Positions 1 to 36,484 are shown, counted from the first letter of the stretch. The stretch is 36,484 nt of DNA from Clostridiales bacterium DTU053 (GCA_001512765.1 LFSO01000038.1:16882-53365), one strand, 5' to 3'. The notes: generated by a model from the sequence alone, not told the origin. Made by a program: numbers and translations.

Positions 1-795
1 GGCTGCGCGTTGATTACGCTAAAATGCGGGGATTTTAAGCTATTGCTGGACCCATATTTCAGCCGCAATCCAAAGACTTATTCCCCCGAGGCGGAGTACT
101 TTGACGATGTGGACGCAGTGCTCATTACCCACGGGCATTTTGACCACATTGACGACCTGCCCGCTTTAACCGAGCGCAATCCGAATCTTCCTATTTACTG
201 CACCGAAAGGGTAAAGAAAAATCTTAAAACCATCGGCATAAAAGGCGGCGATTTCAGGCTCTTTAAACCCGGCGACAGTTTCAAAATCGGCCCCTTAAAT
301 GTCAAATCCATAAAGAGCGTACATATAAAGTATGACTTTGCGTATATCGCCCTTCACGCCGTTTCCCCGGACTTTTACCGCTGGTTTTTCAAATCCTTTA
401 AAGCGGCGGCAGACCTTAAAAGAAGCCCCATTGACGGTGAGTGCCTTGAATATCTGATTGAAGGCGACGGGGAAAGCGTGCTCGTAGCAGGCAGCCTCGG
501 CGTTGACGACACAATTAAGCACCCGGAAAATGTGGATGTTTTCGTCCTGCCCTACAACGGCAGATGGATTGTAAACAAGCAGATGTACGACCATGTAAAA
601 AGGATTAAACCTAAAAAAATCTTCATGTCCCACTTTGACCCCGCGTTCCCGCCCATGTGCCTTGATGCAAAGCCTCAGCGCTTTGTAAACTTCATGAGAA
701 AAATGGGCGAAAATATAGACATCATAATCCCCGAATACGAAAAAGTATATAAGGTTAAAGAAGAAACTGCGCATAAAACCGCCGCAAATCTGTAA
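1..795 (+). CDS. MBL-fold metal-dependent hydrolase, UlaG-like (5' partial)
   Basis: This is a metallo-beta-lactamase-fold hydrolase of the UlaG-like group (L-ascorbate-6-phosphate lactonase relatives). The metal-binding signature THGHFDHID (HxHxDH type) is near the N-terminus, after the usual LLLDPYF strand. A second cluster SHFDPAFPP near the C-terminus fits a later metal ligand. The reading frame is open through base 1 (codons for G-C-A before the first TTG at 10), and the visible protein starts in the middle of the first conserved beta strand, so the true start lies upstream of the window. The substrate cannot be told from the sequence; this fold serves lactonases, phosphodiesterases and other hydrolases. 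It ends just before a terminator hairpin. Confidence 0.8.
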   Translation, partial: GCALITLKCGDFKLLLDPYFSRNPKTYSPEAEYFDDVDAVLITHGHFDHIDDLPALTERNPNLPIYCTERVKKNLKTIGIKGGDFRLFKPGDSFKIGPLNVKSIKSVHIKYDFAYIALHAVSPDFYRWFFKSFKAAADLKRSPIDGECLEYLIEGDGESVLVAGSLGVDDTIKHPENVDVFVLPYNGRWIVNKQMYDHVKRIKPKKIFMSHFDPAFPPMCLDAKPQRFVNFMRKMGENIDIIIPEYEKVYKVKEETAHKTAANL

Positions 796-810
796 TAAAT
801 CAAAGAAATT

Positions 811-836
811 AAGGCAGCCGAATGGCTGTCTTTTTT
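811..836 (+). terminator. Rho-independent terminator after the MBL hydrolase
   Basis: A GGCAGCC / GGCTGTC stem with a GAAT loop is followed by TTTTTTATT, 16 bases after the stop codon. Confidence 0.85.
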
Positions 837-1045
837 ATTGTTAAAAATTGATTTACCGCGTATTATCAAAGGAAATTTTTTCATTTTAACGCAAAAACGA
901 CTCAAGGAAAACTTTTCTGATCGCTCAGGCCGGACCCCCAAAAACCCCTGAAATACAAGGCATTATCCGTCTTTTTGCCATTTTTGCTTTAAGAAAAATT
1001 TTCCAATTAAAAAAGTATAGAAATTCCATTGAAATATTTGGAGTG
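837..1045. other. A/T-rich intergenic stretch, no gene seen
   Basis: About 210 bases between the terminator and the next promoter. I find no convincing ORF with a ribosome binding site, no tRNA and no strong repeat. Confidence 0.5.
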
Positions 1046-1073
1046 TTGAAAATAGATTTAAGTGTGTTATAGT
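1046..1073 (+). promoter_or_regulatory. Sigma-A-type promoter for the secreted C39-like peptidase
   Basis: TTGAAA (1046-1051) and TATAGT (1068-1073) are separated by 16 bases. Transcription would start near 1080, just before a small GC-rich hairpin. Confidence 0.6.
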
Positions 1074-1080
1074 CGGATAT

Positions 1081-1097
1081 GCCGACGGACGGTCGGC
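1081..1097 (+). promoter_or_regulatory. GC-rich hairpin at the expected mRNA 5' end
   Basis: GCCGAC and GTCGGC form a perfect 6-bp stem around GGACG, immediately downstream of the predicted transcription start. It stands out in an A/T-rich leader. It could be an mRNA-stabilising 5' hairpin or a repressor site. Confidence 0.4.
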
Positions 1098-1149
1098 AAA
1101 GAAACGGAAAATTTAAGTTTACTTCGTTGAAAGGATGGTAAAAGAGACA

Positions 1150-2130
1150 ATGAAGAAGAACAGACTTTTAAGCTTAATATTTACTTGTTTAATCCTTGGC
1201 ATGATGTTTATGCCTAAGGCAAAGGCGGCAGAAGCGGCCGCGCCCACGGGCAGGGTTACAACCGCCTCAACGGCTCTTAATGTTCGTTCGGGAGCGTCAA
1301 CCTCCGCGGCGGTAGTTGCAAGCCTCGCTAAGGATTCTTATGTAAGGCTCCTTGAAAAGAACGGCATATGGTACAAGGTTGAGTACTCCGGCGGCAGATA
1401 CGGTTATGCCAGCGCGAACTACATAACCGAGGTAGGCTCCGCAAAGGAAGCCACGGTTAACACAAGCTCCGGCGGCCTTAATGTAAGAACAGGCCCCTCC
1501 ACCGCTAACGGCATAAAGACCGTGCTCGCAAAGGGCACCGCGGTTGTTGTGCTCTCAGAGTCAAACGGCTGGGCAAATATCGTCTACAACGGCACCCAGA
1601 CAGGTTATGTAAGCGCATCTTATCTTAAATACAACACAGCATCAGTTTCAAGCGGTTATGCGGCAGTAAAACTCAGCGGCGTACCGAACTTCAAGCAGAC
1701 AGACTCCCGCTGGGCCGCTGTTACTCTCGGCACTTCGGGCAAGTCAATCGCTTCCATCGGATGCGCAACAACTGCTCTTGCCATGACTGAGTCCTACAGA
1801 CTCGGCTACACAATCAACCCCGCCGACATGAGCAAGAGGCTCAGCTACTCTGCAAGCGGCTCACTCTACTGGCCGACCAACTATGTCCATGACACAGGCA
1901 GCGGCTATCTTAAGACCATGTACGAGAACCTGAAGAAGGGTATTCCCACAATCTACGCGTCCACAAACGCATACGGCGGTTCACACTTTGTTGTTGTAAC
2001 AGGCTTTAAGGGCGGCAGCCTCGCAGCCTCCAATTTCATCATCAATGACCCCGGTTCAAACAGCAGAGTAACACTTGACCAGCACATCGCAGCATACCCC
2101 AACTTCTACAAACTGGTTTTCTACAGATAA
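1150..2130 (+). CDS. Secreted SH3b-domain protein with C39-like peptidase domain
   Basis: An exported, probably wall-associated cysteine peptidase-like protein of 326 residues. The start at 1150 is preferred over the in-frame ATG at 1135: the site AAGGATGG (1131-1138) lies 11 bases ahead of 1150 but overlaps 1135. Residues 1-27 are a signal peptide (basic MKKNR, hydrophobic core, AKA before the mature end). Two bacterial SH3 repeats follow, each with the LNVR(S/T)G hallmark (about residues 35-95 and 102-160). From about residue 170 there is a C39_2-type domain with GVPNFKQTDSRWA, the candidate catalytic Cys205 in IGCATTALAM, His279 in GGSHFVVVTG and the following NFIINDPGS strand. The family includes peptidases and peptidoglycan-related amidases; the substrate is not evident. 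Monocistronic between promoter and terminator. Confidence 0.85.
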   Translation: MKKNRLLSLIFTCLILGMMFMPKAKAAEAAAPTGRVTTASTALNVRSGASTSAAVVASLAKDSYVRLLEKNGIWYKVEYSGGRYGYASANYITEVGSAKEATVNTSSGGLNVRTGPSTANGIKTVLAKGTAVVVLSESNGWANIVYNGTQTGYVSASYLKYNTASVSSGYAAVKLSGVPNFKQTDSRWAAVTLGTSGKSIASIGCATTALAMTESYRLGYTINPADMSKRLSYSASGSLYWPTNYVHDTGSGYLKTMYENLKKGIPTIYASTNAYGGSHFVVVTGFKGGSLAASNFIINDPGSNSRVTLDQHIAAYPNFYKLVFYR

Positions 2131-2139
2131 CCCAAAGAA

Positions 2140-2170
2140 AAAGGCACAGCCCAAAAAGCTGTGCCTTTTC
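2140..2170 (+). terminator. Terminator after the C39-like peptidase gene (bidirectional)
   Basis: AAGGCACAGC / GCTGTGCCTT stem with a CCAAAAA loop and T-rich tail. It sits between convergent genes, and the A-run on its left lets it also serve pdxK on the other strand. Confidence 0.85.
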
Positions 2171-2191
2171 TTTATGGATAAAGGAGCAAGC

Positions 2192-2995
2192 TTAAATTTT
2201 CTCTCTGTGCGCGCCGTGCCATACGGGACCTACATACTGATTGAGCCTGAAGCCCTTTTCAATTGCGGCGGTGATGAAATCCTTGGCGTTATGCACCGCC
2301 TCTTTGACGCTGGCGCCCTTTGCCAGATTTGCGGTAATGGCGGCGGCGGTAGTGCAGCCCGCGCCGTGGGTGAATGTGGTTTCAATCATCGGGCTTTCAA
2401 GGATTTCAAAATCCTTGCCGTCAAAGAATACATCCACAGCGCCCTTTGTGCCCAGCTTCTTTCCGCCTTTAATAAGGACATTCTTGGCTCCCAGCTCGTA
2501 AATTGCCTTCGCGGCTTCTTTAACCTTCTCTACGCTGTCAATGGGTCTTATGCCGCTGAGCTGAGCCGCTTCAAAGATATTGGGCGTTACAATGTCGGCA
2601 AGGGGCAAAAGCTCGGTCTTAATGGCGTCCGCGGCGACGGGATTTACAACCTCGTCTGTGCCCTTGCAGACCATAACGGGGTCAATGACTATATTTTTAG
2701 CTCCGTATTCTCTTAATTTCCTTGCTGTAAGGCGGATAATCTCCTCGCTGGGCAGCATACCCGTCTTTAAGGCGTCAACGCCGATTCCGCCCAGAACCGT
2801 GTCAATCTGAGCCTCAATCGTCTTTAAATCTACGGGGTAAACATCATGAGCCCAGTTGTTTTTCGGATTCTGAGCCACAATTACGGTGATTGCCGCCATG
2901 CCGTAGACGGAGTGTTCCTGAAAAGTTTTAAGGTCTGCCTCAAGACCTGCTCCGCCGCTGGTGTCGGAGCCGGCAATCGTCAATGCCTTGTACAT
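2192..2995 (-). CDS. pdxK: Pyridoxal/pyridoxine kinase of the ThiD-like (PdxK) group
   Basis: A 267-residue ribokinase-fold kinase that phosphorylates B6 vitamers (or hydroxymethylpyrimidine). It begins ALTIAGSDTSGGAG, carries DPVMVCKG and ends with the anion-hole motif THGAGCT, where the catalytic base lies. The sequence resembles the Bacillus subtilis PdxK branch of the ThiD family rather than ThiD proper: the QNPKNNWAHDVYPVD segment, VITPN-like VTPNIFEA and the LNQYVGP tail are typical of that branch. It is transcribed divergently from a MocR-type regulator, the class that controls vitamin B6 genes, which supports the B6 assignment. A strong GGGAGG site lies ahead of the ATG. The alternative, thiD in thiamin salvage, is not excluded, but no other thi gene is nearby. 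Confidence 0.8.
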   Translation of the reverse strand: MYKALTIAGSDTSGGAGLEADLKTFQEHSVYGMAAITVIVAQNPKNNWAHDVYPVDLKTIEAQIDTVLGGIGVDALKTGMLPSEEIIRLTARKLREYGAKNIVIDPVMVCKGTDEVVNPVAADAIKTELLPLADIVTPNIFEAAQLSGIRPIDSVEKVKEAAKAIYELGAKNVLIKGGKKLGTKGAVDVFFDGKDFEILESPMIETTFTHGAGCTTAAAITANLAKGASVKEAVHNAKDFITAAIEKGFRLNQYVGPVWHGAHREKI

Positions 2996-3037
2996 ATGTA
3001 CCTCCCAAGTAAAAATAGTGGAAAAATTTTAAATTTA

Positions 3038-3072
3038 TTGTATAATTAAAGTGTCATTAATAAAATATACAA
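3038..3072. promoter_or_regulatory. Candidate PdxR-type operator between pdxK and mocR-type gene
   Basis: The 104-base divergent intergenic region contains TTGTATAATTAA (3038-3049) and an imperfect inverted copy ending in ATACAA at 3072. The TATAAT at 3041-3046 inside it could be the -10 of the rightward gene. MocR/PdxR proteins bind between divergent genes, so this is the obvious binding site. It is seen as sequence symmetry only. Confidence 0.45.
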
Positions 3073-3099
3073 ATTCATTATTTTTGATAAGGACAGATT

Positions 3100-4503
3100 A
3101 TGGAATCAATAATAATTAATCTCAGCGATTCAAAGCCCCTTTACATTCAGATTTACGAGCATATAAGAAACGGCATAATAAACGGCGATTACCGCAAAAA
3201 CGAGCCGCTGCCGTCAATCAGAGGGCTTGCCAAAGCTCTTTCCGTCAGCAAAATTACGGTTGAGAAAGCCTACGACCAGCTTTGCAGCGAGGGTTATATA
3301 GTGGGCAGAGAAAGAAGCCGCTATTATGTGGCTGAGCTGTCCGAGCTTACTTTTTTCCGTCCCGAAAGCGTAAAGTCAAAAAAGACGCCCGACACCCTTG
3401 ACAGCAAAAAGGCATATATCTTTGACTTTGCCTCCGGAGAAATGGACTCGGAGGGTTTTGATTTCGCCCTTTGGAGAAGGTATATGGGCAGGGCGTTTTC
3501 GGATGTGCCGAGGCTCATGAAATACGGCGACCCGTCGGGTGAGGCGGAGCTGCGTCGGGAAATCGCAAAATACCTCAACCACTCAAGGGGCGTTGTTACC
3601 GAGCCTTCAAACATCATCGTGGGAGCCAACACTCAGGTACTCATAGCCCAGCTTTGTACGCTCCTTAATGCCGAAAAGGACATCATCGCCTTTGAGAACC
3701 CCGGCTTTAAAAACGGCAGGCGGATTTTCACCGACTACGGCTACAAGGTGCTGCCCATAAGCTCCGAAAATGAAGGCATTGATATTGACGAGCTTAAAAA
3801 AAGCAGCGCGAAGGCGGCTTATGTCAGCCCCTCCCACCAGTTCCCCACAGGGCATATAATGCCCGCCCCCAAAAGGCTGGCGCTGCTGAAATGGGCGGCT
3901 GAGAGCGGCGCGTATGTCATAGAGGACGACTACGACAGCGAGTTCAGGTACTACGGCAACCCCATCCCCGCCATGAAAGGCATGGACACAAAAGACAGGG
4001 TTATTTATGTCGGCTCCTTTTCAAAAATCATCCCGCCCTCTATCCGAATCAGCTATATGGTTTTGCCCGAAAATCTCCTAAATGCCTTCAAAGAAAGAAT
4101 ATCCCACTACAATCAAACCGCCTCTGCAACGGAGCAGCTTACTCTCGCCCTCTATATGGCTGACGGTCAGCTTGAGCGGCAGATAAGAAGGCTCAGAAAC
4201 ATCTACAGCGAAAAGCGAAGAATCTTCATTTCGGAGCTGAGCCGCGCTTTTGGGGCAGAGGGTGAAATACACGACAACGGCTCGGGACTCTTTGTAATAT
4301 TTGAGGTAAAAACGGACAAAACAAAAGAGGAAATAAAGGCAGCCGCCGAGAAAAACAAAATCCGCCTGAGCTTCCTCAGCGACTTTTATATGGGAAACAG
4401 CCCCGAAAAAAGCGGCAAAAGGCTTCTTTTATACTTTTCCAGCGTCAAAGCGTCCGATATGGAAAAAGCGGCAAATCTTCTGAAAAAGACCGTTCTGGAA
4501 TAG
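3100..4503 (+). CDS. MocR/PdxR-family transcriptional regulator (GntR wHTH plus aminotransferase-fold domain)
   Basis: A 467-residue regulator. Residues about 10-78 form a GntR winged helix (KPLYIQIYEHIRNGIINGDY, LPSIRGLAKALSVSKITVEKAYDQL). Residues about 115-467 are a fold-type I aminotransferase domain that normally binds PLP as effector; the Schiff-base lysine is expected in YVGSFSKIIPPSIRISY, and the cofactor-ring Asp in EDDYDSEF. MocR proteins of the PdxR type sense PLP and control B6 synthesis or salvage. The divergent pdxK is therefore the likely target, along with the gene itself. The start ATG at 3100 follows AAGGA. Length matches the family and no key motif is lost. Confidence 0.88.
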   Translation: MESIIINLSDSKPLYIQIYEHIRNGIINGDYRKNEPLPSIRGLAKALSVSKITVEKAYDQLCSEGYIVGRERSRYYVAELSELTFFRPESVKSKKTPDTLDSKKAYIFDFASGEMDSEGFDFALWRRYMGRAFSDVPRLMKYGDPSGEAELRREIAKYLNHSRGVVTEPSNIIVGANTQVLIAQLCTLLNAEKDIIAFENPGFKNGRRIFTDYGYKVLPISSENEGIDIDELKKSSAKAAYVSPSHQFPTGHIMPAPKRLALLKWAAESGAYVIEDDYDSEFRYYGNPIPAMKGMDTKDRVIYVGSFSKIIPPSIRISYMVLPENLLNAFKERISHYNQTASATEQLTLALYMADGQLERQIRRLRNIYSEKRRIFISELSRAFGAEGEIHDNGSGLFVIFEVKTDKTKEEIKAAAEKNKIRLSFLSDFYMGNSPEKSGKRLLLYFSSVKASDMEKAANLLKKTVLE

Positions 4504-4527
4504 CAAAACAGAGGAATATTGCGGATA

Positions 4528-4556
4528 TTGACATATCCCGACATGGGTAATATAAT
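4528..4556 (+). promoter_or_regulatory. Consensus sigma-A promoter of thrS
   Basis: TTGACA (4528-4533), exactly 17 bases, then TATAAT (4551-4556): a perfect consensus promoter. Transcription would begin near 4563 and run into the T-box leader. Confidence 0.9.
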
Positions 4557-4562
4557 GAAAAT

Positions 4563-4805
4563 GTAAATATGTCAAATCGTTGACGGAGAAGGCTTTTTCA
4601 CCAGGGCTTTTCAGAGAGTATCCTGTTTGGTGGAATGGATATACTGCCCCGAAAAAGTTACCACTCCCGAGAGCGGCCGAAAACCGTTTGGATTAAGGTC
4701 GACGCTTGCCCCGTTAAAGGCAGAATGAGTGGCAGCTTATGCTGCAATACGGGTGGAACCGTGGAGCTTTGCTTCACCCCAGTTTCGGGGTGGAGTTTTT
4801 TGATT
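4563..4805 (+). promoter_or_regulatory. T-box leader (threonyl, specifier ACC) with terminator/antiterminator
   Basis: The leader reads uncharged tRNA-Thr and controls thrS by attenuation. Visible parts are a long Stem I with an AGAGAGTA bulge near 4614 and CTTTTTC (4593-4599) pairing GAAAAAG (4651-4657); the specifier ACC at 4660-4662 followed by a purine; and the T-box core GGGTGGAACCG at 4751-4761, whose GGAACC pairs the tRNA acceptor end. GGGTG (4751-4755) can pair CACCC (4775-4779) to form the antiterminator. The competing terminator is CTTCACCCC (4772-4780) with GGGGTGGAG (4787-4795) and a T run. Threonine specificity agrees with the downstream gene. Confidence 0.93.
4770..4801 (+). terminator. 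T-box attenuator terminator
   Basis: CTTCACCCC / GGGGTGGAG stem followed by TTTTTT. It is mutually exclusive with the antiterminator helix formed by the T-box core. Confidence 0.88.
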
Positions 4806-4834
4806 CTAATAACTGCACAGAGAGGATATAGATT

Positions 4835-6778
4835 ATGATTAAACTTACATTGAAAGACGGCTCGATAAAAGAAGTTGAAAAAGGCATCAGCGCCATGGAT
4901 GCCGTAAAAGAAATAAGCATGGGACTTTACAAGGCAGCCTGCGCCGTAAAAATTAACGGCGAAGTTAAGGATTTGCGCGCTGTGCTCCAAGACGACTGCA
5001 GCTTTGAAGTCCTGACATTCGACGACGAGGAGGGCAAAAAGGCATTCCGCCACACTGCCTCCCACATCCTCGCCCAGGCCGTAAAGCGCCTTTATCCCGA
5101 GGCTAAGCTCGCCATCGGTCCCGCAACCGACAACGGTTTTTATTATGACATAGACATGCCCGTCAGCATCACGGCAGACGACCTGCCCGCAATCGAGGCG
5201 GAGATGAAAAAGATTGTCAAAGAGAACCTGCCCATAGAACGCTTTGAATTGCCCGCGGACGAGGCACTCGCCATGGCAGAAAAAGAAGGCGAAATCTATA
5301 AGGCGGAGCTTATAAGAGAGCACTCCGCAAAGGGCGAGGCCATCTCCTTCTATCGTCAAGGAGAGTTCGCTGACCTTTGCGCGGGACCCCATCTGCCCGA
5401 AACAGGCAGGGTAAAGGCAATAAAACTTACAGCCCTCACAGGCGCTTACTGGAGAGGCGACGCGAAAAACAAGATGCTCAGCCGCATTTACGGCACGGCA
5501 TTCCCCAAGCAGTCCGAGCTTGACGCTTACCTTGCCGCCGTTGAGGAGGCAAAGAAAAGGGACCACAACAAGATAGGCAGAGAGCTGGAGCTCTTCACAA
5601 CAGCCGACATTATCGGTCAGGGTCTGCCCATACTCCTGCCCAAAGGCGCAAGAATAATCCAGATACTCCAGCGCTTTGTTGAGGACGAGGAGCAAAAGAG
5701 GGGATGGCTGCTCACAAAGACTCCCTACATGGCAAAGAGCAACCTCTATATGCTGTCGGGTCACTGGGACCACTACAGGGACGGTATGTTTGTAATCGGC
5801 GACGAGGAGAAGGACGACGAGGTCTTTGCCCTGCGCCCCATGACATGCCCCTTCCAGTATCAGGCATATCTCAGCAGAGCCCGCTCTTACAGGGATTTGC
5901 CCCTCAGATACAACGAAACATCAACCCTTTTCAGAAACGAGTCCAGCGGCGAAATGCACGGCCTTATAAGGCTCAGGCAGTTCACAATCTCCGAAGGTCA
6001 CCTTATGTGCACTCCCGAGCAGCTTGAGGACGAGTTCAGAGGCTGCCTTGAGCTGGCAATCTATATGCTGAAAACCTTGGGACTTTACGAGGATGTATCC
6101 TATCGCTTCTCCCAGTGGGACCCCAACGACAGAGAGAAGTACATCGGCACAAAGGAGCAGTGGGATGAGGCTCAGGGAGTCATGGAGAAGATTCTCAACC
6201 ACCTCGAAATCCCCTACAAAATCGGCGTAGGCGAGGCCGCATTCTACGGACCGAAGCTCGACATTCAGATTAAGAATGTCCACGGCAAAGAGGATACGCT
6301 CATCACAATCCAGATTGACCAGATGCTTGCCGAAAAGTTCGGCATGGAATATACGGACAGGGACGGCACAAAGAAGCATCCCTACATCATTCACAGAACA
6401 TCCATCGGCTGCTATGAGCGCACACTGGCTCTGCTGATTGAGAAGTACGCAGGCGCGTTCCCCGTATGGCTTGCCCCCGAGCAGGTCAGGGTCATCCCGA
6501 TTGCCGACCGCCACTTTGAGGCGGCCGAGAAGGTGCTCAGAGAGCTGCAGAGCGCAGGTCTGAGAGCTGAGCTTGACACAAGAAGCGAGAGCCTTGGCTA
6601 CAAGCTCAGAGACGCCCAGCTCCAGAAGATTCCCTATATGCTTGTAATAGGCGACAAGGAAGCTGAGAGCGGCACAGTTTCTGTCCGCAAGAGGGGCGTT
6701 GGCGACATCGGCGCAAAACCCTTCGCTGAGTTCAAGGAGCTTATCCTTAAAGAAAACGAAGAAAAAGTTATATGGTAA
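4835..6778 (+). CDS. thrS: Threonyl-tRNA synthetase
   Basis: A cytosolic class II synthetase that charges tRNA-Thr. The 647-residue protein shows the normal order: TGS domain (1-62), the second additional (editing) domain with HTASHILAQAV near 70 and DLCAGPHLP near 182, the class II core with motif 2 (ETSTLFRNESSGEMHGL, R-E pair) and motif 3 (HRTSIGCYERTLALLIE), and the C-terminal anticodon-binding domain (PVWLAPEQVRVIPI onward). The zinc Cys is in RPMTCPFQYQ. That loop and motif 3 differ from the commonest bacterial form (MNCPGH, HRTILGSIERF), so this is a divergent but complete ThrRS. The start follows AGAGAGGATATAG. Regulation is by the T-box just upstream. Confidence 0.97.
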   Translation: MIKLTLKDGSIKEVEKGISAMDAVKEISMGLYKAACAVKINGEVKDLRAVLQDDCSFEVLTFDDEEGKKAFRHTASHILAQAVKRLYPEAKLAIGPATDNGFYYDIDMPVSITADDLPAIEAEMKKIVKENLPIERFELPADEALAMAEKEGEIYKAELIREHSAKGEAISFYRQGEFADLCAGPHLPETGRVKAIKLTALTGAYWRGDAKNKMLSRIYGTAFPKQSELDAYLAAVEEAKKRDHNKIGRELELFTTADIIGQGLPILLPKGARIIQILQRFVEDEEQKRGWLLTKTPYMAKSNLYMLSGHWDHYRDGMFVIGDEEKDDEVFALRPMTCPFQYQAYLSRARSYRDLPLRYNETSTLFRNESSGEMHGLIRLRQFTISEGHLMCTPEQLEDEFRGCLELAIYMLKTLGLYEDVSYRFSQWDPNDREKYIGTKEQWDEAQGVMEKILNHLEIPYKIGVGEAAFYGPKLDIQIKNVHGKEDTLITIQIDQMLAEKFGMEYTDRDGTKKHPYIIHRTSIGCYERTLALLIEKYAGAFPVWLAPEQVRVIPIADRHFEAAEKVLRELQSAGLRAELDTRSESLGYKLRDAQLQKIPYMLVIGDKEAESGTVSVRKRGVGDIGAKPFAEFKELILKENEEKVIW

Positions 6779-6781
6779 ACC

Positions 6782-6811
6782 GAAAGCCCCATTTTGGGGC
6801 TTTCATTTTTT
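6782..6811 (+). terminator. Terminator after thrS
   Basis: AAAGCCCC / GGGGCTTT stem with an ATTTT loop and a downstream T run. Confidence 0.88.
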
Positions 6812-6824
6812 GCGTAGGGTTGGG

Positions 6825-6999
6825 GAAACTTGCGCAAGTCAGCCCTGCCCGAACGGGAGCAGTTTTTTCAGCCGCTCCGCCCCCGCCGCCTGTCCCTCCG
6901 CCCGCTCGGGTGATAAGCCCGCCCCGGTCCCGCCGCAAGAAGGATGTTCGCCGCCCGCAGAGGCTATACCCGCCTCCCGCCGCAAGTGCCTCTAAAAAC
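6825..6999. other. C-rich non-coding island A between thrS and pyk
   Basis: About 175 bases, strongly GC-rich and C-skewed on the plus strand, full of CCGCC and CCCGCC words and unlike both neighbouring genes. Short ORFs cross it but lack ribosome binding sites and have proline/arginine or glycine-rich low-complexity products. Two similar islands occur at 10.8-11.4 kb and 21.9-22.35 kb. Confidence 0.55.
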
Positions 7000-7000
7000 A

Positions 7001-7022
7001 AAAAACCGCCCTTTGGCGGCAA
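7001..7022. terminator. GCCGCC hairpin near the pyk end
   Basis: ACCGCC / GGCGGC stem with a CTTT loop flanked by A runs. Read on the minus strand it is followed by T runs, so it could act as a second terminator for pyk. Confidence 0.55.
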
Positions 7023-7025
7023 AAC

Positions 7026-7056
7026 TAAAGCCCTGAAGCAATCTTCAGGGCTTTTT
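7026..7056. terminator. Terminator of pyk (bidirectional)
   Basis: AAAGCCCTGAAG / CTTCAGGGCTTT stem with a CAAT loop, directly after the pyk stop codon on the minus strand. Confidence 0.88.
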
Positions 7057-7057
7057 A

Positions 7058-8488
7058 TTAAACAACCGTAACCTTAATCATGTTCGTATTGCCGGGGACG
7101 CCAACGGGCACGCCTGCGGTAATCGTCACAACCTCGCCCTCAACCACAAGTCCCGCTTTTTTCGCCACTTCAACCGCATGGTCAAAGAGCTCGTCGCTGG
7201 TTTTCTTTTCTTCCAGCAGCAGGGGAGTCACGCCCCACGAGAGATTCAGCTGCCTGCAAATGTGATGATAGGTGCTGCAGCCTATAATCGGGCTGCCCGG
7301 GCGGAATTTTGAAATCATCCTTGCGGTCTTGCCCGACTTTGTAACCGTAATTATCGCCGCGGCGCCCAAATCCGTCGCCGTTGTGCAGGTGGCGTGGGAG
7401 ATGGCGTTGGCGATAGCCTCGGTTATGTTTTCGGAGGCGATGTCAACCTCCCGCTCCTTAAAACGCTTGGAGTAGTTTATGTCGCTCTCCGCTTTTTCCG
7501 CAATCCTCGCCATGGTTGCGACCGCTTCAACGGGGTATTTGCCAGCGGCGGTCTCGCCCGAGAGCATTACGGCGCTGGTGCCGTCGTAAATGGCGTTCGC
7601 CACATCGGTAGCCTCAGCTCTTGTGGGTCTGGGGTGGTTGACCATAGACTCCAGCATCTGAGTCGCCGTAATGACCTGCTTGCCCGCGTTGTAGGCTTTC
7701 TTTATAATCATCTTCTGAATAACCGGGATTTCCTCAAGGGGGAGCTCTACGCCCAAATCGCCCCTCGCTATCATAACGCCGTTGGCGGCTCGGATAATCT
7801 CGTCTATGTTGTCCACGCCCTGGCGGTTTTCTATCTTCGCGATTATGTGAATTCTGTTGCAGTTGTGCTCCTGAAGAATCCTGCGGATTTCTAGAATATC
7901 CGCCGCTGAGCGGACAAACGACGCGGCTATAAAGTCAAAGCCGTTCTCGATGGCGAAAATAATGTCCGCTCTGTCACGCTCGCTGATGTAAGGCATGGTA
8001 AGCTCAGCGTTCGGGACATTCACGCCCTTGTTGTCCTTGACAACTCCGCCGTTTTTGACCGTGCAGTGTATGTCCCTGCCGACGATTTTCTCCACATAAA
8101 GCTCCACAAGACCGTCGTCAAGGAGTATCGTGTTGCCCTTTTTAACATCCCTTGAAAGGTCGTGACCTACAATCGAAACGCCCGTTTCATCGCCCAAAAC
8201 GGTGTCGGCTCTTAAAACAAAGCTGTCGCCCGTTTTAATCTCAGCAAAGCCGTTTTTAAATCTGCCGACCCTTATTTCGGGTCCCTTTGTATCAAGCATG
8301 GTGGCTATTGGCAGATTCAGCTCCTCTCTGACCTTTACCACCATATCAAACATTTTTTTGTGCCACTTATGGTTCGCGTGGGAAAAGTTAAAGCGGGCAA
8401 CATTCATGCCGCTGAGCATCATTCTTCTTAAAACATCCTCATTCTCCGTAGACGGACCCATTGTGCATACTATTTTGGTTCTTCTCAT
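7058..8488 (-). CDS. pyk: Pyruvate kinase
   Basis: Catalyses the last glycolytic step, PEP + ADP to pyruvate + ATP, in the cytosol. The 476-residue protein starts RRTKIVCTMGPST and has the substrate loop NVARFNFSHANH, the catalytic lysine region HIIAKIENRQGVDN, the metal-binding GVMIARGDLGVE and the signature region ITATQMLESM. It ends at the effector-binding C domain and lacks the extra C-terminal PEP-utiliser-type domain seen in Bacillus enzymes. Single gene behind its own promoter. Confidence 0.97.
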   Translation of the reverse strand: MRRTKIVCTMGPSTENEDVLRRMMLSGMNVARFNFSHANHKWHKKMFDMVVKVREELNLPIATMLDTKGPEIRVGRFKNGFAEIKTGDSFVLRADTVLGDETGVSIVGHDLSRDVKKGNTILLDDGLVELYVEKIVGRDIHCTVKNGGVVKDNKGVNVPNAELTMPYISERDRADIIFAIENGFDFIAASFVRSAADILEIRRILQEHNCNRIHIIAKIENRQGVDNIDEIIRAANGVMIARGDLGVELPLEEIPVIQKMIIKKAYNAGKQVITATQMLESMVNHPRPTRAEATDVANAIYDGTSAVMLSGETAAGKYPVEAVATMARIAEKAESDINYSKRFKEREVDIASENITEAIANAISHATCTTATDLGAAAIITVTKSGKTARMISKFRPGSPIIGCSTYHHICRQLNLSWGVTPLLLEEKKTSDELFDHAVEVAKKAGLVVEGEVVTITAGVPVGVPGNTNMIKVTVV

Positions 8489-8536
8489 ATAAACAACGCC
8501 TTTATATATAAATTCAGTGAAATTCTATCCCAAAAT

Positions 8537-8564
8537 ATTATATACTTTTTAATTAGTAAATCAA
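8537..8564 (-). promoter_or_regulatory. Promoter of pyk
   Basis: On the minus strand TTGATT (8559-8564), 16 bases, TATAAT (8537-8542). It lies about 50 bases ahead of the pyk start. Confidence 0.7.
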
Positions 8565-8648
8565 GGCATGGGAACAAATTAACATTTTCTTCTCCTTACT
8601 TGAGATTTTGGATAAAAAAGGATAAACTGAGCTTGAAGGGGGATTTAT

Positions 8649-10328
8649 ATGCTTGTTATGAATTCCGAGCAGATAAGAAAAGCTGAGGAGTCTGCGGTAT
8701 TAAGGGGAGCCTCCTTTGAGGAAATGATGCTGAAAGCAGGCAGAAACGCCGCAAAGGAGATACTGAAGGTTTTCAGCGGCAGGGAAAACGCCCTGATAGT
8801 CTGCGGAAAGGGCAAGAACGGCGGCGACGGCTTTGTTGTTGCCGATGTTTTCGCCGCGGAGTTTCAAAAAGTAACCGTGCTTTTGCCCCTCGGAGAGCCA
8901 GCGGACGAGCTTTCAAGAAAGATGCTCTCCAAAATACAAGGCAGAGAGAACATTGAGATAGCAGATTTAAAGAAATCCGACACGGAAAGCCTTGAGAAAG
9001 CCAAAGCTGAGATAGACAAAGCTCAGGTCATTGTGGACGCTGTTTTCGGCATAGGCTTCAGCGGCGCCGTAAAAGGCGATTTGGCGGAGCTTATAAATAA
9101 AATCAACCGCTCTAAAGCCTTTGTGGCGGCAATCGACATCCCCTCAGGTCTTTTAAGCGACTGCGGGGAGCTTACCGAAACTTATGTCAAAGCAGATTTA
9201 ACCCTTGCCATGTACGCCTTAAAGCCGGTTCATGTGCTTAAACCCGCCGCCGACGAGTGCAAAGCGGTAAGAATCATTGATATCGGCATCGGCGAGCCTG
9301 AGGAAAACAAGGACGAATTTGTATTTAAAACCGCCTCGCCCTTTGAAGTCGCCTCCCGCTTTAAAAAACGCCCCCATGACTGCCACAAGGGCACCTGCGG
9401 AACGGTTCTTATTGTCGCCGGCAGCTACGAAATGCCCGGCGCCGCAGTTCTCGCTTCAAAGGCGGCTTCTATTCTCGGCGCCGGTCTTGTCATCACCGCC
9501 TTCCCCGACAAGGCCTATAACGCCATAACCTCAAAGCTCACAGAGCAGGTTCTTTTGCCCCTTCCCTCAAACGAAAACGGCAGAATTAGCAAAACTGCGG
9601 AGGAAAAACTCCTCTCAGCGCTCAAAAAAGCGGACGCCCTTCTAATCGGCCCCGGACTCGGCGTGGATGAGGACACCGAGTTTATAGTAAAAACGCTTCT
9701 TTCAAATACAGAAATTCCAACGGTTCTTGACGCCGATGGAATAAATGTAATTTCCAAAAATATAGATATATTGAAAGAAGTAAAGGCGCCATTGGTCCTA
9801 ACTCCTCATCCGGGCGAGATGTCAAGGCTCTGCCGGACCGACATCTGCGAGATTACTGCCGACAAGAGACTTGCTGCACTGAAATTCACACAAAAGTTTT
9901 CACCAACGCTCGTTCTGAAAGGCTCTAATACCGTCATTTCAAAGCAAGGCAAGGCGCAGTATATAAACGCCACCGGCTGTCCGGCTCTTGCAAGAGGGGG
10001 TTCAGGCGATCTGCTTTGCGGAATGATAGCCGCTTTAATGGCAGGAGGTATGGACGAATTTGAGTCAGCCGTGTACGCGGTTTATATCCACGGTCTGGCG
10101 GGAGATTATTCGGCGCGCGTATTCTCCGAGACATCCGCCGCAACAGAGCTTACCTTAAAATGCCTGCCTTTACTTCTTTCAAGATTTCTTTATAAAGCTG
10201 GTGCTGAGCTTGAAAAAGAAGATTTTGGCGCTGTTTTTAATCCTTTCGATTATATGCGCGCTGTCCTCATGCAAGAAAGGGGATGGCACGGAGATAAAGA
10301 AAGCCTCCGGAGAGATGCTCTACTTTGA
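8649..10328 (+). CDS. nnr: Bifunctional NAD(P)H-hydrate epimerase / ADP-dependent dehydratase
   Basis: Repairs damaged NADHX and NADPHX. Residues 1 to about 215 are the YjeF_N epimerase domain (CGKGKNGGDGFVVA nucleotide loop, DAVFGIGFSG, IDIPSGL). Residues about 235-510 are the ribokinase-fold dehydratase (GSYEMPGAAVLA, LIGPGLG, LDADGIN, LTPHPGEM, and ATGCPALARGGSGDLLCG with the catalytic Asp). The ATG follows GAAGGGGG. The frame runs about 40 residues past the expected end of the family, overlapping the next gene by more than 100 bases; that tail looks like an out-of-frame reading of the lipoprotein gene and may reflect a lost stop codon. The core assignment is firm. Confidence 0.92.
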   Translation: MLVMNSEQIRKAEESAVLRGASFEEMMLKAGRNAAKEILKVFSGRENALIVCGKGKNGGDGFVVADVFAAEFQKVTVLLPLGEPADELSRKMLSKIQGRENIEIADLKKSDTESLEKAKAEIDKAQVIVDAVFGIGFSGAVKGDLAELINKINRSKAFVAAIDIPSGLLSDCGELTETYVKADLTLAMYALKPVHVLKPAADECKAVRIIDIGIGEPEENKDEFVFKTASPFEVASRFKKRPHDCHKGTCGTVLIVAGSYEMPGAAVLASKAASILGAGLVITAFPDKAYNAITSKLTEQVLLPLPSNENGRISKTAEEKLLSALKKADALLIGPGLGVDEDTEFIVKTLLSNTEIPTVLDADGINVISKNIDILKEVKAPLVLTPHPGEMSRLCRTDICEITADKRLAALKFTQKFSPTLVLKGSNTVISKQGKAQYINATGCPALARGGSGDLLCGMIAALMAGGMDEFESAVYAVYIHGLAGDYSARVFSETSAATELTLKCLPLLLSRFLYKAGAELEKEDFGAVFNPFDYMRAVLMQERGWHGDKESLRRDALL

Positions 10329-10767
10329 GGCTGATGCGGTTCTCACCTTAAACGGAGCGCAAAGCGCAGCCCATATAAGGCACATAGGCTTTGAGCTGAC
10401 CGAGATGACCTTCAACGCCCCCGCAAACATAAAGGGTCTTAAAATGACAAAGACGGACGACTCCGTAAACTTTGAGTTTTCGGGGATGAAGCAGGGCATT
10501 AAAGGCAGCGGGCCCTATAACGACAGCCCCGCTTTGATTCTCTCTGAAATCCTGAGCGCCGTGCAGACGGGCGAGGGAATAGAAACAAAGCGCAAAACCA
10601 ATGAAATAAAGGGCAAAATCAGAAACGCCGACTTTACCGTAGTCAGAGATGCTGACAAGAATATTCAAGAGATAACAAGCGAGGGACTTTCGTTCAGGGC
10701 GGTTTTCTCAAATTACAAAAGCCTTGAAGCCGAAATCCTAGGTACTCCCTCCGGCATAACAGACTGA
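10210..10767 (+). CDS. Putative lipoprotein, function unknown
   Basis: A 185-residue predicted lipoprotein. The preferred start is TTG at 10210, seven bases after GCTGGTG; GTG at 10201 is the alternative. The N-terminus is a classical lipoprotein signal: KKK, a hydrophobic stretch and lipobox ALSSC with the lipidated Cys at residue 21, so it would be anchored outside the membrane. The mature part is rich in beta-type segments and not recognised by motif; its size and style recall small LolA-fold lipoproteins found near nnr or alr in other Clostridia, but that is only a suggestion. Its 5' end overlaps nnr, so the two are probably translated from one message. A strong terminator follows. Confidence 0.65.
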   Translation: MKKKILALFLILSIICALSSCKKGDGTEIKKASGEMLYFEADAVLTLNGAQSAAHIRHIGFELTEMTFNAPANIKGLKMTKTDDSVNFEFSGMKQGIKGSGPYNDSPALILSEILSAVQTGEGIETKRKTNEIKGKIRNADFTVVRDADKNIQEITSEGLSFRAVFSNYKSLEAEILGTPSGITD

Positions 10768-10796
10768 AAAAGAGAGGCGACCCCTCTCTTTTTTGG
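10767..10796 (+). terminator. Terminator after the lipoprotein gene
   Basis: AAAGAGAGG / CCTCTCTTT stem with CGACC loop and T run, overlapping the stop codon. Confidence 0.88.
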
Positions 10797-10802
10797 TGTC
10801 AA

Positions 10803-10838
10803 AACCCGCCCGACCACCCCTCCCCGGGCGGTTTTTAT
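10803..10838 (+). terminator. Second GC-rich hairpin with T tail
   Basis: CCGCCCG and CGGGCGG pair across an ACCACCCCTCCC loop and are followed by TTTTTATTTT. This looks like a back-up terminator at the edge of island B. Confidence 0.6.
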
Positions 10839-10844
10839 TTTGGA

Positions 10845-11395
10845 ATAACAACACACCGCCCCGCCGAGTGAAAGCTCAACCCCGTCCCCCGTTTGACGCC
10901 GAGGAGGTCAGCCCGCGCAAAAAGGGAAGCGGCAGCCGCCCGCTTCCGTGCTAAGGGCAACCCGCACTCAACCGCCGCACCGCCGACGAGGGGACAACCG
11001 TTACGCATGGACGCCCCGAACAGGCAAAGCCACTAACGCCGCCGAGCCGAATTCCGCAGCGCAGCCGCAAAAGGCGCGCCCAAGACCACTGCCACGCCCG
11101 AAAGAAGGGGACAGCCCCCATCACACCGCCCCGCCGCGCCGCAGAAATAAGCCAACGCTCAAAAAATCCCGCCGCCGTCCTCAAAGGTTATCGCCGCCCC
11201 GCCAAGGGTTTCACCGCCGCCGAGAGGAAACTTAGCCCACCGCCACGCAGGATTGACCTTGAACAAGCGCCGCCGTCCACACAACTGAAAGGCTCGCCCG
11301 ACCAAACCCGCCACGCAGGGCGCGCCCCACCGACGGGAGCGGTCAGCATAAAAATTATGTCCCACCCCGCCAAGGCTTGATAGGACAAGCTTTTG
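10845..11395. other. C-rich non-coding island B
   Basis: About 550 bases, GC-rich and C-skewed, dominated by GCCGCC, CCCGCC and CACGCC words. No ORF has a plausible start site, and products in all frames are low complexity. It includes the hairpin at 10925-10947, whose 11-nt loop recurs in island C. It ends abruptly at an A/T-rich promoter region. Confidence 0.55.
10925..10947. repeat. Hairpin with the recurrent loop GGCAGCCGCCC
   Basis: Stem GGAAGC / GCTTCC enclosing GGCAGCCGCCC (10931-10941). The same 11-nt loop appears at 21972-21997 and 22160-22185 inside a different stem. Confidence 0.55.
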
Positions 11396-11503
11396 CGGCT
11401 ATGGAACTCTCTGCCGTTCGTACAAAAAACCTTTTTTCTATGGGGCTGTCTTTGGCTAATTATACAGTTTTTCTAATCTTTGAGATTTTTTTCACAATTT
11501 CTG

Positions 11504-11532
11504 TTGACAAATCTCCGGCAAAAGTATATAGT
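11504..11532 (+). promoter_or_regulatory. Consensus promoter of the citrate/homocitrate synthase-family gene
   Basis: TTGACA (11504-11509), 17 bases, TATAGT (11527-11532). The predicted start site is near 11539, directly before a long palindrome. Confidence 0.88.
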
Positions 11533-11544
11533 ATTATCAACAAT

Positions 11545-11580
11545 ATTGTATTATTGTATACAATTATACAATAATACAAT
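11545..11580. promoter_or_regulatory. Long operator: perfect 15-bp inverted repeat containing TTGTATACAA
   Basis: Bases 11545-11559 are the exact reverse complement of 11566-11580, with a 6-base centre. Inside lies the 10-bp palindrome TTGTATACAA (11554-11563), and TTGTAT/ATACAA half-sites repeat across the region. GntR proteins of the FadR (FCD) subfamily bind TNGTNNNACNA-type sites. An FCD-type GntR gene is second in this operon, so autoregulation by blocking the promoter is the likely mechanism. Confidence 0.78.
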
Positions 11581-11598
11581 TTCAGAAGGTGTTTATGT

Positions 11599-12966
11599 AT
11601 GCTTGAACTCAGCAAACAGACGCATTTGCTTGAAAGAGACCCCTATAGGTACAGGCTCCAGGAAGTTCAAGAGCCGGAGCTTTTCAGAGAAATCTATCCC
11701 TACACGGATGTCCCGCGGGTTGTTTTCAATCACCGCAGGGTTGACCTTGCCATGCCCGAGGAGATTTGGATAACCGACACCTCTTTCAGAGACGGTCAGC
11801 AGTCCCAGTCCCCCTACAAGGTGGAGCACATGGTGGAGCTCTACAAGCTTATGCACAGACTTGGCGGCGAAAAGGGCATAATCCGCCAGACTGAGTTTTT
11901 CATATACAGCGAGAACGACCGCAAGGCAATTGAAAAATGTATGGAGCTTGGCTACAGGTTCCCCGAAATCACCACATGGATAAGGGCAAACAAAAAGGAC
12001 TTTGAACTTGCCCGCTCCATGGGAATTAAGGAGACGGGAATCCTTGTTTCCTGCTCCGACTACCACATTTTCAAAAAGCTGAAGATGACCCGCTCACAGG
12101 CTCTGGAGCACTATCTCTCCGTTGTAGCCGAAGCCTTTGACGCGGGCGTAATTCCCCGCTGCCATTTTGAGGACATTACAAGGGCTGACTTCTACGGCTT
12201 TGTCGTACCCTTTGCGAATGCCCTTATGGATATGTCAAAGGAAGCGGGCATCCCCGTAAAAATCAGGGTTTGCGATACCCTGGGCCTCGGCATACCCTAC
12301 CCGGGAGTAGCCCTGCCCAGGAGCGTGCCGGGCATCATAAACGGTCTCAGGCACTATGCGGGCGTTCCCAGCGAGCAGCTTGAGTGGCACGGACATAACG
12401 ACTTCTATAAGGCTGTTGTAAACGCGGGCACCGCATGGCTCTACGGCGCCAGCGCGGTCAACTGCTCACTTCTCGGCATTGGCGAGAGAACGGGCAATGT
12501 CCCCCTTGAGGCTATGGTCATGGAGTATATTTCGCTCAGAGGCAGCCATGACGGCATGGACACAACCGCCATTACCGACATTGCGAGATATTTTGAGGAG
12601 AAAATGGGCTATCAGATTCCGCCCATGACTCCCTTTGTGGGCAGAGATTTCAACCAGACAAGGGCAGGCATCCACGCCGACGGTCTTATGAAGGACGAGG
12701 AAATCTACAATATCTTTGACACAAAAACCATACTAAACCGCAGCGCGGGCGTGGTGGTCAACAACACCTCCGGATTTGCGGGTATTGCATATTGGATTAA
12801 CAATAGGTATAATTTAACAGGAGAAAGGGCTGTTTCAAAGCAGAGCGAGCTTGTAAAGAAAATCAAAGAATGGGTTGACCTGCAGTATCAAAACGGCAGA
12901 GAAACCGTCATAAGCAACGACGAGCTTGAAGCTCTCATAAAGGAGTACGCGCCCGACCTCATTTAA
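11599..12966 (+). CDS. DRE-TIM metallolyase: homocitrate / isopropylmalate / Re-citrate synthase family
   Basis: An acetyl-CoA-dependent condensing enzyme of the LeuA/NifV superfamily. The 455-residue TIM barrel has the divalent-metal signature DTSFRDGQQSQ near residue 60, HFEDITRADFYGF, RVCDTLGLG and the metal-binding HGHNDF motif, followed by NCSLLGIGERTGN. The LeuA regulatory domain is absent, so it is not a standard leucine-pathway enzyme. Such proteins in Clostridia are often labelled isopropylmalate synthase; the Clostridium kluyveri Re-citrate synthase belongs to the same broad group, which makes Re-citrate synthase a good candidate function. No aconitase, isocitrate dehydrogenase or leuBCD lies nearby to decide. 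Followed after 27 bases by a GntR regulator. Confidence 0.8.
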   Translation: MLELSKQTHLLERDPYRYRLQEVQEPELFREIYPYTDVPRVVFNHRRVDLAMPEEIWITDTSFRDGQQSQSPYKVEHMVELYKLMHRLGGEKGIIRQTEFFIYSENDRKAIEKCMELGYRFPEITTWIRANKKDFELARSMGIKETGILVSCSDYHIFKKLKMTRSQALEHYLSVVAEAFDAGVIPRCHFEDITRADFYGFVVPFANALMDMSKEAGIPVKIRVCDTLGLGIPYPGVALPRSVPGIINGLRHYAGVPSEQLEWHGHNDFYKAVVNAGTAWLYGASAVNCSLLGIGERTGNVPLEAMVMEYISLRGSHDGMDTTAITDIARYFEEKMGYQIPPMTPFVGRDFNQTRAGIHADGLMKDEEIYNIFDTKTILNRSAGVVVNNTSGFAGIAYWINNRYNLTGERAVSKQSELVKKIKEWVDLQYQNGRETVISNDELEALIKEYAPDLI

Positions 12967-12993
12967 ACCCGTTCACTGTTTGGGGGGATAAAA

Positions 12994-13671
12994 ATGAGCA
13001 TACTCGACATTGGCGAAACCGGCGGTTCCTTGACCTCAAAGGTATTTACATACCTTGAAAGCGAAATTCTCTCAGGAAATCTGGCACCCGGCACCGTTTT
13101 GACCGAAAGCAAAATCTCAAAGGAGCTGGGCGTCAGCCGCACTCCCGTAAGAGAGGCAATTTTCCAGCTTGAGCAGGAGGGTCTTGTAAAGCTGTCCCAA
13201 AACAAAAGCGCGGTGGTAGTGGGCATATCCCAAAAGGATATAGACGACATCTACACCATAAGGCTCCTGATTGAAGGTCTTGCCTCAAAATGGGCAGCGG
13301 AGCGAATCAGCGACGAGGAGATAAAGAAACTGGAAGAAGTCCTCGAGCTGGAGACCTTCTATGCCGATAGAGGAGACATCGCTAAAAGCAGAAAGCTGGA
13401 CACCGAGTTCCATAGCATACTCTACGACGCCAGCGGCTCAAATCCCCTCAAGAACACGCTTAAAACCTTCCACAACTACATAGGCAGGGCAAGGGAAATC
13501 TCCTTTGCAAGCAACAACAGGGCATTAATTGCCGCCAAGGAGCACGCCGAAATCCTGAAGGCTATAAAAAACCGTGACGGAGAAGAGGCGGAGCGTCTTA
13601 CAAGAGAGCACATTCAAAACGCGAGAGCAAACTTATACTTAGATATGCTTAAGGACAAGGACTCCGTATAA
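12994..13671 (+). CDS. GntR-family transcriptional regulator, FadR/FCD subfamily
   Basis: A 225-residue regulator. Residues about 12-75 are the winged helix (KVFTYLESEILSGNLAPG, LTESKISKELGVSRTPVREAIFQLEQEGLV). Residues about 85-215 are an all-helical FCD ligand-binding domain with the usual metal ligands implied by DTEFHSILYDASG and the later EHAEI and EHIQN histidines. FCD regulators sense carboxylic acids such as citrate, lactate or pyruvate. Its position directly behind a citrate/homocitrate synthase-type gene suggests a product or substrate carboxylate as effector. GGGGGG precedes the ATG. The palindrome at 11545-11580 is its likely operator. Confidence 0.9.
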   Translation: MSILDIGETGGSLTSKVFTYLESEILSGNLAPGTVLTESKISKELGVSRTPVREAIFQLEQEGLVKLSQNKSAVVVGISQKDIDDIYTIRLLIEGLASKWAAERISDEEIKKLEEVLELETFYADRGDIAKSRKLDTEFHSILYDASGSNPLKNTLKTFHNYIGRAREISFASNNRALIAAKEHAEILKAIKNRDGEEAERLTREHIQNARANLYLDMLKDKDSV

Positions 13672-13672
13672 A

Positions 13673-13708
13673 AGCAAAACCCGATGGTTTTCCATCGGGT
13701 TTTGCCTT
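13673..13708. terminator. Bidirectional terminator between gntR and gtrA-like genes
   Basis: AAAACCCGATGG / CCATCGGGTTTT stem with a TTTT loop, between convergent genes. Confidence 0.88.
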
Positions 13709-13747
13709 TGGCGTGAGTTTATGGCTGCATTACGCAACTCTTACCGG

Positions 13748-14227
13748 TTAAGTTTTGTCCACTTGCGCTTCTGCCTGCATCTTTTTCTGCAGCTCCCTTT
13801 GCGCCGCCTTGTTTGTGTTTATGGAGTTTCTGAAAACCACAAAACGCTGATACAAAAACTCGGTCACAAAGTTAGCCAGCATCGTAATCGCCAGAATCAG
13901 ATACTCGTTCCAGCCGATTTTGTCAAGGGCGTCGCCCCACCAAGTGGAAAGGGGAGTGAATACAACATAATAAAGGGCAACCAGCAGCATGGCAAGGGGT
14001 ATGTTGTTTGCGGACTTAAAGGTGAATCTGCGGTTTAATGTAAAGTTCCACAGCACCGAAAGGGTCAGGGCAATAAGGTATTTGGGCCAGTAAGCCAAAT
14101 CCGTCAGACGCTCAAGAATTGTAAAGCTGCCGAGCTGAATAAGGCCCGCGGAGGTGGAAAAAAGGGTAAACTTAATTGCCTGAATGATATTGTCCTTTTT
14201 TGAAAGCTTCTGCTGAGGCTGTGACAC
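13748..14227 (-). CDS. GtrA-like small membrane protein
   Basis: A 159-residue protein with four predicted membrane helices (about 16-38, 44-62, 78-98 and 104-126) and the GtrA-family marks: F-S-T-S-A-G-L at the first helix, W-N-F-T-L-N-R-R-F-T-F after the second and YQRFVVFR after the last. GtrA proteins are thought to take part in flipping or transferring lipid-linked sugars for surface polysaccharides. No glycosyltransferase is next to it, so its partner is unknown. It is downstream of pduL on the same strand with a weak hairpin between them. Confidence 0.8.
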   Translation of the reverse strand: MSQPQQKLSKKDNIIQAIKFTLFSTSAGLIQLGSFTILERLTDLAYWPKYLIALTLSVLWNFTLNRRFTFKSANNIPLAMLLVALYYVVFTPLSTWWGDALDKIGWNEYLILAITMLANFVTEFLYQRFVVFRNSINTNKAAQRELQKKMQAEAQVDKT

Positions 14228-14269
14228 AAAAACTCCTCCTATATTAATTATGCCTCAAGATATAATAAA

Positions 14270-14295
14270 TGCCTGCGCTTAAAAAGCACAGGCAC
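14270..14295 (-). terminator. Hairpin between pduL and the gtrA-like gene
   Basis: TGCCTGTGCTT / AAGCGCAGGCA type stem following the pduL stop, with TTTATTATAT behind it rather than a pure T run. Termination may be partial. Confidence 0.55.
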
Positions 14296-14300
14296 AAAAA

Positions 14301-14876
14301 CTAATCTAAAATAACGCCGAGGACATTGTTTCCCGCCAAAACGGCATTGGACTCGTCGGTATCAATGTGCATGGCGGGGGAGAAGTTAGGGTGAACTCTT
14401 ACGACAACATCGCCGAAGATGAGCGAACGCTCATCGCTCTCAACCTTAACATTTACTATCTGCTTATCCTTAACGCCGAACTTCTCAGCGGTTTCGGGGT
14501 CAAGGTGAATATGCCTCTTTGCGATAATAACGCCCTCTGAAATCTCAACTTCGCCTTTGGGACCGACAATCTTGCAGCCAGCGCTGCCGGCGATGTCGCC
14601 CGACTCCTTGACGGGAGCCTCAATGCCCAGCATCCTTGCGTCCGTGGCGGAAATCTCAACCTGAGTAGCGTTCCTAACGGGTCCCAGAATTGCTACAGAG
14701 GGAAAAGTGCCCTTCGGTCCGACAACGGCAACCCTCTCCTCACAAGCGTACTGACCGGGCTGAGAAAGCTCCTTTTTGGGGGTGAGCTCATAGCCCTGTC
14801 CGAATAAGATATCAAGGTGTTCCCTTGAAAGATGCACATGTCTTGCCGAAGTTTCAACAAGCACTTTTCTTTCCAT
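14301..14876 (-). CDS. pduL: Phosphate propanoyltransferase (PduL-type phosphotransacylase)
   Basis: Transfers an acyl group between CoA and phosphate (acetyl- or propanoyl-CoA to acyl phosphate). The 191-residue protein contains both PduL halves, with metal-binding histidine clusters SARHVHLS near the N-terminus and AKRHIHLDPETAEKFGV, plus AILGPVRNATQVEIS and RVHPNFSPAMHIDTDE. The start is the ATG at 14876, which follows GGAGGA; an upstream TTG would include that site in the coding region. No microcompartment targeting extension and no shell genes are seen, so it probably serves as a housekeeping acetate-forming phosphotransacetylase in place of Pta. No acetate kinase gene is in the window. 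Confidence 0.92.
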   Translation of the reverse strand: MERKVLVETSARHVHLSREHLDILFGQGYELTPKKELSQPGQYACEERVAVVGPKGTFPSVAILGPVRNATQVEISATDARMLGIEAPVKESGDIAGSAGCKIVGPKGEVEISEGVIIAKRHIHLDPETAEKFGVKDKQIVNVKVESDERSLIFGDVVVRVHPNFSPAMHIDTDESNAVLAGNNVLGVILD

Positions 14877-14975
14877 TTTTTTATCCTCCAAATATAAAAT
14901 GAAAAATCACAAAATTTTCCGGGCACAGCTTTTCACTGTACCCTAAAGGCAAAGGATTTGATAATTTACTCTTAC

Positions 14976-15004
14976 ATTCTACACCATTGTTAAAATTAAG
15001 TCAA
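14976..15004 (-). promoter_or_regulatory. Promoter of pduL
   Basis: On the minus strand TTGACT (14999-15004), 17 bases, TAGAAT (14976-14981). Confidence 0.7.
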
Positions 15005-15073
15005 GCAAGATTGCGCAATTGAATGTATTTTGAAAGGAATATATACACAATTTCGTGTGATTGAACCGAGTGC

Positions 15074-15569
15074 CTATGGATTATAAGCATAAAACCTTTT
15101 AGAGCCGAGAATCGGTTTTACCCCTATTACAATGTCCCAAAGCGGCATGATTATGAAACGCGCGTCTATGTGAAGAAAAATCGGGAGATATAAAAGAAAA
15201 ACAGGTCTATTCCCGTTGTTGTTCTTATAAAATCAAGAGTGAAAGCTCAGAGAATTTAAGATAAGCCCCCGCTTTTTTTATTTTGCGCTGTAGTTTTCTC
15301 GCGTTGGCGCCGAGTTTCACAGCGGCAAAAATCATCTTAACAAACATAAAAGCGGTCGAGAAATCAAGGTCACCGTACAATAGCTCAAAAAGCAGTATTT
15401 CACCTAAGATTTTGCCTTGCCTAAAACCTCTGTAAGCAAAAAACGGCGGAAAAGACGCATCCGATGTAATAGATTATTAAAGAAACGGTAAACAGTTTTT
15501 TTTGCCTTGTTTCGGGAGTCTTAATTGCCGTTGCGTTTATGCTGAGCCCTTCATTATTAATTCCTCTTT
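15074..15569 (-). pseudogene. Possible decayed membrane-protein gene, three frames
   Basis: Between pduL and the SCP2 operon the minus strand shows three overlapping stop-bounded segments with coding-like composition: about 15569-15421 (ends in a membrane-like stretch LFTVSLIIYYIGCVFSAVF), about 15477-15225 (GEILLFELLYGDLDFSTAF, then a basic helix ANARKLQRKIKKAG) and about 15231-15074 (PVFLLYLPIFLHIDARF). They follow each other in order with frame changes. An AAGAGG site and ATG at 15554 stand at the expected beginning, but that frame stops after five codons. I do not recognise the ancestor. It may be a frameshifted relic or chance. Confidence 0.33.
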
Positions 15570-15702
15570 AAGAGGTCAATTACAGCTTATGCGAAATTTT
15601 GGAATGGGCTGCGAATTAAACTTAAGATGTTTTTGCAATTGTGTAAAATTAAAAACAATTAAATAAAAATTAAAATTAATATGGTAAGATTGTACAGTAA
15701 AT

Positions 15703-15710
15703 GCTATAAT
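15703..15710 (+). promoter_or_regulatory. Extended -10 promoter of the SCP2/transketolase operon
   Basis: TGCTATAAT, a consensus -10 with the TGn extension, at 15702-15710. No good -35 is at the right distance (TGGTAA at 15682). The start site would be near 15717, ten bases before the structured leader. Confidence 0.65.
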
Positions 15711-15726
15711 ATTATCGTATGTTCGC

Positions 15727-15788
15727 CCACAGTTATTTTCGGATTTTCCTGACTTTAGGAAATCGCAACGAATCCGCAAATAATGTGG
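15727..15788 (+). promoter_or_regulatory. Structured 62-nt leader element of the operon
   Basis: Three stacked helices can be drawn. The outer one has 11 pairs (15727-15738 with 15778-15788, G15732 bulged). The middle one is CGGATT (15740-15745) with AATCCG (15771-15776). The inner one is TTCCT (15746-15750, using T15746-A15761 onward) with AGGAA (15757-15761), closed by a six-base loop. A nine-base bulge, A15762-G70, sits on the 3' side between the inner and middle helices. It ends 30 bases before the start codon and 16 before the ribosome binding site. There is no T run, so it is not a terminator. It matches no riboswitch consensus I know; a cis-regulatory RNA or a protein-binding site is possible. 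Confidence 0.6.
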
Positions 15789-15818
15789 CTAAATTTATAC
15801 TAAAGAGGAGGAATAGCC

Positions 15819-16580
15819 TTGACGGATGCAAAAACTCTTGCGTACATAAACATGTATGCTGTCCTGGGTACTCTCGAAAATCTATGTGAGCTGGACCCGA
15901 AGGCGAGCGCGCTGCTCACTAACAAAAAGCCTATATCCATCGCCTTTGATGTAAAGGGCGGCCCCGTTGCCACCATTACATTCAAAAACGGCAAGTGCAG
16001 AATGGTTGACTCGATTTTGCCCGACGCGGACATTAAAATCCCCTTCTCAAGCCCCGAAAAGTTCAACGGTCTTATCGACGGCACAGTTACCCCCATTCCC
16101 ACAAAGGGATTCACAAAGATTCCTTTCCTTCTTAAAGAGTTCAAAAAGCTTACCGACCTTCTCTCATCCTACATGAGGGCCGAGCCGGAAAAACTCGAGG
16201 ACGAGGAATTCTTCAGAATCAGCACAAGCCTTATGTTCTACACAATCTGTGTCGCAGTGGCGCAGATAGGCAACAATGATGAGATAGGCAAGTTCTCCGC
16301 AAGCCACATGGTTGACGGCGACATCATGATTTCCATAGCCGACGGCCCCGCAGCAACCGTCAGGGTCAGAAATCACCGACTCGTCACCATCAAGAAGGCC
16401 CCCGAGAATCCAAGGGCTGTCATGGAGTTTTCAAGCATCCGCCTTGCAAGGGACCTGTTTGACGGCAAGGTCAACGCAGTCGCATGCATCGGCGACGGCA
16501 GCATCAGGATGCGCGGCATGATTTCCATGGTTGACAACCTCAACAGAATACTTGACCGTGTCGGTCTGTATCTTGCGTAA
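15819..16580 (+). CDS. Tandem SCP2-fold (sterol-carrier-like) protein
   Basis: A 253-residue soluble protein made of two SCP2-like repeats. The first (about 33-118) reads as an SCP2 core: IAFDVKGGPVATITFKNGK, ADIKIPFSSPEKFNGLIDG, then an amphipathic helix. The second (about 155-253) has ISIADGPAATVRVRNHR, AVMEFSSIRLARDLFDGKV and GDGSIRMRGMISMVDNLNRIL. SCP2 domains bind hydrophobic ligands such as fatty acyl chains in a tunnel, and also occur as accessory domains in enzymes. The TTG start is chosen because GAGGAGG lies seven bases ahead. First gene of the operon; the sixth gene has the same two-repeat architecture. No signal peptide or membrane segment. Confidence 0.72.
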   Translation: MTDAKTLAYINMYAVLGTLENLCELDPKASALLTNKKPISIAFDVKGGPVATITFKNGKCRMVDSILPDADIKIPFSSPEKFNGLIDGTVTPIPTKGFTKIPFLLKEFKKLTDLLSSYMRAEPEKLEDEEFFRISTSLMFYTICVAVAQIGNNDEIGKFSASHMVDGDIMISIADGPAATVRVRNHRLVTIKKAPENPRAVMEFSSIRLARDLFDGKVNAVACIGDGSIRMRGMISMVDNLNRILDRVGLYLA

Positions 16581-16592
16581 GGAGGAGTGGAA

Positions 16593-17855
16593 ATGGCAAG
16601 AGAGATTAATAAGTACGACAAAAGCCGTGAATGGTTTAAACGCGCGGTAGAGGTCATTCCTTCAGGCGTTTACGGACATCTTGGTCCCGCCGAGGGCTGC
16701 TTTATCCCCGTTGACGCGTTCCCCCTGTTCTCCGAAAGAGCTCAGGGCGCATACTTCTGGGATGTTGACGGCAACCGCTTTATAGACTATATGTGCGCTT
16801 ACGGCCCCAATGTGCTGGGCTACGGCGACCCCGATGTTGACAACGCCGCCATTGAGCAATTAAAGAAGGCAAACTGCACCACTTCTCCCTCCTACAAGAT
16901 GGTAGAGCTGGCAGAGCTGCTTGTGGACACCGTTCACAGTGCAGACTGGGCTTTCTTTGCCAAGAACGGCGGAGATGTCACAACCCTTGCGATAATGACC
17001 GCGAGAGCCGCCACCCACAGAAAGAAGATAGTCTTTACAAAGGGCTTCTATCACGGCGTGGCTCCCTGGACTCAGAAGATAGACTATCCCGGCGTACTGC
17101 CCGAGGATGTCGCCAACAATATCTATATCCCCTGGAACGACGCTGACGCCTTTGAAAAGGTCATAGCCGAGAACGAGGGCGAAATCGCCGCTTTCATCTC
17201 CACGCCTTATATGCACGGCAACTTTGTTGACAATGTTCTGCCGGCAGAAGGCTATTGGAAGAGAATCAGAGAGCTTTGCGACAAGCACGGCATAGTTCTC
17301 ATCTGCGACGATGTACGCTGCGGCTTCCGTCTTGACCTGGCAGGCAGCGACCACTATTTCGGCTTTGAGGCAGACCTTATCTGCTTCTGCAAGGCTATAG
17401 CCAACGGCTGGAATATGTCCGCCCTCTGCGGCAAGGAGCATCTGAAATCCGTAGTCAGCGGCATTACCTATACGGGCAGCTACTGGCTGTCGGCAGCTCC
17501 CTTCGCTGCAGCCATCGCCACAATCAATAAGTTAAAGGCAATCGACGGTCCCAAGATGTTCAAAGAAAAGGGCACCCTCCTTGCCGAAGGCTTAAAGGCC
17601 GCCGCCGCAAACAACGGCTTTGACCTTATTGTATCCGGCGAACCTGCTCTCTTCTATCTCAGAATAGCCAACGACGACTCCCTCATGCTCCATCAGGAGT
17701 GGGTCGCCGAGTGCGTAAAGAGGGGCGTATTCTTCACTAACCATCACAACCACTTCATCAACGCCGCTCTGACCGAAGAGGACATTGCAGAAACCATAGA
17801 AGTCGCTGAGGAAGCCTTCAAGGTAGTAAAGAGAAATCACCCTGAGCTTCAGTAA
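16593..17855 (+). CDS. Class III aminotransferase, glutamate-1-semialdehyde-aminomutase-like
   Basis: A 420-residue PLP enzyme of fold type I, subgroup III. Recognisable parts: the N-terminal VIPSGVYGHLGP, FWDVDGNRFIDYMCAYGPNVLGY, the phosphate-binding region FFAKNGGDVTTLAIMTARAAT, FYHG, the cofactor-ring Asp in LICDDVRCGFR, the Schiff-base lysine in LICFCKAIANGWN, and the TYTGSYWLSAAPFAAAIA loop. It is GSA-AT-like but hemL itself is unlikely: no heme genes are near and the operon is quite different. It would aminate an aldehyde or ketone. ATG at 16593 is preferred because GGAGGAG sits seven bases ahead; GTG at 16587 overlaps that site. Only 12 bases separate it from the SCP2 gene, so they are co-translated. 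Confidence 0.85.
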   Translation: MAREINKYDKSREWFKRAVEVIPSGVYGHLGPAEGCFIPVDAFPLFSERAQGAYFWDVDGNRFIDYMCAYGPNVLGYGDPDVDNAAIEQLKKANCTTSPSYKMVELAELLVDTVHSADWAFFAKNGGDVTTLAIMTARAATHRKKIVFTKGFYHGVAPWTQKIDYPGVLPEDVANNIYIPWNDADAFEKVIAENEGEIAAFISTPYMHGNFVDNVLPAEGYWKRIRELCDKHGIVLICDDVRCGFRLDLAGSDHYFGFEADLICFCKAIANGWNMSALCGKEHLKSVVSGITYTGSYWLSAAPFAAAIATINKLKAIDGPKMFKEKGTLLAEGLKAAAANNGFDLIVSGEPALFYLRIANDDSLMLHQEWVAECVKRGVFFTNHHNHFINAALTEEDIAETIEVAEEAFKVVKRNHPELQ

Positions 17856-17876
17856 GTGATAAGCGGGAGGTACAAA

Positions 17877-18296
17877 GTGTTCTACGGCAATGAGTACGAA
17901 GCGGTAACAAGCTACAGTGCTATAAGGGACTCTGTTGCGGGATTTATGTTCTTTGCCCTTATATTCACTTCCGTTACCTTCTTCATTTCCTTCATTCCCA
18001 TGATAATTGCCTATGTGCGAAAGCACCCCAAAAGGCAGTTTATCGCCATAATCAGCTTCATTGTACCTCCCCTCGGATTCATAATAGCCCTTATCTGGGC
18101 GCTTACTGACACAGACCCGGAAAATCAGTGGTTCTCAAATCTCTTTTCCTCCCGCAAAAAAGAGCCGGACGACACTCCGAGGCCCGACCCCCAGCTTTTA
18201 AAGGCATTGTTTCACCTTGACTCTTTATACAGGCAGGGGATTCTGACCGAGGAGGAGTACAAAGAAAAGCGGGCGGAAATAATCAAAAGACTTTAA
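17877..18296 (+). CDS. Small membrane protein with C-terminal SHOCT domain
   Basis: A 140-residue protein. Two hydrophobic segments (about 23-46 and 56-76) make a membrane hairpin, followed by a polar linker and a C-terminal SHOCT motif (LLKALFHLDSLYRQGILTEEEYKEKRAEIIKRL in parts: L-x-x-L-x-x-L-Y-x-x-G-I-L-T-x-E-E-Y). SHOCT helices are short oligomerisation elements often attached to membrane or secreted proteins. The start is GTG at 17877, seven bases after GGGAGG; an in-frame GTG at 17856 lacks a site. It lies inside the operon, and could tether the pathway enzymes to the membrane. That role is only a guess. Confidence 0.7.
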   Translation: MFYGNEYEAVTSYSAIRDSVAGFMFFALIFTSVTFFISFIPMIIAYVRKHPKRQFIAIISFIVPPLGFIIALIWALTDTDPENQWFSNLFSSRKKEPDDTPRPDPQLLKALFHLDSLYRQGILTEEEYKEKRAEIIKRL

Positions 18297-18350
18297 ATGC
18301 GGCGCTGACCCTTACTTGCTAAACAAAATTAATGGACTGGAGGTAAATCA

Positions 18351-19220
18351 ATGGCACTGAAAAAAGCCGATTGGCTCGCCCTTGAAAAAAAGGCTCACGA
18401 GCTGAGGCGACTTACCCTTGATACCACCTTTTGGGCCGGCAGCGGACATATTGGTGGCGGCATGAGCGTTCTTGATATGCTCACAATTCTTTATCACCGT
18501 TATATGAACATTAAGCTTGAAGACCCCAACTGGGAGGACAGAGACCGTCTTGTCCTCAGCAAAGGTCACGCCGGCATAGCCTATGCCCCCGTTCTCTGCG
18601 ATTTGGGCTGGAACGACATGGAGCAGCTCAAAACCTTTAACCACACCAACTCCCTTATGGGTATGCACCTTGACTCCAATAAGGTTGTGGGCGTTGACGC
18701 CTCCACTGGCTCACTGGGACACGGCCTTTCAATCGCCGTGGGCATGGCTCTTGCGGCAAAGGTTCTGGGCAAAACCTATAAAACATACTGCATCCTCGGC
18801 GACGGCGAGTGCGACGAGGGCTCCAACTGGGAGGCAGCAATGACCGCCGCCCACTATAAGGTAAACAACCTTATTACATTCGTTGACCGCAACAAGTGCA
18901 TGATTGACGGCAAGACAGAAGATGTCATGGGACTCGAGCCCTTTGCCGACAAGTGGAAGTCATTCGGCTTCATCGTAAAAGAGGTCGACGGACATAACTT
19001 CAACGAACTTTCCGAGGCTATTGACTTTGCTCTTAACAACGACGGCGCTCCCGTAGTAATCATAGCCCACACCATAAAGGGCGCAGGCATCGACTTTATG
19101 GAGGACAACTATGTATGGCACTACGGCGCCATTGACAGCGACAAGTACGAGGACGCAAAGAAGAGCCTTGACGCATACTACAAGAAGCGTGTAGAGCGCG
19201 CAGAAAGGGAGGGAGCATAA
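18351..19220 (+). CDS. Transketolase, N-terminal (TPP-binding) subunit
   Basis: The TPP-binding half of a split transketolase, 289 residues. Seen are LDTTFWAGSGHIGGGMSVLDML, the catalytic-site histidine region LSKGHAGIAYAP, DASTGSLGHGLSIAVGMALA and the TPP/Mg motif GDGECDEGSNWEAA ending in VNN, with HTIKGAG near the C-terminus. Together with the next gene it would transfer a two-carbon ketol unit between a ketose donor and an aldehyde acceptor. Split transketolases are common in Clostridia and archaea; some serve pentose metabolism, others specialised pathways. GGAGG precedes the ATG. The stop is two bases before the start of the C-terminal subunit gene. Confidence 0.93.
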   Translation: MALKKADWLALEKKAHELRRLTLDTTFWAGSGHIGGGMSVLDMLTILYHRYMNIKLEDPNWEDRDRLVLSKGHAGIAYAPVLCDLGWNDMEQLKTFNHTNSLMGMHLDSNKVVGVDASTGSLGHGLSIAVGMALAAKVLGKTYKTYCILGDGECDEGSNWEAAMTAAHYKVNNLITFVDRNKCMIDGKTEDVMGLEPFADKWKSFGFIVKEVDGHNFNELSEAIDFALNNDGAPVVIIAHTIKGAGIDFMEDNYVWHYGAIDSDKYEDAKKSLDAYYKKRVERAEREGA

Positions 19221-19222
19221 TT

Positions 19223-20233
19223 ATGGCAGGAGGACTTACTTACACAGCCGTTGATTCCACATCTCTTTCAACTGCTGAGATTTACGGAAAAGCATTGGTA
19301 GAGCTGGGCAGAGAGCATCCCGAGGTCGTTGCTCTGACCGCTGACCTCGCAAAGTCAACCAAAATCGGCGACTTCATGAAGGAGTTCCCCGAGCGTTTCT
19401 TCAATGTGGGCATTGCCGAGCAGAACCTCCTCGGCGTTGCGGCAGGTATGGCAAAGTCGGGTCTTGTTCCCTTTGCTTCAACCTTCTCGCAGTTCGCCTC
19501 CTTCAGAGCCGCTGACCAGCTCCACACCGACATTTGCTATCAGAATGTAAATGTCAAGGTTATCGCAACCCATTCGGGAACCTCCTTCGGCCAGGCAGGC
19601 TCCACTCACCACGCAATCTGCGACTTAGCCGTTACAAGGTCCATCCCGAATCTTACAGTTATAGTTCCCGCCGACGGCGTGGAAACCTACAATGCCGTAA
19701 TGGCGGCATACGAAACACCCGGCCCCTTCTACATCCGCATTAACAGAGGCTTTGACAGGGTGCTCTATAAGGATTCCAACTACGGCTTTGAGGTCGGCAA
19801 GGCTGTCACCGTAAAGGAAGGCACCGACATCACCGTCATCGCCTGCGGCTCATGCGTATTCCAGGCTCTGCAGGCCGCTGAGTTCCTTGAGAAGACCGAC
19901 GGACTGAAAGTCAGAGTTCTCGATATGCACACCATCAAGCCCATCGACAAAGAGGCTATCCAGAAGGCAGTATTCGAGACAAGAAGAATCATCACCGTTG
20001 AGGACCACAATATTCTCGGCGGTCTCGGCTCCGCCGTTGCCGAGGTCGTTGTTGACTACGGCAAGGCATGCGCCTTCAAGAAACTCGGCATTCCCGACAA
20101 GTTCGCCCCCATCGGTCTGCATGAGGATATTATGTCCATCGTGGGCATCGACTCCAACGGCATAATCGAGGCCGTAAGAGAGGTAATGGGCAAAGACTTT
20201 GAGCTTGATGACGACTGGGACGATGAGGTCTAA
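19223..20233 (+). CDS. Transketolase, C-terminal subunit
   Basis: The pyrimidine-binding and C-terminal domains of the split transketolase, 336 residues. The catalytic glutamate that activates TPP lies in FFNVGIAEQNLLGVAAGMA. The FSQFASFRAADQLHTD and THSGTSFGQAGSTHHAICDLA segments follow, the latter carrying active-site histidines. The C-terminal domain has VIACGSCVFQALQAA and VEDHNILGGLGSAVAEV. It is complete for a subunit of this type and must pair with the preceding gene product. GGGAGGGAGC within the end of that gene acts as ribosome binding site, so expression is coupled. The C-terminal tail FELDDDWDDEV is unusually acidic. Confidence 0.93.
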   Translation: MAGGLTYTAVDSTSLSTAEIYGKALVELGREHPEVVALTADLAKSTKIGDFMKEFPERFFNVGIAEQNLLGVAAGMAKSGLVPFASTFSQFASFRAADQLHTDICYQNVNVKVIATHSGTSFGQAGSTHHAICDLAVTRSIPNLTVIVPADGVETYNAVMAAYETPGPFYIRINRGFDRVLYKDSNYGFEVGKAVTVKEGTDITVIACGSCVFQALQAAEFLEKTDGLKVRVLDMHTIKPIDKEAIQKAVFETRRIITVEDHNILGGLGSAVAEVVVDYGKACAFKKLGIPDKFAPIGLHEDIMSIVGIDSNGIIEAVREVMGKDFELDDDWDDEV

Positions 20234-20265
20234 GCTCCTTAAAAATTTAAAATAAGGAGGATAAT

Positions 20266-21072
20266 ATGGCTGATAATTTAACATTGATGACGAATAAAAT
20301 ATTTCTTAACGCCGCCCTGCCTCTTGTCAAGGTCATTGCCACCGATGTCCCGTCCCTTGCGAAGAAGTTTAAAAACATACACGCCGTAATTCAGGTCAGC
20401 GCTCTTGACAGCTCTGAGCCCCACGGCAAAGCGGCAACCCATTTCGTGGTCAACGCAGGGGAGTGGCTTGTTCACGCCGACAAGGTCTCCACAAAGGTAA
20501 ATGTGGAGCTTCAGTTTAAGAGCAGAGAGGCTATGAACGACTTCTTCAAGGGCAAGATTTCCCCCGCCACACTGCCCAAGATGATAGGAGTCACCAAGAA
20601 CCTAAAGGCATTCATCGCCTTTATGTCGGTGCTTCTGAAGATGTCGTCCCTTCTGGGCGCCACTCAGCCGCCCGAGGATTACGAGGAGAAAAAGCTGCTT
20701 GTAAAGTGCTTCTTCTACCTTCTGTCCAGCGGTATCAGCCAGCTTAACAAGAGCGGTCACGAGGCTGTCCATTCATGGGCGCTCAAGAGCCCCGACCGCG
20801 TCTATGCGTGGGCTGTTGACGGCGAGCCCGAGGTATCGGCATACCTGCGCGTAAAGGCAGGCAAGACAAAGGCAGGCAGGGGAGAGTACAAAAGGTCAAT
20901 GCCCTTCTTCAAGATGCGCTTTGACTCCCTTGACTCCGCCCTTGGAATACTTATGCAGACGGACGATATGCTGGAGTCCACAAGACAGGGCAAGCTGATA
21001 ATGGACGGCGCTCCCGAATTCGGCGCCCAAATCGGCGAGTTTATGATGCTTGTGGGCGAGCTGGCAAAATAA
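20266..21072 (+). CDS. Second tandem SCP2-fold protein
   Basis: A 268-residue soluble protein with weak but clear likeness to the first operon gene. Repeat one (about 40-110): HFVVNAGEWLVHADKV, VNVELQFKSREAMNDFFKGK and a helix ending PKMIGV. After a hydrophobic helical linker (about 115-165), repeat two (about 175-268) has VYAWAVDGEPEVSAYLRV, FFKMRFDSLDSALGILM and GKLIMDGAPEFGAQIGEFMMLV. The order strand, strand, helix, G-K-(I/L) turn, helix is the SCP2 plan. It would bind a hydrophobic ligand; whether it carries a substrate or has lost the cavity cannot be read here. GGAGG is ten bases ahead of the ATG. A terminator follows. Confidence 0.65.
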   Translation: MADNLTLMTNKIFLNAALPLVKVIATDVPSLAKKFKNIHAVIQVSALDSSEPHGKAATHFVVNAGEWLVHADKVSTKVNVELQFKSREAMNDFFKGKISPATLPKMIGVTKNLKAFIAFMSVLLKMSSLLGATQPPEDYEEKKLLVKCFFYLLSSGISQLNKSGHEAVHSWALKSPDRVYAWAVDGEPEVSAYLRVKAGKTKAGRGEYKRSMPFFKMRFDSLDSALGILMQTDDMLESTRQGKLIMDGAPEFGAQIGEFMMLVGELAK

Positions 21073-21088
21073 AACCCGCTAAACCAAT

Positions 21089-21118
21089 CACAGGGGAGTT
21101 TATCTCCCCTGTTTTTTA
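21089..21118 (+). terminator. Terminator between the operon and the PIG-L gene
   Basis: ACAGGGGAG / CTCCCCTGT stem with a TTTAT loop and a TTTTTT tail, 10 bases before the PIG-L start. The PIG-L gene has no obvious promoter of its own in the 56-base gap, so read-through may drive it. Confidence 0.85.
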
Positions 21119-21128
21119 AGGTGATTTA

Positions 21129-21869
21129 ATGAGTAAAATCCTTTTTATCGGCGCCCATAACGACGAGTGCGAGTACGGCACGGGCGGAATCGCCGCGCTG
21201 CTGTCACACGCCGGTCATGAGGTAATGTTTTTAAATGTGGCTTGCAAACGCCACTCAGTGAGAACTCCCGAAAGGCTCAAAGTCGAGGAGGAGATGGAAA
21301 GAAGAGCCGCGGAAATCTTGGGCGCGAAAAAGAAAATCGTCGGGGACAGAAGCTCCTCTGCTTACTTTCAAACCCCCGAAAACACGGAAATCATAATGAA
21401 CGAGATAATCGCTTTCAAGCCCGACATAGTCTTTATGCACTGGCCAAAGGACAATCATATCGAGCATAGGGAGGTCTCGCGCGCGACCCTTGACGCTCTC
21501 TGCCTTGCGGCGGTCAGATGCGTGGTTCCGAGCGAAACCTACGCTTTTGAGGCGGGTCCCGACCAGACTATGCAGTATTTTCAGCCAGACATCTATATTG
21601 ATATAACGGAAGCGGCTCCCCTTGTGGAAAAGAGCCTTAAAACCTTTGACATGGAGCACGCGAACGGCGAGGAGCTTTGGAGGGAAAAGGAAGTCTGCGC
21701 AAGGTTCAGAGGCCACCTTGCGGGCGTAAAATACGCAGAGACGCTAAAGATAATAAAATTCCCGACAGGCTTTGAGGAAAACGAGCTTTTGCTCCCAAAA
21801 CTTCTGAAAGGCAAATTCTCCTGGCACAATGTCGGCATGTACCCCTGGGGACGACAGTATTTTCTCTAA
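21129..21869 (+). CDS. PIG-L family deacetylase (LmbE-like)
   Basis: A 246-residue zinc-dependent deacetylase of the PIG-L/LmbE fold. It opens KILFIGAHNDECEYGTGG, where the family normally has AH(P/S)DDE; here Asn replaces the proline. The second zinc/catalytic motif is HWPKDNHIEHREVSRAT (HPDHxxxH type, with the three histidines and Asp kept). Known members remove N-acetyl groups from sugar conjugates (GlcNAc-PI, GlcNAc-inositol, bacillithiol precursors) or from lipids and antibiotics. It lies 56 bases behind the SCP2/transketolase operon on the same strand and may belong to that pathway. AAGGTGA precedes the ATG. Confidence 0.88.
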   Translation: MSKILFIGAHNDECEYGTGGIAALLSHAGHEVMFLNVACKRHSVRTPERLKVEEEMERRAAEILGAKKKIVGDRSSSAYFQTPENTEIIMNEIIAFKPDIVFMHWPKDNHIEHREVSRATLDALCLAAVRCVVPSETYAFEAGPDQTMQYFQPDIYIDITEAAPLVEKSLKTFDMEHANGEELWREKEVCARFRGHLAGVKYAETLKIIKFPTGFEENELLLPKLLKGKFSWHNVGMYPWGRQYFL

Positions 21870-21882
21870 AGCCCAGCTAAGG

Positions 21883-21910
21883 TAAAGCACAGCCCTGCTG
21901 TGCTTTTTAT
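21883..21910 (+). terminator. Terminator after the PIG-L gene
   Basis: AAAGCACAGC / GCTGTGCTTT stem with a CCT loop and T run. Confidence 0.88.
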
Positions 21911-21971
21911 TTTCTTAAAAAGACTGTCCGAAAAAGCATCCTCCCGCTCACCGTCGTACCGTCCCACCCTA

Positions 21972-21997
21972 CCCCGCATGGCAGCCGCCCTGCGGGG
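21972..21997 (+). repeat. Repeat hairpin, copy 1 (with T tail)
   Basis: CCCCGCA / TGCGGGG stem around T+GGCAGCCGCCC, followed here by TTTTTTC so it could act as a terminator. The 26-nt sequence is repeated exactly at 22160. Confidence 0.75.
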
Positions 21998-22159
21998 TTT
22001 TTTCTTTTGAGCGACCCGCCGCCAGAGAGCCCGCCGCCTGCCCATAGAGAATTCCGCACCCCGCCCCCACAGGCGCGCGGCTTTTCCCCTCCGCACTGCG
22101 TCATCCGCGCCACAACCTCAAACAGAGCAGGAATATCCGCCAGCCGATACCTTTCCCCA

Positions 22160-22185
22160 CCCCGCATGGCAGCCGCCCTGCGGGG
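22160..22185 (+). repeat. Repeat hairpin, copy 2
   Basis: Exact copy of 21972-21997 (27 identical bases counting the preceding A), 188 bases downstream, here without a T tail. Confidence 0.75.
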
Positions 22186-22357
22186 GAGGTCGTATGGGTG
22201 ACCCGCCGACGACGGCAGAGCCGACCTGCCCGCCGCTGAGGGTAGTGTACCCGCCCTCAGACCCGCCGCCCGCAGCCGCAAAAACCGCGCCGCATAGGAG
22301 CCTCCGCACCCGCCGCTCCGTGGCGCCGACCTGATAAAGTTCACCGTCCAAAAGCGC

Positions 22358-22389
22358 AAAAAAATACAGGGACACGAATGTGTCCCTGT
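22358..22389 (-). terminator. Terminator of rplJL
   Basis: ACAGGGACAC / GTGTCCCTGT, a 10-bp perfect stem with a four-base loop, followed on the minus strand by ATTTTTTT. Confidence 0.9.
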
Positions 22390-22409
22390 TTGTTAATGAG
22401 TTGACTTTC

Positions 22410-22790
22410 TTATTTAATTTCAACCTTTGCGCCTGCTTCTTCGAGCTTAGCCTTAGCAGCCTCGGCGTCATCCTTGGAAACGCCTTCCTTAACCGGCTTC
22501 GGAGCGCCGTCAACGAGAGCCTTAGCCTCTGCAAGGCCGAGACCTGTGAGCTCACGAACAGCCTTGATGACCTTAATCTTCTCTGCGCCGACTTCTGCAA
22601 GGATAACATCGAACTCTGTCTTCTCCTCAGCGGCTGCGCCACCCTCAGCTGCAGCGGGAGCTGCTACAGCGACAGCGGCTGCTGCGGATACGCCAAATCT
22701 CTCTTCGATTTCCTTAACAAGCTCTGCAAGCTCGAGAACTGTTAACTTTTCAACTTCATTAACTATGCTGACAACTTTTTCACTTGCCAT
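22410..22790 (-). CDS. rplL: 50S ribosomal protein L7/L12
   Basis: The stalk protein that recruits translation factors, 126 residues. N-terminal dimerisation domain ([22 protein letters not shown]), an Ala-rich hinge (about 35-55) and the C-terminal factor-binding domain with [21 protein letters not shown] and the [10 protein letters not shown] turn. It follows rplJ by 61 bases, as in nearly all bacteria, and ends at a strong terminator rather than leading into rpoB. Confidence 0.98.
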
Positions 22791-22851
22791 GATTGTTTCC
22801 TCCTGTTTTATTTGCCATATAGGCTGTATTGAATTTACTTATATGCTGAGT

Positions 22852-23394
22852 TTATGCCTCTGCGGGAGCTTCTGCCGCAGCTTCGGCGGGAGCGGCTGCT
22901 TCACCCTGCTTGTCGATAATAGCCTGAATAGCGCGGGCAAATGCGGCCATGGGAGCCTGGAAGGCGCCGACAACGGTAGCGAGAAGAACTTCTCTTGTGG
23001 GCAGCTTTGCAAGGCTGTCAATCTTCTCAAGGCTGATAACCTCACCGTCGAGGAAGCCGCCCTTAATCTGGAAGGTCTTATGCTTGCTTGCGAACTTTGT
23101 GATGATTCTTGCGGGAGCGATGTGGTCGTCCTCGCTCAGAGCGATTGCTGTTGTGCCTGAAAGGACCTCGTCCAGGTTCTCAAGGGGAGTGTCCTTAATA
23201 GCAAGGCGCAGAAGGGTATTCTTAATAACCTCGTAGTGAACGCCCGCTTTTCTGAGCTCCGCTCTGAGGGCTGTATCCTCTGCAACAGTGATTCCCTTAT
23301 AGTCAACAAGAACGCCTGCAACGGACTTTGATATCTTCTCAGAGATTTCTGCTACCTGCTGTTGTTTTTGTTCCAAAACTTTTGCGCTTGGCAA
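22852..23394 (-). CDS. rplJ: 50S ribosomal protein L10
   Basis: Anchors L7/L12 dimers to the ribosome and binds 23S rRNA; also the usual autoregulator of this operon. The 180-residue protein has the RNA-binding N-terminal part (VAGVLVDYKGITVAEDTALRAELRKAG, YEVIKNTLLRLA), GTTAIAL, and a C-terminal helix for L12 binding (ARAIQAIIDKQ) with an Ala/Glu/Pro-rich tail. Translation and transcription are probably controlled by the leader at 23395-23546. Confidence 0.97.
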   Translation of the reverse strand: MPSAKVLEQKQQQVAEISEKISKSVAGVLVDYKGITVAEDTALRAELRKAGVHYEVIKNTLLRLAIKDTPLENLDEVLSGTTAIALSEDDHIAPARIITKFASKHKTFQIKGGFLDGEVISLEKIDSLAKLPTREVLLATVVGAFQAPMAAFARAIQAIIDKQGEAAAPAEAAAEAPAEA

Positions 23395-23546
23395 ATCCTT
23401 TCACCTGCCTTAACAAAAATATTAAAGCTCTTTCCGCAAACCGTGGAAAGAGCATAATTAATCCAAAATAAGATTCAATTTAAGCTCTATTCCTCGGCAG
23501 GCGGCAAAGCCATTATGCATAAAGCACCTGCTGTCTTAAGAACAGC
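23395..23546 (-). promoter_or_regulatory. L10-type ribosomal-protein leader with attenuator
   Basis: The minus-strand leader contains AGACAGCAGGTGC and, further on, GCCGCCTGCCGAGG, the paired conserved strands of the L10 leader to which L10(L12)4 binds. Near the gene, GCTCTTTCC / GGAAAGAGC (about 23431-23457) forms a hairpin followed by TTTAATATTTTT, an attenuator. L10 binding presumably promotes termination. Confidence 0.8.
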
Positions 23547-23552
23547 TTTGTC

Positions 23553-23581
23553 ATTGTAGCATTCGTTACACAAAATGTCAA
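23553..23581 (-). promoter_or_regulatory. Promoter of rplJL
   Basis: On the minus strand TTGACA (23576-23581), 17 bases, TACAAT (23553-23558). Confidence 0.9.
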
Positions 23582-23604
23582 GTTTTTTTATAAAATTTTT
23601 TGAA

Positions 23605-23638
23605 AACCGGCCGCCCATGCATAGGACGGGCGGCCGCT
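23605..23638 (-). terminator. Terminator of gapA
   Basis: GCGGCCGCCC pairs GGGCGGCCGG across an 11-base loop, then TTTT on the minus strand. Strong stem directly after gapA and ahead of the rplJL promoter. Confidence 0.85.
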
Positions 23639-23660
23639 AATTACAATTTCTAATGGACGC

Positions 23661-24674
23661 TTATTTCAGCTCTGCAAAGTACTTGATTGTCCTTACCATC
23701 TGAGAGGTGTAGGAGTTCTCGTTGTCGTACCATGCAACAACCTTAACAAGGCTCTTGCCGTCTTCAAGAGGAGTTGCCTTTGTCTGGGTAGCGTCAAAGA
23801 GTGAGCCGTAGGTCATGCCGATGATGTCAGAGGATACGAGCTCCTCCTCGGTGTAGCCGAAGGACTCGGACTGAGCTGCCTTCATAGCTGCGTTGATGTC
23901 AGCGGCTGTGACTGTGCCCTTAACAACTGCTACAAGCTCTGTGATTGAACCGGTGATGACGGGAACACGCTGTGCAGCGCCGTCAAGCTTGCCGGAAAGC
24001 TCGGGGATAACAAGGCCGATAGCCTTTGCTGCGCCTGTTGAGTTGGGAACGATGTTAGCGGAAGCGGCTCTTGCTCTTCTCAGGTCGCCCTTGCGGTGCG
24101 GGCCGTCAAGAACCATCTGATCGCCTGTGAAGGCGTGAACGGTGGTCATAAAGCCCTTCTCGATTTCAACTGTCTTGTTAAGAAAATAAGCCATGGGAGC
24201 AAGGCAGTTTGTGGTGCAGGATGCTGCGGAGATGATGGTGTCCTCGGGTGTGAGGGTCTTCTCATTTACGCCGTAAACGATTGTGGGAAGGTCGTTTCCT
24301 GCGGGAGCGGAGATAACAACCTTCTTAGCGCCTGCCTTAATGTGAGCCTCTGACTTAGCCTTTGAGGTGTAGAAGCCTGTGCACTCAAGAACTACATCAA
24401 CATCAAGCTCGCCCCAAGGAAGGTTTGCGGCGTCCTTCTCGGCATAGATTCTGATTTCCTTGCCGTCAACGATGATTGAATTCTCTGTAGCCTGAACCTT
24501 GTCGGCAAGAGCGTAGCGGCCCTGAGCCGAGTCATACTTTAAAAGGTGAGCAAGCATTTTTGCATCTGTAAGGTCGTTGATGGCTACGATTTCATAGCCC
24601 TCTGCGCCGAACATCTGGCGGAATGCAAGACGACCGATACGGCCAAAACCGTTAATCGCAACTTTAACAGACAT
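23661..24674 (-). CDS. gapA: Glyceraldehyde-3-phosphate dehydrogenase
   Basis: Glycolytic NAD-dependent enzyme forming 1,3-bisphosphoglycerate. The 337-residue protein starts with the Rossmann motif [17 protein letters not shown], has the catalytic cysteine in [12 protein letters not shown], the His in VHAFTGDQM, and WYDNE near the C-terminus. Asp in AINDLTD favours NAD over NADP. It stands alone: no pgk, tpi or cggR is adjacent. GGAGG precedes the ATG. Confidence 0.98.
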
Positions 24675-24769
24675 AATTTATTCCTCCGTTATTAATTTGT
24701 TAAGGATGTAACTCCCACCTACGGCAGAGCCATAGGAAATTTTAGGTTAATCCTTTCGTACAGTTTAAT

Positions 24770-24798
24770 ATTTTATATCCAAATGAAGAAATATGCAA
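24770..24798 (-). promoter_or_regulatory. Promoter of gapA
   Basis: On the minus strand TTGCAT (24793-24798), 17 bases, TAAAAT (24770-24775). The 90-base leader contains a CCTATGG / CCGTAGG hairpin. Confidence 0.6.
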
Positions 24799-24962
24799 TA
24801 GCTTTGCTTCAACAAAAAGGCCTTACGACGCATATTCGGCATTTTGCAATAAAATTTTGGCTAAATAGTCAATTTTTTAACAATTAGAGAAATATTTAAA
24901 GCCATTAAACGAATAAAATTTTTCGCCGATTATTATTTTCCAATCTCTGTGGGCATAATAGT

Positions 24963-25745
24963 TTGAAGAAACCCACCTTTGGAGGACTGAACGAATTGCT
25001 TGAAGCCATTAAGCTGAGATATTCGCTGATAGAAGCCCTGGGAATCAATGAGAAGAATGAAAAAGAGCTGCGGGAAAAAATAAACGCCTTGTTTTTGCAC
25101 GCAAGGCTCTGCAAGGACAGTATTTCGTCCGAGGAAGAGCTGTTCGACCTTTTGGAAATAATGAACGCTTGCCGCAAAAAACTTCGCTCAATGAATAATT
25201 ATTCCCTGTCAAAGCTGAAAGTATGCGACTACAAGAGCTTTGACCCGGAGTATTTCCTGGAAGACATTTTTGTGGCGGCGGATTTGATGCTTTCTTCCTT
25301 CGGAAAGAGCATTGAATTTAAGGCTGAGGGAAGAATCCCCGAAATCAGCGCGAATCCGGAGGTGCTCTTTACCGCCGTCATGAACCTTATTTCAAACGCG
25401 GCCATTCATTCAAGGGGAGAGCTTATTTCGGCGTCTCTCAGCATGGCGGGAAACAGAGCGTGTCTTAAGGTGGAGAATGAAGGCAGATTAAACTTGAATA
25501 TGCTCAGGCAGGCATATAACCGCGGCGGCAGCGGCGTAAACTGCATAATGAACGCCGCGCGGCTGCACTGCGGCTCCTTCCTTTTGGGCGTCAGCGGGAA
25601 CAGAACCAAAGCCGTTTTATCCATTTCATCTATGGAGGCGCAAAGCACGGGAGCATACAAACTTCCCGACTTTACCGACTATATCTGCGACCGCCTGTCG
25701 CCCATGTATACGGCCCTTTGCGACTGCGTGCTGTGTCCCTTGTAA
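24963..25745 (+). CDS. Orphan HATPase-domain protein, degenerate
   Basis: A 260-residue soluble protein with a GHKL/HATPase_c-like domain in its second half. The N box is recognisable in FTAVMNLISNAAIHSRG, and a G-box-like stretch GGSGVNCIMNAARLHCGSF follows, but the DxGxG motif is replaced by ENEGRLN. The N-terminal half is helical with no clear phospho-accepting His motif, no sensor domain and no membrane segment. It may be a pseudokinase, an anti-sigma or phosphotransfer-like protein, or a decayed kinase. The Cys-rich C-terminus (CDRLSPMYTALCDCVLCPL) is unusual. The only upstream start is TTG at 24963 with a poor ribosome binding site, so the exact start is uncertain. Confidence 0.6.
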   Translation: MKKPTFGGLNELLEAIKLRYSLIEALGINEKNEKELREKINALFLHARLCKDSISSEEELFDLLEIMNACRKKLRSMNNYSLSKLKVCDYKSFDPEYFLEDIFVAADLMLSSFGKSIEFKAEGRIPEISANPEVLFTAVMNLISNAAIHSRGELISASLSMAGNRACLKVENEGRLNLNMLRQAYNRGGSGVNCIMNAARLHCGSFLLGVSGNRTKAVLSISSMEAQSTGAYKLPDFTDYICDRLSPMYTALCDCVLCPL

Positions 25746-25751
25746 AGCTCA

Positions 25752-25784
25752 AAAAATACAGCCGGCGTTTTGCCGGCTTTTTTA
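25752..25784. terminator. Bidirectional terminator
   Basis: AGCCGGC / GCCGGCT stem, GTTTT loop, A run on the left and T run on the right, between convergent genes. Confidence 0.88.
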
Positions 25785-25786
25785 GT

Positions 25787-26740
25787 TTACATATTCACCA
25801 CATTCTGAGGCTTTCCGTTCACAAAGGCTTTAATGTTTTCGTTAAGGATGCTGAGGAGTCTTGCCCTTGTTTCCCTTCCCGCCCATGCGATATGGGGAGT
25901 GATAAAGCAGTTTTGCGCTGTAAGCAGCGGATTATCCTTTGACGGCGGCTCGGTGCTGAGCACATCAAGACCCGCTCCCGCCAGGTGACCGCTGTTCAGT
26001 GCGTCTGCCAGCGCCTGCTCGTCAATTACGGGGCCCCTTGAAGTATTAACAAGGAAAGCGCCCTTTTTCATTTTGAAGATAAAGTCACGATTTATAAAGC
26101 CCCGTGTTGCGTCTGTCAGCGGGGTATGTATTGTAACAATGTCGGACCTTTCCGCAAGCTCATCGAGAGAAACAAATTCAACAAAGTCTGCGTCCTTCTT
26201 GGGGTTTGGCGTGTAGGCGATAACATTCATCTTAAAAGCCAAAGCCTTCTCAGCCACCGACCTGCCTATTTTGCCAAAGCCGATAATTCCTATTGTCTTG
26301 CCCATAAGCTCCATAACGGGCCCTTTTAAGAAGCAAAAGTCGGGGCAGATGCTCCACTCTCCGCCGCGCACCGCCTCGCTGTGCAGAGCAACGCTGTTGT
26401 AGTGTTCCAGAATAAAGGCAAAGACATGCTGAGCCACCGCCTCCGTGGAGTAGTCGGGGATGTTTGAGACGGGTATGCCCCTCTCTTTTAAATAGTCTGT
26501 ATCGGCAATATTGTAGCCCGTTGAAAGCAGGGCTACATATTTAAGATTCGGCAGCTGCTCCAGAATGCTTTTGGGCAGCGGAGTTTTGTTTGTTATGAGT
26601 ATATCCGCGGGCAGTGACCTTTCGATAATAAGCTCCTTGGGAGTTCTGTCGTAGATTGAAACATCGCCGTATTCATTTAAAAAAGCCCATGAAAGGTCGC
26701 CGGGGTTCGTGGTATGACCGTCAAGTATCACTATCTTCAT
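25787..26740 (-). CDS. D-2-hydroxyacid dehydrogenase (glycerate dehydrogenase / hydroxypyruvate reductase type)
   Basis: An NAD(P)-dependent oxidoreductase of the D-isomer 2-hydroxyacid family, 317 residues. The start is the ATG at 26740, following GCGAGG; an upstream in-frame TTG overlaps that site. It has the nucleotide fingerprint GKTIGIIGFGKIGRSVA, the catalytic Arg in VNTSRGPVIDE, the Glu in GLDVLSTEPP and the His in FITPHIAWA. YTPNP after the second beta strand lacks an acidic NAD anchor, so NADP use is possible. GYNIADTDYLKERGI and NIPDYSTEAVAQH are typical of glycerate dehydrogenases; the substrate could also be another 2-ketoacid. Confidence 0.87.
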   Translation of the reverse strand: MKIVILDGHTTNPGDLSWAFLNEYGDVSIYDRTPKELIIERSLPADILITNKTPLPKSILEQLPNLKYVALLSTGYNIADTDYLKERGIPVSNIPDYSTEAVAQHVFAFILEHYNSVALHSEAVRGGEWSICPDFCFLKGPVMELMGKTIGIIGFGKIGRSVAEKALAFKMNVIAYTPNPKKDADFVEFVSLDELAERSDIVTIHTPLTDATRGFINRDFIFKMKKGAFLVNTSRGPVIDEQALADALNSGHLAGAGLDVLSTEPPSKDNPLLTAQNCFITPHIAWAGRETRARLLSILNENIKAFVNGKPQNVVNM

Positions 26741-26776
26741 AAAGAAACCTCGCAATCATAAGTTTCCGCTTTCGGT

Positions 26777-26797
26777 ATAATGTATATTATACATTAT
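26777..26797. promoter_or_regulatory. Perfect 21-bp palindrome, candidate operator
   Basis: ATAATGTATA and TATACATTAT flank one central T. It lies 37 bases ahead of the hydroxyacid dehydrogenase start, in the divergent region with the VTT-domain gene, and includes promoter-like TATAAT sequences. No regulator gene is adjacent. Confidence 0.55.
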
Positions 26798-26910
26798 TTT
26801 AGCATATAAAACGACAGGATGAACCTTTTTTCTCATATTTGTCCTATAAATATTCCCCATCAATTGACCTTTTTAAGCATTTATATTATTATAGGTTTGC
26901 CTGTTTTTGG

Positions 26911-27678
26911 ATGTGTGTGGTGATTTATATAAACAAAAAAGGGCGCGCTGAAAAACGCGAAAGGCGGCTATACAATATAATCAACTCCTTAGCGGTTTTG
27001 ATGCTCATAGCCGCGGCGCTTCTTATTGTTTGGACCGCCCTTATTAGAATAGATAAACTAAGGGAGCAGTATCTGCATTTTCAGCTCTTTCTTGAGGATT
27101 TGCAGCTCTTTGTCATCTCCCTTAAAAGCAAATGGCTTATTATCATCGCCATTTTCCTTCTTTATATAATCGACGCTTATACGGGCATTTTGCCCATGAA
27201 CTTTCTGATAGTCTTGTCAGGTATTGTATTCCCCATGCCCGCCGCGGTGCTTATAAACATAGCGGGACTGCTGATTCTTATGAGCATAAAGTACGATATG
27301 GGCTCTAAAAAGGGAGCGGGCAGCGCGAAACATATTCTTAAAAGATACCCGGGTGTAATGGACTTTTTGGAGGACGACAAAAAAAGCGGATTATTGCTTG
27401 TCGTATTCCGACTCGTGCCCAACTTCCCCTTCGGCATGGTAAGCCGTCTTTACGGCAGCGCCCATTTCCCCTTTGAAAAGTTTATCTTCCTCTCCCTTTT
27501 GGGCTATGTTCCGAGACTTCTGTCATACAGCTTTATCGGTAACAAGGTCTTTGACCCCTTCTCCGCGGCGTTCTTCACACCGATTATAATCCTGCTTATT
27601 ATCTCAGGCTTCTCAATGCTTGTTCTGAACGCTATTGTCTTTGGAGTAAACAAAACCCAACCCGATGAAAGGAAATGA
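26911..27678 (+). CDS. TVP38/TMEM64-family membrane protein (VTT domain)
   Basis: A polytopic membrane protein of about 255 residues with roughly six hydrophobic segments. The VTT (SNARE-associated) core is visible: PMNFLIVLSGIVFPMPAAVLIN, a glycine-rich reentrant stretch, the conserved VFRLVPNFPFGMVSRLYGSAHFPFEKF and the downstream LGYVPRLLSYSFIG. The family relates to DedA proteins and lipid scramblases. The start is uncertain: ATG at 26911 and GTG shortly after are candidates, none with a good ribosome binding site; a TTG at 26839 would add an unlikely extension. It ends just before the galactokinase-family gene. Confidence 0.75.
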   Translation: MCVVIYINKKGRAEKRERRLYNIINSLAVLMLIAAALLIVWTALIRIDKLREQYLHFQLFLEDLQLFVISLKSKWLIIIAIFLLYIIDAYTGILPMNFLIVLSGIVFPMPAAVLINIAGLLILMSIKYDMGSKKGAGSAKHILKRYPGVMDFLEDDKKSGLLLVVFRLVPNFPFGMVSRLYGSAHFPFEKFIFLSLLGYVPRLLSYSFIGNKVFDPFSAAFFTPIIILLIISGFSMLVLNAIVFGVNKTQPDERK

Positions 27679-27682
27679 GAAA

Positions 27683-28966
27683 ATGTCGAATGTTAAAACC
27701 GTTTTAGAAAGTCTGAACAACGGCGGCTTTGACAGAGTTTTTGCGACTCTTTACGGTGAAAGCGCGCTCCCTCGCCAAAAAAAGAGATACGCGGACATTG
27801 TAAATGTCTTTGAGGATTTATACAAAGACGGGGAAATCAGATTCTTCTCAGCCCCCGGCAGAACGGAGGTCTGCGGCAACCATACCGACCACAACAGAGG
27901 CAGAGTGCTTGCCGCCGCGGTAAACCTTGATGTTATCGCCGCCGCCTCCGAAAATGACGAGAATATCATCAGGCTTAAATCCGTAGAGTACCCGAAAATG
28001 GATGTTATAGATTTAAATGATTTAGAGCCCAAAGCAGAGGAGGCGGGCAAATCCGCCGCCCTTATAAGAGGCGTCGCTTCAAGGCTCAAACAGCTCGGAT
28101 ACAACATAGGCGGTTTTAACGCCGTTACAACCACCGATGTTTTCTCAGGTTCGGGCATTTCCTCCTCCGCAGCCTTTGAGGTGCTTGTGGGAACTATCCT
28201 CAACCACCTTTACAACGACGGCAAAATCTCTCCCGTAGAAATAGCCAAGACCGCCCAGTTTGCGGAGAATAAGTTTTTCCTTAAACCCTGCGGACTTATG
28301 GACCAGATGGCTTGCTCCGTCGGCGGTTTTGTGGGCATTGACTTTAAGGACACCGAAAACCCGATTATCGAAAAGGTAAGCCTTGATTTTAATGAGTTCT
28401 CCCACGCCCTTTGCATTATAGATACGGGCGGTGACCATTCGGATTTAACCGATGAGTATGCGGCAATCCGCAAAGAAATGGAAAGTGTCGCTGCGTATTT
28501 CGGAAAGTCCGCTTTAAGAGATGTAAACGAAGACGATTTCTACAATAATCTCGACGATATTAGAAAAAAGACAAGCGAGCGGGCGGTTCTCAGAGCCATG
28601 CACTTCTTTAACGAAAACAAGAGGGTAGAGAAGGCTCTTGAGTCTTTAAAGAGCGGCGATTTTAACGAGTTTAAGTCCGTTATCACAAACAGCGGTCTTT
28701 CTTCATATATGTATAATCAAAATGTCTACTCGAACAAAAACCCGCTTTCACAGCCCGTTTCCCTTGCCCTTGCCCTTTGCGAAAAACTCCTTTACGGTAA
28801 AGGAGCTTACAGAGTTCACGGCGGCGGCTTTGCGGGCACCGTTCAGGCATTTGTGCCGAATGAGCTTTTAAGCGATTTTAAATCGGAAATCGAAAAGGTA
28901 TTCGGCGAGAACCGCTGCTTTGTCTTGAAAATCAGAGAGCAGGGCGGCACAGCGGTAAATCCTTAA
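27683..28966 (+). CDS. galK: Galactokinase-family GHMP kinase
   Basis: A 427-residue sugar-1-kinase. The family signature FFSAPGRTEVCGNHTDHNRGRVLAAAV (galactokinase signature G-R-x-N-x-I-G-E-H-x-D-Y in variant form) is followed by the GHMP ATP-binding loop DVFSGSGISSSAAFEV, the catalytic-site stretch GLMDQMACSVGG and the C-terminal VHGGGFAGTVQAFVP. Asn-to-Thr/Glu changes in the signature are not typical of well-studied GalK, so the substrate could be another hexose. The start at 27683 is preferred: AAAGGA lies nine bases ahead, whereas the ATG at 27665 overlaps the preceding gene. No galT, galE or lnpA is nearby. Confidence 0.82.
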   Translation: MSNVKTVLESLNNGGFDRVFATLYGESALPRQKKRYADIVNVFEDLYKDGEIRFFSAPGRTEVCGNHTDHNRGRVLAAAVNLDVIAAASENDENIIRLKSVEYPKMDVIDLNDLEPKAEEAGKSAALIRGVASRLKQLGYNIGGFNAVTTTDVFSGSGISSSAAFEVLVGTILNHLYNDGKISPVEIAKTAQFAENKFFLKPCGLMDQMACSVGGFVGIDFKDTENPIIEKVSLDFNEFSHALCIIDTGGDHSDLTDEYAAIRKEMESVAAYFGKSALRDVNEDDFYNNLDDIRKKTSERAVLRAMHFFNENKRVEKALESLKSGDFNEFKSVITNSGLSSYMYNQNVYSNKNPLSQPVSLALALCEKLLYGKGAYRVHGGGFAGTVQAFVPNELLSDFKSEIEKVFGENRCFVLKIREQGGTAVNP

Positions 28967-29017
28967 ATTATATGAGTGCGGCTTATGCCGCGCTCTTTTC
29001 TTAAATCGGAGGCGCTT

Positions 29018-29776
29018 ATGGGAAAGGATACGGCAAAAAAAAGACTTCACCTTCTTGACTACTTCAGAGGCATCGCCTTTGTGAACATGGCGATATATCA
29101 CGCTCTGTTTCTCCTTGATGATATGTATAATATCCGCCCCCTGCCCGACCTAATAATGGAGATATACCAAAACCTTATTTGCTCAGGCTTTATACTCATC
29201 TCGGGAGCTGCCCTGAGCCTTATGAAAAAAAGCGGCAGGGATATATTAAAACTTGTACTCGCGGCGGCGGCTGTAAGCGTCGCTACATATATAGCCACGC
29301 CGGAATACTTTATTTCTTTCGGCATACTGCACTTTTTCTCCCTTGCGCTTATAATCGGCACCGCCGTAAAACCGCTTCTTTATAAAATACCGCCCCTTTT
29401 CGGAGCGGCTTTAAATCTTCTGCTGTTTACCCTTTTCTATGCCGCTGACGACGGCTACGGCGGCATTTTCACCTTAAGGCTGTTCGATTTCCCCGATGCG
29501 CTTTATAATTTCCCGCTTTCCTTCGTTTTCGGTTTCCCTTCTCCCACCTATACATCTGGTGACTATTTCGGTCTTATCCCTTGGATTTTCCTTTACTTCG
29601 CGGGCTTCTTTATATTCAGAATTATCAGGGAAAACAAAAAGGCCTTGGATTTCTTTTATAAAAACCCAAAGCCGTACTTTTTAAGTTTTTTCGGCAGGAA
29701 CTCTCTGATTTTCTACCTTATCCACCAACCGATTATTTACGCTGTTCTCTATGTGATTTTCAAAATTATCCGCTGA
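29018..29776 (+). CDS. Heparan-alpha-glucosaminide N-acetyltransferase-like membrane protein
   Basis: A 252-residue membrane protein with about seven hydrophobic segments. KRLHLLDYFRGIAFVNMAIYHALF is the opening of the HGSNAT_cat/DUF1624 family, with the conserved D-x-x-R-G and later histidines (FGILHFFSLALI, and FYLIHQPI in the last helix). Members transfer acyl groups across membranes or are related acyltransferases; the bacterial substrate is unknown. The ATG at 29018 follows GGAGG; an upstream in-frame ATG at 28976 lacks a site. It is 51 bases behind the GHMP kinase gene and is probably co-transcribed. Confidence 0.8.
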   Translation: MGKDTAKKRLHLLDYFRGIAFVNMAIYHALFLLDDMYNIRPLPDLIMEIYQNLICSGFILISGAALSLMKKSGRDILKLVLAAAAVSVATYIATPEYFISFGILHFFSLALIIGTAVKPLLYKIPPLFGAALNLLLFTLFYAADDGYGGIFTLRLFDFPDALYNFPLSFVFGFPSPTYTSGDYFGLIPWIFLYFAGFFIFRIIRENKKALDFFYKNPKPYFLSFFGRNSLIFYLIHQPIIYAVLYVIFKIIR

Positions 29777-31123
29777 TTATCTCCTTTTCAGCGCGCTGTA
29801 GTCTTTCACAACCCTTATGACAGTCTTTCTTCTGCTGTTCTTTGCCCTGAGAATGAGAATCACAACCACAGCGGCGGCCAGAATTGCCGCAAGGATAATA
29901 AATACGGGAGAGGTCAGCACAGTTTTTGTGATTTTGGCAAGGTATAAAAGGAAGTTCCTCTCAATCGTTTCTCCCGCTACAAGGTCAACCTGAGCGATTT
30001 CGTTGCCAGCGTAGAGAATTCTCGCCCTGCCTATCTTCTGACCCTTCTTAATGGGAGCGTCCACCTTCTTCGGAGTCAGCTCCTCGATTACCTCAAAGTA
30101 AACTCCCTGAGCGTTGACTCCCGACGGGACAAGCGCAGTAATCTCCTTTTCGGGCAAGAGCCTTAAATGGTCGTACTTGGAGGAGAGCCCAACATCAATT
30201 ACGCTGACCACCTGATTCTTTTCAGCCACAAGCCTCAGCTTAATATTCTTAAATGTCCAGTCAAGAATCTTCTTGCACTCCATAAAGGCGATGTTTTCTT
30301 CGACCCCGTCATTGTCTATGTCATAAAAGGGAGCGCGCATTACGACAGCCAGATAGGTGTAGCCGTCTTTGGACGCCTTTGTGACAATGCAGCGTCCCGC
30401 GTTCGAGGTGGTTCCCGTCTTAATGCCCTTTGCGGTGGGGATGTAGTAATCCTTAATGCCTGAATTCATTATCTTTACGGTGGAGATAAGATTTCTCTCC
30501 TGAGGATATTTGTTTGTGGGCGGGATTGTGTATTTCTTTGTGCTTGTAATCTCCTCAAAAATCGGGTTTTCAAGGGCCTTTAATGTAAATTTGGCGACAT
30601 CTCTCGCGGTGGTGTACTGACCCTCCGCGTCAAGACCGCTGGGGTTAATAAATACCGTATTCTCGCAGCCAATGCTCTTTACATACTCGTTCATCATCTG
30701 CACAAAGGCGCCGATGTTGTTGGGGCAGATGTAGTCGGCAAGCACATTCGCCGCGTCGTTGGCGCTTGCCACAAGCATGCAGTAAAGGAGATTCCTTACG
30801 CTCATCTGCTCGCCCGGCAAAAGCCCCGCTGTGGAGCTGTTAGTGCCGTCAAGCAGTCTGATGGCGTAGTTGGGAACCTCCACAATCTCATCAAGGTTTT
30901 GCGCATTTTCAAGCACAATGGAAGCGGTCACAATCTTTGCAAGGGACGCGGGAGCGGTAAGCATGTCCGCGTTCTTGTCAAAAATAACGGTGCCGTCGTC
31001 CATGCTTTGAAGAAATACAATCTCAGCCTCCACATCAATCTCGCTGTTGTAGGAGGCAAGAGCGTTTACAGATGTTGTAAGTATTATAAGGCAAACCAAA
31101 GCCGAAATTAAAAACTTCCTCAT
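29777..31123 (-). CDS. D-alanyl-D-alanine carboxypeptidase (PBP5/DacA family)
   Basis: Trims the terminal D-Ala from peptidoglycan stem peptides outside the membrane. The 448-residue protein has a signal peptide (1-23, ending NALAS), the serine-nucleophile motif APASLAKIVTAS (SxxK), SANDAANVLADY (SxN) and IKTGTTSNAGRC (KTG). The PBP5-type C-terminal beta domain follows, then a membrane anchor (VFIILAAILAAAVVVILIL) and a basic cytoplasmic tail. A true transmembrane helix replaces the usual amphipathic anchor. ATG at 31123 is used, with GGGAA eight bases ahead. It ends one base after the convergent acyltransferase-like gene, with no terminator visible between them. Confidence 0.93.
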   Translation of the reverse strand: MRKFLISALVCLIILTTSVNALASYNSEIDVEAEIVFLQSMDDGTVIFDKNADMLTAPASLAKIVTASIVLENAQNLDEIVEVPNYAIRLLDGTNSSTAGLLPGEQMSVRNLLYCMLVASANDAANVLADYICPNNIGAFVQMMNEYVKSIGCENTVFINPSGLDAEGQYTTARDVAKFTLKALENPIFEEITSTKKYTIPPTNKYPQERNLISTVKIMNSGIKDYYIPTAKGIKTGTTSNAGRCIVTKASKDGYTYLAVVMRAPFYDIDNDGVEENIAFMECKKILDWTFKNIKLRLVAEKNQVVSVIDVGLSSKYDHLRLLPEKEITALVPSGVNAQGVYFEVIEELTPKKVDAPIKKGQKIGRARILYAGNEIAQVDLVAGETIERNFLLYLAKITKTVLTSPVFIILAAILAAAVVVILILRAKNSRRKTVIRVVKDYSALKRR

Positions 31124-31154
31124 AGACAAATTCCCGATAAGTGATATAATTATT

Positions 31155-31168
31155 TACAATATATTGTA
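31155..31168. promoter_or_regulatory. 14-bp perfect palindrome TACAATATATTGTA
   Basis: A self-complementary site in the divergent region between the dacA-type and metallophosphoesterase genes. It is a candidate repressor site, but short A/T palindromes also arise by chance. Confidence 0.35.
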
Positions 31169-31217
31169 CTTGAAAATCCATTAAAGTAAAGACTTAAAAG
31201 TTTTGGCGGGTGAACTG

Positions 31218-31907
31218 ATGATATATATTACAGGAGATACCCACGGTGATGAAAGCAGGCTCTCGACCAGAAGGCTGAAGAAACTGGGGGAGGGCGATAC
31301 CCTCATTATCTGCGGCGACTTCGGCTTTATCTGGGACGGCAGTAAAAGAGAGCAGAAATTCCTTGCAAAGCTCGGCTCCAGAAAGTACAATATCTGCTTT
31401 ATTGACGGAGCCCATGAGCGCTTTGAGCTTTTAAACAAATACCCCGTAGTCCAGTGGAACAAGGGCTGGGCAAGGCAGATTTCGGGGAATCTTATGTACT
31501 TAATGCGCGGCCAGATTTATGAGATAGAAGGCAAGAAAATCTTTACCATGGGCGGCGGAGAGACCCTTGAGTTTGACCTCAGGGACGACAGCGGCCTATG
31601 GACAAGGGCGGAGCTGCCCAGCAAGGAGGAGCTCCTTGAGGGCATCGAAAACATTGAGCGAGTGGGCTTTGATGTGGACCTTGTAATCACCCACGAACCG
31701 CCCGCAAAGGTCAAGGAGTTTTTAAGACTGCGCGACAGCGAGCCCGTCAGAGTCTCCGCCTTCAACGCCTATCTGCAGGAGTTTTCTACCCTTTGCAGAT
31801 ATAAAAAGTGGTATTTCGGCTCAATGCACATTGACAAGTACATTTCAGCCTCCCAGACCGCCGTTTTCAAGGACATTGTGGAAGCCTTCAGCGGCGAAAA
31901 AATCTAA
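31218..31907 (+). CDS. Calcineurin-like metallophosphoesterase
   Basis: A 229-residue cytosolic phosphoesterase. The two-metal site motifs are in order: IYITGDTHGD (D-x-H), CGDFGFIWDG (G-D), DGAHERFE (the GNHE/D position with Ala instead of Asn), VITHEPP (the first late His) and FGSMHID (G-x-H type). The Ala at the normally catalytic Asn position is a noteworthy change. The substrate is unknown. ATG at 31218 follows GGCGGGTG; an in-frame TTG at 31203 overlaps that site. Confidence 0.85.
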   Translation: MIYITGDTHGDESRLSTRRLKKLGEGDTLIICGDFGFIWDGSKREQKFLAKLGSRKYNICFIDGAHERFELLNKYPVVQWNKGWARQISGNLMYLMRGQIYEIEGKKIFTMGGGETLEFDLRDDSGLWTRAELPSKEELLEGIENIERVGFDVDLVITHEPPAKVKEFLRLRDSEPVRVSAFNAYLQEFSTLCRYKKWYFGSMHIDKYISASQTAVFKDIVEAFSGEKI

Positions 31908-31908
31908 A

Positions 31909-33033
31909 TTAAAGCGGTTTTACAACAGAAATCAGACTGCTTTTAGCGTCCGCTGCCGTGTACCCGCCGGGTGTGCGGCAGAAATTCTTTATGCTGTCGT
32001 TCCATCTGAGGGCGATTTTATCAATCTCCTCTTGTGAGAGCCTTAGCTCAGGAATGGCGGCAAGCCTTTTTATAAGGGCGACGAAATCGTCAAAGTTCAT
32101 ATTGGCAGCCTTTAAAACCTTTTCTGTCTTTTCGGGCATATGCTTTCTGCCCCTCTCCAAAAACTCCGGAGTAAAGGCGGCGCATGCCCTGCCGTGGGGG
32201 ATATTAAAGCGTTCTGTCAGAATATAGCCCACCGTATGGGGGAAGCAGGTTCCCGTAATGTTCAGGGAGTAACCCGCAATAAGCGACGCTGTGTATAAAA
32301 GGTCTCTTGTGTCCTCGTTTATTTCCTCAGCGCTCTGAATCTTGTCCAGACGCTGCAGGCCCTCTGTCAGAAGCTCTACAGCCTTATAAGCGTAAAGGTC
32401 GGACATGTCGTTGGCGTCAAGGCAGAGTATGGACTCAAGTGCATGAGCCATGGCGTCAAGAGCGGTGGATACGGTCACCGAATAGGGCATGGAGCTTGTG
32501 TAACTTGGGTCGCAGAAGGCGACTTTAGCATAGTAAGCCTTTCCGCCCACGCCCTTTTTAAAGCCGGTTTTTGAGTTTGTCAGAACCGAAACCGCTGTAA
32601 CCTCGCTGCCCGTTCCCGCTGTGGTGCCCACAAGAGCTGCAGGCAGGGGAGTGTTCTTTATTTCAGCCGTATAAATATCGTCGGGCTCCATGTGCCTGTT
32701 CGAGGCGAAAACGGCTATTGCCTTCGAAGCGTCAAGGGGAGAGCCTCCGCCGATGCCGAGGATGAAATCAGCCTTGAACTCATATGCGGCTGTGCCGGCG
32801 CTGTGGCAGGTGGAAGTCAGGGGATTTTCCTCTATGCGGTCAAATATCTCATATTCAATGCCCTCCTGACTCAATACCTTTACGGCGTCGTCAAGGGCGC
32901 CGCTCTTTTTGGCGGCGGTGGGGCTTGTAACTATAAGACAGCGGCTGCCGAGCTTTTTAAGCTCTTTGCCGTTTTCCAAAAGCGCGTTCTTTCCGTAAAA
33001 CACATCTACGGGCATATATGATGATATGTTCAT
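31909..33033 (-). CDS. Iron-containing alcohol dehydrogenase
   Basis: A group III (Fe-dependent) alcohol dehydrogenase of 374 residues. The NAD-binding motif is FILGIGGGSPLDASKAIAV, followed by VGTTAGTGSEVTAVSV. Metal ligands are suggested by ALDAMAHALES (Asp/His), GTCFPHTVGYIL and FNIPHGRACA (His). Fermentative organisms use these enzymes for alcohol or diol formation from aldehydes. No partner gene shows which substrate. A GGGAGG-type site precedes the ATG; it is divergent from azlC. Confidence 0.93.
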   Translation of the reverse strand: MNISSYMPVDVFYGKNALLENGKELKKLGSRCLIVTSPTAAKKSGALDDAVKVLSQEGIEYEIFDRIEENPLTSTCHSAGTAAYEFKADFILGIGGGSPLDASKAIAVFASNRHMEPDDIYTAEIKNTPLPAALVGTTAGTGSEVTAVSVLTNSKTGFKKGVGGKAYYAKVAFCDPSYTSSMPYSVTVSTALDAMAHALESILCLDANDMSDLYAYKAVELLTEGLQRLDKIQSAEEINEDTRDLLYTASLIAGYSLNITGTCFPHTVGYILTERFNIPHGRACAAFTPEFLERGRKHMPEKTEKVLKAANMNFDDFVALIKRLAAIPELRLSQEEIDKIALRWNDSIKNFCRTPGGYTAADAKSSLISVVKPL

Positions 33034-33106
33034 AAATTACCTCCCAAATAAAGGATACTGATAACATTATAACCTATCATAAAAAATTATCAATGACGGA
33101 GAATGT

Positions 33107-33856
33107 ATGAAACCCGAAACCTTAGAGAAAAATCTTGAACCGAAAACGACAGAAATTAAAAAACCCTTAAAAGACAGCCTGAAAACAGCCTTTAAGCTGA
33201 GCCTGCCCGTCATGGCGGGCTATATCTTCATAGGCTGCGCCTTCGGCATCTTCCTTACAAGCAAGGGCTATTCGCCTTTGTGGGCGTTTTTAATGAGCCT
33301 TACCGTTTACGCCGGCGCCATGCAGTTTGTGACGGTGGAGCTGCTTGTTTCCCCCTTTTCAGCTCTGAACGCAGCGGTAATGACCCTTACGGTCAACGCA
33401 AGACACCTGTTTTACGGCATTTCCATGCTTAAAAAGTACAGGGGAACGGGGAAATTCAAACCCTATCTTATTTTCTCGCTGACTGACGAAACCTACGCGA
33501 TTCTCAGCACCGAAAAAGTGCCCGAGGGTGAGAATAAAGGCAGGCTCTACTTTTTAGTGTCAGTTTTTAATCACCTTTATTGGCTCATTGGCTCCACGCT
33601 GGGAGCGGTTTTCGGCTCAACACTGAGTATTGACCTAAAGGGACTCGATTTTTCAATGACCGCCCTTTTTATAGTGGTTTTCATAGAGCAGTGGAAAAGC
33701 GCCGAAAAGCACCTGCCCGCCCTGACGGGAGTGTGTGCCTCCCTTTTGTGCCTTTTAATCTTCGGCTCAAAGAATTTCATTATCCCGTCAATGGTACTTA
33801 TAATCATAATACTTCTCGCCGCAAAAAATCTTAACGAGGGAGGGGAGAAGAAATGA
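33107..33856 (+). CDS. azlC: AzlC: branched-chain amino acid exporter, large subunit
   Basis: A 249-residue membrane protein forming an exporter of branched-chain amino acids with AzlD. After a polar N-terminal tail it has LPVMAGYIFIGCAFGI, MSLTVYAGAMQFVTVELL and the conserved LTVNARHLFYGISML, all family hallmarks, then DETYAIL and several further helices. ACGGAGAATGT precedes the ATG. The stop overlaps the azlD start by four bases (ATGA type), so the two are translationally coupled. Confidence 0.93.
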   Translation: MKPETLEKNLEPKTTEIKKPLKDSLKTAFKLSLPVMAGYIFIGCAFGIFLTSKGYSPLWAFLMSLTVYAGAMQFVTVELLVSPFSALNAAVMTLTVNARHLFYGISMLKKYRGTGKFKPYLIFSLTDETYAILSTEKVPEGENKGRLYFLVSVFNHLYWLIGSTLGAVFGSTLSIDLKGLDFSMTALFIVVFIEQWKSAEKHLPALTGVCASLLCLLIFGSKNFIIPSMVLIIIILLAAKNLNEGGEKK

Positions 33857-34182
33857 AAAATACCGAGGCTCTCTGCGTTGTGGCAATAGTCGCTCTTGTG
33901 ACGGCTCTGCTCAGATTTCTCCCCTTCATCCTTTTCAGAAGCGAGGAGAAAACCCCAAAGACAATAAAGTATCTCGGCAAGGTTCTGCCCTTTGCGGCAA
34001 CGGGAATGCTGGTGGTTTACTGCTTTAAGTCGGTAACGCCTCTTGCATACCCCTATGCCCTGCCTGAGCTTATCGCCGCCGCAGCCGTGGTGGTTCTGCA
34101 TCTAATAAAGCGCAATACACTTTTTAGCATAGCGGGCGGCACCTTGGTTTATATGCTCCTTGTAAATCTGGTTTTCGTATAA
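33853..34182 (+). CDS. azlD: AzlD: branched-chain amino acid exporter, small subunit
   Basis: A 109-residue protein with three to four membrane helices: VVAIVALVTALLRFLPFILF at the start, then LGKVLPFAATGMLVVYCF and two more. Its size, the TALLRFLPF motif and its four-base overlap with azlC identify the small partner of the exporter. Confidence 0.92.
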   Translation: MKNTEALCVVAIVALVTALLRFLPFILFRSEEKTPKTIKYLGKVLPFAATGMLVVYCFKSVTPLAYPYALPELIAAAAVVVLHLIKRNTLFSIAGGTLVYMLLVNLVFV

Positions 34183-34186
34183 AAGA

Positions 34187-34211
34187 AACGGCAGCTAAGC
34201 TGCCGTTTTTT
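34187..34211. terminator. Terminator between azlD and the SGNH hydrolase gene
   Basis: AACGGCAGC / GCTGCCGTT stem with a TAA loop and a seven-base T run. Confidence 0.9.
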
Positions 34212-34213
34212 TG

Positions 34214-34792
34214 TTACAGTCTTTCCCTTATAAACCGAGCTACCCTCTGACCCAAAAGGACATTCGCCTCATCCGTGTAGTGGCAGAAGTCAGTATACTT
34301 ACCTTCATCAAAGGGCAGCGCAAATTCAAACAGGTCATTTACCTCCACGCCCTTTTCGTTGGCCGCCCTAACTCCCGCGGCGTTGTATGCCCTAATATCG
34401 TCATTCGAGCGGTATGCCTGCCTGTCGCCGGTGCGAGACTCCACAACGGGAGTGGTGGTCGCAAAGAAAACCTTTGCCTTCGGATAGTAATATCTTATGG
34501 CGTCGATTATCCTCTTTATGTTGTACTCGTACTCGCTCAATGGGGTCAGCGGGGAGTCCGCGTAGTTAAAGCGGGCGCAGTCCCAGTGTCCGCAGTTAAA
34601 ATGCACTATGTCAACCTCTTTCGGGTCGCACAGCTTGGTCCAGCCGTTTAAAGAGCACAAAACATAGTGGGTGTCACGGCAGTTTTCCTGCGGAAAATAT
34701 ACATCGGCTATATCCGAAAGCTCCTCTTTCACCTTCTCGCAGTAGCCGATTCTGATTGAGTCGCCAATCAGCAAAACGGTCTTTTTCGGCAT
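34214..34792 (-). CDS. SGNH/GDSL-family hydrolase
   Basis: A 192-residue esterase-like protein without a signal peptide. Block I is VLLIGDSIRIGY with the nucleophilic Ser; VHFNCGHWDCARF occupies the block III position, with NCGHWD replacing the usual GxND; the C-terminal catalytic Asp-His pair is in YTDFCHYTDEANVLLG. Substrates in this family include acetylated sugars and lipids. The second ATG at 34792 gives better spacing to GGGGAG than the one at 34795. Confidence 0.85.
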   Translation of the reverse strand: MPKKTVLLIGDSIRIGYCEKVKEELSDIADVYFPQENCRDTHYVLCSLNGWTKLCDPKEVDIVHFNCGHWDCARFNYADSPLTPLSEYEYNIKRIIDAIRYYYPKAKVFFATTTPVVESRTGDRQAYRSNDDIRAYNAAGVRAANEKGVEVNDLFEFALPFDEGKYTDFCHYTDEANVLLGQRVARFIRERL

Positions 34793-34890
34793 CATATCTC
34801 CCCTTTTTTCGGTTTACCCGATTGTAACACATAGGAGCTTAGATTTCCATATGATTTGCCCGCAAATTTATGAGCCTAACCGCCCATCTG

Positions 34891-34918
34891 TTGACATTAT
34901 TTTCTGATTCAATATGGT
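34891..34918 (+). promoter_or_regulatory. Promoter of the dockerin-like secreted protein gene
   Basis: TTGACA (34891-34896), 16 bases, TATGGT (34913-34918). Confidence 0.55.
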
Positions 34919-34950
34919 AAACTGATTAGAAAAAAGAAAGGAGCTTAAAT

Positions 34951-35514
34951 ATGAAAAGGTCCTTGATTGCGGTTTCGATGGCTATTGCGCTTCTTATCGG
35001 CATTGTCTGCGGCGGGGCTATGGTTGGCTATGCGGGCAAAGCGATGTTCGGCGACATTGACGGCAACGGCAAGGTCACACCCGCCGACGCAAGGCTGATA
35101 CTCAGAGCCGCGGCAAAGCTGGAAGATCTGAAAGAGCCTACAGTCAATAACGCCTCCGCAGCGGACACTCTTTTATACAACGACAACGGGCTTAAAATTA
35201 CCTACAAGCTGCTGATTCACAATGAGCGCGCAAATACAAAAACGCTGTATTTCCTCATTGAGAACAGTACAAATAAGCTCATATCCGTCAGAATGAAAGG
35301 CTTTACGGTAAACAAGAAGTATGTAATCTCCCCAACATTCGGCGGCTTTGTGTACGACCGTGAAACGGTGCTCAAGAGCCTTACTCTTTCCGATAATGAT
35401 TTGAAGGACTATGATGTTAAAAAGATAAACACAATCACCTTTAAATTCGAGCTGTCGGATATTTATTTAAAACCCTTTGCCGCATCGGATGAAATAACCA
35501 TCACCCTCCCGTAA
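34951..35514 (+). CDS. Secreted protein with a single dockerin-like calcium motif
   Basis: A 187-residue exported protein. Residues 1-28 are a signal or anchor segment (MKRS, then a long hydrophobic run). Residues about 34-58 form one dockerin type I-like half repeat: GDIDGNGKVTPADARLILRAAAKLE, with the Asp/Asn calcium loop and the following helix. Normal dockerins have two such repeats near the C-terminus; here there is one, at the N-terminus, followed by a beta-rich domain (about 75-187) that I do not recognise. The single repeat may be a simple calcium-binding element rather than a cellulosome docking module. AAAGGAG precedes the ATG. Monocistronic. Confidence 0.7.
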   Translation: MKRSLIAVSMAIALLIGIVCGGAMVGYAGKAMFGDIDGNGKVTPADARLILRAAAKLEDLKEPTVNNASAADTLLYNDNGLKITYKLLIHNERANTKTLYFLIENSTNKLISVRMKGFTVNKKYVISPTFGGFVYDRETVLKSLTLSDNDLKDYDVKKINTITFKFELSDIYLKPFAASDEITITLP

Positions 35515-35520
35515 CAAAAA

Positions 35521-35546
35521 CCCCTTATCCCAAAGGATAAGGGGAA
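35521..35546. terminator. Bidirectional terminator
   Basis: CCCCTTATCC / GGATAAGGGG, a 10-bp perfect stem with a CAAA loop between convergent genes. Confidence 0.85.
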
Positions 35547-35549
35547 TAT

Positions 35550-35993
35550 TTATTGCTTTCCTGTTGAGCCAAAGCCGCCCTCGCCCCTGTCCGTTTCGTC
35601 AAGGCTTTCAGCCTCCGTAAGACGCACAGCGGGAACGGGCATGATAACAAGCTGAGCTATTCTCTCGCCCGGCTGAATTGTGTAGGGCTCATCAAAGTGA
35701 TTTATCAGCGGCACCATAATCTCGCCACGATAGTCGCTGTCTATAACGCCCACGCAGTTTACGGGGGCTATGCCGTGCTTTGAGGCAAGACCGCTGCGGG
35801 CAAATATAAATGCGGCAAGCTCTTTTTCGGGCAGGGCAATCGCAATTCCCGTCTTTATAAGCGAGGTTTTGCCGCCTTCAATCGTTAAAGGCTCACTTAA
35901 GAGCGCGCGCAAATCAAAGCCGGCTGAGCCGCTTGTTGCCTTTTTCGGCACCGCGGCGTCCGGGTGGAGTTTTACGAATTTTACTTCCTTCAT
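35550..35993 (-). CDS. dut: Deoxyuridine 5'-triphosphate nucleotidohydrolase
   Basis: Hydrolyses dUTP to dUMP, keeping uracil out of DNA and feeding dTMP synthesis. The 147-residue trimeric-type enzyme shows all five motifs: SAGFDLRA, FARSGLASKHG, NCVGVIDSDYRGE, PGERIAQLV and the C-terminal RGEGGFGSTGK. Length and order are normal. Confidence 0.97.
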   Translation of the reverse strand: MKEVKFVKLHPDAAVPKKATSGSAGFDLRALLSEPLTIEGGKTSLIKTGIAIALPEKELAAFIFARSGLASKHGIAPVNCVGVIDSDYRGEIMVPLINHFDEPYTIQPGERIAQLVIMPVPAVRLTEAESLDETDRGEGGFGSTGKQ

Positions 35994-36040
35994 AATTATC
36001 CTTTCAAAAATAAAGGCCGCCTATTGGGCAGCCCTTTTTA

Positions 36041-36385
36041 TTACCAGAGTTTTGGAGGAGCGTCGGCCGCCGAGCCCTTAAGCCTTTCGATTTCCCTCTT
36101 GTAGAAATCTCTTTCAGACTTTGCCTTTGCCGCGTCCTCAAGATAGTCCTTTACCTGAGAGCGCAGGTTCTCCGAGCTCTGCTCAGCCTTTTTCTGCTTA
36201 TCAAGAGATTCAAGGGCCGCCAGAACCGCTGCCTGAGTTACGGAAAGATTTCTTCCGCTTCTTAATATCCTTGTGATTCTGTCATTCAGTTCCGCGCCGA
36301 GAGCCTCGGTGTAGCTCTTATCCTCATCCGTCGTTATATAATACGGAGTCCCGCAGATTTCCAGCTTGACCGTAATTTTTTCCAT
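36041..36385 (-). CDS. zapA: Cell division protein ZapA-like
   Basis: A 114-residue FtsZ-associated protein. The N-terminal globular part (KITVKLEICGTPYYITTDEDKSY) with GAELNDRITRI and AAVLAALESLD fits ZapA; the C-terminal part is a coiled coil (about 63-105, rich in K, E, S). ZapA bundles FtsZ filaments at the division site. AAGGAGAG precedes the ATG. It is upstream of dut on the same strand with a 47-base gap. Confidence 0.85.
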   Translation of the reverse strand: MEKITVKLEICGTPYYITTDEDKSYTEALGAELNDRITRILRSGRNLSVTQAAVLAALESLDKQKKAEQSSENLRSQVKDYLEDAAKAKSERDFYKREIERLKGSAADAPPKLW

Positions 36386-36439
36386 GCGTTTTTCTCTCCT
36401 TAATCTCTGATAGGTAAGGCCCTGACCCTGATTGCCGTT

Positions 36440-36467
36440 ATTTTATCCTATGCACAGTATGTCCAAA
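36440..36467 (-). promoter_or_regulatory. Possible promoter of zapA
   Basis: On the minus strand TTTGGA (36462-36467), 16 bases, TAAAAT (36440-36445), about 55 bases ahead of zapA. Confidence 0.4.
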
Positions 36468-36484
36468 CTATGATTTAATCAAAA

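Follow-up and report, generated by a model that had tools for sequence, protein, structure and literature searches.

An SCP2, aminotransferase and split transketolase gene unit of gut and rumen Clostridia with a possible role in sphingoid-base metabolism

Introduction

What substrate could unite a class III aminotransferase and a two-subunit transketolase whose genes lie side by side between those of two SCP2-like proteins? The question is raised by a locus in the genome of Clostridiales bacterium DTU053 (G000; 1.9 Mb, 98.5% complete), analysed here within a window of 36,484 nucleotides (LFSO01000038.1:16882-53365). In the initial annotation it was suggested that the two enzymes act in sequence on a hydrophobic aldehyde, building the head group of a sphingoid base without serine palmitoyltransferase (SPT). 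We searched the open-access literature and found no description of an aminotransferase combined with an altered transketolase and two SCP2 carriers, and no related report bringing together sphingoid bases, transketolase and fatty aldehydes.

Results

Layout of the locus

All six open reading frames and the trailing PIG-L gene were found where the initial annotation had placed them, closely spaced and on one strand. The features are listed below with their window coordinates.

15819–16580, + strand: SCP2a, tandem double SCP2-like protein, candidate lipid carrier, 253 aa, TTG start (Pfam SCP2 at 21.3 bits, exactly at the cut-off; AF2 and Foldseek)
16587–17855, + strand: AT, class III PLP aminotransferase, FumI-like, 422 aa, catalytic lysine K269 (Aminotran_3, 136 bits)
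17856–18296, + strand: SHOCT membrane protein, outside the conserved core (SHOCT, 27.8 bits)
18351–19220, + strand: TKa, N-terminal (diphosphate-binding) subunit of the split transketolase (Transketolase_N)
19223–20233, + strand: TKb, C-terminal (pyrimidine-binding) subunit, R318 and D424 replaced by Ala (Transket_pyr and Transketolase_C)
20266–21072, + strand: SCP2b, second tandem double SCP2-like protein, 268 aa (AF2 and Foldseek; homologous to SCP2a)
21090–21112, + strand: terminator-like hairpin with T run, between SCP2b and PIG-L (consensus scan only)
21129–21869, + strand: PIG-L family deacetylase, outside the conserved unit (PIG-L, 44.2 bits)

The hairpin, found by consensus scan, agrees with the terminator proposed ahead of PIG-L. 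Promoter-like sites were not enriched in the window relative to shuffled sequences (8 against 7.5), and the single promoter of the initial annotation is only putative. No Rfam match to a TPP riboswitch or other RNA control element was obtained near the operon, the sole match being an L10 leader elsewhere. A viral origin of the locus was rejected after a search of viral_contigs gave no match. A GntR gene sits far upstream of the operon, and no regulator ties the operon to lipids.

Conservation of the unit

Species genomes of GTDB were scanned with an alignment of three ATs as the query, resulting in at least 503 loci with AT relatives, the best 80 of which were fetched; these match at 71–88%, belong nearly all to metagenome-assembled genomes (MAGs) of Clostridia, and originate, where a source is stated, mostly from gut, rumen or faeces. 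The majority of the genomes surveyed are MAGs. SCP2a stands ahead of AT in all 75 fetched loci that have room for it, and TKa, TKb and SCP2b follow AT in this order in 57 of the 63 loci whose downstream sequence exceeds 4.2 kb; in one of the six exceptions (L092) the genes are present and TKa was lost in ORF calling. Median gaps within the unit are 3–52 bases. The conserved unit is thus SCP2a-AT-TKa-TKb-SCP2b, its order is kept far beyond chance, and the synteny in relatives that the initial annotation had looked to is real. Outside the unit, every neighbouring gene is limited to 10 or fewer of the 80 fetched loci, and no dehydrogenase or transporter recurs beside the core among them.

Pairwise AT distances correlate with the distances of the four partner proteins (rho 0.46–0.60, 0 of 500 permutations), which matches the expectation for joint inheritance. 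Among 391 genomes of the class, the AT was found in five at E ≤ 1e-60, the window included; two close ATs in this set (66–68%) have SCP2a adjoining.

SHOCT and PIG-L, which had been counted among the parts of the pathway, are present among the loci surveyed only in the window and in its nearest relative (L025, AT at 88%), and with two genomes only they were excluded as pathway members. The PIG-L gene scores 67 bits against BshB1, under the cut-off of 182.5.

Carrier proteins

Pfam SCP2 is matched by 29 of the 60 members of the SCP2a family, and SCP2b of the window gave no hit in the Pfam scan. The latter is called an SCP2 protein here because of its model and fold search, the homology of its profile to that of SCP2a (hhalign 96%, E 1.5e-9) and the 6 of 55 members of its own family that do match Pfam SCP2. 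The AF2 models of SCP2a (pLDDT 95.0) and SCP2b (pLDDT 93.9) each consist of two tandem SCP2-like domains, and the top Foldseek matches of both are SdsA1/Pisa1 alkylsulfatases along with many SCP2 proteins (E about 1e-4, probability 1.00; TMt about 0.5–0.7 for single SCP2 domains). Some of the SdsA1/SCP2 structures matched were solved with dodecanol or decane-sulfonate. Models and fold search therefore agree with the SCP2 folds assigned earlier to both flanking proteins, each of which is itself double-domain, and on these models SCP2a and SCP2b appear to be lipid carriers.

The aminotransferase

The best PDB match of AT is the aminopentol aminotransferase FumI of Sphingopyxis (6hbs, 303.7 bits), glutamate-1-semialdehyde (GSA) aminomutase being next at 167, with the catalytic lysine aligned; K269 is invariant. 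AT reaches 207.6 bits with the HemL profile TIGR00713, well below the cut-off of 527.3 for GSA aminomutase, and its class III fold, catalytic lysine and greater nearness to FumI place it in the FumI family, although the two proteins are only distant relatives. FumI takes the C2 amine off hydrolysed fumonisin B1 (PMC2933618), and fumonisins resemble sphingosine and sphinganine (PMC9858248), so that the nearest solved relative of AT deaminates a sphinganine analogue at C2. FumI-like homologues on plasmids are about 38–41% identical to AT and sit in varied gene contexts. To our knowledge, the fumonisin pathway of FumI is without a transketolase.

The split transketolase

TKa and TKb rows were aligned with the human and Carboxydothermus transketolases, and residues are given in human numbering, in which we take D424, S345 and R474 to be D469, S385 and R520 of the E. 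coli enzyme. Catalytic and cofactor-binding residues are kept throughout, namely H37, H77, H110, D155, N185, K244 and H258 in 72 of 72 TKa rows and E366 and H416 in 69 of 69 TKb rows, as are the phosphate contacts S345 and R474 in operon-type TKb, whereas D424 is Ala and E423 is Gln in all 69 TKb, and R318 is A, T or S in all 68 rows with a letter at this position. With its catalytic residues kept and the sugar-substrate residues D424 and R318 lost, the enzyme is a transketolase by mechanism whose use of sugars is only putative; since R474 and S345 are kept, a sugar phosphate would still bind, as acceptor in a breakdown scheme or perhaps as donor in synthesis.

Substitutions engineered at D469, S385 and R520 of E. 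coli transketolase shifted the substrates it accepts towards non-polar aldehydes, aliphatic as well as aromatic, the changes D469T and R520Q opening it to non-polar aldehydes (PMC5073344), and R358 has likewise been named as a site for altering substrate range (PMC7661550). The hydrophobic substrate put forward in the initial annotation therefore fits both enzymes, through D424A and R318A/T/S in the transketolase and the FumI-like character of AT. The nearest PDB match of TKaTKb, the split transketolase of Carboxydothermus hydrogenoformans, shares the two-subunit layout and the catalytic residues and also accepts bulkier aldehydes (PMC7661550), but it is a sugar transketolase in which the D424 and R318 equivalents are kept.

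Genome G000 encodes two further split transketolases (C47 and C33), both retaining R318 and D424, and a fourth match with a longer frame of 617 aa that is probably DXS; the operon transketolase is therefore not the only one in its genome, in line with the initial proposal. Most other split transketolase copies checked keep R318 and D424 as well. In the transketolase tree, operon TKb forms one separate clade, the sister of which is a second type with D424A and R318 kept, found as TKa-TKb-SCP2b-ZnADH-MerR clusters in which a Zn-dependent alcohol dehydrogenase (ZnADH) stands in place of AT.

A further likeness is to DesAB of the gut bacterium Clostridium scindens, a split transketolase proposed to cut the two-carbon side chain from cortisol, a reaction in which a lipophilic molecule would lose a two-carbon ketol (PMC3735941). 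By its description, desABCD differs in having a 20alpha-HSDH and a transporter, with no aminotransferase and no mention of an SCP2 gene. This desmolase-type layout (split transketolase, Zn-dependent dehydrogenase and transporter) is not that of the operon, and the ZnADH clusters are a separate transketolase clade.

Linkage to SPT and 3-ketosphinganine reductase

In one relative (L100) the two genes ahead of SCP2a-AT encode SPT (402 bits to PDB 3a2b; best family SerpalmtaseCFB of NCBIfam, 516, under its cut-off of 640) and 3-ketosphinganine reductase, KDSR (best NF049977 at 218 bits, next 170, under the cut-off of 400). This four-gene SPT-KDSR-SCP2a-AT cluster occurs in three genomes of one family (L100, L131 and L132), and in two AT genomes without transketolase subunits (G316 and G458) SPT-KDSR is located elsewhere in the genome. 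SPT is present in 5 of 10 AT genomes without TKs and in 0 of 23 full-operon (type I) genomes, the background of the class being 46 of 391 genomes (12%) at ≥58% identity; by statistics that ignore relatedness, the former departs from this background (p 0.004) and the latter does not significantly (p 0.09), for which reason a strict mutual exclusion of SPT and transketolase was dropped. A query that detected SPT in five further AT genomes gave no match in G000, in keeping with the route without SPT that had been envisaged. In the AT tree, ATs without TKs (L042 excepted) group in a single clade nested within the operon type, and those linked to SPT make up one subclade (96% SH-aLRT).

The three clusters point to a sphingoid base as the substrate and lend independent support to what had been a guess at the head group. 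Bacterial sphinganine synthesis by SPT and KDSR would share this compound with the operon, but it draws on serine and acyl-CoA.

Discussion

It is probable that the operon handles sphingoid-base-type lipids, i.e., long-chain 2-amino-1,3-diols, and the simplest account fitting both architectures, the five-gene unit and the SPT-linked clusters, has AT working on the 2-amino-1,3-diol head group. Because sphinganine is already made before AT in the SPT-KDSR-SCP2a-AT clusters, removal of the amine is the more economical role for AT, and it is on these grounds that we rank breakdown above synthesis, assigning a probability of roughly 0.45 to the breakdown of sphingoid-type lipids by AT and then transketolase. 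In this scheme SCP2a would present the lipid to AT, which would strip the C2 amine to leave a 1,3-dihydroxy-2-ketone, R-CH(OH)-CO-CH2OH; the split transketolase would then remove C1-C2 as a ketol and pass it to an aldose phosphate, the carbons thereby joining the pentose phosphate pathway, and the long-chain aldehyde set free would be handled by SCP2b. Likely lipid sources would be sphinganine, sphingosine and phytosphingosine from host and diet in gut and rumen. AT precedes the transketolase in the operon, which is also the order of the breakdown steps. Of the pathway in the initial annotation, the sphingoid head group and the AT and transketolase chemistry are thus retained, and its synthetic direction takes the lower rank.

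Stereochemistry counts against breakdown: D-erythro sphingoid bases would yield a 3R ketol, the donors of normal transketolases are 3S, and the operon enzyme would need to differ from them in this respect. An aldehyde dehydrogenase like that of L017 was rejected as a general sink for the aldehyde, being found in just 4 of 23 type I genomes, although G000 has one. Matches to PF04734 (Ceramidase_alk), a possible sign of catabolism, occur in 18 of 28 genomes but are weak (≤42 bits) and partial, and were given no weight.

The same reactions run the other way, with transketolase extending a long-chain aldehyde by a ketol and AT aminating the ketone, would make a sphingoid base without SPT. We regard this as rather unlikely, though both reactions are reversible, the kept phosphate contacts suit a sugar-phosphate donor and SPT is absent from all full-operon genomes, as expected if transketolase and AT replace SPT and KDSR; that absence is not significant against the class background, no fatty-aldehyde source or N-acyltransferase recurs beside the operon, and synthesis leaves AT without a role in the SPT-linked clusters. 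Those clusters, together with FumI as the nearest solved relative of AT, also speak against the same chemistry on some other lipophilic 2-amino-1,3-diol or ketol (aromatic, isoprenoid or steroid-like). Such a substrate, which we consider unlikely, would accord with the many ligands held by SCP2 folds, with the ZnADH in place of AT in related TK-SCP2b clusters, with the aromatic aldehydes taken by transketolases changed at D469 (PMC5073344) and with the proposed action of DesAB on a steroid (PMC3735941).

A role in defence, in which AT and SCP2a would deaminate antimicrobial long-chain bases and the transketolase pair would be an add-on for carbon salvage, is improbable: the clustering with SPT-KDSR is left unexplained by it and no stress regulator lies close by, even if seven genomes outside the SPT clusters have SCP2a-AT without TKs (L015, L016, L095, L096, L101, L102 and L133) and FumI detoxifies a sphinganine analogue (PMC2933618). 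Least credible, to the point of being very improbable, is that the genes are neighbours by chance or form an ordinary operon for amino-sugar or pentose-phosphate metabolism. Their enzyme families are common and R474 and S345 are retained, but the canonical D424 and R318 are present in C47 and C33, the further split transketolases encoded by G000, the gene order is held in 57 of the 63 informative loci, and the unit includes two carrier proteins.

We know of no described case of a transketolase step in sphingolipid metabolism. The balance tips slightly in favour of an undescribed anaerobic sphingoid-base pathway in gut and rumen Clostridia, joining lipid to sugar metabolism via a transaminase and a transketolase. 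If this is true, in the direction of breakdown the pathway would replace sphingosine-1-phosphate lyase, and in that of synthesis sphingoid bases would be made without SPT. A function would also be provided for a gene set in at least several hundred genomes, otherwise labelled as GSA aminomutase-like and transketolase. Sphingoid bases are host signalling lipids and antimicrobials, and abundant uncultured bacteria of gut and rumen would convert them to aldehydes and sugar phosphates (or produce them), which would constitute a testable route linking diet, host lipids and the microbiota.

Genes around the operon

Three further features lie in the window:

12994-13671 (+), GntR/FCD regulator, upstream of the operon
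14301-14891 (-), PduL-type phosphate propanoyltransferase gene, upstream of the operon
23412-23558 (-), L10_leader (Rfam), preceding the L10/L12 ribosomal protein genes

The best match of the regulator is TIGR03338 (phnR_burk), at 132 bits, below the cut-off of 271.5. Neither upstream gene is clearly connected to the operon. In relatives, six loci (including L043, L045, L053 and L058) have genes for an uncharacterised protein of ~430 aa and for a zinc-ribbon protein after the operon, 3' of SCP2b at ~+4.1 kb from the aminotransferase (AT) gene. In six other loci (including L062, L066, L068 and L089), the operon is followed by a gene for an NAD-epimerase-like protein. The DTU053 genome and other operon-carrying genomes also encode up to five paralogues each, ~450-650 aa in size, with weak and partial matches to Ceramidase_alk.

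A second cluster type and sphingolipid genes

A second cluster type, devoid of AT, has the order TKa-TKb-SCP2b-Zn-dependent ADH-MerR:

L017:3043-9460, plus aldehyde dehydrogenase
L018:1273-6329
L019:7023-12075
L020:3-4190

Its transketolase, as read in L018-L020, carries D424A but retains R318 (substrate-site residues, human numbering). A relative (34%) of this cluster type's Zn-dependent ADH is found directly 3' of serine palmitoyltransferase (SPT), on the same strand, at L186:6451-9016.

SPT itself was matched at a threshold of at least 58% identity in 46 of the 391 Clostridia genomes, and SPT followed by a gene resembling 3-ketosphinganine reductase is a recurrent pair in this class (L131, L132, L134, L168, L169, L172, L173, L174 and L175); together, these observations suggest sphingolipid synthesis in many Clostridia.
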